64,000 nucleotides of DNA, from contig NZ_CP132336.1 of the NCBI RefSeq assembly GCF_030758315.1, positions 1,302,001-1,366,000 on the forward strand. Reading direction: 5' to 3'. Source of the stretch: Pararhizobium sp. IMCC3301 (GTDB taxonomy: Bacteria > Pseudomonadota > Alphaproteobacteria > Rhizobiales > GCA-2746425). Shown one piece after another: positions 1 to 64,000 of the stretch. The notes beneath the pieces were generated by a model, which worked only from the letters and a program-made list of their open reading frames with translations, was not told the DNA's origin and did not search any database. The position numbers and the translations under genes are program-made. Numbering within the stretch: position 1 is the first letter of the stretch; every line of letters starts with the position of its first letter.

Positions 1-810
1 GCGGACACCGAAGCGCTCCGCAGACTGCATGCCGGTGTGATGGTTGAGGGCATTCACGGTGAATTGCCGCAGCGAGGTCATCACCCCCTTCTGACTGAAT
101 GGCCGGATCACCAGATCGGTGTCCACTCCGTCGATTTCCTTCAACTCCAGCAGACCATCCGGTTTTGCCGTAATCCAGCCAAAACGGATGCCCTTGGTCA
201 CCAGCAAGACGCGGTAATCCTGTCCGCTCCGGCGGGCTGTTTTCAGCGCTTCCCGGCGGATTTTCTGCAGATCGGCACTCATCTCCCGGGCCAGCAGTTC
301 CACCAGGCCAATGCCAAACAAATGGTTGGTGTTGCGCTCATTGGAAAATTGCGGGTCAGAAGTGTCAAAGTCGGCATTGTTAAAGCCTTCCGAGACAAAC
401 ACATTGACGGTAAAATCCCCAGCGCCGCCCATCACCGGTTCATTATGGCAACTGGAGCAGGAATTCGCGTCAAGCCCGGCCAGGCGCTGAAAGGTATCGG
501 GTGCCGCCCGCTTGCGCTTGGTGGGAATAATGGCCTGGGTCGCCATTGGCCGTCCCGCTCCGTCAAGCGCAGTAAAGGGCGCATCAAACAAAGTGCTGCC
601 GAAACCAATCAACGCCTCCAGCTCTTGCTTGCTGAGAAGGCCCTGATAGCGCGATTGATCGACATGCTGAAAAATCGCGCGTTCAGCCCATGGTTCCACG
701 GCTGCCAGCTCCGCTGTTACCTGCGCCGCGGCGGCCAGCGCCAGGCTCAGCCAGGCAAAACCGGCATACAGCGCAATGGCAGCCGGCCGGTTTTTAAACA
801 ACCGAGGCAT
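1..810 (-). CDS. di-haem oxidoreductase (DUF1111/DHOR family), 3' part missing
   Basis: The N-terminal 270 codons are visible; the gene continues beyond position 1. After a hydrophobic leader (about residues 10-30) comes a c-type haem motif CSSCH at residues 118-122. Near the window edge is the segment SLRQFTVNALNHHH followed by GMQSAERFG, which I recognise from the DUF1111 family of periplasmic di-haem proteins sometimes annotated as putative thiol oxidoreductases or peroxidases. The second haem motif would lie outside the window. The start ATG at 808-810 follows GAGGAG and overlaps the 3' end of the ROK gene by 17 nt, so the two are probably co-transcribed. Family members are often found near imelysin-type iron proteins; whether that holds here cannot be seen. 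The substrate is unknown. Confidence 0.8.
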   Translation of the reverse strand, partial: MPRLFKNRPAAIALYAGFAWLSLALAAAAQVTAELAAVEPWAERAIFQHVDQSRYQGLLSKQELEALIGFGSTLFDAPFTALDGAGRPMATQAIIPTKRKRAAPDTFQRLAGLDANSCSSCHNEPVMGGAGDFTVNVFVSEGFNNADFDTSDPQFSNERNTNHLFGIGLVELLAREMSADLQKIRREALKTARRSGQDYRVLLVTKGIRFGWITAKPDGLLELKEIDGVDTDLVIRPFSQKGVMTSLRQFTVNALNHHTGMQSAERFGVR

Positions 811-2053
811 CGGCAATCTCCTCATCCAGCACCAGCAGCGCGGTCATGGCGCATCCTTCCGCCACCAGCGGCCTTTCATCGGCAAAACAGTCAATATCTA
901 TGGCGCATGCATGCCCGCCCCCGACCGTACCCTTCAACGCTTTGCGGAGCGCCCCTTCCATAATATCAAACACCATTGTGCCGCGACCGATCAGGGCAAT
1001 CGGAAAAGCATCGACCAGCGCAAACAGACTGCACAGACCGGTGCCAATTGCCCGGCCGGCCTCTTCAATCGCATGGATGGCCCTGGCGTCTCCTGCATGA
1101 GCCAGATCGGCAATCTGCTGAAAGTCAATGTGATCTGCCGGTGCAGGCGGCATTGTATCTTCCGGCTCGCCACGGGCAGCGCGGCGAATGGCATAATCCC
1201 CCGCATAGGCCTCGATGCATCCGCGCCGTCCGCAGCGGCACAACGCCCCTCCCGGCTCAAACACCATATGACCGAACTCGGTACCTGAAGTGTTCAGTCC
1301 GTTGACAATTGTACCGCGCAGAAACAGCCCCATACCAACACCATAGGACAGCATGATGCAGGCAAAACTGGTGCTGTAGCGTTTCGGTTCACGGCGGTTC
1401 AGCGCCCGCGCAATCAGGTCACAATCATTGGAAACAGATGCGGGAACGCTGAACGCCCGCTGCATCCAGCCTGCCAGCGGCAAATTTCGATGTTCGGTTA
1501 TCGGCGACCACAGCAATACGCTGCCCGCAACATCGGTCACACCCTGAACACTGACAGCAATGCGCAACAGCATACGGCTTTCATGCCCGGACCGCACGAT
1601 CGCATCTTTCAGACACCCGACCAGCGCGTCCCTTATATCCTGTGGTGTCAGCTCCGCACTGGTCAGTTGACGCGAACTTTCCGAAATGGTCGCGCCGGAA
1701 TAATCGACGATCGCAGCGGACACCAGATTCAACTGAAAGATCACGACACCGATCAGGGCGGCCGTCGGATTGACCGTCAGCGCAACCTTGGGACGCCCGC
1801 GTCCCAATCCGCTCGACAGGACCTGCGACGGCTGGATCAGGAACCCGTCGGCAATCAGATCCGATGTAATGGCCGAGACCGTCGCTGCGCTTAGCCCGGT
1901 TTGCCGGCCGATATCGGTGCGCGATACCAGCCCGCCCCGGCGGACGGCCGATAGGACCAGACCACGGTTTCTGCGACGCACCTCATTGGAGCGTATAACG
2001 ATTGTCACGATTTGCGTTCCACCCTGTGATCGCAGCTCCTTGACCGGCTGCAT
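794..2053 (-). CDS. ROK-family transcriptional repressor (XylR-like)
   Basis: This 419-residue protein has a winged helix-turn-helix near residues 30-75 (SRTDIGRQTGLSAATVSAIT) followed by a sugar-kinase-like ROK domain. The ROK zinc signature is present as CRCGRRGC near residue 270, preceded by EFGHM. In this family a sugar or phosphosugar bound to the ROK domain releases the repressor from DNA. It is divergent from the sugar ABC genes starting at 2254, with a 200-nt control region between them. By position it is the likely repressor of that transporter, with xylose or a related pentose as a plausible inducer, which is inference. No catalytic kinase role is expected. Confidence 0.88.
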   Translation of the reverse strand: MQPVKELRSQGGTQIVTIVIRSNEVRRRNRGLVLSAVRRGGLVSRTDIGRQTGLSAATVSAITSDLIADGFLIQPSQVLSSGLGRGRPKVALTVNPTAALIGVVIFQLNLVSAAIVDYSGATISESSRQLTSAELTPQDIRDALVGCLKDAIVRSGHESRMLLRIAVSVQGVTDVAGSVLLWSPITEHRNLPLAGWMQRAFSVPASVSNDCDLIARALNRREPKRYSTSFACIMLSYGVGMGLFLRGTIVNGLNTSGTEFGHMVFEPGGALCRCGRRGCIEAYAGDYAIRRAARGEPEDTMPPAPADHIDFQQIADLAHAGDARAIHAIEEAGRAIGTGLCSLFALVDAFPIALIGRGTMVFDIMEGALRKALKGTVGGGHACAIDIDCFADERPLVAEGCAMTALLVLDEEIADASVV

Positions 2054-2118
2054 TTCACCATAAAATCAGCGGTGCAATGTGTTTTAAGCTGGTTTTTTTC
2101 AGCGCCGCAATTTTGAAG

Positions 2119-2147
2119 TTGACACAGCTTAACGTTTAAGTCACTAT
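2119..2147 (+). promoter_or_regulatory. promoter and palindromic operator candidate for the xylF-type operon
   Basis: A perfect -35 hexamer TTGACA (2119-2124) is followed, 17 nt later, by a weak -10 CACTAT (2142-2147). Inside the spacer is the inverted repeat CTTAA-CGT-TTAAG (2128-2140). An operator overlapping the spacer would let the divergent ROK protein block polymerase. The promoter assignment is by eye. Confidence 0.5.
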
Positions 2148-2253
2148 TTTTTTCGACCCTCGAATTAAATATGGGTTCGGGGCGGCTTTGGGAAGCAGCC
2201 CGTTAATTTTGTGCCAGGCCCAGCTAATGGGTCAGCACGTGGAGGAGAAAATC

Positions 2254-3291
2254 ATGAAGAAATTTACAGCCGCCCTTATGGGCGCTGCCCTTGTTGCTGG
2301 CTTTGCCGGCAACGCAATGGCAGAAGGCAAGACGATTGGCGTGTCCTGGAAGATTTTCCAGGAAGAACGCTGGAAGCGCGATGAAGCTGTTATCAAAGGC
2401 ATCGTTGAAGCAAATGGCGATACCTACATTTCATCTGACGCTCAAGGGTCTGCCGGAAAGCAGCTGACTGATGTGGAGTCGCTCATATCTCAGGGTGCAG
2501 ATGTTCTGCTGATCGTTCCTTTCGACAGCGAAGCCATTCTGCCAGCCGTGCAAAAGGCAGCTGATGAAGGCATTCCTCTGATCGCCTATGACGTTCAGAT
2601 CGAACATCCGGATTCACTTTACATCACCTTCGACAATGTCGGTGTTGGCCGCCTGATGGCGCAGGAAATGCTGAAAGTCAAAGACTCCGGCAATTTTGCC
2701 TTCATCAAAGGTGACCAGGGCGATCCAAATGCGACCTTCCTGTTCGAAGGCATCATGGAAGTGCTGAAACCGAACATCGATGCCGGCAAGATCAAGAATG
2801 TCGGCGAAGCGTTTACCGATGGCTGGAAGCCGGAAAATGCTCAGCGCAACATGGAACAGATGCTGACTGCAAACGACAACAAGATCGATGCGGTTATTTC
2901 TGAAAATGACGGCATGGCAGGCGGCGTTGTTGCTGCCCTGGCAGCCCAGGGCCTGGCCGGTTCGGTTCCGGTTACCGGGCAGGATGGCGATCTTGCCGCA
3001 ATCAACCGGGTTGCTCTCGGCACCCAGCTGGTATCGGTTTGGAAAGACTCCCGCGCGCTTGGTAAAATCGCCGCTGAAGCAGCCCTGATGCTGGCCGATG
3101 GCAAAGCCATGACCGATATTCCCAACGTTGCTCCCTTCTCTGGTGGCAAGCGTGGCGTCACGGTGAATTCCATTCTGCTTGAACCAACACCAATCACAAA
3201 AGACAATATCAACGTTGTGATCGATGCAGGCTGGATCGACAAGGAAACAGCTTGTAACGGCGTAACCATGGGTTCCATCAACGGCTGTTAA
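2254..3291 (+). CDS. xylF: sugar ABC transporter periplasmic binding protein, XylF-like
   Basis: This 345-residue protein has a clean Sec signal peptide (MKKFTAALMGAALVAGFAGNAMA). The mature part matches the D-xylose binding protein pattern: DVLLIVPFDSEAI, IPLIAYDVQI, GDPNATFLFEGIMEVLKP, DGWKPENA and VTGQDGDLAAI all align by eye with the E. coli XylF sequence. I chose ATG 2254, preceded by GGAGGAG, rather than the in-frame start at 2188, because the extra upstream residues do not look like a signal peptide. It captures the sugar in the periplasm and delivers it to the permease encoded downstream. Xylose is the best guess for the ligand, though other pentoses cannot be excluded; no xylA/xylB is visible in the window. 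Confidence 0.85.
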   Translation: MKKFTAALMGAALVAGFAGNAMAEGKTIGVSWKIFQEERWKRDEAVIKGIVEANGDTYISSDAQGSAGKQLTDVESLISQGADVLLIVPFDSEAILPAVQKAADEGIPLIAYDVQIEHPDSLYITFDNVGVGRLMAQEMLKVKDSGNFAFIKGDQGDPNATFLFEGIMEVLKPNIDAGKIKNVGEAFTDGWKPENAQRNMEQMLTANDNKIDAVISENDGMAGGVVAALAAQGLAGSVPVTGQDGDLAAINRVALGTQLVSVWKDSRALGKIAAEAALMLADGKAMTDIPNVAPFSGGKRGVTVNSILLEPTPITKDNINVVIDAGWIDKETACNGVTMGSINGC

Positions 3292-3329
3292 GCCGTCTGC
3301 CAGGTCCATCTGTGACCTGACCGAATTTG

Positions 3330-3363
3330 GGCCGCACTTCCGGATTGGCAGTGCGGCCTTTTT
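3330..3363 (+). terminator. hairpin with T-run between xylF and xylH
   Basis: GGCCGCAC (3330-3337) pairs with GTGCGGCC (3351-3358) and is followed by TTTTT. This is a good intrinsic terminator placed after the binding-protein gene. Such intercistronic hairpins usually give partial termination or protect the upstream mRNA, so that binding protein is made in excess of the membrane parts. Confidence 0.75.
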
Positions 3364-3461
3364 CAAAGTACCGGAATTTCTGCTATTGATCATGTCCGTT
3401 GTCACTTGCATGGCTGACACAGATCAGTGCAGGCCAGCCGGACGACGACTTGGGGGGAAAC

Positions 3462-4784
3462 ATGTCAGATAACACACTTACAACCGGGGTCAGCGCCGAC
3501 AAACAGGACAGCGCGATTGTCCGCTTTTTGCGCGCCACCGAAGTTGATACACGCATGCTCGGCATGATCGGCGCACTGGTGCTGATCTGGATCGGCTTTC
3601 ATTTTTACGGCCAGATTTTCAATGGATTTGGTGCCTTTCTGACATCGCGAAATCTGTGGAACCTGTCTGTTCAAACGTCATCGATTGCGGTGATGGCAAC
3701 CGGAATGGTGTTGATCATTGTCACCCGCCATATCGATCTGTCCGCCGGCTCCCTGCTTGGTGTCACCGCCATGGTAATGGGGGTTGTTCAGGTCTGGGTT
3801 CTACCGGATATCCTTGGTCTCAACCATCCCCTGATCTGGATCATCACCGTCGTGGTCGGCATCTGCTTTGGTGCAATGATCGGCGCTTTGCACGGATTTC
3901 TCATCGCCTATATGGGCATACCTGCCTTCATCGTCACCCTTGGCGGTCTGCTGATCTGGCGCGGATCTGCCTGGTGGGTTGCCCGCGGCGAAACGATTGC
4001 GCCGGTTGACAGCACTTTTGCGCTGCTCGGTGGCGGGCCATTTGGCACCATCGGTGCCACCGGCAGCTGGATCGTCGGTATTCTCGCCATTGCCGGCATT
4101 TTCGCCATGCTGGTGCTGGGCCGCAGGCAGCGGGTCCGTTTCGGCTTTCCGTTGCGCCCGATGTGGGCCGAATGGACACTGGGCCTGGTCGGTTCCGGTC
4201 TGGTGCTGGCCACAGTCCTGGTCATGAACTCCTATCTGTGGCCGACGGGTGTGGTGAGACGCTATGCCGAAGCCAACAACATTGTCGTTCCCGAGGGCGG
4301 ATTAGCCATATCACATGGTTTTGCCATCCCGGTTCTGATTGCCATTGCAGTCGGTATCTTCATGACATTCCTCGTCACCCGCACCCGGTTTGGCCGCTAT
4401 GTGTTCGCAATCGGCGGCAACCCGGAAGCTGCTGAACTGGCCGGTATCAATACCAAACGCATGACACTGATGATCTTTTCGCTGATGGGTGGCCTGGTGG
4501 GCATTTCTGCAGTGATCGCGAGCGCACGACTGAATGCGGCCACCAACTCTCTGGGCCAGTTGGATGAATTATATGTCATCGCGGCCGCAGTGATTGGCGG
4601 CACATCCTTTGCAGGCGGCATCGGCACGATTTACGGTGCCATGCTCGGAGCTCTTGTCATGCAGTCGCTGCAATCTGGCATGGTCCTTGTCGGCTTTGAC
4701 TCGGCGGTCCAGCAAATGGTGGTCGGAAGCGTTCTGATCTTTGCCGTCTGGCTGGATACGATTTACCGCAGACGCTCGGTCTGA
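3462..4784 (+). CDS. xylH: sugar ABC transporter permease, XylH-like
   Basis: This 440-residue polytopic membrane protein of the BPD_transp_2 (ribose/xylose permease) family shows a series of hydrophobic segments from about residue 30 to the C-terminus. The conserved cytoplasmic segment [21 protein letters not shown] sits near residues 310-330 and a glycine-rich [22 protein letters not shown] near 375-400. I set the start at ATG 3462, preceded by GGGGGG, instead of the in-frame codon at 3399 which overlaps the intergenic region. It forms the channel for the sugar delivered by the upstream binding protein and ends 13 nt before the ATPase gene. Confidence 0.87.
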
Positions 4785-4797
4785 GGGAGGAGAAATC

Positions 4798-5607
4798 ATG
4801 TCTGATACAACACAAGTCAACCCAGCCGATCGCTCCGCCCCGCCTTTGGTGGAAATGCGTGACATTTCCATTGCCTTTGGCGGCGTCAAGGCGGTGGATC
4901 ACGCCTCCATTGATCTGTATCCCGGCGAAGTCGTCGGGCTCCTGGGCCACAATGGAGCCGGCAAGTCCACTCTGATCAAAATTCTGTCCGGTGCCTATGG
5001 CCGCGATACCGGTCAGATCTTCGTGCGTGGCGAAGAAGCCAACATTTCCAATCCGCGTCATGCCAAGGATTATGGCATTGAGACCATCTACCAGACCCTT
5101 GCTCTGGCGGATAATGTGGACGCTGCGGCAAACCTGTTTCTCGGCCGTGAACTGCTGACAAGATGGGGCACGCTGGATGATGCGGCCATGGAGGATGAAA
5201 CCCGCAGGGTTATGGGACGGCTCAACCCGAACTTCAAGAAGTTCAAGGATCCGGTGAAATCCCTGTCGGGTGGTCAGCGCCAGTCCGTGGCGATTGCTCG
5301 GGCGATTCATTTCAATGCCCGCATCCTGATCATGGACGAGCCGACGGCGGCACTCGGCCCTCAGGAAACAGAGCAGGTCGGCCAGTTGATCAAACAGTTG
5401 AAAAAAGACGGGATTGGTATCTTTCTGATCAGCCATGACATTCATGACGTGTTTGATCTGGCGGACAGGGTGTCGGTGATGAAAAACGGTCAAGTCGTCG
5501 GCTCGGCTTCGACCAAGGATGTCAGCAAGGATGAAGTGCTCGGCATGATTATTCTTGGAAAATGTCCTCCCGGAGCGACCCCGGGTCCGGGTGCATCAAT
5601 CGATTAG
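4798..5607 (+). CDS. xylG: sugar ABC transporter ATP-binding protein (single-domain XylG type)
   Basis: This 269-residue ATPase contains Walker [10 protein letters not shown] (about residues 48-56), signature LSGGQRQ, Walker [11 protein letters not shown] and the H-loop SHDIHD. It has one nucleotide-binding domain, about half the length of E. coli XylG (two domains, about 513 residues), so it would act as a homodimer. That single-domain layout is common in alphaproteobacterial xylFHG operons. Start ATG 4798 follows GGGAGGAG. It powers the XylH-like permease and is the last gene of the operon. Confidence 0.87.
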
Positions 5608-5630
5608 CAATTCGCTTTTGAAACAGCAAA

Positions 5631-5657
5631 GCCGGGCAAGGATAAACCCTGCCCGGC
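5631..5657. terminator. GC-rich hairpin between convergent genes
   Basis: GCCGGGCA (5631-5638) pairs with TGCCCGGC (5650-5657); inner bases add two more pairs after one mismatch. It lies between the convergent xylG and EF-hand genes. No clear T-run follows on either strand, so termination strength is uncertain. Confidence 0.45.
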
Positions 5658-5700
5658 GTCTGTGCACCCCCGGTTCAGTGACCTGATTCAGTTACCTGAT

Positions 5701-6414
5701 TCAGCGGTTACCGCCTCGTTTGGAGCCCCGGCCTGCCTGAAATTCCTCTTTGGAAATCTGGCCGTCATTATTGCTGTCAAGATCGGAGAACCGTTCCGCC
5801 TGACGCTCAAGCGCAGTGTTGGCGTGAGCCGCAATATTGTCAGTAAAGATCGCGATTGCCGACTTGAATTCCGCTTCGGTCACGGTGCCATCACTGTCTG
5901 CATCAGCACGATCGAACATGCGGTCCATGCCCTGCCCCATCATGCCGCCCATGCCCATGCCTTTGCCCATCATGCCACCTTTGCGGTGTCCGCCACGCTC
6001 ACCGCGCTCACCCCGGTCGCCCCGGTCGCCCCGGTCAGCATGGCGTTCGCCACGCATTCCGGTGTTGCCGTCCCGGGCGTTTTCGCTGTCATCATTGCGG
6101 GCTTCGCGGCGCGCATCCTGGGCTGCCTTCATTTCTTCCTTGGTGACGCCGCCACTGCTGTCAGCATCAACCGTGCCGAACAGTTTCAGCAATTGTGCTT
6201 CAGCTTCCGTTTCGGACACTGTGCCATTGCCATCCTGATCCAGGCCCTGCATCATTTCCTGGGGGAAACCACCCATTCCGCCACCACGGTTGCCGCCATC
6301 GCGGTGTGAACCTGTGGCCTGTGCTCCAGCTGTAAGGCCAACAGCGCCAATCAGGACTATGGCACTTGCGGCGATGGTTGTTTTCAGCATTCTCTTGTTT
6401 GTTGTCTTCGTCAT
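5701..6414 (-). CDS. secreted calcium-binding protein with four EF-hands
   Basis: This 237-residue protein has a Sec-type leader (residues 1-33) and four canonical EF-hand loops: DQDGNGTVSETE (59-70), DADSSGGVTKEE (83-94), DADSDGTVTEAE (171-182) and DSNNDGQISKEE (213-224). Between loops 2 and 3 lies an Arg/Asp/Gly-rich tract (about 121-141) followed by a Gly/Met-rich tract (about 146-163). All four loops keep the acidic ligands at positions 1, 3, 5 and 12, so calcium binding is well supported. The linker is low-complexity and unusual. The gene is divergent from a two-component system, suggesting that system may control it or respond to the same signal. Confidence 0.88.
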   Translation of the reverse strand: MTKTTNKRMLKTTIAASAIVLIGAVGLTAGAQATGSHRDGGNRGGGMGGFPQEMMQGLDQDGNGTVSETEAEAQLLKLFGTVDADSSGGVTKEEMKAAQDARREARNDDSENARDGNTGMRGERHADRGDRGDRGERGERGGHRKGGMMGKGMGMGGMMGQGMDRMFDRADADSDGTVTEAEFKSAIAIFTDNIAAHANTALERQAERFSDLDSNNDGQISKEEFQAGRGSKRGGNR

Positions 6415-6605
6415 TTTTCAGCTCCACTTGTATTGGGGTGTAGATGCCACGTCTCATCGTGACCTGCTCTACATGGGGAGGAAATGTCGCAGAACTATCC
6501 GGCGATGCGGGCTCGATTGCATCAAAGTGTGTGGCCTTGGTGACGTGATACATTTTGCGACAACTAGCGTTTCCTCACGGTCGGAATCCGGTCTAGAACA
6601 GAACC

Positions 6606-7328
6606 ATGGAAGCACAGACGTCACATATTCTGGTTGTCGATGACCATCGCGATATTCGCGATCCGCTGGCACAATATCTAAAGAAAAACGGCTTTCGCGC
6701 GATGACGGCCGATGGCGGGCCTGCGCTGCGCCAGGCGGTCAAAGCCTATGCCTTTGACCTTATCATTCTTGATATCATGATGCCGGGAGAGGACGGGCTG
6801 ACCCTGTGCCGCTTCCTGCGTGAAACAACGCACACACCAGTTATTCTGCTGACCGCCGTCAGTGAGGAAACCGACAAGATCGTCGGCCTGGAAATGGGTG
6901 CGGATGACTATGTCACCAAACCATTCAACCCGCGTGAATTGCTCGCCCGCATCAAGGCAGTGCTGCGCCGCTCCCAAAGCCTGCCGCCACAACGCGAGCC
7001 GCGTCACGGTACCCGATACACCTTTAATGGTTGGGTCTTCGACACCACGACACGGCAATTACGCAACGGCGATGGACCCGATATCGGACTTAGCAGTGGA
7101 GAGTTTTCCCTGCTGTCGATTCTGGTAGACCGGCCCAACATCGTGCTCTCCCGCGATCAGCTGATCGATCTGACCCGTGGCCGCAATGCCGGACCTTTTG
7201 ATCGCGCCATAGACAATCAGGTCAGTCGTCTGCGCAAGAAAATCGAGGAAGATCCGAAGAACCCCCTGCTCATCCAGACCGTCTGGGGCGGCGGTTATAA
7301 ATTCGCTGGAACCGTTGAGCAATCATGA
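6606..7328 (+). CDS. OmpR-family response regulator
   Basis: This 240-residue protein has an N-terminal receiver domain with acidic pocket VDDHRD, phospho-acceptor Asp in IILDIMMPGEDG, the conserved Thr in LLTAV and Lys in TKPFNPRE. The C-terminal winged-helix DNA-binding domain ends with QTVWGGGYKFAG. It overlaps the downstream kinase gene by 4 nt (ATGA), so the two form a cognate pair. A 191-nt divergent region separates it from the EF-hand gene, a plausible direct target. Confidence 0.92.
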   Translation: MEAQTSHILVVDDHRDIRDPLAQYLKKNGFRAMTADGGPALRQAVKAYAFDLIILDIMMPGEDGLTLCRFLRETTHTPVILLTAVSEETDKIVGLEMGADDYVTKPFNPRELLARIKAVLRRSQSLPPQREPRHGTRYTFNGWVFDTTTRQLRNGDGPDIGLSSGEFSLLSILVDRPNIVLSRDQLIDLTRGRNAGPFDRAIDNQVSRLRKKIEEDPKNPLLIQTVWGGGYKFAGTVEQS

Positions 7329-8794
7329 ACACCGCTCCCCGAAATCCCTGGTGGCGCCTTGCCTGGCCAAGCGGCCTGACCGGGCAGATCATTCTGCTCA
7401 TTGTTCTGACCATCCTGATTTCGCAGGCCATCAATATTGTGCTTGTGGCCGGCGAACGCGCTGATGCATTCCGGCGCGGCGCAGCCGGGCCCCTGATCGG
7501 ACAGACCATCATCGCCGCGGAATTGCTGCAGACCAGTGATGGCCCGACAGAACAGCGCCTGCTTCGGGTGCTGAGCAGTCGCGAGCGCCGCGTCACCATA
7601 GATGCCGAACCGCTCGCGGGCACCTCTGACCGTTCGGCAATGACAAATATGCTGGCCGCCCGGCTGCAGGCGGAATCCGGTCTTACCGCACGGGTGGAGG
7701 CGCGCTTCGTTGAAAGGCGGTTTCAGCACATTTCCGACGATAGGGAGCAGACCGCTTCGCGCCGGCGTGACAGGGATTCCGATACGAGACATGCCATGCC
7801 GATGGATCGGGACATGGATGAAGCAATGAGCCGGTCCCGAAACCGGCTTGTCGACCGTCTTGTGGTCTCACTGGAGTTGTCTCCGCAGCGCTGGCTGAAT
7901 ATTGTCCTGCGGCTTCCGGGCCGGGACCTGAGCTGGCTGCGCACCAGTCTGCTTTACAACCTGGCGCTGGCGCTGGCGCTCAGTGGACTTGCCATCTGGT
8001 TTTTGCGCCGCGTCACCCGTCCGATCAAGGATCTGGCAGGCGCAGCCGATGCGCTGGGGCGCGGTGAGCATGTCCCGATGCTCGCCGAAACCGGGCCTCA
8101 GGAAATCCGTCGCGCCACGGCGGCTTTCAATGCCATGCAGGATCGGCTGACACGGTTTGTCAAGGACCGCACACAGATGCTGGCCGCCATTTCCCATGAT
8201 CTGCGCACCCCCATCACCAGCTTGCGGCTGCGTGCGGAATTGCTGGATGATGAAACCGCCAAAGCCAATATCGTGCGCACACTTGATGACATGCAGAGCA
8301 TGACCGAAAGCGTGCTTGCCTTTGCCCGAGACGATGCGGACAGCGAACCGATTTCGCAGGTCGACCTGCTGGCTCTGCTGGAGGAATGCGCTGCGATATA
8401 CAAAGCTCAGGGCGCACAAATTGAATTTGACATCAACTCGACTTCCAGCCCGGTCCTGAGAGGGCGTCCGCTGGCGCTGAAACGGGCGATCAGCAATCTT
8501 ATGGAAAACGCCATCCTTTATGGTGATCATGCCAATGTCAGCGTCGCGTCAGCAGATCAGACTGTATCGTTCGAAATCCGCGATCATGGCCCCGGCATTC
8601 CGCCAGAGCGCATGGAAGAAATGTTCAAACCGTTTTCCCGGATCGAAACCTCGCGCAACCGCGAGACTGGCGGCACCGGACTTGGGCTGTCGATTGCCCG
8701 TTCGATCATTCACCGCCATGGCGGCGATATCAGCTTGCAAAACGCGGACGAAGGCGGTCTCATCGTCACAGTCAGTTTGCCATCAGCATCATAG
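7325..8794 (+). CDS. EnvZ-like sensor histidine kinase
   Basis: This 489-residue kinase has a first membrane helix at about residues 18-38, a periplasmic region of about 170 residues, a second helix near 210-228, a HAMP segment, a HisKA motif AAISHDLRTPITSLRLR, and an ATP-binding domain with N-box NLMENAILYG, G1 DHGPGIPPE and GTGLGLSIA. The periplasmic part contains a strongly charged stretch with many Arg-Asp pairs (about residues 140-180: RRRDRDSD, MPMDRDMDEAMSRSRNR). This compositionally resembles the RD-rich tract in the neighbouring EF-hand protein. The kinase phosphorylates the upstream OmpR-type regulator; the signal is unknown. Confidence 0.9.
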   Translation: MNTAPRNPWWRLAWPSGLTGQIILLIVLTILISQAINIVLVAGERADAFRRGAAGPLIGQTIIAAELLQTSDGPTEQRLLRVLSSRERRVTIDAEPLAGTSDRSAMTNMLAARLQAESGLTARVEARFVERRFQHISDDREQTASRRRDRDSDTRHAMPMDRDMDEAMSRSRNRLVDRLVVSLELSPQRWLNIVLRLPGRDLSWLRTSLLYNLALALALSGLAIWFLRRVTRPIKDLAGAADALGRGEHVPMLAETGPQEIRRATAAFNAMQDRLTRFVKDRTQMLAAISHDLRTPITSLRLRAELLDDETAKANIVRTLDDMQSMTESVLAFARDDADSEPISQVDLLALLEECAAIYKAQGAQIEFDINSTSSPVLRGRPLALKRAISNLMENAILYGDHANVSVASADQTVSFEIRDHGPGIPPERMEEMFKPFSRIETSRNRETGGTGLGLSIARSIIHRHGGDISLQNADEGGLIVTVSLPSAS

Positions 8795-8800
8795 GGTTTT

Positions 8801-9784
8801 GTGCCTGGATTTCTTGCCACGCCATTTTTGTTTATTGCCCGACACGCCCAGTGGGTTCTGGTCTCCGGGTTGGTCGCCGGCATCGCTTTCCCTGCCGCCG
8901 CCGGCGTTCTGCGTCCCTATATACCTGAAATGGTGGCGTTAATTCTGTTTGTGTCGGCACTGCGCATTGAACTTTCCGCACTGCGTGTCACAAGGCGCCA
9001 GGCTGCCGCCGATCTGACCGTGGTGCTGGTTCTGCAGCTCGCTGTTCCGCTGTTCGCCTATGTGATTCTCACCGCGCTGCCAGTACCGGAAGTCTGGCGC
9101 GATGTTCTGACGGTCGTCTATGCCGGGGCATCGATTTCCGGCGCACCTGCCTTTGCCTTTCTGATGGGGCTCGACGGTGCACGGGCGATGCGCCTGCTGA
9201 TCCTCGGCACTGCGCTGCTGCCGCTGACTTCGTTCCCGATCCTGTCGCTTCTGCCCAATGTCGCAGCGCAGACCGCGCTCTGGCTGGTATCCCTGAAACT
9301 ACTGGTGCTGATTGTCGTGGCGGGCATTGCTGCCCTCACCTTGAGACGCCCGGTGATGTTTGCGCTCGGCGCCAGGGCACCGCAGATTCTCAACGGGCTT
9401 AACACGCTGGCTCTGGCGATTTTCGTGCTCGCTCTGATGGATGCCATTCAGCCTGTGTTGCTGAGTGATCCGCTGCGCCTGCTCGGTGTTCTGATCATTG
9501 CATGTATTGCCAATCTGGGCGCGCAAATCGCCCATGCGGGCCTGATTACCCTGCGGGCGCGGGCCAAAGGGGTTGCACCAACCCCTTCGGAACTGACACC
9601 CGCGATACCATCGGGAAACCGCAATATGGCTTTGTTTCTGGCAGCGCTCCCCATCGGCGTGACAGCCCCCTGGCTGTTATTTATCGGCTGCTTTCAGGTG
9701 CCGATGTATCTCACCCCGCTCGTGATGAGGCCTCTTTTGCAATGGCTTCAGCGGAGCGCGGCCAAAGGGTCGCCAGAATCCTGA
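8801..9784 (+). CDS. BASS-like (bile acid:sodium symporter superfamily) membrane transporter
   Basis: This 327-residue protein consists almost entirely of hydrophobic helices (about nine or ten). The C-terminal GNRNMALFLAALP and GCFQVPMYLTPLV resemble the crossing-helix motifs of the bile acid:sodium symporter superfamily. The start is GTG at 8801, 6 nt after the kinase stop, so it likely belongs to the same operon. The substrate cannot be told from the sequence. Its 3' end overlaps the convergent gene on the other strand by 74 nt. Confidence 0.65.
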   Translation: MPGFLATPFLFIARHAQWVLVSGLVAGIAFPAAAGVLRPYIPEMVALILFVSALRIELSALRVTRRQAAADLTVVLVLQLAVPLFAYVILTALPVPEVWRDVLTVVYAGASISGAPAFAFLMGLDGARAMRLLILGTALLPLTSFPILSLLPNVAAQTALWLVSLKLLVLIVVAGIAALTLRRPVMFALGARAPQILNGLNTLALAIFVLALMDAIQPVLLSDPLRLLGVLIIACIANLGAQIAHAGLITLRARAKGVAPTPSELTPAIPSGNRNMALFLAALPIGVTAPWLLFIGCFQVPMYLTPLVMRPLLQWLQRSAAKGSPES

Positions 9785-10664
9785 CCACGATCAGGGTAAA
9801 AATCAGCCGCCCCACCAGAATGATCCAGATATTGGCACCAAGCGCCAGCATGATCCCGGTATCCTCAATCAGCCCGTGCGACAGCGACAGCCAGCACAGC
9901 GCCAATGTCTTGGCCCGCAGCGAGAAATTCTTTTCGCGCGATTCGCCAATAATCAGTCCGCCACCATACATCAGCCCAAGCAGCACACCAATGGTCGTCA
10001 GCGGTGCGATTTCCCGGTTCAGTCCGGACAGCCGGATCAGCGGAATGGTGGCTCTGGTGAAGAGGTCGGTGAAACCGGTTTTCTCGCTGATATCAAGCGC
10101 CACAAACAGCACCACAATGATCACCAGAACCACCAGCATGGTCTTGGCCGATGCAACCGCAAACTCCCAGTGCGTGGCGTCCTTGTCGCCTGCCGCGGTA
10201 AACAACGACAGATCCACAGGTTGCTGCAGCAGTGAAAACCAGTCGCAGATCCAAAACACGATTGCGCCATAGACCACCGCGCCGAAAAACCGCAACAATA
10301 CGGTTCCGATAAAGGTCACGCCGGTGCGCTTAACGATTGCCTGTTCGATCGGCAGGGCATGGGCGATCAACATGATCGATGCCAGTATGCTGAGCTGGGC
10401 AAGGTTCATGTCCACTCCGGCCAGAACCGGCAGAGCCCCGAAGCCGGCATAGATACCGACAAGCAGCGCGCTGCCCCAGACGATACCGGTTTCCGCAGGC
10501 AGCCCCATCAGCCCCATCACCGGTTCCAGAGCGGGACCCATTGCATCGACCAGCCCGTAGACTTCGGCAATGCGCACCAGAATCACAACAGGGATCATCA
10601 CCTTTGACAGATCGACAAAGGTCACCCAGCTTTTCACCGCAAGTTTTTTGAAATACTCAGACAT
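9711..10664 (-). CDS. nucleoside-recognition (gate) domain membrane protein
   Basis: This 317-residue polytopic protein has the features of the nucleoside-recognition/gate domain family: the N-terminal segment FVDLSKVMIPVVILVRIAE, an internal repeat-like ALLVGIYAGFGALPVL, and GGGLIIGES in the second half. I placed the start at ATG 10664 (MSEYFKKL). An upstream in-frame extension only reads antisense through the TRAP permease gene and is not supported. It lies 38 nt downstream of the fused TRAP permease on the same strand and probably shares its transcript. Function is unknown; family members are transporter-like. Confidence 0.72.
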   Translation of the reverse strand: MSEYFKKLAVKSWVTFVDLSKVMIPVVILVRIAEVYGLVDAMGPALEPVMGLMGLPAETGIVWGSALLVGIYAGFGALPVLAGVDMNLAQLSILASIMLIAHALPIEQAIVKRTGVTFIGTVLLRFFGAVVYGAIVFWICDWFSLLQQPVDLSLFTAAGDKDATHWEFAVASAKTMLVVLVIIVVLFVALDISEKTGFTDLFTRATIPLIRLSGLNREIAPLTTIGVLLGLMYGGGLIIGESREKNFSLRAKTLALCWLSLSHGLIEDTGIMLALGANIWIILVGRLIFTLIVVRILATLWPRSAEAIAKEASSRAG

Positions 10665-10702
10665 ATAATCAATCAGCTTCAGATCGTTTCGGACATTTGG
10701 AT

Positions 10703-12502
10703 TTAGACAAAAAGCACAACAAGTCCAACTGCAAAAGCGGCCAGTCGCCACAAAATAGATCGCGGGGCAATAACGGCAAATGACAAGGCTGCCAGGGCCA
10801 CCAGAACTTTGGCTGCCGCCAACAGAGCCAGAAACGGCGATGTGCCAAGAGCGATGAGATTTGGGTTTGCAATCATCCCCAGCGGAATGAAATACAGCCC
10901 GAGGCCGAGCGCCATTGCCGAAGTTGCCACTTTCAACCAGTTTTCCTCCACCATTCCGGCGGCAATGAAAACTGCGCCACAGACCGGCGGTGTGATGGTC
11001 GACAACAAGGCGAACCAGAACACGAACAAATGCGCCTGCAGCGGTGCCAGTCCCAGTTCCATAAGCGCCGGACCGGCCACGGAAATACTGATCACATAAG
11101 CCGCTGTCGTCGGCACCTCCATGCCCAGCACAAGACAGGCAAACGCCGTCAGCAGCAACGCCGGCCATAATTGCCCGCCAGAGCCCGACAAAATCAGCGA
11201 CGTGATCTTGACCCCCAGCCCGGTCATGCCAAGCACGCCGATAATGATTGATGCGCACAGGATGATCGAGGCGATCAGGGCCACCTGACGCCCGGCGCTC
11301 ATCAGCACGGCTTCAACACGCGCCAGCGTTCTGGCAAGATCAAATGACAGACGGCCATCGATCAGCAGCAGCACGGCTCCGGCCAACATCGCCAGCGTCG
11401 CGGCATATTGCGGCGTGACCCTCGCGCCGAACATGCCCCACAGCAGCACCGCGAAGGGCACCAGGAAAAACGCCGATGTAATGGCAACCTGGCGCAGTGA
11501 AGGCTGCTCGTCCTTCGGCACGCCGCGCAGCGGAAAGCGCAGCGAAAACATGTCGATGCCAATCCAGACCGCTGCGAAATACAGCAGCGCCGGCAGCAGC
11601 GCCGCCAGGATGATCTGCTCATAGGGTGTGCCCGTCAGCTCGACCATCACAAACGCCCCGGCTCCCATCAGCGGTGGCATGATCTGGCCCCCGGAAGACG
11701 CCACTGCTTCAACGGCAGCGGCCAGGCGTTTGGGATAACCAAGGCGTGTCATCGCCGGCAGGGTGATGGCACCGGTTGAGGCAACATTGGCCGAGGCAGA
11801 GCCGGAAATCGAGCCGAACAGCGCCGACGACAGCACCGACACCTTGGCCGCACCACCGCGCAGACGCCCGGCTGCAGCGGAGGCCACATTCATGAAACCC
11901 TGCCCGGCTTCGCCAGCATTCAGGATCGCTCCGAAAATGACAAAAATCGCGACAATGCTCACCGAAACACCGGTCAAAGTGCCCCACAGCCCTCCCTCGG
12001 CTATGGTCAGCGTGCCAAGAAAGCTCTGCAAAGGAATGCCGGCATAGCCGAATTCGCCGGGAATATACTGGCCGAACAGGCCATAGGCCAGCGCCAGCGC
12101 AGCGACGCTCGGCAGTGGCCAACCAATGGCACGGCGTGCCATTTCAAGTGTCACCAACAGCAGCAGGATAGCCGTAAAAGTCTGAAACCCACCGGACAAA
12201 TAACCGTATTGATCGCCCAGAGCGTCCTGATTGAGGGCAACCCAGAGCGTCGCGGCTACGCCGACAATGCACAGAACTGTGCCACTGATGCGCTGCTGCC
12301 GGCTTTTCGCCATGAACACCAGTACCCAGGGCAGCGCCAGCGCCATGTGCAGCGGCCGGCTGACCAGATTCGGCACCAGGCCGGAGAAAATCAGCCAGAT
12401 ATGAAAGCTGATCGAGACAGCGCCAAGTGTGCACCAGAAAAGGCGCGCCGTTACCGGCAGCGCGCCTTCCTGCGAAGTGGTCAGAATAGAGCCAGTTGTC
12501 AC
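10703..12502 (-). CDS. TRAP transporter fused 4TM/12TM permease (TAXI type)
   Basis: This 599-residue membrane protein is of the DctQM-fused type that accompanies TAXI solute receptors. An N-terminal four-helix part (residues 20-140) is followed by a DctM-like part containing LFGSISGSASANVASTGAITLPAM and SGGQIMPPLMGAGAFVM, the glycine/serine-rich motifs of the 12TM subunit. It overlaps the upstream solute-receptor gene by 4 nt (12499-12502). It moves an organic acid, driven by an ion gradient, across the inner membrane. The true substrate is unknown. Confidence 0.88.
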   Translation of the reverse strand: MTTGSILTTSQEGALPVTARLFWCTLGAVSISFHIWLIFSGLVPNLVSRPLHMALALPWVLVFMAKSRQQRISGTVLCIVGVAATLWVALNQDALGDQYGYLSGGFQTFTAILLLLVTLEMARRAIGWPLPSVAALALAYGLFGQYIPGEFGYAGIPLQSFLGTLTIAEGGLWGTLTGVSVSIVAIFVIFGAILNAGEAGQGFMNVASAAAGRLRGGAAKVSVLSSALFGSISGSASANVASTGAITLPAMTRLGYPKRLAAAVEAVASSGGQIMPPLMGAGAFVMVELTGTPYEQIILAALLPALLYFAAVWIGIDMFSLRFPLRGVPKDEQPSLRQVAITSAFFLVPFAVLLWGMFGARVTPQYAATLAMLAGAVLLLIDGRLSFDLARTLARVEAVLMSAGRQVALIASIILCASIIIGVLGMTGLGVKITSLILSGSGGQLWPALLLTAFACLVLGMEVPTTAAYVISISVAGPALMELGLAPLQAHLFVFWFALLSTITPPVCGAVFIAAGMVEENWLKVATSAMALGLGLYFIPLGMIANPNLIALGTSPFLALLAAAKVLVALAALSFAVIAPRSILWRLAAFAVGLVVLFV

Positions 12503-13455
12503 TTCTGCGCGTCAGTCAGCGGAAAATCCATTTCGGTGTAGTAACGCAGTGCACCGGGATGGATAGCACCCGTGATGTTTTCCATGAGCCCCTTGTCAAC
12601 TCCATTCCACCAGGCGGCATCGTCGCCCATCCTGGCCTTTTCCTGCCAGTAGGTTTTGGTCAGCTCATAGGCTGTGTCGTCATCCATATTGGTGGTGGTA
12701 TAGGCGACCACCGGCAATGAGGTCGTTACGATATCGGCATCCTGGCCGGCATAGGTGCCGGCAGGAATGACCAGCCTTGTGCGTTTGGTGGCAGCGATCT
12801 GCTCATCATCCAACGACAGCACTGTTACGCCCAGACTGGCCGCAGCTTCAATGACATTCGGCGCGGGCCAGGAACCAGCTGTGACAAACCCGTCAATCTG
12901 GCCGTTTTTCAGCGCCGCAACCGCATTGGAGAGTTCCACATCCGGCAGTTTGACCTGCCCTTCAAGCCCGAACAGGCCCAGATATTTTTCGCCCTCAGTG
13001 GCCCCGAAAGAGCCTTTGCCGATCAGGATCGTCTTGCCTTTCATATCGGCGAAATTGGCAATTCCGGCATCATCGCGCACAACGAAATGCATGGTCAGCG
13101 AGGGAATTGGAAACAGCGCTCTGATGTCATCGAATTTAGGGTTGCCCTTGCCATCGAACATCGCCTTGCCGCCCTGGGCCAAAGCGACCAGCGCCGGCGG
13201 CGTTGTAAACACGTAATTGCCCGGACGCACCGCCGCTTCCATGACATTTTGCACCGAACCCTGGCTTTCCTCGACAGTGACAATGATGTCGCCATTCGTA
13301 CCCGCCTTCATGGCTTCGGCAATCTGCACCGCCATCTGGAAATAGGACGAACTGGAGGAAGCCGATTTGTAGGTCACGCGGGTTTCCGCATGGCCGGCAA
13401 AAGCGGTTGCTGCCATGACACTGGCGGCCAGCGCCAGGCTTGTGAATAGTTTCAT
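12499..13455 (-). CDS. TRAP transporter solute receptor, TAXI family
   Basis: This 318-residue periplasmic protein has a signal peptide ending at about residue 22 (FAGHAE). The mature N-terminus [23 protein letters not shown] and the later segments [10 protein letters not shown] and [20 protein letters not shown] match the TAXI receptor family. I chose ATG 13455, preceded by AGGAGA, over the upstream in-frame codon at 13488 because it begins directly with the signal peptide. It feeds the fused permease encoded immediately downstream. Confidence 0.85.
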
Positions 13456-13580
13456 CGATATGTCTCCTGAAAACTCTGATAGGGTCATGCGGTTGTATGG
13501 TGACAGCCTATGACATATATCCGCCGCAAAACAAGCCTTTCCAGCGCAATGCGTTTCCTCCTATTTTCGGCTCACAATCC

Positions 13581-14591
13581 ATGCTTGCAGTTGCCCCACC
13601 GCTGATTTCCGTCTCCAACCTGGAAAAGACCTATGACAGCGGTTTTCAGGCTCTGAAAAATGTTTCACTGGACATAAGGCAGGGCGAGATTTTGGCCCTG
13701 CTCGGGCCCAATGGAGCCGGCAAGACCACGCTTATTTCCGTTATTTGCGGTCTTGTCACACCCACCAGTGGCAGTGTTTCAGTGGCTGGCCATGACATCA
13801 TCAAGGACTACCGCAAAACCCGCGCCCTGATTGGATTGGTGCCCCAGGAACTGACCACTGATGCCTTTGAAACCGTCTGGGCGACGGTCAGTTTTTCAAG
13901 GGGTCTGTTTGGCAAGAAGCGCGATGATGCTCTGGTCGAAAAGACGCTGAAAAGCCTGTCGCTGTGGGATAAGAAAGACAACAAGATCATGCAATTATCC
14001 GGCGGCATGAAGCGCCGGGTGCTGATTGCCAAGGCGCTCGCCCATGAGCCGCAAATTCTGTTTCTGGATGAGCCCACTGCCGGGGTGGATGTCGAATTGC
14101 GCAAGGATATGTGGCAGGTCGTGCGCGAATTGCGCGACAGTGGCGTGACCATTATTCTCACCACCCATTACATTGAAGAAGCGGAGGAAATCGCCGACCG
14201 GGTTGGCGTCATCGCCCATGGCGAGATCATTCTGGTGGAAGACAAATCCGAGCTGATGACCAAACTTGGCAAAAAGACCCTGATGCTTGATTTGCAGGAA
14301 CCGCTTGATGCCATACCGGACAGCATTCAGCGCGACGGCCTCGAAAAATCGGCCGACGGCGAACAGCTGGTCTACACCTACAACACCCAGCGCGAGCGCA
14401 CCGGTATCACGTCACTGCTGCGGGATCTGTCTGATGCCGGCATCCGTTTCAAGGATCTCAACACCAAACAGAGTTCGCTGGAAGAAATCTTCGTCACCCT
14501 GGTACATCAGGACACAGCCCGGTCCGATGCGGAAAACTCTGATGTAGATACTGAACAGGCTGCGTCCGGCACGACAGGAAACACACAATGA
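13581..14591 (+). CDS. ABC exporter ATP-binding protein, YadG-like
   Basis: This 336-residue ATPase has Walker [10 protein letters not shown]-loop VPQEL, signature LSGGMKRR, Walker [13 protein letters not shown] and H-loop [11 protein letters not shown]-terminal extension of about 100 residues carries no second nucleotide-binding domain. The pair with the permease encoded 4 nt overlapping downstream matches the E. coli YadG/YadH and NodI/NodJ class of ABC-2 exporters. The start could also be an ATG-like codon at 13497, but residues before MLAVAPP look non-conserved. Neither start has a strong ribosome binding site. Substrate unknown. Confidence 0.82.
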
Positions 14592-15349
14592 ATTATCTTG
14601 CTGTCAAAGCCATTTACAGTTTTGAGATGAACCGCATGTGGCGCACCCTGTTCCAGAGCATCGTCTCGCCGGTTCTGTCGACATCGCTGTATTTTGTCGT
14701 TTTCGGCTCGGCCATCGGCTCGCGCATTCAGGAAATCGATGGCATCAGCTACGGCGCATTTATTGTGCCGGGCCTTATCATGCTGTCGCTGCTGACCCAA
14801 TCGCTCTCCAATGCCGCTTTCGGAATTTATTTCCCAAAATTCACCGGCACGATTTACGAATTGCTGTCCGCACCGGTTTCCTCATTTGAAATTGTGCTGG
14901 GTTATGTCGGCGCAGCGGCGACCAAATCACTGATACTCGGCCTGATCATTCTGGCAACCGCCAATTTGTTCGTTGATCTGCAGATCGCCCATCCGCTCAT
15001 CATGCTGTTGTTCCTGGTACTCACCGCCCTCACCTTCAGCCTGCTCGGCTTCATCATCGGCATCTGGGCGGACAGTTTTGAAAAACTCCAGATCGTGCCC
15101 CTTCTGGTCATCACCCCGCTGGTGTTTCTCGGCGGCAGTTTCTATTCGGTCAACATGCTGCCCCCTGTGTGGCAGACCGTGACCCTGTTCAACCCGGTGC
15201 TCTATCTTGTCAGCGGCTTTCGCTGGAGCTTTTACGAAGTCGCCGACGTCAACGTCACCATCAGCCTCAGCGTCATTGCCCTGTTTCTGGCGGCATGCAT
15301 CACGATCGTCTGGTGGATTTTCAAAACCGGCTATCAGGTCAAGCAGTAG
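14588..15349 (+). CDS. ABC-2 type permease, YadH-like
   Basis: This 253-residue protein has six predicted hydrophobic helices and the ABC-2 membrane family motif region [12 protein letters not shown] near residue 40 and [16 protein letters not shown] near residue 180. It overlaps the ATPase gene by 4 nt (ATGA). It closely resembles YadH in length and layout. Together with the upstream ATPase it should form an exporter with two copies of each subunit; cargo is unknown. It is convergent with the GlxA-type regulator. Confidence 0.82.
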
Positions 15350-15381
15350 GGTTCTGGTGCGCTCGGGATAACGAAAAAAAC

Positions 15382-16407
15382 TCAAATCGCCCCGACCGTC
15401 TGAAATCGCACCCGGTATTGATGCGGTGTAATGCCGGTTGTGCGTTTGAACAGGCGGCGGAAGGAATTGGGGTCTTCGTAGCCTGCCTGCGCGGCGATAT
15501 CGTCGATGGCATCATCGCTGGTTTCCAGCATTTGCTTGGCCTCTTCTATGCGCAGAGACTGCACATAATCCAGCGGCGCATAGCCCGTGGCGGCGGCAAA
15601 GCGGCGTTTGAAGGTGCGCGGCGCAAGGCCGGAGCGCGCCGCCATTTCCATCACCGGATTGGGCGTCGCATAATGCTCCGCGATCCACTCCTGGCATAAC
15701 GCAATCGCCGCATCCTCATGCTGTTTTGGCCGCACCATGGCTGAAAACGGCAACTGGCCCGCGCTCTTGTCGCCAAAGACGAAAATCTTGATGATGCGCC
15801 GCGCCTCGGCATTGCCGCAAAACCGCGCCACAAGATAGAGCGCAAGCTCAGACCAAGAGGCCGAGCCGCCACTGGTGACAATGCGGTGTTCCAGCCCGGA
15901 GGGCACCAGCAAACGCTCCGGCCGCAGCAGCACCAGCGGATAGCATTCTCTGAATACCGAACGCGCCGCCCAATGGGTTGTTGCCTCGCGATTGTCCAGC
16001 AGCCCGGCTTCGGCCAGCATCATCGAGCCGGTACAGACCGAACACACAATCGCACCGCGGTGGTACTGCTCCGCCAGCCAGTTGGTGGCTTCCGGCCAGC
16101 GCCCCACCGGTCCTGTCTCCGGTGCCAGCATCAGATCGCTGACAATCACCACATCGGACCGCAGCGCCTCTTCAAAAGTATGATCCGCCACCAACGTTGC
16201 CCCCAGGGTGGTGCGAAAAGGCTTTGTTGTGCTGCCGACAATGCGCGGCATGACGCGTCGGCTTTCTGTTTTCTCCCCGGTCAGACCTTCCCACACCGTG
16301 CCAACACAGGAGAACACCTCATGCAGCCCGTACAGGACCGAAGCCGAGGTCTCGGGAACCGCCACAAGGCTGACGGAAAGATGGTTGGAATGAGTCGATA
16401 ACGGCAT
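15382..16407 (-). CDS. GlxA-type AraC-family transcriptional regulator (DJ-1/PfpI + HTH_18)
   Basis: This 341-residue protein carries an N-terminal DJ-1/PfpI-like domain (about residues 10-200, with SVCTGSMMLAEAGLL around the nucleophile-elbow position) and a C-terminal AraC DNA-binding domain (ARSGLAPRTFKRRFAAATGYAPLDYVQ; DIAAQAGYEDPNSFRRLFKR). The domain order is that of GlxA/ArgR/GbdR-like regulators of amine and amino-acid use. ATG 16407 is chosen; an in-frame start at 16452 would add 15 residues. No target is obvious; it is convergent with the exporter and divergent from the DUF1127 gene. Confidence 0.85.
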   Translation of the reverse strand: MPLSTHSNHLSVSLVAVPETSASVLYGLHEVFSCVGTVWEGLTGEKTESRRVMPRIVGSTTKPFRTTLGATLVADHTFEEALRSDVVIVSDLMLAPETGPVGRWPEATNWLAEQYHRGAIVCSVCTGSMMLAEAGLLDNREATTHWAARSVFRECYPLVLLRPERLLVPSGLEHRIVTSGGSASWSELALYLVARFCGNAEARRIIKIFVFGDKSAGQLPFSAMVRPKQHEDAAIALCQEWIAEHYATPNPVMEMAARSGLAPRTFKRRFAAATGYAPLDYVQSLRIEEAKQMLETSDDAIDDIAAQAGYEDPNSFRRLFKRTTGITPHQYRVRFQTVGAI

Positions 16408-16534
16408 TTTACCATTCTGGCATATTTGACCCGTTTTTGTCCATTCCATCACTTACTGCAGCGCTTTAAAATCTGGCAAGAGCAGGCTCACGGGGCCGTC
16501 CATGGCCCGGCCAAACCTCAGAAAGGAGAGCATT

Positions 16535-16720
16535 GTGCTCCGATTGTTCAAAAAATACGGCTTCGGCCCGTTTGTACAGATCAGCGAAAACCGCCTCGCC
16601 TGGCACCGGCTGCACCGGCTCGATGACCGCATGCTGACAGATATCGGCCTCAGCCGCGCTGAAGTAGCGGCGCTGCGCTGCCGCAGCGGGGCCTACGATC
16701 AGATCCACCAGCCGCTCTGA
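16535..16720 (+). CDS. DUF1127 small protein
   Basis: This 61-residue peptide starts at GTG 16535, 4 nt after AAAGGAGAG. The core HRLHRLDDRMLTDIGLSRAEV is the DUF1127 (YjiS-like) signature, with Arg/Leu-rich flanks. In alphaproteobacteria such peptides have been linked to RNA turnover and phosphate or stress responses, but this copy is uncharacterised. It lies 38 nt before the Tat-exported nitroreductase-like gene, on the same strand. Confidence 0.78.
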   Translation: MLRLFKKYGFGPFVQISENRLAWHRLHRLDDRMLTDIGLSRAEVAALRCRSGAYDQIHQPL

Positions 16721-16758
16721 CCCGCACAACCAAATTCAAGCTTATTCAGGAGAAAACC

Positions 16759-18162
16759 ATGTTTGACACATCACGACGCAAACTGCTTGGCGCATCCATG
16801 CTGGGTGCCGGAGCTGTTATGAACGGACTGGGCGCGGGTGCAAAAGCCGCCGCTCTTAATACCAGAGGAAACATCATGCTCGACCGCATTCCCGACCTTC
16901 CCAAAGGACTGATTGAAGCCGCTTCCTTTCCCCTGATCGACGCCATTCACGGCCGTCGTTCACGCCGCTTTGCCAAGGGTGCCAGTATTCCCAATGGTCC
17001 GCTGGCCTACACTTCAGAACGCCAGCCTGCAGCCCTGTCGGAGCTGGAGCAGATGCTGCTGCTGACGACAGTGGCCGGCAATACTGGCTGGTCGAACCTT
17101 ATTCCCTATAACCGCTATTATCTGCCGAACATGCCCAATTATGCCGGCGCGGCAGGCGGCCGCAGCTTTCCCTCCGCTGCAGGGTTCCACACCAGTGAAT
17201 TCTTCTTCACTGACGACAATGGCGTCTATGCGTTCAAGACCCGCGACATGCCGGCAACACAGGCTAAACAGCCCGATGGCAGCACCGATCTGAAAGCCTG
17301 TTTTGACGAGCATAAATCGCGCATCGTCAAACTGGCCGATGGCAGACTGCACACACCGGCCAGACCCGAACATATGGAAATGCACAATGAATGGTGCGCC
17401 AATGTGCCGGGCAGCACGCTCATCATTCCCGTCGCCGATCTTGCCCAGCACATGATTCTGGCGCTGTGCTACCTCGTCCAGAACGGAGCCTGCCTTTATG
17501 ATGATGTCAACAACCGGCCGATTCCCGGCCTTGAGAAGTTCAAAAACCGGGTCGACATCGAAAACCCGTTTCCGCTGTCCTATATCGAGCAACTCAGCCT
17601 GACCGAAGTCACGGTGGAACTGTCCTGTGCCTGCTATGCCGGAACTCTGATGCTGCAGGCCATGGGCCTCGGCGGCTGGATGTATGAGGGCATCAACCCC
17701 TTCAGCATCCTGGGTGCCAGCGGCGACCCGGACGTACCCGGTCTCGGCTTCCGCTTTGATATGATCAAGGACCAGCCGCTGCCTCATGTCACCGGGCTTG
17801 AAGGCGTATTTGAAGGTCACTGTCCGCCGCATTTTGCAAATATGCGCGCGGCTGTGGAGGCTGTCATTACCCGCAAATTCGGCAAAGGCGGTCCTTTCAA
17901 CGCCAAAACCAAAGGCCCTTACAAGGAAACCGGAGCTATCCGCAGCAAGGCCGCTCCAATTGACGCTGAATTCATCGACTGTGTCTCCGCCATGGCAGAC
18001 TATGTGTTCTACACGTTCGGCCGCTTTCCGGCGACAGTCCCGGCCATCTTCACACTGATGTATCTGCAAGCCCACCAGTTGGACACCGACTTTTATGATA
18101 CGCATTTTTCAGATGGCGCGTATCTGGAAACCCACGCTCGGCATGACCTGAATTGGAACTAA
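16759..18162 (+). CDS. Tat-exported nitroreductase-fold protein
   Basis: This 467-residue protein starts at ATG 16759 after AGGAGAA. The N-terminus has a twin-arginine leader (TSRRKLLGASMLGAG). Mature segments such as IDAIHGRRSRRFAKG, LSELEQMLLLTTVAGNTGWSNLI and LMLQAMGLGGWMYEGINPFSILGASGD resemble the FMN-binding nitroreductase fold (NTR/SagB-like). A Tat route is consistent with folding around a cofactor before export. I do not recognise a specific function. The protein is longer than typical nitroreductases (about 200 residues) and may carry two half-domains. Confidence 0.6.
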   Translation: MFDTSRRKLLGASMLGAGAVMNGLGAGAKAAALNTRGNIMLDRIPDLPKGLIEAASFPLIDAIHGRRSRRFAKGASIPNGPLAYTSERQPAALSELEQMLLLTTVAGNTGWSNLIPYNRYYLPNMPNYAGAAGGRSFPSAAGFHTSEFFFTDDNGVYAFKTRDMPATQAKQPDGSTDLKACFDEHKSRIVKLADGRLHTPARPEHMEMHNEWCANVPGSTLIIPVADLAQHMILALCYLVQNGACLYDDVNNRPIPGLEKFKNRVDIENPFPLSYIEQLSLTEVTVELSCACYAGTLMLQAMGLGGWMYEGINPFSILGASGDPDVPGLGFRFDMIKDQPLPHVTGLEGVFEGHCPPHFANMRAAVEAVITRKFGKGGPFNAKTKGPYKETGAIRSKAAPIDAEFIDCVSAMADYVFYTFGRFPATVPAIFTLMYLQAHQLDTDFYDTHFSDGAYLETHARHDLNWN

Positions 18163-18243
18163 AGTATGAGAGTGGCGGGCACAGCGCGGTGAGTGCCAAA
18201 CCAGTGCGCTGCGGCCCTTCTTCCGACCCGCTCCAGTGGCGGG

Positions 18244-19404
18244 TTACCGGTGTGCTTGCGAGAAAATTTCGGCCTTGTGGGTCTGAAATGGAGCCAGTTC
18301 GTCGGGTAACATATCGATACCAAGGCCCGGCTCGTCATTACAGCCCCATCCCCTTTCCGAGATGCGCGATGCAACCGGGCCGAAGACATCGCGCAGCGGG
18401 TTGGGATTGACATCGACCTCAAGCAGTCCGTCACCACCGACGGCCGCCAGCAGATTTGCCGACGCCTGCAGCCCGACACCGCCGCCAAGAAAATGCGGAC
18501 AATAGCGCAGGCCCGCAGCAAGCACGTTGCGGCCGACCGTAAGACATCCGGTCAATCCACCCCATTTGATGATATCCGGTTGAAAAACACCCAGATGTGC
18601 CGCTGTGATCGCCGCATCGAATTGATCGTAACCAACCAGATTTTCGCCGCCGGCCAGTGGATAGGGGCTTGCATCATGAAGCGCCGCCCAATCCGCCGCA
18701 GATGCATCTGCGCAAATAGGCTCTTCCAGCCACGTCAGCGGAACTTGTGCGGTCTGCGCCAGGAAACTTCGTGCGGTTTCAGGGTCCCAGGCCTGATTGG
18801 CGTCGGCAGCAATGGTCTCGGCCGCCAATTTGCGTTCAAAAATCTGAAATAATCGGGTCAGGTCATCATCCATATCAAAGCCGACCTTCACTTTGAAATC
18901 AGTAAACCCGATCAGCCGCGCCTCGCCGATCATGCTCTCGGCATCCTTGATATGGATGCCGCTGGCATAGGCGGGCACATGGTCGGCGGCCGTCTTGTTC
19001 ATGAAGTGCCGCAGGGTCTGGCCGGATTTGCGCGAAAACAGGTCCCAAAGCGCGATGTCCAGACCGGCTATGACCTGACGGAACGGACCCCATTCGCCGC
19101 TTTGCAGCGCGACAATGCGAGTCTGCCGGGTAAGTCTTTCGAACAGCGCGCCCGGTTGTGATACTGGATGATCAAAAACCAGTGGCCCGATGTCCTGGGC
19201 CAACAGATTGATGCGGTGCTCGGCAGCAGCGGCTGGCCAGTTGGCGAAGATTTCCCCCCAGCCGAATGCGCCATCTTCATCCTCAATGCGCAGAAACGCG
19301 GCGGGCCGGTCACGCATCACGCCGAATGACGTCATCACCGGCTTTGCGAGCGGACTGCGGAAGGCAAAACCTTCAATGCGCGTGATACGGACTGTCTGCG
19401 TCAT
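18244..19404 (-). CDS. enolase-superfamily (mandelate racemase/muconate lactonising) enzyme, probable sugar-acid dehydratase
   Basis: This 386-residue protein has the catalytic landmarks of the MR/MLE group: FKVKVG (Lys pair, about residue 170), DANQAW (first metal Asp), WLEEP (second metal Glu), AGGEN (third metal position) and the His of CPHFLGGGVG near residue 300. It overlaps the upstream GntR gene by 4 nt (ATGA). The neighbouring GMC dehydrogenase, TRAP importer, UxaA-type dehydratase and aldehyde dehydrogenase suggest it dehydrates a sugar acid (aldonate or aldarate). The exact substrate cannot be read from the sequence. Confidence 0.82.
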   Translation of the reverse strand: MTQTVRITRIEGFAFRSPLAKPVMTSFGVMRDRPAAFLRIEDEDGAFGWGEIFANWPAAAAEHRINLLAQDIGPLVFDHPVSQPGALFERLTRQTRIVALQSGEWGPFRQVIAGLDIALWDLFSRKSGQTLRHFMNKTAADHVPAYASGIHIKDAESMIGEARLIGFTDFKVKVGFDMDDDLTRLFQIFERKLAAETIAADANQAWDPETARSFLAQTAQVPLTWLEEPICADASAADWAALHDASPYPLAGGENLVGYDQFDAAITAAHLGVFQPDIIKWGGLTGCLTVGRNVLAAGLRYCPHFLGGGVGLQASANLLAAVGGDGLLEVDVNPNPLRDVFGPVASRISERGWGCNDEPGLGIDMLPDELAPFQTHKAEIFSQAHR

Positions 19405-20129
19405 GCCAGAAGATCCATGTCCAGCCGGATATAATCGCCGCGATAAATCACATCGGCAAGGTAGATGATTGTATCATTTTCATCGCACATCACCCGGCGC
19501 ACTTCGGCCATGGGTTCCCCGACAACCAGATCAAGAAGAGTGGCTGTCTCCATATCGCATTTGCTGACAATCAGACTCTGGCGCGCAATCCTGACATGCA
19601 GATCCGGATCATCAAACAGCACCGGCAAGGCCAGACGGGACCGCAGAGCCGCTTCATGTTTGTCAAATATGTCCTTGGCCAGATAGAGAGTGATCACACA
19701 GTAGCGCTCTCCGTCCCGCGAATGAATACGTCTCAGCATATGATATTTAGCGGCCGGTTTTCCGATTGTCACGCCATCCGGCAGATCGGTTTCAGCATCA
19801 TTCAGACTGACCAGGTCGGGGACATCGCCACGATACAGATCGACAAGCTCCGACAGACTTGTGACAACACTCAGCGGGCGTTTGGGAGGCAGATGCGGCA
19901 GAATCGTGGTGCCACGGCCGCGCCTCGGCTCGACCAACCCCTCTGATTCGAGAATCTTGACAGCCTCGCGAACGGTGATGCGCGCGACCTGAAATTCCGC
20001 CATCAACGCATCAATTGTCGGAAGGAAATCCCCGGTCTTCCAGACGTCACGCAGGATTCTCTGGCGCATGACCTCGGCAACCTTGAGGTATAAAGGTGTC
20101 CCGTCGCGGCGAAATTTCTCACTCTTCAT
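19401..20129 (-). CDS. GntR-family regulator with UTRA ligand-binding domain
   Basis: This 242-residue protein has an N-terminal GntR winged helix (PLYLKVAEVMRQRIL, VARITVREAVKILESEGLVEPRRGRGT) and a C-terminal UTRA-type effector domain (HMLRRIHSRDGERYCVITLYL through YRGDYIRLDMDL). It is divergent from the GMC-TRAP-ALDH operon and forms an operon with the enolase-superfamily gene. The divergent region contains a mirrored pair of CCTA-N4-TAGG palindromes that are good candidates for its binding sites. Confidence 0.88.
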   Translation of the reverse strand: MKSEKFRRDGTPLYLKVAEVMRQRILRDVWKTGDFLPTIDALMAEFQVARITVREAVKILESEGLVEPRRGRGTTILPHLPPKRPLSVVTSLSELVDLYRGDVPDLVSLNDAETDLPDGVTIGKPAAKYHMLRRIHSRDGERYCVITLYLAKDIFDKHEAALRSRLALPVLFDDPDLHVRIARQSLIVSKCDMETATLLDLVVGEPMAEVRRVMCDENDTIIYLADVIYRGDYIRLDMDLLA

Positions 20130-20173
20130 ACGTGTGTTAATATCCGGCTTTCACAGGTTTAGCTAGAAAAATT

Positions 20174-20247
20174 CTAAAGTCCTATTTTTAGGATTACTGG
20201 CTTGCTCACATACTGCATCTGGATTATACCTAAATATAGGACTTTAG
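20174..20247. promoter_or_regulatory. mirrored pair of operators in GntR/GMC divergent promoter
   Basis: Two palindromes with the same core, TCCTA-TTTT-TAGGA (20180-20193) and CCTA-AATA-TAGG (20229-20240), have centres 48 bp apart. They are flanked on their outer sides by exact inverse copies of an 11-mer: CTAAAGTCCTA (20174-20184) and TAGGACTTTAG (20237-20247). The arrangement fits two dimers of the divergent GntR protein controlling both directions, perhaps by looping. The sequence symmetry is direct observation; the regulator assignment is inference. Confidence 0.7.
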
Positions 20248-20265
20248 GTTTTTTAACGGATCAGC

Positions 20266-21864
20266 ATGCCAGATTACGACTACATCATCGTGGGATCGGG
20301 AACCGCAGGAGCTACACTGGCTGCGCGTCTGACCGAGGACCCGGATTGCCGGGTTCTGGTGCTCGAAGGTGGTGGATCCGACCGTAATTTCTGGCTGAAA
20401 CTGCCGGTCGGATATTACAAATCCATCTACAATCCAAGTTATTCACATTTGTACCGTTCGGAGCCTGATGATGGCATCAACGGGCGGCAGATTGATTGTC
20501 CGCGCGGACGTGTCATCGGCGGCTCCAGTTCGATCAACGGATTGATCTTCATTCGCGGCCAGCACGGAGACTTTGACGATTGGGCCCGGCGCGGAGCGGA
20601 TGGCTGGGATTATAACAGCGTCCTGCCCTACTTTCGCAAACTTGAAACCTCGTCCGGTACGCCGTCGCAATACAGGGGTGCGCAGGGTCCGCTTCAGGTC
20701 AGCGATCTGCGCAATAAAAATGCCGCATGTGATGCCTGGATGGAAGCCGCCGGCGAAGCCGGATTGCCTCGCAATCCCGACTTCAACGGCGCGTCGAGTT
20801 ATGGCGTTGGTTCTTATCAACTGACACTTCGCGGGCGCTGGCGTGACAGCGCGGCAACGGCTTTCCTGAAACCGGCTATGGGCCGGCCAAATCTCACAGT
20901 AAAACTTCATGCCCAGGTATTCGGCCTGATTTTTGACGGAAAGCGCGCGCGCGGCGTCTCTTATCGCCACAACGGGCAGGACTGCCAGGTCAACTGCGCA
21001 AGCGAAGTGATCCTGTGCGGCGGCTCGGTTCAAACCCCGCAGCTTTTGCAGCTTTCAGGCATCGGACCCGCCAGCCTGCTGCGCCAGCATGGTATCAAGG
21101 TTCGTCACGACGCACCCGAGGTCGGTGAAAACCTCCAGGACCACATTCAGATGCGCACAATCGTTGAATTGTCGCGGCGCGGCCTGTCGCTGAATGATCA
21201 CATCCGCAACCCATTGCGTCTGGCACAGATGGGACTGGATTGGCTCATCAATGGAGCTGGCCCGCTTTCGGTGGGTGCCGGCCAGGTGGGCGGCGCCATG
21301 TGCACAAAATACGCTGAGGACAACCGCCCTGACCTTCAGCTGTTTGTCATGCCTTTGTCGGTCGACAAGCCCGGCAAACCGCTGCATCGCTATTCCGGAT
21401 TCACCACGTCATTCTGGCAGTGCCATCCTGAAAGCCGCGGCAGCATTCACATTGATTCAGCCGACCCGGCCCGGGACCCGAAGATCCGGATGAATTACTT
21501 AAACACCCAGCGCGATCGGGACGTCACGCTGGAGGGATTGAAAATTGTGCGCGACATTTACCGCCAGCCAGCGTTCCGTGACCTGTGGTCTCGCGAAGTC
21601 ATTCCCGGGGATGATTGCAGGACTGACGAAGAGATGCTGAATGCGATCCGCAGCAATGCGACTACGGTCTACCATCTGGTTGGCACCTGCCGCATGGGCA
21701 GCGACGCCGGCGCTGTCGTTGACCCGCAATTGCGCGTCCAGGGGGTCGAGGGACTGCGCATCGTCGACGCCTCAATCATGCCAAGCATCACATCCGCCAA
21801 TACGAATTCCGCAACCTACATGATTGCGGAAAAGGCTGCCTCCATCATCCAGAGCAGCCACTGA
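20266..21864 (+). CDS. GMC-family FAD-dependent alcohol/sugar dehydrogenase
   Basis: This 532-residue flavoprotein has an N-terminal FAD motif IIVGSGTAGATLAARL with LEGGG, the GMC signature PRGRVIGGSSSINGL near residue 80, a second signature CGGSVQTPQLLQLSGIGP near 250, and the C-terminal catalytic region YHLVGTCRMG (His) and TNSATYMIAEKAA (Asn). No signal peptide is present, so it is cytoplasmic. It resembles choline dehydrogenase-like GMC enzymes, but the surrounding sugar-acid genes suggest it oxidises a hydroxyl of a sugar or sugar derivative. First gene of the operon. Confidence 0.88.
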   Translation: MPDYDYIIVGSGTAGATLAARLTEDPDCRVLVLEGGGSDRNFWLKLPVGYYKSIYNPSYSHLYRSEPDDGINGRQIDCPRGRVIGGSSSINGLIFIRGQHGDFDDWARRGADGWDYNSVLPYFRKLETSSGTPSQYRGAQGPLQVSDLRNKNAACDAWMEAAGEAGLPRNPDFNGASSYGVGSYQLTLRGRWRDSAATAFLKPAMGRPNLTVKLHAQVFGLIFDGKRARGVSYRHNGQDCQVNCASEVILCGGSVQTPQLLQLSGIGPASLLRQHGIKVRHDAPEVGENLQDHIQMRTIVELSRRGLSLNDHIRNPLRLAQMGLDWLINGAGPLSVGAGQVGGAMCTKYAEDNRPDLQLFVMPLSVDKPGKPLHRYSGFTTSFWQCHPESRGSIHIDSADPARDPKIRMNYLNTQRDRDVTLEGLKIVRDIYRQPAFRDLWSREVIPGDDCRTDEEMLNAIRSNATTVYHLVGTCRMGSDAGAVVDPQLRVQGVEGLRIVDASIMPSITSANTNSATYMIAEKAASIIQSSH

Positions 21865-21893
21865 GAACATTCATCAACAAGGAGGAAACAGAC

Positions 21894-22952
21894 ATGAAAC
21901 ATATAACGAAAATCGCAATGCTGGCCGGGGCACTCGCCCTGGGTCCGGTCATGGCGACAGCCCAGGAGCCGAATCCACTCGGCTGGGAATCCGTTCCTGA
22001 GATGGACGGGCAGATCACCATGAAAATCGGCCATTCAGTCAATATGGAATGGTCCTCACACACGGCGACGCTAAAACGCTTTGCCGAGTTGGTGGCGATT
22101 TATACACGCAATGAAATCCGCCCGGAAATCTTCCCCGGAGCGCAGCTTGGCGGCGAACGCGAGATGGTTCAGCAGGCCCGCCAGGGCGCGCTTCAGGTGA
22201 CCTTGCCCGCTACCAACAACATTGCGGCCTTGGCGCCATCTTTGAACGTTTTCATCCTGCCGTATCTGGCTACCTCTACCGAACAGGTCAATTATCTTCA
22301 GGATCAGATCACCCCATTTCTGGTGCCCCGTGTGATCGAGGAAGCCGGCGTGCGCATCGTTGGCTGGGAAAACTCCGGATGGCGGGCGTTTTTCTATAAA
22401 TCTGACAAACCCATCGAGAAACCTGCGGATTTGGCCGGGCTGAAAATGCGCGTGCCACCCAATCCAATCATGATTGCTTCATACGAGGCATGGGGCGGCA
22501 ACCCGACTCCCATCGCATGGGCCGAACTTTACAGCGCTTTGCAGCAGGGCGTTGTTGAAGGTGGTGACAATCCGGTCACGGACGTGATCGGCATGAAGTT
22601 TAACGAGGTCATCAACCGCATGACCACGTTCCATTATACGATCCTGACTCACCCGATTGTCGTGTCGGAGCGCTGGTTCCAGGGCCTGTCAGAAGAGCAT
22701 CAGGCGGCGATCCTGCGTGCTGGCAAAGAAGCCACGGATTACATTCGCTGGTGGCAGCCGCTGGATGAAGCCAATTGGTGGGATAAGGCCCGCGAGGCCG
22801 GAGTCGAGATCACCGCGATCGAAGACGAAACCGAATGGCTTGAAAAAGCCCGCGCCATCTGGCCAGACTATTACGACGCCATCGGACCAGATGGTGAAAT
22901 GGTCGCCAACAAGGCACTGGAAATTCTGGCCGCCTTTCCTGGCGATAAATAA
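21894..22952 (+). CDS. TRAP transporter periplasmic binding protein, DctP family
   Basis: This 352-residue protein has a signal peptide cleaved near residue 24 (VMATAQ). Segments EIFPGAQLGGEREMVQQARQGALQ, GWRAFFYKS and KPADLAGLKMRVPPNPI are typical of DctP receptors, including the conserved Arg in MRVPP that binds the carboxylate of the substrate. Start ATG 21894 follows AAGGAGG. It is followed by its membrane subunits and should bind an organic or sugar acid. Confidence 0.9.
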   Translation: MKHITKIAMLAGALALGPVMATAQEPNPLGWESVPEMDGQITMKIGHSVNMEWSSHTATLKRFAELVAIYTRNEIRPEIFPGAQLGGEREMVQQARQGALQVTLPATNNIAALAPSLNVFILPYLATSTEQVNYLQDQITPFLVPRVIEEAGVRIVGWENSGWRAFFYKSDKPIEKPADLAGLKMRVPPNPIMIASYEAWGGNPTPIAWAELYSALQQGVVEGGDNPVTDVIGMKFNEVINRMTTFHYTILTHPIVVSERWFQGLSEEHQAAILRAGKEATDYIRWWQPLDEANWWDKAREAGVEITAIEDETEWLEKARAIWPDYYDAIGPDGEMVANKALEILAAFPGDK

Positions 22953-23010
22953 TGCCAGTCCCGCCCGCAGCCAGGGTGCTGCGGGCGGGCCGTCACTGAA
23001 GGAAACGATA

Positions 23011-23484
23011 ATGCATAACGCCCTGCGCAAATCGCTTTTGCTGCTCGCTTCCGCGCTGTTGGCCTTTATGGTTGCATCGCTTTTTCTGCAGGTGATTGCG
23101 CGTGAGTTTCGCTGGTCAGTAGACTGGACCGAAGAAACCGGCCGTTTCAGTTTCATCACAATGGTCTTTATCGCGGCAGCCTACGGCACGCTCACCCGTT
23201 CGCATCTTCGCGTGTCCGTGTTTTCCGACGCGATTGCAAGCAGGATCGGCGCCCGGCCAATGGCCTTTTTTCACACCATTGTCGTGCTTGGCTTTGCCGC
23301 CGTGATGGTTGTGTTTTCCGCATTTAATTTTACCGATGGCCTGCGCTATCCCAACATCTCTCCGGCGCTTGGATTCAACCAGAATTTCCTGTTCGCCGCC
23401 ATGTGCGCCGGCTTTGTCATGATTTTCCTGTTGCATCTTCAGGACCTGCTCACTCTCATACGCGGAGGCATGATCGATGAATGA
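23011..23484 (+). CDS. TRAP transporter small permease, DctQ family
   Basis: This 157-residue protein has four hydrophobic helices and the DctQ motif WTEETGRFSFITMVFIAAAYGTL near residue 40. I chose ATG 23011, preceded by AAGGAAACG; longer in-frame upstream sequence reads through the 3' end of the DctP gene and is discarded. It overlaps the large permease gene by 8 nt. Confidence 0.88.
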   Translation: MHNALRKSLLLLASALLAFMVASLFLQVIAREFRWSVDWTEETGRFSFITMVFIAAAYGTLTRSHLRVSVFSDAIASRIGARPMAFFHTIVVLGFAAVMVVFSAFNFTDGLRYPNISPALGFNQNFLFAAMCAGFVMIFLLHLQDLLTLIRGGMIDE

Positions 23485-24772
23485 GGTCATTCTCGTTCTC
23501 ACGGTTGTTTTTCCGCTGCTGCTGATCCTCGGACTGCCGATCTATGTCTGCCTCGGCATTGTCGGGCTGACCATCAGTTACATCACCGACGCGCCGATGG
23601 TGTTTGCCACCCAGAATGTCCTGAACGGTCTGGACCAGTTCCCGCTGCTCGCCATCCCCGCTTTTATTCTGGCCGGCAACATCATGGAAAAGGGCGGCAT
23701 CACCGAAGATATCATCAGCATTTTCCGCCATGCCTTTGGCCATATCCCCGGCAGCCTCGGGCTGGTGACAATTTTCTCCTGCATGTTTTTTGCAGCGATT
23801 TCCGGCTCCGGTCCCGGCACGGTTGCAGCAATCGGCGCAATCATGATTCCGGCGATGATCAAATACGGCTATCCGGCTGCCTATGCGGCATCGGTTTCCG
23901 CCACGGGCGGTACTCTGGGTGTCATGATCCCGCCAAGCAACCCGCTAATCATCTATGGCATCATAGCCAATGTATCGATTGCCGATTTGTTTGCAGCCGG
24001 CATGGTGCCCGGCATTCTGACAGCGTTCCTTCTGGCCGGTGTGGCCTATGTCATTGCCCGCCGCGCCGGTGCGGTGATGACAGAGGACACAGGCGCGCCG
24101 CGGCAAAGTATCTGGAAGCTGATCTGGAAAGCCAAGTTCGCCCTGTTCCTACCAATCCTCATTCTGGGCGGGATTTATTCAGGTATCTTCACCCCGGTCG
24201 AAGCCTCGGTCTGCGCCGTCGTCTATGCCCTTGTCATCAGTGTCACCGTCTATCGCCAATTGACCAGGGCCAGCCTGTTGGCGGCCTTTGAGAATGCTGT
24301 GAAACTCGGTGGCGCATTGATGATCATCGTCGCCGTCTCGACGCTCTTTGCCACAGTCATCACACTGGAACGCATCCCGCAGAATGTTGTCGCCGCCTTC
24401 AGTGGAATCACCGACAGCGCCATCATCATCCTGTTGATTATCTGCGCCCTTCTGGTGGTCATCGGTACCTTCATGGAAACCATCAGCGCCATCATCATTC
24501 TGGCTCCGATTCTTGTGCCATTGGTGAAAAGTTATGGCGTTGATCCGGTTCACTTCGGCATCATTCTGATCGTCACAATTGAAATCGCATTTCTGACGCC
24601 GCCACTTGGCGTAAATCTGTTTGTGGCCAGTCAGATTGCCAATATAAAATTCGAGAAAGTCGCCGTTGCGATTCTGCCGTTTGTCGCCACTTTGATGTTC
24701 GCCATGCTGATCGTGATCTTTTTCCCCCAGCTCAGCCTATGGCTGCCTGAAACCCTGCGAAGCCTGAGGTAA
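23477..24772 (+). CDS. TRAP transporter large permease, DctM family
   Basis: This 431-residue protein has about twelve hydrophobic helices and the DctM motifs FFAAISGSGPGTVAAIGAIMIPAM (about residue 100) and GGTLGVMIPPSNPLIIYG (about 145). With the DctP and DctQ proteins encoded just upstream it forms a sodium-coupled organic-acid importer. The aldehyde dehydrogenase gene begins 4 nt after its stop. Confidence 0.92.
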   Translation: MNEVILVLTVVFPLLLILGLPIYVCLGIVGLTISYITDAPMVFATQNVLNGLDQFPLLAIPAFILAGNIMEKGGITEDIISIFRHAFGHIPGSLGLVTIFSCMFFAAISGSGPGTVAAIGAIMIPAMIKYGYPAAYAASVSATGGTLGVMIPPSNPLIIYGIIANVSIADLFAAGMVPGILTAFLLAGVAYVIARRAGAVMTEDTGAPRQSIWKLIWKAKFALFLPILILGGIYSGIFTPVEASVCAVVYALVISVTVYRQLTRASLLAAFENAVKLGGALMIIVAVSTLFATVITLERIPQNVVAAFSGITDSAIIILLIICALLVVIGTFMETISAIIILAPILVPLVKSYGVDPVHFGIILIVTIEIAFLTPPLGVNLFVASQIANIKFEKVAVAILPFVATLMFAMLIVIFFPQLSLWLPETLRSLR

Positions 24773-24776
24773 TCCC

Positions 24777-26162
24777 ATGTCTGTCGAAATCCGTAATCCT
24801 GCGAACCCGAGCGAAGTGGTTGCATCCTTTCCAACCATAACGCCCGATGATGTGCCGGCCATGATGGCCACTGCCCGCACGGCCCAGCAGGCATGGGCAA
24901 AGATACCGCAGCCTGAGCGTGGCAGGATCGTCAATAATTTTCTCGACGGACTTGAAGCGCGCCGCGAAGACATCGCCACTGCCATTACCCGCGAAATGGG
25001 CAAGATTATCGGTGAATCACGTGGCGAAGTGAACAAGGCTTTGGGCGAAGGCCGCGCTACCACATGCCGTGCCTCTGCCGCTATCGGAGAAGTTCTGCCC
25101 TCGCAAAGACCTGACACGGTGAGTTATTCCACCCGCCGCCCACGCGGTGTGATCGTCGGCATCAACCCCTGGAATTTCCCCTTCAGCACACCAATCCGCA
25201 AAACCATTCCGGCGCTGCTCTACGGCAATGCAATGGTGCTGAAACCATCGATCAGCACACCGGGTGCCGCTTTCCTCATGCAGGAAGTGGCGGATGCGAC
25301 CCTGCCGGAAGGGCTGTTTCAGATCGCTTACGGCTCAGGAAGTCTGGGCAGCGCCCTGACATCTGCAGACGGAGTCGACGCAATCAGCTTTACCGGCTCG
25401 GTTGAAATTGGCCGCATTGTTGCGCAGGCGGCAGCGGCCAATCTGGCCGAGATCAGCCTTGAACTGGGTGGCAAGAACCCGGTAATTGTGAATGACGCCA
25501 GCGATCTTGAGGCCGTCCTCAACCAGATTTATGCCGCTGCCTTTGCCGTTTGCGGTCAGCGCTGCACCGCTATCAGCCGGGTTCTTGTGCGCCGCGAGCT
25601 TGAGGCCGCAGTGGTCGAAGGACTGGCCAGCCGCGCCAAGGCGGCGCAAATCGGTGACGGGTTGGACGCTGGCACAACCATCGGTCCGCTGATGGGTGAA
25701 AAGGCGCGGGACGATGTCGCTGGCTTTGTCGAGCGCAGTCTCGCGGCTGGCGCTCACGCCGCCGCAGGCGGTACCACCATTGAGCAGAATGGCGGCTATT
25801 TTTACGCCCCGACGATCCTTTCCAACGTGACACCAGACATGGAAGTCGCCCGTGACGAGGTGTTTGGTCCGGTGCTCGCCGTGATCCCCTATGATACGCC
25901 TGATGAGGCGCTTGCGATCTGCAATGACGTGGAGTTCGGCCTCTCGGCGTGTCTCTATTCAGAGCAGACACCGCTGGTGGATCGCTTCATTGCCGAGGCT
26001 GAAAGCGGCATGATCCACGTCAATTGCGGCAGTTTTCCCGAAGATCACACACCCTTCGTCGGTGTCAAAAACTCCTCACTCGGCGTCGGCGGTTCAAACG
26101 GCAACTCGACCCTGCATTTTTACACCCAGGAACACATGGTTTATCGCAAAGCCCAGGCATGA
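24777..26162 (+). CDS. aldehyde dehydrogenase (succinate/2-oxoglutarate semialdehyde type)
   Basis: This 461-residue NAD(P)-dependent enzyme has GINPWNFPFS in the cofactor region, the general-base Glu in LELGGKNPVIV (about residue 227) and the catalytic Cys in CGQRCTAISR (about 262). By neighbourhood it most likely oxidises the semialdehyde at the end of a sugar-acid route. In the known galactarate/glucarate and pentonate pathways that enzyme is 2-oxoglutarate semialdehyde dehydrogenase. It overlaps the next gene by 4 nt. Specificity is inferred, not read from the sequence. Confidence 0.85.
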   Translation: MSVEIRNPANPSEVVASFPTITPDDVPAMMATARTAQQAWAKIPQPERGRIVNNFLDGLEARREDIATAITREMGKIIGESRGEVNKALGEGRATTCRASAAIGEVLPSQRPDTVSYSTRRPRGVIVGINPWNFPFSTPIRKTIPALLYGNAMVLKPSISTPGAAFLMQEVADATLPEGLFQIAYGSGSLGSALTSADGVDAISFTGSVEIGRIVAQAAAANLAEISLELGGKNPVIVNDASDLEAVLNQIYAAAFAVCGQRCTAISRVLVRRELEAAVVEGLASRAKAAQIGDGLDAGTTIGPLMGEKARDDVAGFVERSLAAGAHAAAGGTTIEQNGGYFYAPTILSNVTPDMEVARDEVFGPVLAVIPYDTPDEALAICNDVEFGLSACLYSEQTPLVDRFIAEAESGMIHVNCGSFPEDHTPFVGVKNSSLGVGGSNGNSTLHFYTQEHMVYRKAQA

Positions 26163-26431
26163 GCGGCACCGAACAAGCAGGCAAATCCAGTACGCGCCTG
26201 TCTCTGAAAACCCATCCGGGGGATAATGTGGCGACCATGCTGGATGACAGGCTGGATTGCACCCGGATCGTTAGCGGCATGGAGATTGTCGAGGGCGTTC
26301 CCTTCGGTCACAAAGTGGCGCTGAGCGACATTGCGGCAGGAGCCGAAGTGGTCAAATACGGCGTGGTAATCGGACATGCAAAAACGGCCATTCTTCAGGG
26401 AGAACACGTCCATGTCCACAACATCGCATGA
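26159..26431 (+). CDS. UxaA-type dehydratase, small (SAF domain) subunit
   Basis: This 90-residue protein corresponds to the N-terminal SAF domain of altronate/galactarate dehydratases; the C-terminal HAKTAILQGEHVHVHN is the family signature. The start ATG overlaps the aldehyde dehydrogenase stop (ATGA), and the 3' end overlaps the large-subunit gene by 20 nt. In E. coli UxaA the two parts are one chain; here they are separate genes, as in several sugar-acid clusters. Confidence 0.82.
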   Translation: MSGTEQAGKSSTRLSLKTHPGDNVATMLDDRLDCTRIVSGMEIVEGVPFGHKVALSDIAAGAEVVKYGVVIGHAKTAILQGEHVHVHNIA

Positions 26432-27584
26432 GACGATCGGCATGGGCTGGCGACGCCCGGATGGCCGCATCGGGCTACGCAACCATGTGATTGCATTGTC
26501 GACCATCGCCCTCACCGACCGCGTGACCGCACTGGCCGCAGCCCGGGTGCCTGGCGTTCTGCCGGTTACTCCCGGGTTTCAGCGTGGCGTGCGCGGCTGC
26601 GATGCAACGCTTCAGGCTGACATGATTGAGGCAATCATCGCCCATCCCAATGTCGGTGCCGCCCTTGTTGTAACCCACGACCGCGCGGCCGCTGCACACT
26701 TGCACGCGGCCTGTGCAGAATTGCAAAAGCCTGTGGTTGTTCTTTCGCTCATGGCACAGCGCGGCATGCAGGCGGCGCAGGATGTCATGGTCTTGCATCT
26801 GCAAGATCTGATGACTGCCATGGCTGGAAGTCCCAAAACAGATCTGCAGCTGTCCGATCTGACGGTCGCCCTGGAATGCGGCGGCTCCGACGCAACTTCC
26901 GCACTTTGTGCCAATCCGTCAATCGGCCGTTTCGTGGATCAGCTGATTGCCGCAGGCGGCACTGCGATCGTATCGGAAACCGCCGAATTCCTGGGCGGTG
27001 AGGATGTCATCCGCGCGCAGTCTCACAGCCCGGCGATTGCGCAGGCCATTCTGGCACATCTGAGCGCCGAAGATGCAATGATGCACGCCGATGGAACTGA
27101 CTATCGCGGCGTCAATCCAACGCAGGAAAACATTGAAGCCGGACTGAGCACGCTGACAGAAAAAACCATGGGGGCAATTTGCAAAATCGGCACCAGCAAA
27201 TTTTCCGGGGCATTACAATTCGGCGAAAAGCCGGGTGAGCCCGGGCTTTACTTCATGCACACACCATTTTTCAGCCCGACATCGCTGACCGGAATGGTGC
27301 TGGCAGGCGCGCAAATCACTCTTTTTGCTGTCGGAGTTTTCAATCCGTCCGGCCTGCCCCTGGCGCCGACAGTGAAAATCTGTGGCAACCCGAAGACCCT
27401 GTCAGACTGGTCTGACAGTATAGATCTGGATGTGTCAGGGATTATTTCGGGCCAGTCTGACTATGGTGACACTGCCCAGGCCATCCTTGATCTGGTGCGG
27501 CAGATCTCAGAGGGCAGGCTGACCTGCGCGGAACAATGGCAGGAGGGCCAGATCACAGTTCCGGTTTCGCAACTGCCTCTTTAG
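26412..27584 (+). CDS. UxaA-type dehydratase, large subunit
   Basis: This 390-residue protein matches the main domain of altronate/galactarate dehydratase: MGWRRPDGRIGLRNHV at the N-terminus, a LECGGSDATSALCANPSIG segment near residue 160 and SETAEFLGGED near 190. These enzymes use an iron centre to dehydrate hexonates or hexarates. I chose ATG 26412; it overlaps the small subunit by 20 nt. Last gene of the operon. With an enolase-type dehydratase also present, the pathway may contain two successive dehydrations. Confidence 0.82.
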   Translation: MSTTSHETIGMGWRRPDGRIGLRNHVIALSTIALTDRVTALAAARVPGVLPVTPGFQRGVRGCDATLQADMIEAIIAHPNVGAALVVTHDRAAAAHLHAACAELQKPVVVLSLMAQRGMQAAQDVMVLHLQDLMTAMAGSPKTDLQLSDLTVALECGGSDATSALCANPSIGRFVDQLIAAGGTAIVSETAEFLGGEDVIRAQSHSPAIAQAILAHLSAEDAMMHADGTDYRGVNPTQENIEAGLSTLTEKTMGAICKIGTSKFSGALQFGEKPGEPGLYFMHTPFFSPTSLTGMVLAGAQITLFAVGVFNPSGLPLAPTVKICGNPKTLSDWSDSIDLDVSGIISGQSDYGDTAQAILDLVRQISEGRLTCAEQWQEGQITVPVSQLPL

Positions 27585-27656
27585 AGGGTTTCATGTATCG
27601 CAATGGCCTTGGTTTTAATGGCGCGGAACAATTCGAAAACCGTTGCAAGTGCAAAT

Positions 27657-28172
27657 TTAACTGCCTTCATCCGGCAAGAGAAACGCGACCAGATCGGACA
27701 GATCTTCGTCCGACATTAGCCAGCGTGGCATGCGCGAACCAATTTCGCTGCCGTCCGGCCTTACCCCTTTGGTGATTGCTTCAGCCAAACTTTCGCGGGT
27801 GTATGAGGAATGGTCGTGACCATCACTATCGCCATGCTCACCCGTCAAGGCGGCTTCGGTAATCGCCGGAGCCACTGTCCAGTAAGTCGGGCGCAATCGA
27901 CCGCCCTGACGGTCAACTCCATGACAGGCAGCGCAGGAGCCACCACCCATCATCTGCATATGGCCCCCGCCTGTGGCGCGAATCGCCTCCCCGTTTGAAT
28001 TCATGCCGGTGAAGTACAATTGTTCGCCGTTGCTTCGGAATTGCGTCGGCCAATCGCCTCGGTCGGTCCTCGGTGTCAGCGAGAACTCGAGGCTCAACAG
28101 TGCGACGAGGCCCAAAGCGACGCTTCCGGCAACAATCAGGTTGCGGCGCTTTCGACCGCTCTCACTGATCAT
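27657..28172 (-). CDS. membrane-anchored monohaem cytochrome c
   Basis: This 171-residue protein has an N-terminal anchor helix (about 11-29), then a Met/His/Gly-rich patch GGGHMQMMGGG immediately before the haem motif CAACH (about residue 80). A His/Asp cluster GEHGDSDGHDHS (about 112-123) and a likely Met axial ligand in SRMPRWLM follow. It overlaps the DUF302 gene by 4 nt and is the last gene of the minus-strand cluster that starts at 30612. The Met- and His-rich patches suggest contact with copper as well as haem, which is inference. Confidence 0.82.
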   Translation of the reverse strand: MISESGRKRRNLIVAGSVALGLVALLSLEFSLTPRTDRGDWPTQFRSNGEQLYFTGMNSNGEAIRATGGGHMQMMGGGSCAACHGVDRQGGRLRPTYWTVAPAITEAALTGEHGDSDGHDHSSYTRESLAEAITKGVRPDGSEIGSRMPRWLMSDEDLSDLVAFLLPDEGS

Positions 28173-28555
28173 ATGGCTTCTACGGCCTTGCGCAGCAGAT
28201 CACGAACTTCGCCCGCAACACGTTTCAGTTCCGCATTGTCAATCGCCATCATCGAGGCTTGCGGATCAATAGCGGAAACTTCTACGCCAGCGTCAATCTC
28301 GCGCAGAATGACATTGCACGGCAACATTGCGCCTACTTTCGGCTCCAGGCCAATAGCCTCCCATGCCATCTTTGGATTACAGGCGCCCAGGATGAGATAT
28401 CCCGGCATGTCCTTGTCGATTTTCTTCTTCATCGTTGCCTTGACGTCGATCTCCGTCAGCACGCCAAAGCCGGCGTCGGCCAAAGCACTGCGGGTCCGGG
28501 CCTCGATGGCGTCCAATGTGGCATCTTTGAAAGTTCGGTCAATTGAGTAACTCAT
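28169..28555 (-). CDS. DUF302 domain protein
   Basis: This 128-residue protein begins MSYSIDRTFKDAT and contains the DUF302 pattern: GFGVLTEIDVKATMKKK, LGACNPKMAWEAI and LPCNVILRE. Two cysteines (in GACNP and LPCNV) are conserved-looking. No signal peptide is visible, so it is probably cytoplasmic. The family has no firmly established reaction; its genes often accompany copper, arsenic or sulfur redox genes. The start follows AAGGATATC, and 24 nt separate it from the upstream membrane peptide. Confidence 0.85.
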   Translation of the reverse strand: MSYSIDRTFKDATLDAIEARTRSALADAGFGVLTEIDVKATMKKKIDKDMPGYLILGACNPKMAWEAIGLEPKVGAMLPCNVILREIDAGVEVSAIDPQASMMAIDNAELKRVAGEVRDLLRKAVEAI

Positions 28556-28579
28556 CGGCAGATATCCTTCTTTATTGCG

Positions 28580-28693
28580 TTATTTCATCAGGGTTTTGAA
28601 CAACACAGCGATTCCTAAAATAACCAGCACGAGGATCAGGATCATCCAGATCCCTCCAAATCCCATTCCAAATCCCATATCAAATCCGTTCAT
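28580..28693 (-). CDS. 37-residue Met/Gly/Phe-rich membrane peptide
   Basis: A short frame begins at ATG 28693, with AAAGGAG upstream at good distance (an ATG at 28699 would be too close). The N-terminus MNGFDMGFGMGFGG is Met-rich and is followed by one strong membrane helix (WMILILVLVILGIAVLF) and KTLMK. It lies between two cytochrome genes on the same strand and 24 nt before the DUF302 gene. Similar tiny Met-rich single-helix proteins occur next to copper-handling and DUF302 genes. The function is unknown. Confidence 0.65.
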   Translation of the reverse strand: MNGFDMGFGMGFGGIWMILILVLVILGIAVLFKTLMK

Positions 28694-28893
28694 ATTCATT
28701 CTCCTTTACAGTTCTCACAAGCACGTGACTGTGGGTCCGAAGCGCAAATTCAATGCCGGATTCGATATATCCTACGGCAAGACTGTGGCGTTTGCCTGAC
28801 ATTGTGACCATACCTGAAACCAAAACCCCGCAACACTGAGATCGCGGAGCTTTGCAAGTCGGCACTCAACCGGAACAGCCAACCCGCCGCCCG

Positions 28894-29397
28894 TCAACCG
28901 TGATCATCATCCTCACCTTCTTCATGATGCTCTTCCTCACTTTCGTGATGCATCATGCCCTTGATCGCATCTGGGACATCCGCGTCAGAGAATTTCGCTT
29001 GCTCATCAGCATCATGAACGAAAGCGATAATAGCGGCCAGTTCCTCGCCATCCAGCTCGATCTGCCCGCCCATTTCATCCTCCTGCAGGGCCACCATGGC
29101 TCCGGCCCCGCGCCACATACGTGCGGCAAAATCGAACGGGTTCATCGGCATATCCATAAGCTCGGCATCCAGGCTCGGTGCGTCCTCGCCACCCACACCG
29201 TTGATCGCATGACAGACAACACAGCCCTTGGATGCGAACAGCTGTCGTCCTTTGGCAGCATCCATCTCCGGCATCATCAGACCTTCGGCCATCATCGCGT
29301 CGTCCGCACCCATCCCTGAACTGTGCTGCTGTGCGAGTACCGGCACTGCCACTGTAACAAAGAGCGCAGAGATCATCAGTTTCATCGGTATTTTCAT
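28894..29397 (-). CDS. periplasmic monohaem cytochrome c with acidic/His metal-binding tail
   Basis: This 167-residue protein has a signal peptide (residues 1-22, VLAQQH), a Met-rich region (about 29-46), the haem motif CVVCH near residue 59 and a C-terminal tail of about 18 residues made almost only of His, Glu and Asp (MMHHESEEEHHEEGEDDDHG). The tail is unusual for a small cytochrome and is a plausible divalent-metal (copper, nickel or zinc) binding sequence. The start follows AGGAGA. It is the second gene of the cluster. Confidence 0.85.
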   Translation of the reverse strand: MKIPMKLMISALFVTVAVPVLAQQHSSGMGADDAMMAEGLMMPEMDAAKGRQLFASKGCVVCHAINGVGGEDAPSLDAELMDMPMNPFDFAARMWRGAGAMVALQEDEMGGQIELDGEELAAIIAFVHDADEQAKFSDADVPDAIKGMMHHESEEEHHEEGEDDDHG

Positions 29398-29490
29398 CGG
29401 GGTCTCCTAATGTGTATTCGGTTTGGATTTGGAGTGCCTTGCGTCAAATCTCCACCCGCTACGATGGTCGCCGCACTGCTTCGCTTGCTG

Positions 29491-29526
29491 CATATCGCCA
29501 CTCACCATATGGGTTGTGGTGATATG
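29491..29526. other. imperfect hairpin between propeller and cytochrome genes
   Basis: CATATC-g-CCAC-tc-ACC (from 29491) pairs with GGT-t-GTGG-t-GATATG (to 29526) around the loop ATATG. It sits in the 150-nt gap between the beta-propeller stop and the next cytochrome start on the minus strand. It could stabilise or partly terminate the transcript; no T-run follows. Confidence 0.5.
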
Positions 29527-29547
29527 CAGGGTTATGGCGGTCCGGCT

Positions 29548-30612
29548 TCAGTTCATGACAACCATCTGATGGCCTACACTTTCAACGGCAAATTCGCCAA
29601 TTACACTCAGGTCTGATGCATCGAGAATCCAGACTTTCGGTTCCGCCCGCGACGAGACGAACAGACGTCCTGTTCCAGGCACATTGGTGAGGTGATAGGG
29701 CTCCGGAGCAAGCGAGACAGTTGAAATGGAACTCCCCGCAAGGTCAATCACCACAACCTTGTCTTCGCCGCGTCCAGCTACAATCAGCTGAGTGCGGTCT
29801 TCTGTCAGCTCGATCCCGTGGATCTCGCCGCCAATCTCGAAACTGCGGCTCGTTTCACCACTTTCCAGCGCCAGTTCAAGCACCTGCCCGTCATCGGAAT
29901 CCGCGACGTAAAGCGTTCCCGACACGGAATCGAGAACCAGATGCTCCGGTGCCAGGCCGGCGAACAGATTACGACGCACGATTTGCCGTTCCAGATCAAC
30001 CTCGCTGACGGTGCCATTACCTGCGTTCGAGACATAAACTATGCCCGGATCTGTGCCGAATACAGCATAGTTGGGCATTGAACCGGTCGCAACCCACCCG
30101 GTCATCGCCATCGTCTTCAGATCGATCACAGAAATTCCATCACCCGATGGATGCGTCGCCACTGCGAACCGGCCATCCGGAGACACCGCAGTGTGGTGCA
30201 CGGCACCTGGCACCTCGATGCGGCGCAGAATTTCGCCGGTTTCGGCATCGAGAATGCTGAGCAGGCTCAAGCCAGCCCCTGCCGGTCCCATTGGCTTGGC
30301 AGCCGGAGCATGATGCCCGGCATGTTCATCCGCCGTCACGCCTTCGGGTAGCGATGTTTCGGCAATATCTTCACGATCAACCTCCGCATAGCTGCCCGCG
30401 ACCAGCACAGGCACGCCCGGCGCGCCGGCAAGACCGTGTACCGCTTCCAATCCCTCAATCCGGTTGATCATGTCACCCGTGGTGGCATTCACCATCAGGA
30501 TGGAATTCGCGCTTCCTTCCGGCACAAAAACCGTTTGTGCAAAAGCCACACTGCCCGTCAGCACAAGGGCCGAAGCCAGTGACAGGCTCTTCGTAAAACC
30601 GATGATACCCAT
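29548..30612 (-). CDS. periplasmic YncE/YVTN-type beta-propeller protein
   Basis: This 354-residue protein has a signal peptide ending near residue 25 (VAFAQT). About six or seven repeats of the form VSPDGRFAVATHPSGDGISVIDLKT, IVYVSNAGNGTVSEVDL and TLYVADSDDGQVLEL are typical of the YVTN/YncE beta-propeller class. A His-rich insert (DEHAGHHAPAAKP) lies near residue 97. The start ATG follows GAGGAG. It is the first gene after the FNR-like box at 30770-30783. It may be a scaffold or metal/cofactor-binding protein; no enzymatic motif is visible. Confidence 0.85.
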   Translation of the reverse strand: MGIIGFTKSLSLASALVLTGSVAFAQTVFVPEGSANSILMVNATTGDMINRIEGLEAVHGLAGAPGVPVLVAGSYAEVDREDIAETSLPEGVTADEHAGHHAPAAKPMGPAGAGLSLLSILDAETGEILRRIEVPGAVHHTAVSPDGRFAVATHPSGDGISVIDLKTMAMTGWVATGSMPNYAVFGTDPGIVYVSNAGNGTVSEVDLERQIVRRNLFAGLAPEHLVLDSVSGTLYVADSDDGQVLELALESGETSRSFEIGGEIHGIELTEDRTQLIVAGRGEDKVVVIDLAGSSISTVSLAPEPYHLTNVPGTGRLFVSSRAEPKVWILDASDLSVIGEFAVESVGHQMVVMN

Positions 30613-30990
30613 AATATCTCCTCATTCGCTCGACCGTCAGGCGGTCAGGAAGATGTCCGCAATCAGATTCTGGCCGGGATATCGGCCGGATTATTGCTTT
30701 GCGCGCCGGCTGCTCTGCGGCCGGAACCTTACGACGATGTGCACCCTAGCGGCAAACGCCAAGGGGGCATTGACCCAGATCAAGCCGCAAAACTTTACGC
30801 CGATCAGACCGGTTACGGCCGTTACTCAGACGGGTTACACCGCTCGCGAGAGTTCGGCACCTTCCAGGACAGGACGCGGTGAGTGGGATGGAGAGAGCCG
30901 TCTGGCTTGTTGGATTGCAGGTTCACCCTGTGCGGATGCGCTGTTCAATGCAAACGTCACTGCAATGCGGCTCCGCCTGCGCCCTATGCA
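30613..30990. other. 378-nt intergenic region upstream of the propeller-cytochrome cluster
   Basis: This gap lies between the propeller gene and the 3' end of the RimK-like gene. I find no convincing coding sequence; open frames here lack a ribosome binding site and family resemblance. The only clear element is the FNR/FixK-type palindrome described separately. Confidence 0.6.
30770..30783 (-). promoter_or_regulatory. FNR/FixK-type binding site
   Basis: On the minus strand the sequence is TTGAT-CTGG-GTCAA, one base away from the symmetric anaerobox TTGAT-N4-ATCAA. A TAGGGT hexamer starts 22 nt after the box, at the spacing expected of a class II FNR promoter (box centred at about -41.5). It would drive the minus-strand cluster starting at 30612, predicting low-oxygen or nitric-oxide control. 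The only other gene reachable is on the same strand upstream, so the assignment is unambiguous in direction. Confidence 0.7.
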
Positions 30991-32445
30991 TCACGCGTCG
31001 ATACGTTCGATGAACCAGTTGGTCAGTCTGATCCAGACCTCGTCCTTTTCATCGGCATCTTCACAGCCATGATTGAGGTTCGGATTATCATTGATTTCGA
31101 TGACGAAAAACTGGTCTTTAACCTGTTTGATATCCACGCCATAGAAGCCATCGCCGATGAGCCGAGTTGCCCTGGTCGCTACATCCAGCAACTCCGATGG
31201 CGCCGATGCAAGCGAGACCGGCCGGTAGCCGCCTTCAAGCGGCGCATGGCTGCCATTATGTTTGACGATCTGCCAGTGTTTGGGCGCCATGAGATACTGT
31301 GTCACGAACAGTGGTTGGCCACCCAGCACACCGACCCGCCAGTCAAAATCGGTCGGCATGTAGGTCTGGCAGATCAGAAGATCGCTATCCTTCAGCCAGT
31401 TGGTCGCCAGCTTGCGAAGCCCGGCTATGTCGACCGCCTTCTCAACGCCTTTTGAAAACGAACCATCTGGTATTTTCACAACCATGGGAAAGCCGATCAC
31501 CTCGGCGGCCCGCTGACATTCATCAAAACTCGATACGATAATCGATTGCGGCATGGCAATCGACGCTGCATCCAGCAATTCGTGCAGATACACTTTGTTG
31601 GTGCAGCGGATCATCGAAACCGGATCATCGATCACCGGCATGCCCTCCTGAAGCGCACGCCGCGCAAACCGGTAAGTGTGGTTGGAGATGGAAGTGGTTT
31701 CGCGAATGAACAGGGCATCGTAATTCGCCAGTTTAGGCAGATCGCGCCGCGAAACCGGCTCCACTTCAACCCCCATTTTCGCAGCAATCCGCGCCCAGTG
31801 TTTCAGCGAGGCAATGGAAGAAGGCGGCAGAACTTCATCAGGATCGCACAGGGTGGCAATTGAATATTTGGCGGCTGTTTTCGGTTTGCTTTCGTTCCAG
31901 TTGCGCGAAGTGTGAGTATCCATCGCCGCCAGAAAGCGGGGCCGCTCCTGCGGCGTCAGCTTGTGAAACGGCACCATCTGGATTTTTGCAATCGAGACCC
32001 GGTTACCGGGTTTCACTGCAAGCTTTAATATGGGGGCGCGAAACCAGTCGAACAGCAATTTGCCGAACCGCGCGAGACGCTCATCGCTCGAACCGCCAAA
32101 GAAAAAACTGAGACTGTCTTCCGACAGGTCCTGCGTGCCGCTCAGACACTTGTTCAACATATCTTCCAGTTCAGGAAGGGCGTGATCATAGAGCTGGCGC
32201 TCCGACAGATCGATCATGGTTTCGACTGAGGGAATGATGCGGTGCGCACGTGCATTGGCCAGCAGTGAGGCGTAATAGCCGCGCTTTTTATAGGCATATG
32301 AAGCCGACAGATTGATGATGTTCGGTCTGGTATTCCTGAACAGATCCGGGGCCGCCAGATATTCCTTTGTGGTAATGACCTTGTGCGGAGTTTCCGTGTT
32401 GGAAATGTGGGTATGCTGACCGACGAGAATAACCCAGATGGACAT
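30991..32445 (-). CDS. RimK-like ATP-grasp ligase with N-terminal RLAN domain
   Basis: This 484-residue protein has an N-terminal RLAN-like part (about residues 1-190; FRNTRPNIINLSASYAYKKRGYYASLLA) and a C-terminal ATP-grasp domain with FPMVVKIPDGSFSKGV (phosphate-binding loop), CQTYMPTDFDWRVGVLGG and VIEINDNPNL (metal-binding Glu/Asn). Such proteins are predicted to add an amino acid through an amide bond to a protein or small molecule. The upstream GNAT gene belongs to the usual neighbourhood of this family. The substrate is unknown. Confidence 0.85.
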   Translation of the reverse strand: MSIWVILVGQHTHISNTETPHKVITTKEYLAAPDLFRNTRPNIINLSASYAYKKRGYYASLLANARAHRIIPSVETMIDLSERQLYDHALPELEDMLNKCLSGTQDLSEDSLSFFFGGSSDERLARFGKLLFDWFRAPILKLAVKPGNRVSIAKIQMVPFHKLTPQERPRFLAAMDTHTSRNWNESKPKTAAKYSIATLCDPDEVLPPSSIASLKHWARIAAKMGVEVEPVSRRDLPKLANYDALFIRETTSISNHTYRFARRALQEGMPVIDDPVSMIRCTNKVYLHELLDAASIAMPQSIIVSSFDECQRAAEVIGFPMVVKIPDGSFSKGVEKAVDIAGLRKLATNWLKDSDLLICQTYMPTDFDWRVGVLGGQPLFVTQYLMAPKHWQIVKHNGSHAPLEGGYRPVSLASAPSELLDVATRATRLIGDGFYGVDIKQVKDQFFVIEINDNPNLNHGCEDADEKDEVWIRLTNWFIERIDA

Positions 32446-32518
32446 TTAAATCTCGAGTTCCTTTCTGGAAAAACGCGGTATTTCCGCGCTCAGATTCGCT
32501 TTTTGTAGTGTTTTGAAA

Positions 32519-33040
32519 TCACAAAGCTGCAGAGCTTGTATCATCCACCAACGGCAGAACCGGTGCAGCCAGCGGATTTGTCCGGATGTTTTTTTCAAAT
32601 CTCAGTGCTGTTCCGCCATCGCCATAATAACGCTCGTATCTGCCAATCGGCTGATATCCGCAATTTTTGTAAAGTGCTATCGCAAAAACGTTTTTTTCGT
32701 GAACTTCGAGACGTAAAATCACGCGCCCCCGCCGCAGGGTTTCAGTTTCGGCTTCCGCCAGAAGTCTTTTTCCCAGTCCAAGGCCGATAGCGGTCTGATC
32801 GACGGCGAGTGAATATAACCGCGCAACCCTGGTTTTACGTCTGAAAAGAACCAGGGCATAGCCGAGGATTTCACCGTCAGCCTCCGCGACAATGACATAA
32901 GCCGTCTCGCTGGCAATCAGCGCACGAAACGAGCGGTTGGAAATACGGTCCGTAGCAAAACCGCCGGATTCAATCTCAGCCAGACGTAAGAGATCGCCCG
33001 GACCGGCAGGCCTCAGAATGAGTTTAAGCAGCACCGACAT
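32519..33040 (-). CDS. GNAT-family N-acetyltransferase
   Basis: This 173-residue protein contains the acetyl-CoA site region RLYSLAVDQTAIGLGLGKRLLAEAE and the C-terminal LEVHEKNVFAIALYKNCGYQ of the GNAT fold. ATG 33040 (MSVLLKL) is the likely start; an ATG 6 nt upstream is possible. In related RimK-type loci the GNAT domain is often fused to a C39-like peptidase; here the protein ends after about 173 residues and the following 73 nt to the RimK-like gene leave no room for that domain. Acceptor unknown. Confidence 0.85.
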   Translation of the reverse strand: MSVLLKLILRPAGPGDLLRLAEIESGGFATDRISNRSFRALIASETAYVIVAEADGEILGYALVLFRRKTRVARLYSLAVDQTAIGLGLGKRLLAEAETETLRRGRVILRLEVHEKNVFAIALYKNCGYQPIGRYERYYGDGGTALRFEKNIRTNPLAAPVLPLVDDTSSAAL

Positions 33041-33227
33041 GCACAATCACAATTGTCAAAACAGGTGTCAGAATGCGGATCGGTATCCGCCATCAGTGGC
33101 ACCGGGAGAAAAATAAGGCGCTTCCCCTGCAATGTAAATAAACCTATGAAGAATGATCGCCCAGCCCAAAAGGCCAATGGCCAGGTCACCCCGGCCACCG
33201 GCTGTGTCACGCGAATGCGTCAATGCC

Positions 33228-34832
33228 TCAATTCGTCGCCACCTTGCTGATGCGGCCATCCTTGTAGGGCGTATAGGGCTGATTATCCGCCAGGTAATCC
33301 GCCAGAACATCTTCAAGGCCGGGGCCGAAATCATAGGCTTTCATGCCGGCAGTTTCAAAAATGCTGTAGCCGTCACCGCCGCTGCGCATGAAATTGTTCG
33401 ACACGACGCCATAGGTCTTGTCCGGGTCAAGCGCAGTCCACGCACCGTTTTCCATGACTTCAACCGATTTGATGCGGCCTTCATTCGGGGCCGTGGACGG
33501 ATCCCAGCTGAATTTCAGACCTGCCACCTGAGGAAAGCGGCCTTTCACTTCTTCCACCTGACTGACACCGTTTTCCAGCGCCGCCAGCACATCGGCGCCT
33601 TTCAGCTGGAAGGTGGACAGCGTGTTCTGGAACGGCAGCACGGTCAGCACTTCGCCCATCGTTACCGGTCCACCATCAATCGACGCGCGCAGGCCGCCGG
33701 AATTGGTAATCGCAATCTGAATGCCCTGATCGGCAACCCGGCCAAGCATCGCATCGGCCACCAGATTGCCCATCTCGCATTCTTCAACACGGCACACCGC
33801 CCGGTCGCCTTCAATCAGGCCGACGGTTTCAGACACCACCTTGTTGCGGATTTCCTCCAGCGGCTTGGCAAGCTCTGCGATGCGCTGCTTGGTAGCGCTG
33901 TCCTCGACAACTTCACCATCCATGACAATTGGCTCGCCACTGGCTTTTGTGACAACGCCATTGTCATCGAATGTCACATCCAGTGCGCCAAGATATTTGC
34001 CATAGGCATAGGCCTGAACCACGGCTGTCAGCGAGCCATCCGGACCGGTGACCATGGTCGGATACGGGCCGGAGGCCTTATCTGAGCTGCTGGACAGGTA
34101 GGTATGGGAATGACCGCCAACAATCACGTCAATTCCGGCCACCTTGCTGGCCACATCCTGATCCACCAGATAACCGGAATGGGACAGGACAATGATCTTG
34201 TTCACCCCCTGCGCTTCCAGCGCGGCCACTTCGCGGGCGACGGATGCGGCCGGATCGGCAAACTTCACATTCTTGCCCGGAGAGGACAGTTCGCCTGCAT
34301 CAACCGGCGTCAGGCCGATCAGGCCGATTTTCTCGCCACCGCGCTCAATTACCGTAGATGGCATCAGCTTGCCGGCCAATTCCGGTTCAGCCGAGACATC
34401 GGCATTCGACATCAGGACCGGAAATCCCACTGTTGCCATGAAACCGGCCAAAGTTTCCGGCCCGTCATCAAACTCGTGGTTGCCGACAGTCATGCCGTCA
34501 TAGCCGAGCTTGTTCATCATTTCGGCGGCAACTTTGCCCTTGTAATAGGTATAGAACAGCGAGCCTTGGAACTGGTCACCGCCATCCACCAGAATGGTGT
34601 TGTTACTCATGCCGCGGGCTTTTTCCACTGCAGTTACAAGGCGCGAATAGCTGCCAAAGCATTTACCTTCATCATTGTCTTCCGCGCTGCAGCCGGAATC
34701 ATATTTGCTGATCGATTCAACGCGGGAGTGCATATCATTGGTGTGCAACACGGTCAGGGAAAATTCCGCCTGCGCCATGCCGCTAAGGGCCAGCACGCTG
34801 GCCGCTGTGAGACTGAATAGGGTTTTCATCAA
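33228..34832 (-). CDS. periplasmic 5'-nucleotidase / UDP-sugar hydrolase family protein
   Basis: This 534-residue protein has a signal peptide (residues 1-22). The two-metal phosphoesterase motifs are all present: LHTNDMHSR, VDGGDQFQG, GNHEFDDG, VLSHSGYL and GGHSHTYL. The C-terminal nucleotide-binding domain shows ITNSGGLRASIDGG and VVSNNFMRSGGDGYSIF. It dephosphorylates nucleotides or UDP-sugars in the periplasm to salvage nucleosides and phosphate. It is related by fold to SoxB elsewhere in the window but lacks its Tat leader. Gene stands alone with a 272-nt upstream gap. Confidence 0.92.
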   Translation of the reverse strand: MMKTLFSLTAASVLALSGMAQAEFSLTVLHTNDMHSRVESISKYDSGCSAEDNDEGKCFGSYSRLVTAVEKARGMSNNTILVDGGDQFQGSLFYTYYKGKVAAEMMNKLGYDGMTVGNHEFDDGPETLAGFMATVGFPVLMSNADVSAEPELAGKLMPSTVIERGGEKIGLIGLTPVDAGELSSPGKNVKFADPAASVAREVAALEAQGVNKIIVLSHSGYLVDQDVASKVAGIDVIVGGHSHTYLSSSSDKASGPYPTMVTGPDGSLTAVVQAYAYGKYLGALDVTFDDNGVVTKASGEPIVMDGEVVEDSATKQRIAELAKPLEEIRNKVVSETVGLIEGDRAVCRVEECEMGNLVADAMLGRVADQGIQIAITNSGGLRASIDGGPVTMGEVLTVLPFQNTLSTFQLKGADVLAALENGVSQVEEVKGRFPQVAGLKFSWDPSTAPNEGRIKSVEVMENGAWTALDPDKTYGVVSNNFMRSGGDGYSIFETAGMKAYDFGPGLEDVLADYLADNQPYTPYKDGRISKVATN

Positions 34833-35104
34833 ATCACTCCTTCAATGGGACAGAATCAAGATCGACCGAAAATCAGACCGGCAATTGTATCGGCTCCCGG
34901 ATACCACAGCCCCCGATACCACAACCTTGTGCCACAGCATCAGCAAAGCTTTATGACAAAACCATAGTCCACAAATCCAAAGCCTGTGAAGAGGCTTCTT
35001 CGCTATCCGCCCGCCATCGCGCGCGGCCAGGCCGTTACCGGCCCTTGCGAAACACACTGAAACAACGTCATGATGGCAATGCAGATCAGGGGACGGGGGG
35101 CAAC

Positions 35105-35635
35105 ATGACACACAAGCCACGGGCAATCCGGCGCGTACTCGACAGCCTGTATACCGGGGCCGGCATTGTTGCCGCGCTCTGTCTGTTGATGATCCTGCTG
35201 ATCATTGTCGCTCAGATGATTGCACGCTGGACCGGCACCCCGTTTCCCGGCTCGTCGCAATATGCCGGTTATTTTATGGCCGCCTCTTCCTTTCTGGCCT
35301 TTGCCTATGCCCTCAACAGGGGGGCTCATATTCGCGTCAGCCTGTTTCTCGGCGCCCTTGGGCGCTATCGCTTCTGGGGTGAATTATGGTGCATGGTGAT
35401 TGCCAGCGCCACCACATCCTATCTGGCGTTTTACGCCATTCGAGGCGTTACCCTGTCGCTCAAATTCAGCGATATCAGCCAGGGCCAGGATGCCACGCCA
35501 CTTTGGATACCGCAAAGCGTAGTCGCCCTGGGCGCCGTCCTGCTGGCGGTCTGCTTCCTTGACAATCTGGTGACGCTGATCCTCACGCGGAACGATAATA
35601 TAAGTGCCGAAGCGCTGGTTGGTGATGAGATCTGA
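35105..35635 (+). CDS. TRAP transporter small permease, DctQ family
   Basis: This 176-residue protein has four hydrophobic helices and a central DctQ-like segment SSQYAGYFMAASSFLAFAYALNRGAHIRVSL. I chose ATG 35105, which starts with a positively charged cytoplasmic end (MTHKPRAIRR). It overlaps the large permease gene by one base (TGATG). No binding-protein gene precedes it. Confidence 0.87.
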   Translation: MTHKPRAIRRVLDSLYTGAGIVAALCLLMILLIIVAQMIARWTGTPFPGSSQYAGYFMAASSFLAFAYALNRGAHIRVSLFLGALGRYRFWGELWCMVIASATTSYLAFYAIRGVTLSLKFSDISQGQDATPLWIPQSVVALGAVLLAVCFLDNLVTLILTRNDNISAEALVGDEI

Positions 35636-36936
35636 TGGAATTTGCAGCAACCGGCGTTTTTCTGTTTGTTCTGTTTTTGCTGCTCGGCAGCGGCGTCTGG
35701 GTTGGTCTGGCCCTGCTTGGCGTCGCCTTCGTCGGCATGGAACTGTTCACCTCCCGCCCCGCCGGCGATGCCATGATGACCACCATCTGGTCGGCCTCAT
35801 CTTCCTGGACGCTGACCGCATTACCGATGTTTATCTGGATGGGGGAAATCCTGTTCCGCACCCGCCTTTCAGAAGACATGTTCAAGGGTCTGTCACCGTG
35901 GATGGCGAAACTGCCCGGCGGCCTGCTGCACACCAATATTGTCGGCTGCACTGTGTTTGCCGCCGTGTCCGGCTCATCCGCCGCCACCCTGACCACCGTC
36001 GGCAAGATGTCGATCCCGGAGTTGCGCGCCCGTAACTACCCGGAAAAAATGATCATCGGCACCCTGGCCGGCGCTGCCACGCTGGGTCTGATGATCCCGC
36101 CTTCACTGACCCTCATCGTTTATGGCGTCACGATCAATGAATCGATCACCAAACTGTTCATCGCCGGCATTCTGCCCGGCCTCGTTCTGGCGCTGATGTT
36201 CATGGCCTATGCCAGCCTTTACGGCATATTTTCCAAAGATTACAAGCCCACGCCGGAGCCGGAGATGAGCTTGTTGGAGCGGGTCAAGAATTCGCGGTTT
36301 CTGATCCCGGTCATCGTTCTTATTCTGATTGTCATCGGCTCCATGTATCTGGGTTACGCCACCGCGACGGAAGCGGCCGCTTTCGGTGTCGTCGGCTCCA
36401 TGGCACTGGCTGCATTGCAGCGCTCGCTGACCTGGACGAGTTTCACCCAAAGCCTGCTGGGTGCCACCCGCACCTCGGCGATGATCGCGCTGATTCTGGC
36501 CGGCGCTGCCTTTTTGTCGCTATCGATGGGGTTCACCGGCCTGCCCCGCGCACTTGCCAGTTTCATCGCATCGCTGGATTTGTCACGCTTTGAACTGCTG
36601 ATGGCGCTACTGGTGTTCTACATTATCATCGGCTGTTTTCTGGATGGCATTTCCAGCGTGGTGCTGACCATTGCCGTCGTTGAACCGATGATCCGCCAGG
36701 CCGGAATTGATGTCATCTGGTTCGGCATATTTATCGTCGTCGTCGTGGAAATGGCGCAGATCACGCCGCCGATCGGCTTCAACCTGTTTGTGCTGCAGGG
36801 CATGACCCATCACGAAATGAACTATATTGCAAAAGCCGCCCTGCCGATGTTCGGCATTATGGTGGTGATGGTGTTTGTGCTGATTTTCTTCCCGGACATT
36901 GCAACATGGCTGCCGGAAAACATGCGTCAGCGCTGA
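35635..36936 (+). CDS. TRAP transporter large permease, DctM family
   Basis: This 433-residue protein has about twelve hydrophobic helices with FAAVSGSSAATLTTVGKMSIPEL (about residue 105) and AATLGLMIPPSLTLIVYG (about 145), the DctM signatures. With the preceding DctQ protein it makes the membrane part of a TRAP importer. The expected DctP receptor is missing on both sides; the orphan receptor gene at 45087-46070 is a possible partner. Confidence 0.9.
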   Translation: MEFAATGVFLFVLFLLLGSGVWVGLALLGVAFVGMELFTSRPAGDAMMTTIWSASSSWTLTALPMFIWMGEILFRTRLSEDMFKGLSPWMAKLPGGLLHTNIVGCTVFAAVSGSSAATLTTVGKMSIPELRARNYPEKMIIGTLAGAATLGLMIPPSLTLIVYGVTINESITKLFIAGILPGLVLALMFMAYASLYGIFSKDYKPTPEPEMSLLERVKNSRFLIPVIVLILIVIGSMYLGYATATEAAAFGVVGSMALAALQRSLTWTSFTQSLLGATRTSAMIALILAGAAFLSLSMGFTGLPRALASFIASLDLSRFELLMALLVFYIIIGCFLDGISSVVLTIAVVEPMIRQAGIDVIWFGIFIVVVVEMAQITPPIGFNLFVLQGMTHHEMNYIAKAALPMFGIMVVMVFVLIFFPDIATWLPENMRQR

Positions 36937-36976
36937 CGCCAGCGCATGTTCTGACATCCCTGTCAGGTGAATCGCA

Positions 36977-37279
36977 TCAGGCGGGACGCGATTTTACGCC
37001 ATCGGAAAACAGGCTCTTGCCGTTCTGATCGATGATCTGACGGCCCTTCACCAGGGTGAATTTGACCGCCTCATCCTGGCCGGTAAATGTGTCGGCACGC
37101 ACGAAGCTCCGCTCATAAGTCTCACCATCAAGTTCCTTTGTAATCGTTCCAGCCACACGCCAGCTGCCACCGGCATTCTGTGGTGCCGGTGCAATCATGC
37201 AGCCCTCATAGGGTTCTGCTTCATGGGCAACGGATCCGCCCTCACCGCCGCCAAACAGTTTTTTAAAGAATCCTGCCAT
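36977..37279 (-). CDS. HlyU-family small protein
   Basis: This 100-residue protein begins MAGFFKKLFGGGEGG and contains YEGCMIAPAPQNAGGSWRVAG and GETYERSFVRADTF, the pattern of the family annotated as HlyU-like transcriptional activator in alphaproteobacteria. It has no helix-turn-helix that I can see and is not related to the ArsR-type HlyU of Vibrio, so the name should not be taken as function. I chose ATG 37279; longer in-frame starts upstream look non-conserved. Confidence 0.8.
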   Translation of the reverse strand: MAGFFKKLFGGGEGGSVAHEAEPYEGCMIAPAPQNAGGSWRVAGTITKELDGETYERSFVRADTFTGQDEAVKFTLVKGRQIIDQNGKSLFSDGVKSRPA

Positions 37280-37555
37280 GTCCACTCCGTTCATCGTCTG
37301 ATTTTCTCTGTCCGGCACGTTCTGTCTGTTCGGCCGATACGACGGCATTGCCAGCCGGGTGTGAAGCTACCCTAGATGCTTTCTCGCCCACATTGAAGCA
37401 TTTGATGACGCCGATCACTGCAGCGCAGACCGAAAACCGGCTTGCGCACCTTTTGGGCATCGCTACACTCAAGATGAGGCCACGATGACCAAGGCGCACA
37501 GTGTGCCTTGCCGTCATATCCGGTCAGATGCTTCAAAGGAAACCGGAACCGATCT

Positions 37556-38302
37556 ATGCCACAAACACGTATACCGGAAACACGTATAATTGCCATGTGG
37601 TCCGGCCCGCGCAATCTGTCAACGGCAATGATGCGCAGCTTCGAAAACCGGGCTGACACGCAAGTCTGGGACGAACCGTTTTACCCGGCCTATCTGAAAG
37701 ACACCGGCCTGCCGCATCCGATGGCGGCGCAGGTCATGGCTGCCGGTAATACTAGCTGGTCAAGTGTTGTGAAGGCCTGTCTTCAGCCAGACACTGCTGC
37801 TCCGGTGCTGTATCAAAAACACATGACCCATCACATGCTGCCGGCCTATGACCGCAAATGGATTGGCCAGCTCTCCAATGCATTCCTGATCAGAGATCCG
37901 GCCCGTGTGGTCGCCAGCTACGGCCGCAAACACGGAGATATAACTCTGGCCGATATCGGCTTTGCCGAGCAGGCAGCGCTGTTTGATCTGGTCTGCGATC
38001 TGACCGGCAAGGCACCACCGGTGCTGGATGCCACGGATATCCGTCGCACCCCGGAAGCCGCATTGAGGTCACTGTGCACCGCGCTCAGCCTTGAGTTTTC
38101 GCAAAACATGCTGTCCTGGCCCGCCGGACCACGAGGCAGCGATGGTATCTGGGCATCACACTGGTATGACAGTGTCATTAAGTCCACCGGATTTGCCCCG
38201 CCGGAACCAGCTGAGCCCGATGTGCCGGATATCCACCGATCGATTGTCGATGCGGCGATGCCGATCTACGCGCATATGAAGCAATATGCCGTCAGTACAT
38301 AA
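37556..38302 (+). CDS. sulfotransferase-like protein
   Basis: This 248-residue protein has the PAPS 5'-phosphosulfate loop-like MWSGPRNLSTAMMRSFENR near the N-terminus and the 3'-phosphate region IRDPARVVASYGRK near residue 115, as in the sulfotransferase fold. It belongs to a bacterial group with a conserved DEPFYPAYL. I chose ATG 37556; an in-frame start at 37508 lies within poorly conserved sequence. Substrate unknown; single gene between the HlyU-like protein and the HWE kinase. Confidence 0.78.
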   Translation: MPQTRIPETRIIAMWSGPRNLSTAMMRSFENRADTQVWDEPFYPAYLKDTGLPHPMAAQVMAAGNTSWSSVVKACLQPDTAAPVLYQKHMTHHMLPAYDRKWIGQLSNAFLIRDPARVVASYGRKHGDITLADIGFAEQAALFDLVCDLTGKAPPVLDATDIRRTPEAALRSLCTALSLEFSQNMLSWPAGPRGSDGIWASHWYDSVIKSTGFAPPEPAEPDVPDIHRSIVDAAMPIYAHMKQYAVST

Positions 38303-38448
38303 TCCGGTTTTACAAAGCTGAAAAAATTACTGCATTTTGCTGACACGCCCCGAAACTTCCTGCTATAGGGGGGCCGGGTGTCGTTTGAAATACAGGATTA
38401 TGAGGCCGTCTCAATAGCGGCGATCATCTAAAACAGAAGGATGTTTTG

Positions 38449-39534
38449 GTGGACATTTCAAACACGGAAATCCGTGCAGATAACGAACGCCTGAAGCGTG
38501 AACTCGCGGAAGCCATTGCAGCAAGAGCAGCAGATGCCCGGACTGCAGGAGCGGCAAAGCGGCACTCCAACTTTCTCGAAGCGATGCTGGAAACCATGCC
38601 TATCGGAGTGGTGATTGCACAATCTCCGACAGGCCGCATCCTCATGGGCAATGAACGTGCAGTGGAAATGGTGCGTCATCCGATTCTGGAATCTAACGAC
38701 GTTGATTCCTATGGTGAATGGATTTCTCATCATGAAGACGGCACGCGGGTTGAGAGCCATGAATATCCGCTCTCGCAGATTATCCGCGACGGCAAGGACT
38801 ATTCCGCGCTCGACGTTCATTATCAACGCGGAGATGGCAGCACATTCTGGATGCGCATTGTCGGCAGACCTGTATTGGACGACGAGGGCAAAAGGATCGG
38901 GGCAGCGGTTGCTCTGCTGGACATCGATAATGAACGCCATCTTTTGAGCCAGCAGGAAATTCTGATCGGGGAGCTCAACCACCGGGTGAAGAACGCTTTC
39001 ACCGTGGTGAAATCCATCGTCAGCCAATCCCTGCGTGGTTCCGAAGCAACGTCCGATGTCAGAGATACCATCGACGCCCGGCTTGAGGCTTACGCCACAG
39101 CTCATTCCCAATTGATCGGCAGCAGATGGGATCAGGCACTGGTGGCAGATATCGCTCATGATACAATCGGGCGAATCGCCGAGGGCAGAATTTCGATGGA
39201 GGGTCCTGCAGTGCAATTGCCGTCCAAGAACGCATTGGCGTTGTCGATGGCGTTTTATGAACTGGCTACAAATGCGGTGAAGCATGGCAGCCTGTCTGTA
39301 CCGGAGGGCACGGTGATTTTGACCTGGAAAGAAGTGAAAGGCGACAAAGAGTCGCTGGTGGTAGATTGGAAGGAACTAGGTGGGCCCCCGCCCGTTAAAG
39401 TACAGAGTAAGGGTTTTGGATCGAAAATTATCGACCGCGTATTGGTAGCTGAAACGTCGGGCAGCGTTTTGATGGAATTTCCGGAGACCGGTTTCACATG
39501 GCGCCTAGAGGTGCCGTTAATGCAAGAGAGTTGA
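38449..39534 (+). CDS. PAS-containing HWE-family sensor histidine kinase
   Basis: This 361-residue soluble kinase starts at GTG 38449 (TTG 38446 is also possible). It has a short N-terminal coiled coil (residues 8-45), a PAS domain (about 45-170) and an HWE/HisKA_2-type transmitter: phospho-acceptor ELNHRVKNAFTVVKSI, N-box ELATNAVKHGSL and the WKELGG motif with GFGSKII. The kinase precedes a single-domain response regulator by 4 nt, so the two form a pair. PAS content suggests a redox, light or small-ligand signal; no membrane segment. Confidence 0.9.
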   Translation: MDISNTEIRADNERLKRELAEAIAARAADARTAGAAKRHSNFLEAMLETMPIGVVIAQSPTGRILMGNERAVEMVRHPILESNDVDSYGEWISHHEDGTRVESHEYPLSQIIRDGKDYSALDVHYQRGDGSTFWMRIVGRPVLDDEGKRIGAAVALLDIDNERHLLSQQEILIGELNHRVKNAFTVVKSIVSQSLRGSEATSDVRDTIDARLEAYATAHSQLIGSRWDQALVADIAHDTIGRIAEGRISMEGPAVQLPSKNALALSMAFYELATNAVKHGSLSVPEGTVILTWKEVKGDKESLVVDWKELGGPPPVKVQSKGFGSKIIDRVLVAETSGSVLMEFPETGFTWRLEVPLMQES

Positions 39535-39538
39535 ACTT

Positions 39539-39898
39539 ATGCCAAATCAACCAAAAAGAATTTTCATCGTAGAGGATGAGACCATCATCGCATTTGAGAT
39601 GGCGGATGCACTGGAGGACCTGGGATTCGAAGTTGTCGGCCCCTCAACGCATCTGGAACACGCACTGACTTTAGCAGAGGTCGGGGACTTTGACGTTGCC
39701 TGCCTGGACGTCAATCTGGGGCGCGGAAAGACCTCTGCGCCGATCGCGAAGATTCTGAGTGATCGAAACATTCCCTATGTCTATATCACGGCCTATGAGC
39801 CGGATCAGATTGACTTTGTGGGAACTGATGATCGCGTGATGCGCAAACCGGTCTCCAGAGACGAGTTACGCAAGATGCTGCTGAAGCTGGGCAAATAA
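39539..39898 (+). CDS. single-domain response regulator
   Basis: This 119-residue protein consists of a receiver domain only: acidic pair VEDE, phospho-acceptor Asp in ACLDVNLG, Thr in ITAYE and Lys in MRKPVS. There is no output domain. It begins 4 nt after the HWE kinase gene. It may relay phosphate to another protein or act as a phosphate sink. Confidence 0.9.
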   Translation: MPNQPKRIFIVEDETIIAFEMADALEDLGFEVVGPSTHLEHALTLAEVGDFDVACLDVNLGRGKTSAPIAKILSDRNIPYVYITAYEPDQIDFVGTDDRVMRKPVSRDELRKMLLKLGK

Positions 39899-40329
39899 AC
39901 CCGTCAGTTCGATTTTATCGGTGTGACGAGCCACCACCAAACAGATTTGATGGCAGACGACCCCCATACTAAAGCGACAGGAATTACATCCTGTCTTTAC
40001 CATGTCGAACTGTCGACCAAGTTCGGTCGCTGCAGTGCGGGGACCGTGAGTACTTGATTGGCAGTGTATTTCTACGAAAATCTCAATAGTTTTCACTACA
40101 TTCATTCGGACCGGAACCAGTCCTTCGAAGGACTTGCACTCGGCCAACAGGAAAATTTGCGCACTCGGCATCCGGTGGCCATCCAGTGTTCAAATTACGC
40201 TTCGCCCGCGTTACGAACGGTAGACATGCTTTCAAAAAACGATTTTCTGATTGCAAAAACAACCCAAGATGGTATAATTTCAACAAAAGGTAATATTTCC
40301 GAAAAGCGGTTTTTAGGAGGACTGCAACT
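39899..40329. other. 431-nt non-coding region upstream of the tyrosinase operon
   Basis: I see no supported gene here. A hairpin GACAGGA-attaca-TCCTGTC (39976-39995) followed by TTT may terminate the response-regulator transcript. A perfect 16-bp palindrome AGTCCTTCGAAGGACT lies at 40119-40134, about 200 nt before the tyrosinase-partner gene, and could be an operator. The sequence looks more AT-rich than the neighbouring genes. Confidence 0.55.
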
Positions 40330-40608
40330 ATGGCGCAGGCTGAAATCCGTCGCGGCTATGTGATTGAGGTAATTTCTGAGGAAAACTTTACGTCCAGCGC
40401 TTTCAACGAAATTGCACCAGAGAGTTGGTTCGAAGAGTCCGTCATGGCTGCTCGCGAGACGGCTGGGCAGATGCTGACTATCGACGGCAAGCCGGTGCCG
40501 TTCACCATGAACTCCAACGGATATAACATTTATTACATGCCCACGGAGAACACGCTTCTGGAGGCGGCCCGCAAATTTGTCGACACGCAGCCGGAGAAGT
40601 CGCAATGA
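40330..40608 (+). CDS. putative tyrosinase partner (MelC1-like caddie protein)
   Basis: This 92-residue protein starts after TAGGAGG and overlaps the tyrosinase gene by 4 nt. Its C-terminal half, MLTIDGKPVPFTMNSNG then TLLEAARKFVDTQ (residues 48-86), follows the pattern of Streptomyces MelC1 (VDGxELHVxxNADG ... AARAAVDEL). MelC1 inserts copper into tyrosinase and escorts it through export. Here there is no signal peptide and no His-rich stretch. The Tyr that plugs the tyrosinase active site in the known caddie aligns by eye with Gln47. The similarity is weak but its position and overlap support a helper role. Confidence 0.6.
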   Translation: MAQAEIRRGYVIEVISEENFTSSAFNEIAPESWFEESVMAARETAGQMLTIDGKPVPFTMNSNGYNIYYMPTENTLLEAARKFVDTQPEKSQ

Positions 40609-41492
40609 TCCGCCGCAACTTCCTCGATTTGAGCACCGCCGAACGCGAGACGTTTGCTGCAGCATTTAATCATGTCAACTCGACCGGGCTCATCGACACC
40701 CACGCCGTCACGCACGAAAACTACTTCTACAGTGGTATTCATTGGCGATCACAATTTCTCCCATGGCATCGGTATTTCCTGCGCAAACTTGAGCTGGCGC
40801 TGCAAGAATTCGACGGCTCTGTGATGCTGCCCTACTGGAACTGGACAAGGAGCGATTCCGACGACATCGACGTTAACGCTTGGGAAAGCATCTTTGGCGG
40901 TCGCGACAATATCGGCGGCAAGTTCGATTCCGGTTGGAGCTATTTGCGTAACGGCGACGGCGACGGCTGGAACCTTCCGAGCCTTTCTCATGTGGTGGCC
41001 GAACTGAGTGCCGCAACTTTTGCGGAATATCGCAAGGTGGAAGGTGCCAATGGCAGCCGAATGGGCAGCCACGTACATGCCCACGTCTGGGTCGGGGGAA
41101 CTATGAGCGTTGGCGATTCACCCCGTGACCCGCTGTTCTACCTGCACCACTGCAACATTGATCGGCTCTGGGCTATTTGGCAGATTAACAACGCAGGCAA
41201 ATCGCAATATGATGATACGACCGTGATTGAAAGTGACGCTAGGGCTCCGTTGGCCCCATATGTGGGAGCGGACGAGGAAATGCCCGAGGTGACGACACCT
41301 TGGCAGAACCAGCCGGGGTTCAGCGGCGCAACTCCGAATCAGATGCTGAATCATCGCGAACTGGGCTTTTTCGAACCGGTTGGCGGCTACGGCTACGGCC
41401 GTGACTCCGCCCTCGAAGTGGAGTGGGAGCAAGCGCACGGCAACACGCTGATTACGGATATACCACCGACGCTCGTCATTGCCGGGCTGTGA
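40605..41492 (+). CDS. tyrosinase (type 3 copper monooxygenase)
   Basis: This 295-residue protein has both copper sites. Site A: His46 and His55 in GIHWRSQFLPWHRYFL with a first ligand at His37 or His33. Site B: His156 and His160 in GSHVHAHVWVGG and a His in DPLFYLHHCNIDRLW (181/182). The spacing matches Streptomyces tyrosinase. Tyrosinases hydroxylate monophenols and oxidise o-diphenols to quinones, giving melanin. No signal peptide is present, so a cytoplasmic or co-exported form is expected. The immediately upstream overlapping gene is MelC1-like. This pair is uncommon in Gram-negatives and stands between two unrelated operons, suggesting acquisition by transfer. Confidence 0.88.
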   Translation: MIRRNFLDLSTAERETFAAAFNHVNSTGLIDTHAVTHENYFYSGIHWRSQFLPWHRYFLRKLELALQEFDGSVMLPYWNWTRSDSDDIDVNAWESIFGGRDNIGGKFDSGWSYLRNGDGDGWNLPSLSHVVAELSAATFAEYRKVEGANGSRMGSHVHAHVWVGGTMSVGDSPRDPLFYLHHCNIDRLWAIWQINNAGKSQYDDTTVIESDARAPLAPYVGADEEMPEVTTPWQNQPGFSGATPNQMLNHRELGFFEPVGGYGYGRDSALEVEWEQAHGNTLITDIPPTLVIAGL

Positions 41493-41616
41493 GGAGCGCC
41501 TGTTGTTGAAACGCAATAGACAGGACAGCCTGCAGAAAAGTGATTCTGTACTAATGAAGCACTCCGCCACAAGCAGTGAAGCACCCTTCATGGATTTCAA
41601 ATAAAATTGAACCGTT

Positions 41617-43257
41617 TCAGACTTCTTTCAGGACCATTCGCGTTGCGAGGGCGCGGGGATCGATTTGAAGGTTGAGGATTGCCGGTTTGCCAGCTTGTCT
41701 GGCGCGCTCCAGCGCCGCCGGGAAATCCACGTCGCGGGTAACGGTTTCGCCATAGCCACCATAGCTTTCCGCCCATTTGGCGAAATCCGGGTTGGTCAGC
41801 CCTGTCCCGCTGACACGACCTGGATAATGTTTCTCCTGATGCATGCGGATCGTACCGTAAAGCCCATTATTGGAGATCAGCACCACAATATTCGCGCCAT
41901 ATTGGCAGGCCGTGCCGAATTCCTGGCAATGCATCTGAAAATCGCCGTCTCCCGCATAGCAGATCACAGTGCGCTCAGGGAACTGCAGTTTGGCAGCGAC
42001 AGAAGCTGGCAGGCCGAACCCCATCGAGCCTGACGTAGGTGCCAACTGGGTGCGGTAGCGGCGAAACCGGTAGTAGCGGTGCAGCCAGCCGGCATAGTTG
42101 CCCGCGCCGTTGGTGATGATGGCGTCTTCCGGCAAGGCCTGCCGCAAGTGGCTGATCACCTGCTCCAGCTTCAGATCACCCGGGGTTTCTTCCGGGATCT
42201 GCCAATCCTCATAGGAGGCCCGCAAATCCATTGTCACCTGGCGGGGCCGCGTTACCGGTTCCCCCTTGAAGCCAGCCAGCGCCGACAACGCTTCCGCCGA
42301 ACCGGCGACGAACCCCATATCCGGGCGGTATACCCGCCCCAGTTCATCCGCATCAGGATAGATATGAACCAGGCTCTGTGCCGGTTTTGGAATCGACAGC
42401 AGCGTATAGCCGCTGGTGGTCATTTCCCCCAGCCGGGCGCCAATCACCAGCAGGCAATCGCTTGCCCTTATATGGTCCGCCAATGCCGGATTGATGCTGA
42501 TCCCGACATCACCGACATAATGGTCATGGCTGTTGTCCATATAGTCCTGACAGCGGAAACTGGTGGCCACCGGCACACCGGTCTGCTCGGCCAGCCGGGC
42601 AATATCTGTCGCCGCCTTTGTGGACCATCCCCCGCCGCCGGCAATAATCAGCGGCTTTTCAGACTTTTGCAGCGCTTCATGTATCTGCTGCACCGCCTGC
42701 AATGATAATCCGTTGCCCTGCACCGTCGCTGCTGGCGCATCTGCGACATCCGCACTGGCTGACAGCATATCCTCTGGCAGTGCCAGAACCACCGGTCCTG
42801 GCCGCCCGCTGCTGGCCACATGAAAGGCGTGCGAGACATATTCCGGAATACGGTCCGTGCTTTCAATCTCGGCGACCCATTTGGCAAGGGGGCCGAACAT
42901 CTGCCGGTAATCAACTTCCTGAAACGCCTCACGGTCCTTCTGATCACTTGCAACCTGGCCGATAAACAGGATCATCGGCACGGAATCCTGAAACGCAATA
43001 TGCACGCCGGCAGAGGCATTTGTCGCACCGGGGCCTCGGGTCACAAATGCTATGCCGGGTCTGCCGGTCAGTCGCGCCGTGGCATCGGCCATCATCGCCA
43101 CACCACCTTCCTGGCGGCAGACAATGGTTTCAATATCGCTGTCATGCAGCCCGTCCAGTGCGGCCAGAAAACTCTCGCCGGGAATGCAGAAAATGCGCTC
43201 CACACCCTGAATACGCAATTGATCGACCAGAATCCGGCCGCCGTGTCTCAAACTCAT
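41617..43257 (-). CDS. thiamine diphosphate-dependent enzyme, acetolactate synthase-like
   Basis: This 546-residue protein has the three domains of the ThDP decarboxylase family: N-terminal PYR domain with the catalytic Glu in RQEGGVAMMADATARL (about residue 50), middle domain, and C-terminal PP domain with the GDG...N cofactor motif GDGDFQMHCQEFGTACQYG and SNNG. The phrase HIAFQDSVPMILFIGQV resembles acetolactate synthase catalytic subunits, but no regulatory-subunit gene is nearby. It is followed by an ornithine-cyclodeaminase-like gene upstream on the same strand (9-nt gap), so it may act in breakdown of an amino-acid derivative. Exact reaction unknown. Confidence 0.82.
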   Translation of the reverse strand: MSLRHGGRILVDQLRIQGVERIFCIPGESFLAALDGLHDSDIETIVCRQEGGVAMMADATARLTGRPGIAFVTRGPGATNASAGVHIAFQDSVPMILFIGQVASDQKDREAFQEVDYRQMFGPLAKWVAEIESTDRIPEYVSHAFHVASSGRPGPVVLALPEDMLSASADVADAPAATVQGNGLSLQAVQQIHEALQKSEKPLIIAGGGGWSTKAATDIARLAEQTGVPVATSFRCQDYMDNSHDHYVGDVGISINPALADHIRASDCLLVIGARLGEMTTSGYTLLSIPKPAQSLVHIYPDADELGRVYRPDMGFVAGSAEALSALAGFKGEPVTRPRQVTMDLRASYEDWQIPEETPGDLKLEQVISHLRQALPEDAIITNGAGNYAGWLHRYYRFRRYRTQLAPTSGSMGFGLPASVAAKLQFPERTVICYAGDGDFQMHCQEFGTACQYGANIVVLISNNGLYGTIRMHQEKHYPGRVSGTGLTNPDFAKWAESYGGYGETVTRDVDFPAALERARQAGKPAILNLQIDPRALATRMVLKEV

Positions 43258-43266
43258 GAGCCTGTC

Positions 43267-44193
43267 CTACTGATTGGCAAAATGATGTGCGATCATCAAA
43301 TCAAGATGCGCGCCGCCACCGTTCTTAAACAAGGTAATGTCGTCGTCATCAAGACGCCCCTTGGCACCGTCGACCAGGCCGTAAAAGTCTGCCAGAACAT
43401 CGCTGCGCTGAATAGCACCGCGCTGCAGCGGAATTTTGTACTCGCCAATATGATCCAGCGTTGTGTCGAAACTGTCGGCGAACAGCCGCGCCCGCGCCAG
43501 CGCCTTGTTATCCACTTCGCGCATGGTCGGCGTATAGGCTCCGACGAGATCAAGATGTGTCCCTTTTGACAACAGGGCACCCTTGATGACCGGCTTCTCG
43601 CTCATTGTTGCACTGCAAATGATGTCGGCTTCGGGAATCGCCTCATCCAACTCGGATATGGCTTCCGCATCAATTCCGGTCAGGCGTTTTATGTCCGCGG
43701 CCAGCTGCGCCGCACGTTTTTCTGTGCGGTTCCAGATCAGAACTTTCTGCAGCGAGGGACGCGCCGCCAGATGCGCTTCTATCAGCGGGCCTGCCATATT
43801 GCCCGCTCCCACCATCAGCAGCAATTCGGCATCCTGCCGTGACAGCAGAGCGCTGCCAAGGGCACTGTCAGCAGCGGTTTTCAACCGGGTCTCGGCCGGG
43901 CCGTCGAGCAGCGCCAGCGGTGCGCCAGTGGCCTCGTCAAACATGATCAGATGCCCCTGTACCGAAGGCAGCGCCGGCTTTTGCTGCGAATTGTCCGGAT
44001 AGATAGTTACCGCCTTGGTGCAGGCACCCAATCCTTCAATCCAGGCTGACCGCGCCAGAAATTTGCGCCCGCCCTGCTCCAGAAGCGTATCGCCGATATG
44101 GGCTTTCGGCATTTTGTGGCCTGCGATCAGCCCATCCATCAACGCTTGCCAGTCAACAGACTTTTCCAGCATCTCCGCAGTCAGTATCTGCAT
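43267..44193 (-). CDS. ornithine cyclodeaminase / mu-crystallin family protein
   Basis: This 308-residue protein shows the family features: ARSAWIEGLGACTKAVTIYPDN (substrate-side Lys/Arg), PAETRLKTAADSALGSALLS, and an NAD-binding Rossmann motif MVGAGNMAGPLIEAHL. I chose ATG 44193, with GGAG 6 nt upstream, over an in-frame codon at 44235. Members include ornithine cyclodeaminase, alanine dehydrogenase and ectoine-utilisation EutC, so the reaction is uncertain. It lies just upstream of the ThDP enzyme gene. Confidence 0.85.
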   Translation of the reverse strand: MQILTAEMLEKSVDWQALMDGLIAGHKMPKAHIGDTLLEQGGRKFLARSAWIEGLGACTKAVTIYPDNSQQKPALPSVQGHLIMFDEATGAPLALLDGPAETRLKTAADSALGSALLSRQDAELLLMVGAGNMAGPLIEAHLAARPSLQKVLIWNRTEKRAAQLAADIKRLTGIDAEAISELDEAIPEADIICSATMSEKPVIKGALLSKGTHLDLVGAYTPTMREVDNKALARARLFADSFDTTLDHIGEYKIPLQRGAIQRSDVLADFYGLVDGAKGRLDDDDITLFKNGGGAHLDLMIAHHFANQ

Positions 44194-44474
44194 ATCAACT
44201 CCAGTGCCCACAAACAGGAATACCTCTCTTGGCAAATTTTCTCGCCGGCCTCTACCCTATAATGAAGTTGCGATCCGGTCTCCAGTCTCAATTTCGGTCT
44301 CCAACATCTGCTGTCCGGCAATATCCGGATTATGGGACGTCAAGACTTGCCGAGGATTTAGCAGGTTGCTGAAAAGGTCTCTGTTTCAGCCGGCGCTTGT
44401 CCCGGGGGGGCCAGCACTTGCTGATATGACGAGCTCAATTCCCCGGTCCCTGGCGTCAGATTCGGTGCCACAAA

Positions 44475-44978
44475 TCATCCGGCAGCCAGATCCGACGCCT
44501 CCAGAACATAGGCTTTTCCGAACCCGCCATTCAGATAGGCCGAGCGGATCTGGAAGCGGACAAACAGGAAATCACCGAAATCGACATATAGCGCTGCCTT
44601 GGGATGCTGCTTCAGATAATGCGCCCGGATTGCAGCGTGATCCGGCGAGGTCCGCACGATCGGCAACGCAATGGCCTGCAGGCTGATGCGCGGATGGGCC
44701 AGCGGGTCTCCCTTGCCCGGCTCGCCGACCAGCAAAGAGCATCTCGGCTGGCTCAACAACGCCTTGGTATGAAACGCCAGCCTCGACATCAGCGATACCG
44801 GCTGAGCGTCAGCATCAAGACCAAATGCGATGCGACTTGCCAGCGGATCGCCGGTCTCCGGTTCTACCGTGGCCAGCGCCGCAAATCTGGCATTGGCCAG
44901 AAGGCTTTTGCCAAGTGCGCGCGCGCCATCATCGGTTTCCCGGATGGGGCTCTTGCTCTGTGGGGTTTGATCAATCAT
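44475..44978 (-). CDS. PPOX-fold (pyridoxamine phosphate oxidase-like / HugZ-type) protein
   Basis: This 167-residue protein contains ALGKSLLANARFAALATVEPETGDPLASRIAFGLD and RCSLLVGEPGKGDPLAHPRISL, the split-barrel flavin-binding pattern of the PPOX/HugZ group. It lacks the C-terminal domain of full-length HugZ haem oxygenases, so haem degradation is not established. The product would be a small cytoplasmic FMN or haem-binding protein. A 281-nt gap separates it from the ornithine-cyclodeaminase-like gene. Confidence 0.8.
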   Translation of the reverse strand: MIDQTPQSKSPIRETDDGARALGKSLLANARFAALATVEPETGDPLASRIAFGLDADAQPVSLMSRLAFHTKALLSQPRCSLLVGEPGKGDPLAHPRISLQAIALPIVRTSPDHAAIRAHYLKQHPKAALYVDFGDFLFVRFQIRSAYLNGGFGKAYVLEASDLAAG

Positions 44979-45086
44979 GCAGATTTACCAAGCAACCATC
45001 GGTTCCCTGCAATTCCGGAATCTGACACCCTCCCGGCACCATTGCGCCGGGAGTTATAAGCTGGCGCTGTTTCCAGATCAGACTTG

Positions 45087-46070
45087 TTACATTGCTTTGT
45101 AGGCTTCAACTGCAGCCTTTCCGGCCTCACCAGCTGAATCCAGCCATTCCTGGGTCATGGTTTGACCGAATTCCTGCAATTCGGCTTTTATCCCGTCGCC
45201 GGGTGCAGCAACAATCATGCCGTTTTCCGCCAACCCGTCAATATAGAACTGGGTGAGTTCCTTGGCTTTTGCCAGGCCATCCGCTTCGGCTTTGGCGCCG
45301 CACTGTGTGATTGCGCTCTTGTTGGCATCGCTGAGACCGTCCCAGGCGTCCTTGTTGACAAACACCGTGTTGCGCGGCAGCCAGGCCTGCACATCATAAA
45401 AATGCGTCAATTGTTCCCACACTTTGCGGTCATAGCCCGTGGAACCGGAGGAGATAAAGGCCTCTGCAACGCCGGTCGCAAGAGCCTGTGACAATTCCGC
45501 AGCTTCAATCTGCACCGGTACCATGCCGGCAAGTTCTGCGATCCGCGCAGTTGCCGCATTATAGGCCCGGAATTTGAGGCCCTTCATATCGGCAACGCTG
45601 TTGACTTCCTTGTTGAAGTACAGCCCTTGCGGGGGCCAGGGAACAGCATAGACATAGACCAGGTTCTGCTTGGCAAGAGCTTCTTCCACCGCACCGGATG
45701 CGGCTTTCCACAGCGCTGCGGAATCCTCAAAGGAAGTTGCCAGGAACGGAATCGAATCGACCCCGAACAGCGGATCTTCATTGGCATGCGCTGACAACAG
45801 CCGTTCGCCAATCTGGGCCTGCCCGGTCTGCACTGCACGCTTGATTTCGTCACCCTTGTATAGGGAGCCGCCCGGATGCGTGACAATTTCCAGATCGCCG
45901 CCGGTGGCATCTGTTACGCAGGCCGCAAAGACGGCACCGTTTTCAGAATGATAATTTGTAGCGGAATAGGCCAGCGGCATATCCCATTTTTCTGCAAAAG
46001 CGCCGGCTGTCGATGCGCCAACAAGCGCAATTGCAGCCGCGCTTACAGTTAATCTTGATTTTAAGCTCAT
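45087..46070 (-). CDS. orphan TRAP transporter binding protein, DctP family
   Basis: This 327-residue protein has a signal peptide ending at about residue 26 (AGAFAE). Segments THPGGSLYKGDEIKRAVQTGQAQIGE and SVADMKGLKFRAYNAATARIAEL are DctP-like, with the substrate-carboxylate Arg in KFRAYN. It stands alone: the neighbouring genes are a DadA-like oxidase (15 nt upstream on the same strand) and a PPOX-fold gene. The DctQM pair at 35105-36936 lacks a receptor and could be its partner. Co-transcription with the oxidase suggests an amino acid or amino-acid-derived ligand. Confidence 0.87.
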   Translation of the reverse strand: MSLKSRLTVSAAAIALVGASTAGAFAEKWDMPLAYSATNYHSENGAVFAACVTDATGGDLEIVTHPGGSLYKGDEIKRAVQTGQAQIGERLLSAHANEDPLFGVDSIPFLATSFEDSAALWKAASGAVEEALAKQNLVYVYAVPWPPQGLYFNKEVNSVADMKGLKFRAYNAATARIAELAGMVPVQIEAAELSQALATGVAEAFISSGSTGYDRKVWEQLTHFYDVQAWLPRNTVFVNKDAWDGLSDANKSAITQCGAKAEADGLAKAKELTQFYIDGLAENGMIVAAPGDGIKAELQEFGQTMTQEWLDSAGEAGKAAVEAYKAM

Positions 46071-46085
46071 GACCGTAATCCCCTG

Positions 46086-47426
46086 TTATGATTCTTTCTT
46101 CCCCGAAAACTGATCCGGCTTCCCCGAAAACCGATCCGGCTTCCCCGAAAACCGATCGGGGTTGTATACGCCGAGATCAACATTTGTTGGCACACCGGAT
46201 ATGCAATCTGCAAGGATGCGACCAGTTTTTGGCCCGGCTGTCAATCCGACATGGTGATGACCAAAGCCGAACCAGGCATTGCGGCAGGGCCCGCCCTTGC
46301 CGATCAGCGGAATGGAATCGCTGGTTGCCGGCCGGTGTCCCATCCAGGTATCAATCCGGTCCCAGGTCAGACCCGGCATTTTCTGTTTCACCTGCCGGAT
46401 CAGCAGATCGAATCCAGCCTGCTGCGGCGGCTTTTCCAGCCCGCCAAACTCGACGATGCCAGCCGCCCGCAATCGCCCCTCCATTGGCGTGATGACGAAT
46501 TTTTCCGCCGCCATCATCATCGCCGCTCGTGGCATGACAGAGGGATTGATGAACTCCACATGGTAGCCGCGCTCACTTTCCAGATCCGGCTGGACGCCGA
46601 GTTTACGCGCAAGCGGGCCTGACCAGACGCCGGCGGCGAGCAGCAATTCATCGCAGGCGATCCTGCCCTGGGAGGTTTCGACGGCTGTCACCGCCTCGCC
46701 GGAAATCTCCAGATCCAGTGCTTCGGCTTGCAGCACTCTGCCACCCTGCTCGACGACATGATCCGCCAGTGCAACGACATAGGCCCCCGGATCTGAAATC
46801 CGTCCATTGTCGGGCGAGACATGAGCATAGCCGACCTGCCCGGCAAACACCGGATCGTAGTCCTGGAACGCAGCAGCATCCATCTCACTCCAACGGCAGC
46901 CACGCCGGGATCTGACGTTCCAGCCAAACGCATCGGCCCGGGCTGCGGCAGCGCTGTCATAGGCGTAGACATAATCGCAGTCATGCACAAAGCGCGCCGC
47001 CTTTGTGCGCGCTGAGAGGGCCTTGTGCTGCTCCACACTGTCCTGCAGTAAAGGTGCCAACGCCTTCGAGATTCGCTCCACTTCGCCAGCAGTGGCATGG
47101 GAGAGGTAACGCAACAGCCATGGCAGCAGTCTGGGCAGATAGGACCAGCGCAGAAACAGCGGCTGATCCGGATCAAGCAGCATTTTCGGCACTTTGCCGA
47201 GCAGCCCAGGTACGGTGACCGGCACAACTCCGATAGTCGTCAGCACCCCGCCATTGCCATAGGAAGTTCCGCTGGCAGGCCCGCCTTTGTCAATCAGCGT
47301 CACTTCATGCCCGGCCCGCTGCAGCCACACAGCGCTCGATACGCCAACAATGCCGGCACCAATGATGACGACATGTTTCCTGCCGGAGTTTTGCACCTCC
47401 TCCAGGTCCCTGTTCACAACGGCCAT
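46086..47426 (-). CDS. DadA-like FAD-dependent D-amino-acid dehydrogenase/oxidase
   Basis: This 446-residue flavoprotein has a Rossmann motif VVIIGAGIVGVSSAVWLQRAGHEVTLID (about residues 19-46), GPASGTSYGNGGVL and a C-terminal TWMGHRPATSDSIPLIG of the DAO/DadA family. The C-terminus ends with a heptapeptide repeated three times (PDRFSGK, PDRFSGK, PDQFSGK), which is not part of the family fold. The gene precedes the orphan DctP gene by 15 nt on the same strand. It probably oxidises an imported amino acid to its oxo acid, passing electrons to the respiratory chain. Confidence 0.87.
   Translation of the reverse strand: MAVVNRDLEEVQNSGRKHVVIIGAGIVGVSSAVWLQRAGHEVTLIDKGGPASGTSYGNGGVLTTIGVVPVTVPGLLGKVPKMLLDPDQPLFLRWSYLPRLLPWLLRYLSHATAGEVERISKALAPLLQDSVEQHKALSARTKAARFVHDCDYVYAYDSAAAARADAFGWNVRSRRGCRWSEMDAAAFQDYDPVFAGQVGYAHVSPDNGRISDPGAYVVALADHVVEQGGRVLQAEALDLEISGEAVTAVETSQGRIACDELLLAAGVWSGPLARKLGVQPDLESERGYHVEFINPSVMPRAAMMMAAEKFVITPMEGRLRAAGIVEFGGLEKPPQQAGFDLLIRQVKQKMPGLTWDRIDTWMGHRPATSDSIPLIGKGGPCRNAWFGFGHHHVGLTAGPKTGRILADCISGVPTNVDLGVYNPDRFSGKPDRFSGKPDQFSGKKES
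46099..46161. repeat. three tandem 21-bp repeats within the 3' end of the dadA-like gene
   Basis: Three copies of TTCCCCGAAAACYGATCCGG-type units run from 46099 to 46161 (21 bp each, third copy diverging in its last bases). Because the unit is a multiple of three it adds a heptapeptide per copy to the protein C-terminus instead of shifting frame. Copy number may vary between strains. Confidence 0.85.
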
Positions 47427-47606
47427 TGTAACTCCTGCGACGCCTCATTTCCTGTTCCTGGCAGATTGTAAATCCCGCACCCATTGGTCAAGCAGCAAAT
47501 GTCATGCGTCAGACAGCATGATCCTTGCGGCAGCCACCCGCAAGGCGCTGGCGATGTGAAACGCGATCTGTTACATTCATAAAAATAGATATGTCAGGAG
47601 CACCAC

Positions 47607-48527
47607 ATGAGCATCGACCGTCGCGAATTTCTGGCCGGAACCTGTGCATTGGCCGCGGGCTCCATATTCGGTGCCGGCCGGTCGGCATTTGCCGCAGTGC
47701 AAAAACCGCTGGGCGATGGCAGTGTTACCGCCCTCAGTGACGGATATATGAGTTTCCCGCCGAATTTCATGTATCCGGCAGTTGCTGATGAAACACTGGA
47801 CGCCTTGCTGGCCCGCCACAATCTGCCGACAGACCGGATGGAGCCGCCCTGCAATCTGACCCTTTTCAGGAGTGGCGAGCGCACCGTGCTGTTCGACGTC
47901 GGCGGCGGCAGCCAGTTCCTCCCCACGACGGGAAAGTTGCCCGAGGCGCTGGACGCTATCGATCTTGCCCCGCAGGATGTCACCGACATCATCTTCACCC
48001 ATGCCCATCCGGACCATTTATGGGGTCTGCTGGATGATTTTGACGAGTTGTTTTTCAGCGACGCGAATTATTATATTTCCGAGCCGGAATGGCAGTTCTG
48101 GACCGACCCGGAAACTGTCAACAATGTCCGTGACGACCAGCAGGGACTGGCAGTGGGCAGCAAACGCAGGCTTGAAGCACTGGCTGACCGGATCACGCTG
48201 TTTCAGCCGGAAAGTGAAATTCTCAGCGGCATTTACGCCCATGACACCTCCGGCCACACGCCGGGCCATTGTTCGTTTGAACTCAATAACGGCACAGACC
48301 AGTTACTCGTGCTTGGCGATGCGCTGGCCCATCCTTTCATCACCTTTGAACATCCCGAATGGCCTTTCGCACAGGATGTCGATGCTGAGCACGCCATAAT
48401 CACGCGCAAGCGCCTGCTGGATTTTGTCTCATCCAGGCAGATGGATCTGATGGGCTATCATCTTCCTTATCCCGGCTTTGGCCGCGCCGAACGCAACGAC
48501 ACAGCCTATCGTTTCGTGACAAAATAG
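47607..48527 (+). CDS. Tat-exported MBL-fold metallo-hydrolase
   Basis: This 306-residue protein has a twin-arginine leader (DRREFLAGTCALAAG) and the zinc-binding motif THAHPDHLWG near residue 133, followed by the further ligands in SGHTPGHCSF and VLGDAL. The export and location at the edge of the sox locus recall SoxH, a metallo-beta-lactamase-fold protein of sox clusters that is not required for thiosulfate oxidation in Paracoccus. The substrate is unknown. The start follows CAGGAGC. Confidence 0.82.
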   Translation: MSIDRREFLAGTCALAAGSIFGAGRSAFAAVQKPLGDGSVTALSDGYMSFPPNFMYPAVADETLDALLARHNLPTDRMEPPCNLTLFRSGERTVLFDVGGGSQFLPTTGKLPEALDAIDLAPQDVTDIIFTHAHPDHLWGLLDDFDELFFSDANYYISEPEWQFWTDPETVNNVRDDQQGLAVGSKRRLEALADRITLFQPESEILSGIYAHDTSGHTPGHCSFELNNGTDQLLVLGDALAHPFITFEHPEWPFAQDVDAEHAIITRKRLLDFVSSRQMDLMGYHLPYPGFGRAERNDTAYRFVTK

Positions 48528-48655
48528 ACATTTTGCGCTGATCGGCCGACTCAAAGAGATATATTTTCTTTTGTCGGAGCCTTTCGCAACGCCATGCCTG
48601 TGCCAACCGGATTTCCGCGTGTACCACCCAGTTCTGTTTAGAATTGGGGTCTTGG

Positions 48656-49756
48656 ATGTTCGAGCTTCTGGAAAATCTGCGCGAAACTTACGACACCGCA
48701 ACCCTCGTGGTAGTGGCGGCTTTCGGGCTTGGCATTCTGTTCGGCGTTATCGCAGAAATCAGCCGCTACTGTACCCGTGCCGCGATTGCAGAATGGGCGA
48801 CACCGGGCCAGCCGGGACCCGCGTCCAGAAACCGCACAGCCCAGGTCGGATTTGCAGTTCTCGCCGCTCTTATCGGCACGCAGGCGTTGCAATATGCCGG
48901 TCTGATTGATTTGTCTGGCAGCATTTACTGGTCAGTTGCCATCCGTCCGCTGCCCCTGCTGGTTGGCGGCCTGCTGTTCGGCATCGGCATGGTTCTGGCC
49001 GGCGGCTGCGTCAGCCGCCTTCTGGTTCTCGCTGCTTCCGGCAATTTCCGCGCCCTCGTCACCATTGTGGTAACGGGAATTGCAGCCTACGCCACATTGC
49101 GCGGCATTCTGGCGCTGCCGCGGATTGAGTTGGAAAACCTGTTCGCCAGCGAAATCACCCCGGCCGACCTGTTCGAAGCCAATGCAAATCTGGCGGCAAT
49201 TGTCGCGGTCGGCATTGCCGTTCTGGCCGCTGCGGCCGTGTTGACAGCCCGGCGCCATGGGCTTCGCCGCGCAATTCTGCCCGGCCTCGCCATTGGTGCG
49301 CTGGTTGTGCTCGGCTGGGTGATCACCGGCGTGGTCGGCAATGATGAATTTGAACCGACGCAACTGGCCTCGCTGAGCTTCGTCGCTCCAGTCGCCGAAA
49401 GCGTGCAATATCTGATGATCTTCACTGGTGACACCGTGCGCTTTTCCATTGCCATGGTTGGCGGCGTGCTGGCCGGTGCTTTTTTCAGTGCGCTGCTATC
49501 CGGTCGTTTCCGCTTTCAGGGCTTTGTCAGCGAGATTTCGATCCTGCGCTATCTGTCCGGTGGCGTGCTGATGGGCTTTGGCGGTGTCACGGCGCTTGGC
49601 TGCACAGTGGGCCAGGGCCTGTCCGGCCTGTCCACCGCAGCGCCCTCTTCGCTGATTGCGCTTGGAGCCATACTGGTCGGTGGCTTTGCAACCATGAAAT
49701 TTCAGGCCTCACGCGAGGCCGAGGCAGAGCCGGCGATGCTTATTCCCGCTGAATAG
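48656..49756 (+). CDS. YeeE/YedE-family membrane protein, SoxT-like (copy 1)
   Basis: This 366-residue protein has about nine hydrophobic helices and the paired Cys motifs of the family: AGGCVSRLLVLA near residue 115 and ALGCTVGQGLSGL near residue 320. YeeE/YedE proteins import thiosulfate or related sulfur compounds, and SoxT proteins feed the sox system or its regulator. ATG 48656 is the likely start. It lies on the opposite strand from a second paralogue at 51367-52455. Confidence 0.85.
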   Translation: MFELLENLRETYDTATLVVVAAFGLGILFGVIAEISRYCTRAAIAEWATPGQPGPASRNRTAQVGFAVLAALIGTQALQYAGLIDLSGSIYWSVAIRPLPLLVGGLLFGIGMVLAGGCVSRLLVLAASGNFRALVTIVVTGIAAYATLRGILALPRIELENLFASEITPADLFEANANLAAIVAVGIAVLAAAAVLTARRHGLRRAILPGLAIGALVVLGWVITGVVGNDEFEPTQLASLSFVAPVAESVQYLMIFTGDTVRFSIAMVGGVLAGAFFSALLSGRFRFQGFVSEISILRYLSGGVLMGFGGVTALGCTVGQGLSGLSTAAPSSLIALGAILVGGFATMKFQASREAEAEPAMLIPAE

Positions 49757-49768
49757 CCCGATCACATT

Positions 49769-51037
49769 TCATCCAAACAGATCATCGGTCATGGCCGCAT
49801 ACCAGCTTTCGGATTCCAGATAGGTTGCGCGCCGCATATCGGCGCTTTCATCGGGTTGCGAAATAAAGCTTTCAACGCTTTCAATCTTGTCCGTCCCTGC
49901 CGTGTAGCGGGCTCCCACCTTGACCCCGTCATCAGGCGCGATCAGGCTCCAGCAGGTGTTGACGAAGCGTGGTTCAAACAGACGGCTGCCGGTCAGTTCG
50001 GCGCGAACATGATTGGCTGCAACCTTGGCTTGACTGTTGGCCGAAAAGCCTGATTTCGGCATCTCGGAGGCAGCCGACGCATCTCCCAGCACGTAGATAT
50101 TGTCATCAGCTTTTGCCTGCATTGTGGCTGGCACGATCGGTGCCCAGTCGCCGTCGGTCACACCGGCACGCATGGCAATGGCTCCCGCTTTTTGCGCTGG
50201 AATGATGCTCATGGCATCCGCCTTGAACGTGTCAAAATCGGTTTCCACGGACATTTCGTCTGTGTTGACGTTGAGAATGCCGCCATGGATATCCGGCCCG
50301 ATCCATTCAATCATCCCCGGATAATGAATTTCCCAGCCTTCGGCAAACAGCCCCTGCTTGGAGAATTTGGGCTTGGTATCCAGAATGATGATCCGCGCCG
50401 AAGGATTTATCTGTTTCAGGATATGCGCAATCATCGAGACCCGCTCATAGGGACCCGGCGGGCAGCGAAATGGGTCGGGCGGCGGCACCATGATGAACGT
50501 TCCACCCTGACGCAGCCCTTCCACCTGAGCCTTGATGATCTGCACCTGAGTGCCGGACTTCCAGCCATGGGGAGCCCGGCTTTGCGCCGCAATCGAATAG
50601 CCTGGCAAACTGTCATATTTCATATCGATGCCAGGTGACAGGACCAGCCTGTCATAAGGAAGTGTCACCCCCGATCCCAGGGTTACAGTTTTGGCAGCAC
50701 CATCAACGCCGATGGCCCAGTCATGAATGACATTGATCCCGTGTTGCGTCACGAGCCGGTCATAACCGTGTCCCAGGGAGGCAAAGTCACGCAGACCGCC
50801 AAGATAGAGATTGGAAAAAAAGCAGGTGTAATAGCGCTTGTTCGGCTCCACCAGCGTGACCTCGATCTCGCCATTGGAATCCTTGGCAATATAGCGCGCA
50901 GCAGTGGCGCCGCCGGCGCCGCCGCCAATGATCACGGCTTTCGGCTTGGCCCCGAAGGCAATGTTCGGCACCGCCAGCGACATCATTGAAGCGCCACCCA
51001 GAAGCGTGTTGAATGTGCGTCTCGACAGGTTTGACAT
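49769..51037 (-). CDS. soxF: SoxF: sulfide dehydrogenase flavoprotein (FccB-like)
   Basis: This 422-residue protein has a Tat-type leader (NLSRRTFNTLLGGASM) and an FAD-binding Rossmann motif AVIIGGGAGGATAARYI. Cysteines in YTCFFSNL, FRCPPGPYER and NTCWSLI correspond to the redox-active Cys of flavocytochrome c sulfide dehydrogenase. It oxidises sulfide in the periplasm and passes electrons to the cytochrome encoded 27 nt upstream (soxE). The 3' end is 12 nt from the convergent soxT-like gene. Confidence 0.9.
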   Translation of the reverse strand: MSNLSRRTFNTLLGGASMMSLAVPNIAFGAKPKAVIIGGGAGGATAARYIAKDSNGEIEVTLVEPNKRYYTCFFSNLYLGGLRDFASLGHGYDRLVTQHGINVIHDWAIGVDGAAKTVTLGSGVTLPYDRLVLSPGIDMKYDSLPGYSIAAQSRAPHGWKSGTQVQIIKAQVEGLRQGGTFIMVPPPDPFRCPPGPYERVSMIAHILKQINPSARIIILDTKPKFSKQGLFAEGWEIHYPGMIEWIGPDIHGGILNVNTDEMSVETDFDTFKADAMSIIPAQKAGAIAMRAGVTDGDWAPIVPATMQAKADDNIYVLGDASAASEMPKSGFSANSQAKVAANHVRAELTGSRLFEPRFVNTCWSLIAPDDGVKVGARYTAGTDKIESVESFISQPDESADMRRATYLESESWYAAMTDDLFG

Positions 51038-51064
51038 AAGATCCCCCTCTATTCGGTTTGCCCT

Positions 51065-51370
51065 CTATTCAGTTTTTTGGGCCGCAAAATAGGCGGCCAA
51101 AGCTGCCAGCTGCTCATCATCCAGAGCAGCCGCAATGGTCTGCATTGTCACATTGTCGCGCGCGCGCCGCCTGAACGACTGCATCACTGCAACAAATGCC
51201 GCTTCATCCCAGCCTTCAATCAATGGTATCGGCCCGTCCGCATCAGCGCCGGAGCGGTGACAGCTGACGCATTCAGCCGCCAGATAAGCCCCGTACGCGA
51301 CATCACCTTCACTGGCGATACTCCCGGAGATAGAAACGAGGCAGACAAGCGCCGCGATCAAAGCATTCAT
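51065..51370 (-). CDS. soxE: SoxE/FccA-like monohaem cytochrome c
   Basis: This 101-residue protein has a signal peptide (about residues 1-20), a haem motif CVSCH near residue 34 and a Met ligand in NVTMQTI. It is much shorter than the di-haem SoxE of Paracoccus and resembles the single-haem subunit that partners SoxF/FccB. The start ATG 51370 overlaps the soxT stop as ATGA, which decides the start against an in-frame codon at 51391. Confidence 0.82.
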   Translation of the reverse strand: MNALIAALVCLVSISGSIASEGDVAYGAYLAAECVSCHRSGADADGPIPLIEGWDEAAFVAVMQSFRRRARDNVTMQTIAAALDDEQLAALAAYFAAQKTE

Positions 51371-52455
51371 GGCCGATTTCCCAAAGGCCACAATTGCTTC
51401 AGCGGTTCAATCACCGAACCATGCACCAGCGCATGCAATCCGATCCATGCCCCGGCATAGATCCCCAACAAGGCCAGTGGTGCCGAATATGCCAGCGCCG
51501 AGGCAGCCGTCAGACCCTGCCCCACGGTGCAGCCGAATGCGGTCACGCCGCCGAAGCCCATCAGCAGTCCGCCCAGCATCTGGCGCCGCATCTCGCGCGC
51601 ATCGTCACAGGCCTCCCAGCGAAAATGGCGTTGCACCAGCGTTGTCGCGGCCGCGCCGAGAATGACACCGGCCACAGCACCAATGCCGAATTTCAGGCTC
51701 GCTCCGGTCATCGTCATGACATAGATGATGGCTTCCCCCAAAGGAGCTGAAAAGGTGAAGGATTCCAGCGGATAGGGATCGAACGGATCAGCCGCCAGCA
51801 CGCCGGTGGCGTACCAGCCAAAAGCTATGGTCAGCCCCACGACGGCCGCGGTCAGCAGCAATCGTCCACTGCGCCGGAATGCGTGTGATGACAGGCAGAA
51901 GACAGCGAGAACCACAGCGATCATCAGCCCGGCTGCGGTCGCTGACAGGCCGGTCATCCGTTCAATCACAAAGGCAAATCCGGCATCTTCACGCTCTGCA
52001 GTGCGCTCCGGAACACCCAGGCCAAGGCGCAGATAGGCGCCAGCGCCGCGCAACGTCGCATAGGCAGTGATGCCCATCACCAGAAATGTGACAATCGATT
52101 TCAGATCACCGCCGCCAATGCGCGCCAGCGTGCCGAAGCCGCAGGTTCCGGCGAGCGACATGCCAAGTCCGAAAATGACACTGCCGACAAAAGTCGCAAT
52201 GAGTGTGGTTGGCGTGGCAATATAGAAGGTCCGGGTCAGATCAATCAGTCCGGCACCATGAAGCGCGAAGCTCGCCATGGTGCCAATAGCAATAGCCAGT
52301 CCCCACATCCGCAATCGCAGAGTATTGCCGGCCAGCACATTGTCCTCAATCGCACCCAGAGTGCAAAATCGGCCCCAGCGTGCTGAAAAACCCAGAACAG
52401 CACCGCCCAGCAGCCCGCAAATGGCTGCAATCGCGCCTGGTGACAGCTCCTCCAT
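51367..52455 (-). CDS. soxT: YeeE/YedE-family membrane protein, SoxT (copy 2)
   Basis: This 362-residue polytopic protein has the two family motifs AGTCGFGTLARIGGGDLKS (about 105) and AFGCTVGQGLTAASAL (about 315). Gene order soxS-soxR-soxT on this strand is that reported for Hyphomicrobiales sox loci (Pseudaminobacter). It probably imports a sulfur compound needed for regulation or for synthesis of sox substrates. ATGA overlap with soxE. Confidence 0.87.
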   Translation of the reverse strand: MEELSPGAIAAICGLLGGAVLGFSARWGRFCTLGAIEDNVLAGNTLRLRMWGLAIAIGTMASFALHGAGLIDLTRTFYIATPTTLIATFVGSVIFGLGMSLAGTCGFGTLARIGGGDLKSIVTFLVMGITAYATLRGAGAYLRLGLGVPERTAEREDAGFAFVIERMTGLSATAAGLMIAVVLAVFCLSSHAFRRSGRLLLTAAVVGLTIAFGWYATGVLAADPFDPYPLESFTFSAPLGEAIIYVMTMTGASLKFGIGAVAGVILGAAATTLVQRHFRWEACDDAREMRRQMLGGLLMGFGGVTAFGCTVGQGLTAASALAYSAPLALLGIYAGAWIGLHALVHGSVIEPLKQLWPLGNRP

Positions 52456-52584
52456 GCTGCAAGCATCCCGACATATTAGTTTTTTTGAATATAAAACAGA
52501 TGCAATCGTTTCGCAATCAAATCAAACCAATCCTCCGATTATTCCGGCTTAGAACCCGTAAAGGCTCCAGTCATACCACAACCC

Positions 52585-52953
52585 TCAACAGCCTTCTTTG
52601 CAGAACAAATCGTAGACAAGGCCGATCATCCGCTCCACGCGTTCATCGGCAAGGGAATAATACATCACTTTGCCTTCGCGCCGGGTCTTGACCAGGCCTT
52701 CAAGCCGCAGCCGGGCGAGTTGCTGCGAGACGGCAGCCTGGCGCGCGGACAACAAATCTTCCAACTCGGTTACCGAGCACTCGCTCTCAACCAAGCGGCA
52801 CAGGATCATCAGACGGCCTTCATGGCCCAGCGCCTTCAGAAAGTCGGTGGCAGCCTTGGCGCTGTCCATCATGGCGTCCATCGAGTTTACATCGCCAAAG
52901 ACCAGCGCGGTGCCGGTGGACTGTGATCTGGATTCAGGTACAGACATATTCAA
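52585..52953 (-). CDS. soxR: SoxR: ArsR-family repressor of sox genes
   Basis: This 122-residue winged-helix protein contains ALGHEGRLMILCRLVESECSVTELEDLLSARQAAVSQQLARLRLEGLVKTRREGK, the ArsR DNA-binding domain. Cysteines at CRLVESEC (about residues 50-57) and the C-terminal CKEGC are consistent with a persulfide-type sulfur sensor like BigR/SqrR/SoxR. In sox loci it represses in the absence of thiosulfate or sulfide. It lies 9 nt downstream of soxS. Confidence 0.87.
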   Translation of the reverse strand: MNMSVPESRSQSTGTALVFGDVNSMDAMMDSAKAATDFLKALGHEGRLMILCRLVESECSVTELEDLLSARQAAVSQQLARLRLEGLVKTRREGKVMYYSLADERVERMIGLVYDLFCKEGC

Positions 52954-52962
52954 GCCTAACAG

Positions 52963-53367
52963 TCAGGTTTTCGGTACGGTTTCGCCCGCCGGACTTTCAG
53001 CGGGTTCAGGAAGCTTCTTGACAAGATCCGACAACACCCACCAAAACAACTCCTCACCCGGATAACCGCGAATGCGGCCAAGTTCCACACCACCGTCAAT
53101 TAGCACAAAAGTCGGTGTGAAGCGGTCAATGCTGATCTGGCTCAGATCGTCGGGGACCGGATCGAAAATATTGATCACGCGCAGGGGAGCGCGCTTGCCT
53201 TCTTCAGTTTTGGGATAAATCGGTCCAAGTTCCGCGCGCCAGCGTTGACACCACACGCAGCCATCCTGCTCCATCATGATCAGTTCAGCGGCGTTTACAG
53301 GCAAAGCCCATAAACCCGCCAGCACGGCCAGAACAAGTTTCATCGGCGTGATAGTGTTGATCTTCAT
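52963..53367 (-). CDS. soxS: SoxS: periplasmic thioredoxin-like protein
   Basis: This 134-residue protein has a signal peptide (MKLVLAVLAGLWALPVNA from residue 9) and a CVWC redox motif in MMEQDGCVWCQRW. SoxS in Paracoccus keeps SoxY reduced and active. ATG 53367 is chosen; ATG 53343 would begin exactly at the signal peptide and is equally possible. First gene of the minus-strand sox operon, divergent from soxV. Confidence 0.85.
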   Translation of the reverse strand: MKINTITPMKLVLAVLAGLWALPVNAAELIMMEQDGCVWCQRWRAELGPIYPKTEEGKRAPLRVINIFDPVPDDLSQISIDRFTPTFVLIDGGVELGRIRGYPGEELFWWVLSDLVKKLPEPAESPAGETVPKT

Positions 53368-53527
53368 GGCCGGTCTTATCACCCTCAAACTGTGCCAAGA
53401 CGTTGATATGGTTCTTCATAGCAGCTTTCCGGATTGCTGAAAACAAAAACAAATTGTAATATCTGAATATGAATGATCGGAAAACCGACCCGTTGCGGGC
53501 TGGTCCGGATGTCACGGGACACGCAAT

Positions 53528-54265
53528 ATGGAGCTTACAGTATCGCTGAGTGGAGCTGCGGCTGCCGGACTGCTGTCTTTCGTATCGCCTTGCGTGCTAC
53601 CGCTGGTGCCGCCCTATTTGTGTTTTCTGGCCGGGGTCAGTCTCGACGAATTGACCGATGAGCAGCGCCCGCCGGTGCTTGCCAGCCGGATCATCATTGC
53701 CTCGCTGTTTTTTGTGTTCGGATTTGCCACAGTGTTTGTCGCCCTTGGTGCCAGCGCCTCGCTGATCGGCGCTTTTGTCACCGAATACCTGACAATCCTG
53801 AGCTATGTCGCCGGAGCCATCATCATCGTTCTCGGACTGCATTTTCTGGGCGTGTTCCGCATCGGCCTGTTGTTTCGCGAAGCCCGCTTTCAACCCCGCA
53901 ACAAACCGCTTGGGTTTCTGGGCGCCTATGTGATCGGCCTTGCCTTTGCATTCGGCTGGACGCCCTGTGTCGGTCCGGTACTGGCGACAATACTGCTGAT
54001 CGCGGCCTCTGGCGGCAATGCCTGGGACGGTGCGCTATTGCTGTTTGCCTATGCGCTCGGTATTGGTATCCCATTCATTCTGGCGGCTTTCTTTGCTGGC
54101 CCTTTCATGCGCTTCATGAGCCGTTTTCGCAGTCACATGGCGCTGATCGAGAAAATCATGGGCGGCGTGCTGGTGGCCACCGGATTGCTGTTTCTCACCG
54201 GCTCCATGCAAACATTGTCTTACCTGCTGCTTGAATGGTTCCCTGCCTTCGGGCAGATCGGCTAG
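53528..54265 (+). CDS. soxV: SoxV: CcdA-family thiol-disulfide membrane transporter
   Basis: This 245-residue membrane protein has six helices and the CcdA motif SFVSPCVLPLVPPYLCFLAG near residue 20, with a second conserved FGWTPCVGPVLATIL near residue 140. The two prolyl-cysteines carry electrons from cytoplasmic thioredoxin to the periplasm. In sox systems SoxV delivers reductant to SoxW. Divergent from soxS. Confidence 0.9.
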   Translation: MELTVSLSGAAAAGLLSFVSPCVLPLVPPYLCFLAGVSLDELTDEQRPPVLASRIIIASLFFVFGFATVFVALGASASLIGAFVTEYLTILSYVAGAIIIVLGLHFLGVFRIGLLFREARFQPRNKPLGFLGAYVIGLAFAFGWTPCVGPVLATILLIAASGGNAWDGALLLFAYALGIGIPFILAAFFAGPFMRFMSRFRSHMALIEKIMGGVLVATGLLFLTGSMQTLSYLLLEWFPAFGQIG

Positions 54266-54292
54266 AGCGGCACTTCATCCACGGAGGATATC

Positions 54293-54877
54293 ATGAAAGC
54301 GTTTTTAGGACTTCTGACAGCTGCATTTCTCGCTTTGGCCAGCCCGGCCACAGCCGTGAAACTTGGTGACGACGGACTGCATAAACAGCCATGGTTCACC
54401 ACAACATTCCGCGATATCGCCGAAGATATCGAGACGGCCACAGCGGCAGGCAAGCGCCTGGTTCTGATCTTTGAGCAGCGCGGCTGCATATATTGCAAGC
54501 GCCTCCATGAGGAGGTTCTGTCCGATCCTGAGGTCGCTGCCTATATTCAGGAAAACTATATTATGGTGCAATACAACATGTTCGGCGATGAAGAGGTCAT
54601 TGATCTCAATGGCGATCAACTGACCGAGAAGACTGCTGCGCGCAAATGGCGTATTGTCTATACGCCGACCATCATGTTCCTGCCGGAGGATGTTCCGCAA
54701 GAAGGCACCGCTGCAGATGCCGCCGTATCAATAATGCCGGGCGCATTTGGCAAATGGACCTCGCTCAACATGTTCAAATGGGTCGTGGAAAAAGGTTATG
54801 AGGGCGAGGAGCATTTCCAGAAATATCATGCCCGAAAACTCGAAGAGGCCCGCGCAGCCGGTCAGTTGGCCGAGTAA
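54293..54877 (+). CDS. soxW: SoxW: periplasmic thioredoxin
   Basis: This 194-residue protein has a signal peptide (residues 1-20) and the redox motif RGCIYCKRLHEEV at about residue 62, followed by a thioredoxin fold (YTPTIMFLPE with cis-Pro). It receives electrons from SoxV. The start ATG 54293 follows GGAGG. The 150-nt gap after it holds an ATTCA-N6-TGAAT palindrome before soxX. Confidence 0.87.
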   Translation: MKAFLGLLTAAFLALASPATAVKLGDDGLHKQPWFTTTFRDIAEDIETATAAGKRLVLIFEQRGCIYCKRLHEEVLSDPEVAAYIQENYIMVQYNMFGDEEVIDLNGDQLTEKTAARKWRIVYTPTIMFLPEDVPQEGTAADAAVSIMPGAFGKWTSLNMFKWVVEKGYEGEEHFQKYHARKLEEARAAGQLAE

Positions 54878-54939
54878 GAGAACAGATAAATCGAAGTACT
54901 ATTTTGCCTCTAAACTGTTGCAATGCAGCACAATAACCT

Positions 54940-54955
54940 ATTCATAAGTTTGAAT
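54940..54955. promoter_or_regulatory. candidate SoxR operator upstream of soxX
   Basis: ATTCA-TAAGTT-TGAAT is an inverted repeat with 6-nt spacer, 73 nt before the soxX start. The half-site TGAAT also occurs in the soxS-soxV divergent region (TGAATATGAAT, 53464-53474) and upstream of soxT (52486-52490). The repeated half-site suggests the ArsR-type SoxR binds at all three, but the regions are AT-rich so chance matches are possible. Confidence 0.4.
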
Positions 54956-55027
54956 TTGTGATTGCTTTTTTCAAAGCGGTCATGCAATCTGGCAGGCAGC
55001 AGTAAGGGCTGCTAAGGGGAGGACTTT

Positions 55028-55528
55028 ATGAGAAATGCGAATCTGCGCGCCACTGTCTTGACGATGATGGCCATCGGGCTGAGCCCGGCACTAACCGGTT
55101 TTGCTTCGGCAGCGGAAGTTGCGCCAAAGCAGGTGGTTTATTCAGACGGGATGGTATCTGAACCCCTGACGGATCAGCCAGGAAATGTTGAAGCCGGTCG
55201 CAAGGTAATGACGAGCCGGGGCCTCGGTAATTGCATCGCCTGCCATGCTGTGACTGCGCTTGAGGATGTGGCATTTCACGGCGAGGTCGGCCCCACGCTT
55301 GATGGTGCAGCGGACCGCTGGAGCGAAGCACAATTGCGGGGCATCGTCGCCAACTCGAAAATGACGTTTGAAGGCTCCGTGATGCCGTCCTTCTACAAGG
55401 TGGATGGCTATATTCGGCCAGGTGACGCCTTCTCAGGGAAAGCGGCAAAAACACCGGAACTGCCACCGCTTCTGACTGCACAGCAGATCGAGGATGTGGT
55501 GGCCTATCTTTTAACCCTCAAAGAATAA
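55028..55528 (+). CDS. soxX: SoxX: monohaem cytochrome c of SoxAX
   Basis: This 166-residue protein has a signal peptide (to about residue 29, FASAAE), a haem motif CIACH in LGNCIACHAV (about residue 73) and the Met ligand in GSVMPSFYKVDG. With SoxA it forms the complex that couples thiosulfate to the SoxY cysteine. Start ATG 55028 follows GGGGAGG. First gene of the soxXYZA run. Confidence 0.9.
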   Translation: MRNANLRATVLTMMAIGLSPALTGFASAAEVAPKQVVYSDGMVSEPLTDQPGNVEAGRKVMTSRGLGNCIACHAVTALEDVAFHGEVGPTLDGAADRWSEAQLRGIVANSKMTFEGSVMPSFYKVDGYIRPGDAFSGKAAKTPELPPLLTAQQIEDVVAYLLTLKE

Positions 55529-55567
55529 ACCGGCCGCAGAACTGCCTGTAATTTAGGAGATAGATTC

Positions 55568-55987
55568 ATGGAACTCACAAGACGCAGGGCTTTGATGCTG
55601 GGAGCTGGAGCAACAGCTTTTGCATTTATGCCTTTCACTCAGGCCAGCGCAGCCGTTGAAGACGCAATTGCAGCGTTCACAGGCGGAGCGGATGTCGGCG
55701 AAGGTGGCCTCACACTGACCACACCGGAAATTGCGGAAAACGGCAATACTGTGCCGATTTCAGTTGATGCGCCCGGAGCCGTGGCCATTACGGTTCTTGC
55801 CGCTGGCAACCCGAATCCTGAAGTTGTCACATTCAATTTCGGCCCGCTGGCGGCATCCCAAAGTGCCTCTACAAGAATGCGGCTGGCCGGGACACAGGAT
55901 GTTGTGGCAATCGCAAAAATGCAGGATGGCACATTCGTGCGCGCATCCAATCAGGTTAAAGTAACAATCGGCGGCTGCGGCGGCTAG
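55568..55987 (+). CDS. soxY: SoxY: sulfur-carrier subunit
   Basis: This 139-residue protein has a Tat-type leader (ELTRRRALMLGAGATAFAF) and ends with the diagnostic VTIGGCGG, whose Cys carries the growing sulfur chain on a flexible arm. Start ATG 55568 follows AGGAGA. It pairs with SoxZ, encoded 17 nt downstream, and is co-exported as the SoxYZ heterodimer. Confidence 0.93.
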   Translation: MELTRRRALMLGAGATAFAFMPFTQASAAVEDAIAAFTGGADVGEGGLTLTTPEIAENGNTVPISVDAPGAVAITVLAAGNPNPEVVTFNFGPLAASQSASTRMRLAGTQDVVAIAKMQDGTFVRASNQVKVTIGGCGG

Positions 55988-56004
55988 GACGAGGAGACAG
56001 GTCC

Positions 56005-56334
56005 ATGGCAGAAGGTGTAAAACCACGTGTGAAAGTGCCGAAATCTGCTTCAGCAGGCGACACGATCACAATCAAGACTCTCATCAGTCACATTATGGAG
56101 TCAGGACAACGCAAGGATTCGGATGGTAATCCGATCCCGAGATCAATCATCAATCGCTTTACCTGCGATTTTAACGGTCAGAATGTGATCGACGTTAAGC
56201 TTGAGTCAGCGATTTCAACAAACCCGTATTTCGAATTTGATGCACAGGTCCCTGAAGCAGGTGAGTTCAAATTCACCTGGTATGATGATGACGGCTCAGT
56301 CTACGAAGAAACCAAAGCCATCGCGGTGGGCTGA
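56005..56334 (+). CDS. soxZ: SoxZ: SoxYZ partner subunit
   Basis: This 109-residue protein has an all-beta fold pattern (PRVKVPKSASAGDTITIKTLISHIMESG, FTWYDDDGSVYEE) that is characteristic of SoxZ. It has no signal peptide, consistent with co-export with the Tat-directed SoxY. Start follows GAGGAGA. Confidence 0.92.
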   Translation: MAEGVKPRVKVPKSASAGDTITIKTLISHIMESGQRKDSDGNPIPRSIINRFTCDFNGQNVIDVKLESAISTNPYFEFDAQVPEAGEFKFTWYDDDGSVYEETKAIAVG

Positions 56335-56365
56335 CGCGACCTATTGAATGACGGGGAGGAAACAT

Positions 56366-57220
56366 ATGCGATCGATTTCACTTAGGGCTATAGCTTCCAT
56401 TGCAGCAATCGCTGCATTTGGAATTGTAGCCGCTACCGCTGAAGAACTGCCGGAACTGGTCATCAATGGAGACCTGGAAATGGTCACCCGGACCCAGGCA
56501 CCAGCCCATCTGGAAAATATGGATGAAGTCCGCTCGGGCTGGACATTCCGCACCAAGGAAACCCAGTCCCTGCAAATGGATGATTTTGAAAATCCCGGCA
56601 TGATTTTCATCGATCAGGCGCTCGATACGTGGGAAACCGTCGAAGGAGAAGCCGGAAAATCCTGCGCCTCCTGCCACGATGGTCCGGAAAGCATGAAAGG
56701 TCTTCGGGCCGAAATGCCAAAGTGGAACGAGGACGCCGGCGCCGTCTGGACCATGCAAATGTATGTCAATGAATGCCGCGAAGAGCGCATGCAGGCAAAG
56801 CCCTGGGGCTGGAAGTCTCAGCCGATGCTGAATATGACTGCGCTTATTGCCCTGCAGTCGCGGGGAATGCCGGTAAACATCAAAATCGATGGCCCAGCCC
56901 AGTCTACATGGGAAAAGGGCAAGGAAATGTACTATACCCGTTATGGCCAGCTGGAATTGTCCTGTGCAAATTGTCATGAACAGAATTATGACAATTATAT
57001 TCGCGCCGATCATTTGTCCCAGGGTCAGATCAACGGATTTCCGGTCTACCGCCTGAAACAGGCCAATCTGATCACACCGCATAACCGCTTCAAGGGCTGT
57101 ATTCGGGATACGCGCGCGGAGACCTTCAATGAAGGCTCACCGGAATTTATCGCGCTGGAGCTGTATGTCGGCTCCCGTGGAAACGGGTTGTCTGTGGAAG
57201 CGCCATCTGTGCGTAACTGA
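56366..57220 (+). CDS. soxA: SoxA: di-haem cytochrome c, L-cysteine S-thiosulfotransferase subunit
   Basis: This 284-residue protein has a signal peptide (to about residue 25) and two haem motifs, CASCH (100-104) and CANCH (200-204). Cys137 (NECRE) fits the axial thiolate ligand of the first haem and Cys245 (FKGCIRD) the active-site persulfide. SoxAX joins thiosulfate to SoxY. Some SoxA proteins have lost the first haem; this one keeps both. The start ATG 56366 follows GGGGAGG and is preferred to an in-frame codon at 56348. Confidence 0.92.
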   Translation: MRSISLRAIASIAAIAAFGIVAATAEELPELVINGDLEMVTRTQAPAHLENMDEVRSGWTFRTKETQSLQMDDFENPGMIFIDQALDTWETVEGEAGKSCASCHDGPESMKGLRAEMPKWNEDAGAVWTMQMYVNECREERMQAKPWGWKSQPMLNMTALIALQSRGMPVNIKIDGPAQSTWEKGKEMYYTRYGQLELSCANCHEQNYDNYIRADHLSQGQINGFPVYRLKQANLITPHNRFKGCIRDTRAETFNEGSPEFIALELYVGSRGNGLSVEAPSVRN

Positions 57221-57248
57221 TCGGACGTCTGCTTATCAGGATAATACA

Positions 57249-57281
57249 GGGTCGCCTGGGCTTCAAATGCCGGGGCGACCC
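57249..57281 (+). terminator. hairpin between soxA and soxB
   Basis: GGGTCGCC (57249-57256) pairs with GGCGACCC (57274-57281), followed by only TTAAAG. The short T-run suggests partial termination or an mRNA-processing element in the 203-nt soxA-soxB gap, so soxB may have its own promoter. Confidence 0.45.
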
Positions 57282-57423
57282 TTAAAGTCGGCTCCCTGAT
57301 TCCCATAACGCGGCGCTGCCTGATTTGTGCCGTGTTGCACTGTGTTTCCAACGGCTGCGTTATCGCAGATGCGCCCTGTTGAGCATAAGTGATGATAGCC
57401 CAATTTTAAACAAGTGAGGTCAA

Positions 57424-59124
57424 ATGGCCATGATTTCCCGCCGTCACTTTCTCCAGGCCGGAATGGCCGCCTCAGCGCTTTTGGGACCCGCCGGTTTTGG
57501 ACGTTTTTCGGCACTGGCAGCCACTCAGGCCCTGACCCAGGAACAGTTGCTCGATTTTGACGATTTCGGTAATGTCACTCTGGTTCACATCACCGATATT
57601 CACGCCCAGGCCATGCCGGTCTTCTTTCGCGAACCCTCCACCAATATCGGCGTCGGAGCCGTTACCGGCCTGCCGCCCCATATCACCGGTGCCGATTTCC
57701 TGAAAAGTTTCGGTGTGGATGCCGGCAGCGCCTCGGCCTATGCGCTGACCTCAGAGGATTTTACCGCTCTTGCCAGAGCCTATGGCCGCATGGGCGGCCT
57801 CGACCGGGTCGCAACGGTGGTCAATTCCATCCGCTCGGCACGTGAGGCCAACATGCTGCTGCTGGATGGCGGCGACACCTGGCAGGGCTCTTATGTCTCC
57901 AACCAGACAGCGGGCCAGGATATGGTCGATATCATGAATGTCCTTCAGCCTGACGCGATGACCGCCCATTGGGAATTCACCTATGGCGAGGACCGGGTCA
58001 AGGAGATTGTCGATAATCTGCCCTTCCCGCTGCTGGGCTCCAATATCTTCGACAAGGAATGGGATGAACCGGCCTATGAACACACCAAATTCTGCGAACG
58101 CGGCGGCATAAAGATCGCCGTAGTTGGTCAGGCATTTCCCTATCTTCCGATTGCCAATCCGGGATGGTTGTTTCCCTCCCTTTCCTTCGGCATCCGCGAG
58201 GAAGTGCTGCAGGAAAATGTTGATGCCGCACGCGCTGCAGGCGCGGACCTTGTGGTTTTGCTGTCCCATAATGGATTTGACGTCGACAGGAAGCTGGCGG
58301 GTCGTGTCAGCGGCATTGATGTCATTCTCACCGGCCATACTCATGACGCCCTGCCCGAGCCGGTGCTGGTCGGCGATACTTTGCTGGTGGCCTCCGGATC
58401 CAATGGAAAATTTGTCTCCCGGCTTGATCTCGATGTCAGCGATGGCGCGGTCAAAGGCTTTCGCTACAAGTTGATTCCGATATTCTCCGATGTTCTGGAT
58501 GCCGATCCGGCCATGGCCGCAAAAATTGCCGAGACCCGAGCGCCCTACCAGCCGGAACTCTCGCGCGTGGTTGGCAGAACACAATCCCTGCTTTACAGGC
58601 GCGGCAATTTCAACGGCACCTTCGATGATCTCATCTGCCAGGCGCTTCTGGATGAGCGCGAAGCCGATATCGCGCTGTCCCCCGGCTTCCGCTGGGGGCC
58701 AAGCCTGTTGCCGGGACAGGACATCACCGTCGAGGATATTCACAATGCCACCGCCATGACCTACCCGGCCGCCTATCGCAGCGAGATGGACGGCAAGCTG
58801 CTCAAGGACATCCTGGAAGACGTTGCCGACAATTTGTTCAATCCGGACCCCTATTATCAGCAGGGCGGCGATATGGTCCGTGTTGGCGGCATGGGCTACA
58901 CCATCGACATCGACAAGCCGATCGGCAATCGAATTTCCGATATGACCATGCTGAAAACCGGTGCGGCAATCGAGCCGTCAAAAATCTATACGGTTTCCGG
59001 CTGGGCCAGTGTCAATGAGGGCACCGAAGGTCCGGCTATCTGGGATGTGGTGGAAAACTATATCGCGCGCAATAAAACCATTGATCTGGATGACAACAGA
59101 TCAGTGATTGTCCGCCGCAGTTGA
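57424..59124 (+). CDS. soxB: SoxB: thiol sulfate esterase (sulfate thiohydrolase)
   Basis: This 566-residue protein has a Tat-type leader (ISRRHFLQAGMAASALLG) and the two-manganese phosphoesterase-like fold: VHITDIHAQAMP, LLDGGDTWQGSY, LLSHNGFDVD and LTGHTHDALPEP. SoxB hydrolyses sulfate from SoxYZ-bound cysteine S-sulfonate. Position 57424 or ATG 57430 could be the start. It is the last sox gene: no soxC or soxD follows, only a hairpin and an unrelated GNAT gene. Confidence 0.93.
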   Translation: MAMISRRHFLQAGMAASALLGPAGFGRFSALAATQALTQEQLLDFDDFGNVTLVHITDIHAQAMPVFFREPSTNIGVGAVTGLPPHITGADFLKSFGVDAGSASAYALTSEDFTALARAYGRMGGLDRVATVVNSIRSAREANMLLLDGGDTWQGSYVSNQTAGQDMVDIMNVLQPDAMTAHWEFTYGEDRVKEIVDNLPFPLLGSNIFDKEWDEPAYEHTKFCERGGIKIAVVGQAFPYLPIANPGWLFPSLSFGIREEVLQENVDAARAAGADLVVLLSHNGFDVDRKLAGRVSGIDVILTGHTHDALPEPVLVGDTLLVASGSNGKFVSRLDLDVSDGAVKGFRYKLIPIFSDVLDADPAMAAKIAETRAPYQPELSRVVGRTQSLLYRRGNFNGTFDDLICQALLDEREADIALSPGFRWGPSLLPGQDITVEDIHNATAMTYPAAYRSEMDGKLLKDILEDVADNLFNPDPYYQQGGDMVRVGGMGYTIDIDKPIGNRISDMTMLKTGAAIEPSKIYTVSGWASVNEGTEGPAIWDVVENYIARNKTIDLDDNRSVIVRRS

Positions 59125-59199
59125 TCGGGCTCCACCGTTTGACTGCCACAGGGCATTCCGGCTAAAGCAGATTTCATTTATCTTGAAGCATTTGATCAT

Positions 59200-59218
59200 G
59201 TCTGCCGGCCCGGCAGAC
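59200..59218. terminator. perfect palindrome after soxB
   Basis: GTCTGCCGG-C-CCGGCAGAC (59200-59218) folds into a GC-rich hairpin 76 nt after the soxB stop. No T-run follows, so strength is uncertain, but it marks the end of the sox locus. Confidence 0.5.
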
Positions 59219-59273
59219 TGGGCACCTTGGTCTTCAGTTCGTTTCATGATTACAAGTGTAAGAAAGGTGCTTT

Positions 59274-59870
59274 ATGGCTGACGATGGCTTTATCAATCTC
59301 CCGCCGGGCAAAATAGCCAATGTTGTGACCTTTCTTGAGATGGTTGCCAGACCGGACTGGATTGAGTCCCATGACCGCCAAAACGGGCTGACACTGCGGC
59401 GCGACGATCAATTTGATCTGAACCGCTATCGCGCCTTGTTTCGCGCCATTGGCGATCAATGGCTGTGGAGCTCCAGATTGAAATATGATGATGCCGAACT
59501 GAGCCGTCGCATTCATGATGCCGATACGGAATTGTTCGAAGTGGTTGTCGAGGATCAAATTGCCGGGATGGTGGAATTGCGCCGCAACACGCCGCAGACT
59601 GTTGAACTGGCGTTTTTCGGCCTGAAACCGGACTTCACCGGCCGTAGCATCGGCCGCGATCTGATGCACCTGACACTGCAGCAGGCCTGGACCCCGGCAA
59701 CGCAGAAATTATGGCTTCATACCTGCACCTTCGATCATCCGGCAGCATTGAAATTTTACCAGCGATGCGGCTTCCAGCCCTCCGGCTTTGCCGTGGAGAT
59801 CATGGATGATCCACGGCTGACCGGTCTTCTGCCAAAAACCGCAGGGCCCCATATCCCACTGCTGGAGTGA
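59274..59870 (+). CDS. GNAT-family N-acetyltransferase
   Basis: This 198-residue protein contains the GNAT core: ELFEVVVEDQIAGMVELRR, VELAFFGLKPDFTGRSIGRDLMHLTLQQAW (acetyl-CoA loop) and HPAALKFYQRCGFQ. Start ATG 59274 follows AAAGGTGC. The substrate is unknown; it is not related to the GNAT gene at 32519. Confidence 0.87.
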   Translation: MADDGFINLPPGKIANVVTFLEMVARPDWIESHDRQNGLTLRRDDQFDLNRYRALFRAIGDQWLWSSRLKYDDAELSRRIHDADTELFEVVVEDQIAGMVELRRNTPQTVELAFFGLKPDFTGRSIGRDLMHLTLQQAWTPATQKLWLHTCTFDHPAALKFYQRCGFQPSGFAVEIMDDPRLTGLLPKTAGPHIPLLE

Positions 59871-59942
59871 CACAGGGGACCTGTCCGGGCTGGCAAGGCT
59901 TGGCGGCCAGCACAGCTTCAGGAAAAAATGTTCGCAACCGGA

Positions 59943-60413
59943 TCAGGGGGAGACGGGCTGCGCCGATTTCCGGATCAGAGCGGCAGATGCAGCGCTGGCC
60001 AGCACGGCATAGGCGTAAAACCAGAGCCCGGGCTGGGTGGTTGCGGTGGCAAATCCGCTGGTCTTGGCAGCAAATATCACAATCGCCACCAGCAGCACAT
60101 CCATCATCGACCACCGTCCGATCATCGACATATGACGGAACGCAGTGGAGGCATGTCCGTTTCTTGAAAACTGGCCGATGGCTTCAAGAAAAAGCACAAA
60201 CAGTTTCGCCACCGGAAATATCAGCGAAAAAGCCCCAACGAGGAGCGCCAGAAACATATCGTTATTTTGCCAGAGGCCACCAATAATCTGGATCAGGGAT
60301 GGCGTTTCGGAAAAAAAATAAAGTTTTTCCAGAACCAGAAGCGGCAAAAGAATGCCTGCCGCAAAGGACAGGGCACCCGACATCAGAAAAAAAGCCAGCA
60401 ACCACACAAACAT
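59943..60413 (-). CDS. PqiA-family membrane protein
   Basis: This 156-residue protein has four hydrophobic helices and a central GRWSMMDVLLVAIVIF (about residues 99-114), the signature of the paraquat-inducible protein A domain. It has a single PqiA domain and lacks the N-terminal zinc ribbon of E. coli PqiA. PqiA proteins are linked to envelope lipid transport; here no PqiB/MCE gene is adjacent. The gene is convergent with the GNAT gene. Confidence 0.8.
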   Translation of the reverse strand: MFVWLLAFFLMSGALSFAAGILLPLLVLEKLYFFSETPSLIQIIGGLWQNNDMFLALLVGAFSLIFPVAKLFVLFLEAIGQFSRNGHASTAFRHMSMIGRWSMMDVLLVAIVIFAAKTSGFATATTQPGLWFYAYAVLASAASAALIRKSAQPVSP

Positions 60414-60527
60414 GGGTTCCAGATGCGCTCTTTAACGGAAAGATTCAAGGATGTTTTGGGTTTCGGCCCCGAACGCCGACCGCCTGCGCGGATCTGCGAA
60501 GCAATTTGCCGAAACCCGGCTGGGTGA

Positions 60528-60944
60528 TTAACCGCCGCGATGACGCTGATTGGCAATCTCGTCCATATCTTCCTGGTCCGCCCATTCGGCTTCCAGTTTG
60601 GACTTGGCAAGATCACGCTCGGCCAGTAGCTCGACCTTTTTCAGATCTTCAACCGCTTCCGACAGAACATCATGGGCCACCGAACGCTGCTTATCGAGGT
60701 CTTCTATGGATGTGATCAGATTGGCGCGGCGCTGAGTGGCAGCTCTGGCAAAGGTCGAATAGGCGTAATGCGTGACGTCTTCGATGCCAGTGCGCTGCTG
60801 TTCAGAAATCACCTGCGCGTCAAGCTCATCCGCCATCACTTGAAAGTCAGTAATCATGCTTTCAATTTGGCTCAACTGCTTGCGCTTTTCATCAACCTGA
60901 AAACGTTTCAGTTTAATCAAGCTTTCCCGAGACTTCATACTCAA
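60528..60944 (-). CDS. fliJ: FliJ-like flagellar export chaperone
   Basis: This 138-residue protein is nearly all coiled coil (KLKRFQVDEKRKQLSQIESMITDFQVMADELDAQV and following), as for FliJ, which binds the export ATPase and escorts substrates. It lies 40 nt downstream of fliI on the same strand. Sequence conservation of FliJ is low, so the call rests on length, coiled-coil pattern and position. Confidence 0.8.
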   Translation of the reverse strand: MSMKSRESLIKLKRFQVDEKRKQLSQIESMITDFQVMADELDAQVISEQQRTGIEDVTHYAYSTFARAATQRRANLITSIEDLDKQRSVAHDVLSEAVEDLKKVELLAERDLAKSKLEAEWADQEDMDEIANQRHRGG

Positions 60945-60984
60945 TACCCCTTAAAAGTCTCACGACACTTTACAAGGTCGCGCC

Positions 60985-62394
60985 CTAATCTGCTGCCCCG
61001 GTCCCGGCTGCACCTAATTCTGCAGCGCTGACCGTCGCCTGGGACAGGATATCCCGCAGCACAGCAAAACTTTCGTCTATTGAACTGCTATCTTGCTGGC
61101 TTTGACTTAAGAATTTCTCAATATAGGGGATAAAATTGACAGCTTCGTCTGTTAAAGCATCACTGCCGCTTCTATAGGCTCCGAGCCTGATCAGCTCTTC
61201 CATGTCACGATAACGCGCCATCAGAAGTTTTGCCTGCGCCACCACCGCCTGTTGTTCAGCATTCAGCGCCTCGGTGAAGGTACGCGAAACCGAAGCCAGC
61301 ACGTCTATCGCCGGGAAACGGCCACGCTCTGCAATGGCACGTGATAGAACCACATGACCATCCAGTATACCGCGCACCGTGTCGGAGACCGGCTCATTGG
61401 TGTTGTCACCTTCCACCAGCACTGCGAACAGCCCGGTAATATTGCCCTGGCCCTGCCGGCCCGGCCCTGCCCGTTCCAGCAGGCGCGGCAATTCACTGAA
61501 CACACTGGGCGGATAGCCTCTTGTGGTCGGCGGCTCTCCGGCCGACAGGCCAATTTCTCGCTGCGCCTGGGCGAACCGGGTCAGATTGTCCATCAGACAC
61601 AGAACCTCGCGACCACGGGCGCTGAAATATTGGGCCAGCGCCAGAGTGGTGTGCGCGGCCTGGCGGCGCATCAGAGCCGGGGCGTCTGACGTCGCCACCA
61701 CAAGCACTGAATTTTTCAACCCTTCGCTGCCGAGAGTTTTCACCAGAAATTCCTGAACTTCGCGGCCGCGTTCGCCGATCAGCCCGATCACGGAAACATC
61801 CGCCTTGCCGTTTCTCGCCAGCATCGACATCAGCATCGATTTACCGACACCTGATCCGGCAAAAATGCCCATGCGCTGACCGGCGCAACACGGCAGAAAG
61901 GTGTTGAATGCACGGACGCCCAGATCAAGCGGCATTTCGACCAGATTGCGCTCATGCGGCGGCGGCGGCGGTTCGGCCAGCCTCTGCGCCACAGGTCCCA
62001 GCGGCAAAGCGCCCTTGCCATCAATCGGATTGCCCAGTCCATCGAGAACCCGGCCGATCCATCCGTCACTGGGATGCAGCACAGGTTCGGTTTCCAGGAA
62101 TTCCGCAACATCCCCCGGTTTCAAACCGGTCAATGCGCCATAGGCCAGGCACACTGCATATCTGTCCCTGAAACCAACCACCTCGCACATCAGCTGCTGG
62201 TCGCCCTGGCCTTTCATTGTGATCGCCAATTGGGCGCCGATCGCAAGATGGCTGATGGGACCGGACACTTCGACAACCAGTCCACGGATCGATGCGACCC
62301 GGCCGAAAGCGCGGGTCATTTTCAGTTTTTCCAGCTGCCGGATTAACGATTGCAAGCGATTGCCATTCCCATTTGTTGCAAATTGCGAAGGCAC
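60985..62394 (-). CDS. fliI: FliI: flagellar type III export ATPase
   Basis: This 469-residue ATPase has Walker A FAGSGVGKSMLMSML (about residue 170), Walker B VLCLMDNLTRFAQAQREI and the family signature GLSAGEPPTTRGYPPSVFSELPRLLERAG. It energises export of flagellar axial proteins. The start is at 62394 and its upstream region is shared with the divergent ctrA promoter. CtrA-controlled flagellar genes are known in Caulobacter and relatives; here proximity suggests co-regulation. Confidence 0.93.
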   Translation of the reverse strand: MPSQFATNGNGNRLQSLIRQLEKLKMTRAFGRVASIRGLVVEVSGPISHLAIGAQLAITMKGQGDQQLMCEVVGFRDRYAVCLAYGALTGLKPGDVAEFLETEPVLHPSDGWIGRVLDGLGNPIDGKGALPLGPVAQRLAEPPPPPHERNLVEMPLDLGVRAFNTFLPCCAGQRMGIFAGSGVGKSMLMSMLARNGKADVSVIGLIGERGREVQEFLVKTLGSEGLKNSVLVVATSDAPALMRRQAAHTTLALAQYFSARGREVLCLMDNLTRFAQAQREIGLSAGEPPTTRGYPPSVFSELPRLLERAGPGRQGQGNITGLFAVLVEGDNTNEPVSDTVRGILDGHVVLSRAIAERGRFPAIDVLASVSRTFTEALNAEQQAVVAQAKLLMARYRDMEELIRLGAYRSGSDALTDEAVNFIPYIEKFLSQSQQDSSSIDESFAVLRDILSQATVSAAELGAAGTGAAD

Positions 62395-62931
62395 AAGATG
62401 AAAAGGGCCTTAATAAACCACATCAAAAAAAGCCGATCGTAACGAATCATTTACGAAAACGCTTAACAATAGAACTCATGAAAACATCTGCCAAAAAAAT
62501 TAGCCAGTGGCATTTAAGTCGGGGCACTTATGGCCGAACCCTGCGAAGCGAGACCGCAAAGCAGATTCATTTGAATCGCTTAAATCGTTTTCCTAAAGTA
62601 ATTTATTAATTAATTTACGGTCAAAAAAGTGTTAAAAAACAACATAGTTAGACTTTATTTTTCTGGTTTGTCGCAACAGGGTTGCCTCGGAGAATCAGAT
62701 TCTGTTAACCATTGTGAACTAGTATGTTCATTAACAATTGAGAAGCGGCTGGATTGCACGATGAGGGGCACAACCCCCTGAACCGGAAAACCGAGCCTGA
62801 CGAAAGCGGATGAGTGACATCATCCAGGTATGCGAGGCGTCCAGAAGGGCGTCACTGTTTTGGAAGAGAAACGAAACTTTTAACCGCCAGTGGCGATATT
62901 GCGGTTTCAGGGTTCCTAGAAGGGGTGCACG
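62395..62931. promoter_or_regulatory. 537-nt fliI-ctrA divergent control region with CcrM and CtrA-type sites
   Basis: This stretch has no supported gene. It contains five GANTC (CcrM) sites: 62444-62448, 62564-62568, 62573-62577, 62692-62696 and 62698-62702; the last two form the palindrome AGAATC-A-GATTCT (62691-62703). Directly after it lies TTAA-CCATTGT-GAAC (62705-62719), close to the CtrA box TTAA-N7-TTAA. In Caulobacter, ctrA P1 is sensitive to CcrM methylation and CtrA regulates its own promoters. A long leader (about 62720-62931) precedes ctrA. Confidence 0.65.
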
Positions 62932-63633
62932 ATGCGCGTTCTGTTAATTGAAGATGATAGTTCCACCGCTCAAAGCATCGAATTGATGCTCAAATCGGAG
63001 AGCTTCAATGTATACACAACTGATCTGGGCGAAGAGGGCATCGATCTCGGCAAACTGTATGATTATGATCTGATCATGCTGGACCTCAATCTTCCCGATA
63101 TGAGCGGATATGAAGTGCTTCGCACGCTGCGGGTCTCCAAGGTCAAGACACCTATTTTGATACTCTCCGGACTGGCCGGAATTGAGGATAAGGTCCGCGG
63201 GCTTGGCTTTGGTGCCGATGATTATATGACCAAACCCTTTCACAAGGACGAATTGGTCGCCCGTATTCATGCCATCATCCGCCGCTCCAAAGGCCATGCC
63301 CAGTCAATCATTACAACGGGTGAACTGAAGGTCAATCTCGACACCAAGACCGTGGAAGCTGGCGGTCAGCGTGTTCATCTCACCGGAAAAGAATACCAGA
63401 TGCTCGAGTTGCTCTCTCTGCGCAAGGGCACCACACTGACCAAGGAAATGTTCCTCAACCATCTTTATGGCGGCATGGATGAGCCGGAGCTGAAAATTAT
63501 CGACGTGTTCATCTGTAAATTGCGCAAGAAATTGTCCGTCGCAACAGGCGGTGCAAACTATATCGAGACCGTCTGGGGTCGTGGCTACGTGCTGCGTGAA
63601 CCCGATGTTGAAGAACTCCGCGAAAGCGCCTGA
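62932..63633 (+). CDS. ctrA: CtrA: master cell-cycle response regulator
   Basis: This 233-residue protein is nearly the length of Caulobacter CtrA (231). It starts [20 protein letters not shown] and has the phospho-acceptor Asp in [16 protein letters not shown], then a winged-helix DNA-binding domain with [33 protein letters not shown] and [10 protein letters not shown], almost identical to alphaproteobacterial CtrA. It controls replication initiation, division, motility and DNA methylation. The C-terminus ends in EELRESA, a short hydrophobic end that in Caulobacter is the ClpXP degron. Confidence 0.97.
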
Positions 63634-63651
63634 TCCACAGCACGACCGTTC

Positions 63652-63682
63652 GGATCGTTTGATGTAAAAAATCAGACGATCC
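63652..63682. terminator. bidirectional terminator between ctrA and the receiver gene
   Basis: GGATCGTTTGAT (63652-63663) pairs with ATCAGACGATCC (63671-63682) through 12 pairs with one G-U wobble, around the loop GTAAAAA. It lies 19 nt after the ctrA stop and just before the stop of the convergent gene. A stable stem between convergent genes fits bidirectional termination, though no long T-run follows. Confidence 0.65.
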
Positions 63683-63690
63683 CGCTGGCT

Positions 63691-64000
63691 TCAGGCGGCG
63701 ATGCCCGCCCCCTTTACAATCCTGTCAAGACATGACAGCAGGCCTTTGCGATCTGATTTGGCAAGGCATGCATCGAACCCCGATGCGCGGGCCGCAGCGA
63801 CAATCTCGGGTGTTGCCAGTGACGACACCGCTATGCAGGCAATTCCGGCAGCGTGCGGCCTGCCCTGCACCATCTTCGTAAACTGAATTCTGTCATTCTC
63901 CGGGATATTGAGGTCCATAACGATCCCCCGGTAATGCACACCGTCGCGCAGATTTGCCACGGCCTGGGGAATGTTTCGCGCGACAGTGACGTTATAGCCA
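63691..64000 (-). CDS. C-terminal receiver domain of a larger protein, 5' end outside window
   Basis: Only the 3' end (103 residues plus stop) is visible; the reading frame is open to the window edge. The sequence shows a receiver fold with Asp in IVMDLNIPENDR, Ser in IAVSSL and Lys in CLAKSDRKG. Such a C-terminal receiver is typical of hybrid histidine kinases, including CheA-like ones; which kind cannot be told. A start within the visible part (GTG around residue 15) is unlikely because the upstream frame reads as receiver sequence (GYNVTVARN). Confidence 0.75.
   Translation of the reverse strand, partial: GYNVTVARNIPQAVANLRDGVHYRGIVMDLNIPENDRIQFTKMVQGRPHAAGIACIAVSSLATPEIVAAARASGFDACLAKSDRKGLLSCLDRIVKGAGIAA

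Follow-up and report, generated by a model that had tools for sequence, protein, structure and literature searches.

A five-gene beta-propeller and cytochrome c cluster of Pararhizobium sp. IMCC3301 with a conserved FNR-type box, related to mobile copper-resistance islands

The cluster of five minus-strand genes described here belongs to a known genomic kind, being a low-oxygen offshoot of the mobile copper-resistance islands found in alphaproteobacteria. We consider it probable (roughly 55%) that it encodes a periplasmic redox module for copper handling, induced at low oxygen and derived from such islands. The first gene encodes a secreted propeller with an invariant ring of histidines in the order found in one clade of nitrous-oxide reductase (NosZ), and this gene is preceded by an FNR/FixK-type box conserved in related loci.

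Organization of the gene cluster

The window (the whole 64-kb stretch of Pararhizobium sp. IMCC3301 DNA that was analysed) was subjected to ORF and Pfam analysis, which confirmed five minus-strand reading frames at 27657-30612. The HAGHH insert, the 18-residue tail, the GGGHMQMMGGG segment and the box 157 nt before the first gene, all named in the preliminary description, are likewise present. The features are as follows.

30770-30783, minus strand: FNR/FixK-type box TTGATCTGGGTCAA, 157 nt 5' of the propeller ATG
30743-30749, minus strand: CTAGGGT, possible -10 element (tentative), about 20 nt 3' of the box, in an aligned CTAnTGT-like block in five loci
29548-30612, minus strand: gene 1, secreted seven-bladed YncE/lactonase-type beta-propeller, 354 aa (Pfam YNCE-type propeller)
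30310-30324, minus strand: HxxHH (HAGHH), propeller residues 97-101, blade-1 insert; its three His are invariant in 41/41 homologues
30193-30198, minus strand: ring doublet H139-H140 (AVHHTAVSPDG), in 41/41 homologues; aligned with H140-H141 of the clade III NosZ L171
28894-29397, minus strand: gene 2, cytochrome c of class I type, secreted, Met-rich in its N-terminal part and ending in a His/acidic tail (Pfam Cytochrom_C)
28897-28950, minus strand: gene 2 tail, HHESEEEHHEEGEDDDHG, 18 residues
28580-28699, minus strand: gene 3, Met/Gly-rich single-helix membrane peptide, 39 aa (first ATG) or 37 aa (second ATG)
28169-28555, minus strand: gene 4, DUF302 protein (PF03625, E 2e-23)
27657-28172, minus strand: gene 5, membrane-anchored cytochrome c (Pfam Cytochrom_C)
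27921-27971, minus strand: gene 5 HMQMM motif, GGGHMQMMGGG before the CAACH haem site

The Pfam matches of the cluster thus comprise one DUF302, two Cytochrom_C and one YNCE-type propeller domain. Short gaps or overlap had been reported between most of the genes, which holds for two of the four junctions (24 nt and a 4-nt overlap), the other two being loose (150 and 194 nt). The gene maps were built from homology and a home-made codon score, without a gene finder. An Rfam scan of 27000-31500 gave no RNA element above the gathering score, and the scans for sigma-70 promoters (3 vs 2.2 in shuffles) and terminators (5 vs 3.0) were at chance level and were not used.

The DUF302 protein, in whose sequence no export signal was seen, is a relative of the solved but uncharacterised structures 1j3m and 1q9u. 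The gene 3 peptide lies directly 5' of DUF302 in six of the seven loci that carry it, the window included. Several island copies share the tail of gene 2, which most copies outside islands (L037-L046) lack. As regards gene 5, MxMM directly precedes CxxCH in all five close homologues aligned, and HMxMM does so in four of them. This gene is rare: at 1e-10 it had no match in any other genome of the 385-genome class sample, and its plasmid search gave one weak match. At E <= 1e-40 five relatives were found, four of which have the propeller, vs 16 of the 397 genomes of the order.

Relationship to copper-resistance islands

The preliminary description had staked its claim on the gene order recurring in another genome, and it passes this check: L027, another species of the genus, keeps the five-gene order at 64-86% identity. 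Orthologous propellers (42-64% identical) were detected in plasmid copper-resistance islands of Thioclava (pLX01), Ruegeria pomeroyi (megaplasmid), Nitratireductor and Roseovarius, where the propeller, tailed cytochrome, DUF302 protein and Met-rich peptide lie amid genes for a Cu-ATPase, multicopper oxidase, DsbA/DsbD, Rieske protein and Ccm. In R. pomeroyi DSS-3 a Cu-ATPase gene directly neighbours the orthologue. In contrast to these islands, the set in the window is short, chromosomal and FNR-boxed, includes gene 5, and has no ATPase, oxidase or CueR gene adjoining. The mark of a copper island (a nearby gene for Cu-ATPase, multicopper oxidase or CueR) is absent from L027 as well as from the window.

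Copper genes lie within 10 kb of the propeller homologue in 36 of 45 loci (a Cu-type P-ATPase in 33), a count that omits the near-identical L053-L057, L059-L063 and L072 and the distant L074, and in which some loci are short contigs; no copper gene was found within 10 kb in the window, in L027 and in seven more of the 45. Propeller relatives, annotated as "YncE family", are present on 28 plasmid records, and DUF302 on 307. In at least 12 genomes the propellers differ from one another at 0-2 of 345 residues, and the propeller has spread between genera. The supposed link with copper and redox genes is therefore borne out by the recurrence of the propeller, tailed cytochrome, Met-rich peptide and DUF302 protein in copper islands. 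The proposal of an undescribed system is not supported for the set as a whole, most of which belongs to a widespread, mobile copper island. The genome of strain IMCC3301 also carries copper-island-type genes elsewhere (L115).

In the Pseudomonas mnxG manganese-oxidase operon (Table 4 of PMC11409713), a multicopper oxidase is accompanied by a YVTN propeller, by SCO1 proteins and by a fusion of a cytochrome c with a binding protein. Locus L074 resembles it in having a propeller (24% identical to ours), SCO1 and a cytochrome-binding protein fusion; since the large L074 protein has no Pfam match, this reading rests on layout. An extra binding-protein-like gene of L027 was considered as a relative of the L074 fusion and rejected, the two being unrelated by BLAST. 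A viral origin was likewise discarded: 69 stretches fit a pattern, and none encodes a propeller relative in viral contigs.

A histidine ring in the propeller

Nine histidines of the propeller are invariant in 41/41 distinct homologues (38 first matches reduced to 27, plus 14), and H307 and Y182 are each kept in 40/41. The ring, one site per blade, consists of H59, H139-H140, (Y182), H224, H265, H307 and H348, i.e. the order H, HH, Y, H, H, H, H. It is a new element, the preliminary description having named the HAGHH insert but not the ring. The 25 control propellers have one conserved His, and the ring order is missing from them, the PQQ-ABC controls included, although these share a fold family with our protein, as does E. 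coli-type YncE. The alignment control took 12 of the 25 control sequences at one setting, and one of its columns (at H329) contained 5 His of 12.

Clade III NosZ (L171, L-NosZ, NF052460) has the same ring order, whereas that of clade I (HH, H, none, H, H, H, H) differs. An exact alignment to clade III NosZ was obtained for five of the seven ring His and for the Tyr (12/12 sequences, four settings), with the reservation that MAFFT may be attracted to His-His matches; H224 misses the NosZ column by one residue, and H59 (blade 1) could not be aligned. With hhalign, the propeller profile gave 96% against L-NosZ, in several registers, vs 16% against clade I NosZ; because several registers are what repeats produce, we preferred the multiple alignment with its control. 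The NosZ propeller holds the CuZ copper cluster, and on its sequence pattern our ring is a putative copper site that may have a comparable geometry.

The overall similarity is low. The score against NF052460 (34.3 bits, cut-off 700) is far below the NosZ family threshold, no CuA cupredoxin domain was matched by Pfam or NCBIfam, the protein stopping after its last blade, and NosL was not found in the strain's own genome (G000). The HxxHH insert is extra relative to NosZ. By general sequence scores the propeller is nearer to PQQ-ABC, YncE and hydrazine synthase beta models than to NosZ, with NCBIfam scores below cut-off (YncE 36 of 400 bits, PQQ_ABC 78 of 287 bits).

The FNR-type box

The exact pattern TTGAYNNNNRTCAA, which is the FNR/FixK box consensus, occurs once in the 64 kb, as the box at 30783-30770. 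A single box is weak evidence by its own, because 24 of 100 shuffles of the window also contained at least one. It becomes credible through its enrichment in the strain's own genome (28 exact sites vs 8 for the reversed control pattern), the location of two of the 28 sites at cbb3 oxidase genes, and conservation in related loci: in the aligned block of five genomes, all of one clade, the box upstream of the propeller is kept where the flanking sequence is not. The proposed low-oxygen control thus gains from a box conserved in one clade. Five loci and genome-wide enrichment point to membership in the FNR/FnrL regulon, with the box at a predicted activating position; its distance of about 20 nt to the putative -10 element is presumably class II spacing. 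A consensus promoter scan did not recover this CTAGGGT element.

Counting exact matches, and with the window as the discovery case, 6 of 56 propeller loci are boxed and 50 are not. The larger scan, which covers all loci except the window, also accepts boxes lying as much as 150 nt within the longest reading frame and includes 10 or 11 rows of near-identical copies of L052, gave 5/55 propellers and 7/37 tailed cytochromes, none of the seven being an island copy. The smaller scan, which left out near-identical copies, later-added loci and island copies of the cytochrome, gave 6/40 propeller loci (window included) vs 0.31 expected, and 7/19 cytochrome loci vs 0.07 expected. Since five of the six boxed propellers belong to one clade, the Poisson value for the 40 propeller loci overstates their independence. 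The boxes of L076, L078 and L156 are more than 800 nt from the propeller.

Proposed function and alternative explanations

At low oxygen copper is mostly Cu(I), which is then at its most toxic, and multicopper oxidases fail because they depend on O2. The induction, electron flow and purpose that we infer for the copper-handling module would be as follows. An FNR-family activator would turn on the genes as oxygen drops. The secreted propeller would bind copper at the NosZ-like seven-His ring in its central channel, the HxxHH loop serving as a lid or entry site, and the secreted and membrane-bound cytochromes c would pass electrons between this copper and the respiratory chain. Copper may be collected by the His/acid tail, the HMxMM segment and the Met-rich peptide, while DUF302 would act at an unspecified step in the cytoplasm. 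No paper on a function of these "YncE family" propellers was found by full-text searching of an open-access library, and the His ring suggests a testable role for them as a periplasmic copper site; the FNR box would tie copper handling to low oxygen. In a more specific version, which we regard as unlikely, the protein is a stand-alone CuZ-type propeller with a multinuclear copper cluster on the ring, lacking CuA, exchanging electrons directly with the two cytochromes c under FNR control. This would represent a second, minimal architecture for CuZ chemistry, mostly on mobile copper-resistance islands and assembled without NosL; if the ring holds a cluster, such chemistry would extend beyond nitrous-oxide reductase, perhaps with a link to copper detoxification.

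Rather unlikely, but worth weighing, is a propeller that carries or soaks up copper (or zinc) without redox activity. Ring and loop would then only hold the metal and hand it on, and the cytochromes would serve some other purpose. The precedent is AztD, a zinc-transferring periplasmic propeller with His-rich tracts which, according to PMC6689063, is eight-bladed, with metal sites that its authors find unlike those of NosZ, and is encoded in a Zur-controlled operon with an ABC importer. A periplasmic propeller with (here predicted) metal binding is common to both, the AztD model was weakly matched by 8/16 homologues (best 2.5e-7), and propeller genes often adjoin CopA without gene 5. However, our ring has the NosZ layout, cytochromes c and their maturation genes repeatedly neighbour the propeller, and no ABC metal importer was found among the inspected neighbouring genes. 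We consider distinctly unlikely a cytochrome c-linked copper enzyme whose CuZ-like cluster would reduce or oxidise N2O, thiol, thiocyanate or Cu(I) at low oxygen. It would fit the clade III ring order, the two cytochromes in the operon and the FNR box, and it has a parallel in SELENBP1 (methanethiol oxidase), described in PMC10362175 as a copper-dependent, seven-bladed thiol oxidase with HH and HxxH motifs in its cavity; SELENBP1 differs in its ligand set (Asp, Glu), and the family searches with our propeller did not match it. The missing CuA domain and NosL, the NosZ scores, and the positions of H224 and H59 speak against such an enzyme, and the island context suggests copper tolerance over respiration.

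The sulfur redox module offered earlier as an option to copper now appears very unlikely. By eye, the gene 5 homologue of G006 adjoins two Sulf_transp proteins, a rhodanese and an ArsR-type gene, and DUF302 matches in Mameliella and Antarctobacter (H49, H62) overlap a rhodanese annotation; yet G006 has no propeller match, and the propeller, tailed cytochrome and Met-rich peptide keep recurring with copper genes. Hardly credible, finally, are unrelated ordinary genes beside a chance FNR-like box, despite the frequency of such boxes in the shuffled windows and the commonness of YVTN propellers and DUF302 proteins. This reading is already largely contradicted by the gene order and sequences kept in L027 and by the retention of the box where its flanks vary, and the ring is invariant.

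Organization and conservation of the five-gene cluster

The preliminary description of the cluster proved correct as an observation: the five genes, their motifs and the upstream FNR/FixK-type box were confirmed at their positions in the window.

27657..30612, minus strand: genes 1-5, encoding a YncE-type beta-propeller, a tailed cytochrome c, a Met-rich membrane peptide, a DUF302 protein and a membrane-anchored cytochrome c
30770..30783, minus strand: FNR/FixK-type box, 157 nt before the propeller ATG

The intergenic distances from gene 1 to gene 5 are 150, 194, 24 and -4 nt. As judged by eye, both the propeller and the tailed cytochrome start with signal peptides and the gene 5 cytochrome has an N-terminal membrane anchor; no export signal was seen by eye in the DUF302 protein.

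The gene order, for which a search in other genomes had been proposed, recurs in the same-genus genome G003 (locus L027), where the products of genes 1-5 are 74, 72, 68, 86 and 64% identical to those of the window. In L027 the propeller is additionally followed by a binding-protein-like gene and preceded by a small Pfam-less gene. None of the remaining three same-genus genomes contained the propeller at 1e-50. Outside these two loci the set is modular: the tailed cytochrome directly follows the propeller in a Nitratireductor plasmid and in L146, and adjoins the anchored cytochrome in L030. The Met-rich peptide directly precedes DUF302 in six of the seven peptide-bearing loci (window, L027, L047, L079, L080, L083). 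A Pfam-less gene for a protein of ~117-119 aa was observed just before the propeller in three loci (L027:5585-5944, L048:9475-9825 and L052:9416-9769), being placed between box and propeller in L027 and L048; no counterpart ORF was seen in the window.

Predicted histidine ring of the propeller

Among 41 propeller homologues, with identity down to ~34%, H59, H97, H100, H101, H139, H140, H224, H265 and H348 are invariant (41/41), and H307 and Y182 (40/41 each) and H154 (39/41) nearly so. The predicted ring residues (H59, H139-H140, Y182, H224, H265, H307, H348) are spaced, from blade 2 onward, by 42, 42, 41, 42 and 41 positions, each blade contributing one at a strand start.

The CuZ centre of NosZ is described as bound by seven histidines, all blades but one donating one and one blade two consecutive residues, with ligand-number intervals of 1, 48, 142, 55, 51 and 61 (PMC11573801). 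The conserved histidines of a clade I NosZ (L159) lie at intervals of 1, 48, 143, 55, 51 and 61, which identifies them as the CuZ ligands. In a clade III NosZ (L171, 786 bits) the ring comprises H86, H140-H141, Y185, H226, H269, H329 and H387, and the window propeller carries its ring residues in the same order. When 12 diverse propellers were aligned with L171 and L172 (MAFFT, four settings), H140, H141, Y185, H269, H329 and H387 of L171 fell on H139, H140, Y182, H265, H307 and H348 of the window in 12/12 propellers under all four settings; H226 was placed on E223, one residue before H224, and H86 was not aligned with H59. The ring match was absent from 12 control PQQ-ABC propellers, apart from a mixed Q/H column at H329, and 25 control PQQ-ABC propellers share one conserved histidine.

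The propeller is not itself NosZ, since it is without the CuA domain and scores 34 bits against a cut-off of 700. The L-NosZ model (NF052460) matched 16/16 members of a propeller alignment, all below its cut-off; PQQ-ABC, YncE and hydrazine synthase beta models also matched all 16, with better best E-values, and PDB profiles of S-layer protein, YncE and hydrazine synthase ranked ahead of NosZ (8e-5). As other models outscore NosZ, the likeness is confined to the site and does not extend to the overall sequence. A genome search of strain IMCC3301 (4.58 Mb, a single contig that includes the window) revealed neither NosZ above cut-off nor NosL. The PDB profile matches also included thiocyanate dehydrogenase (0.066), a copper propeller.

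Copper genes in the vicinity of propeller homologues

Protein searches yielded 28 propeller loci from named genomes, including one distant relative at 24%, and 28 plasmid records; at E <= 1e-50 the propeller was found in 16 of 397 genomes of the order, own genome counted. A Cu-type or heavy-metal P-ATPase lies within 10 kb of the propeller in 33 of 45 loci and another copper gene in 14, at least one of either kind being present in 36; neither was found in nine (window, L027, L058, L070, L081, L146, L151, L154, L158). Propellers with copper neighbours occur in Thioclava, Hoeflea, R. pomeroyi, Nitratireductor, Roseovarius, Ruegeria B32, Roseibium, Alisedimentitalea, Pseudohalocynthiibacter and the gammaproteobacterium Halomonas. 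The Indioceanicola locus contains a heavy-metal ATPase; no copper gene was present in the examined portion of the Martelella stretch. Twelve Rhodobacteraceae-type loci (L052-L057, L059-L063, L072) carry a near-identical propeller (0-2 differences per 345 residues), which indicates its recent spread.

The IMCC3301 genome has its copper genes away from the cluster, among them four Cu-ATPases above cut-off. At ~3.51 Mb (L115:6617-11653), genes for a multicopper oxidase, a cytochrome c, a MerR-type regulator and a Cu-ATPase lie in a row and constitute the strain's own copper operon. A second propeller at ~3.307 Mb (L114:7298-7780), ~4 kb from a different Cu-ATPase, comprises the C-terminal half only (51% identical over residues 217-352) and is apparently a remnant. 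The region at 1.742-1.782 Mb (L111-L112) looks like a low-oxygen stretch: L111 contains three FNR boxes, and L112 encodes a Cu-ATPase and the small proteins SHOCT, YHS, DUF5676 and DUF2933.

Conservation of the FNR box

Taken by itself, the window box is not significant. Across the IMCC3301 genome the exact box occurs at 28 sites, versus 8 for the reversed control pattern; two of the 28 are at cbb3 oxidase genes, where Pfam confirmed COX1, FixG, HemN-like and Crp/Fnr-family genes. The exact box was found <=800 nt upstream of the propeller in 6 of 40 loci (0.31 expected) and <=400 nt upstream of the tailed-cytochrome gene in 7 of 19 (0.07 expected); over all loci, the corresponding figures were 7 of 37 for the tailed cytochromes and, besides the window itself, 5 of 55 for the propellers. 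All seven boxed tailed cytochromes lie outside the mobile alphaproteobacterial copper-resistance islands, and no island copy is boxed. These homologues, with the exact box close upstream and no copper neighbours (L030, L033, L034, L036, L040, L041, L042), form an FNR-linked alphaproteobacterial cytochrome family, for which no function was found.

Five of the six boxed propellers (window, L027, L048, L049, L051) form one clade (support 0.99), the sixth being L151; thus, one lineage acquired the box, plus L151. The leaders of the five loci have diverged, and the box stands out in them as the most clearly conserved segment. A CTAnTGT-like block follows ~20 nt downstream of the box, as in class II FNR promoters. 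The Bradyrhizobium DUF302 protein blr5777 stands beside a CcoG-type protein in a table of genes raised at low oxygen (PMC6515984).

Proposed function

At low oxygen, an FNR-type regulator would turn on the operon, and the propeller ring would pick up copper in the periplasm, the invariant HxxHH loop (HAGHH, residues 97-101) probably lying near the entrance. The tailed and anchored cytochromes, both with putative metal-binding segments close to their haem domains, may exchange electrons with the propeller or hand copper to it, and the Met-rich peptide may provide Cu(I) sites at the membrane. That the metal is copper is suggested by the neighbouring genes and by precedent: SELENBP1 is reported as a seven-bladed propeller requiring copper at HH and HxxH motifs (PMC10362175). 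The example of AztD shows that a propeller may serve simply to carry metal (PMC6689063). The ring could serve copper storage, O2-free copper oxidation or small-molecule catalysis; because of the copper islands, copper handling seems most likely. The earlier interpretation, a copper or sulfur redox module switched on at low oxygen, was right in direction, given the copper neighbours of most homologues and the conserved box. What is new is the NosZ-order ring of the propeller and the FNR-boxed lineage, rather than the occurrence of the five genes as such.

In L028 (genome G006) the neighbours of the gene 5 homologue encode two Sulf_transp proteins, a rhodanese and another cytochrome c; the gene 5 cytochrome may have a sulfur role there. 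The Pseudomonas sagittaria operon (L074), which encodes a distant propeller along with a large protein, SCO1 and a fusion of cytochrome c with a binding protein, resembles the mnxG manganese-oxidase operon in its layout.
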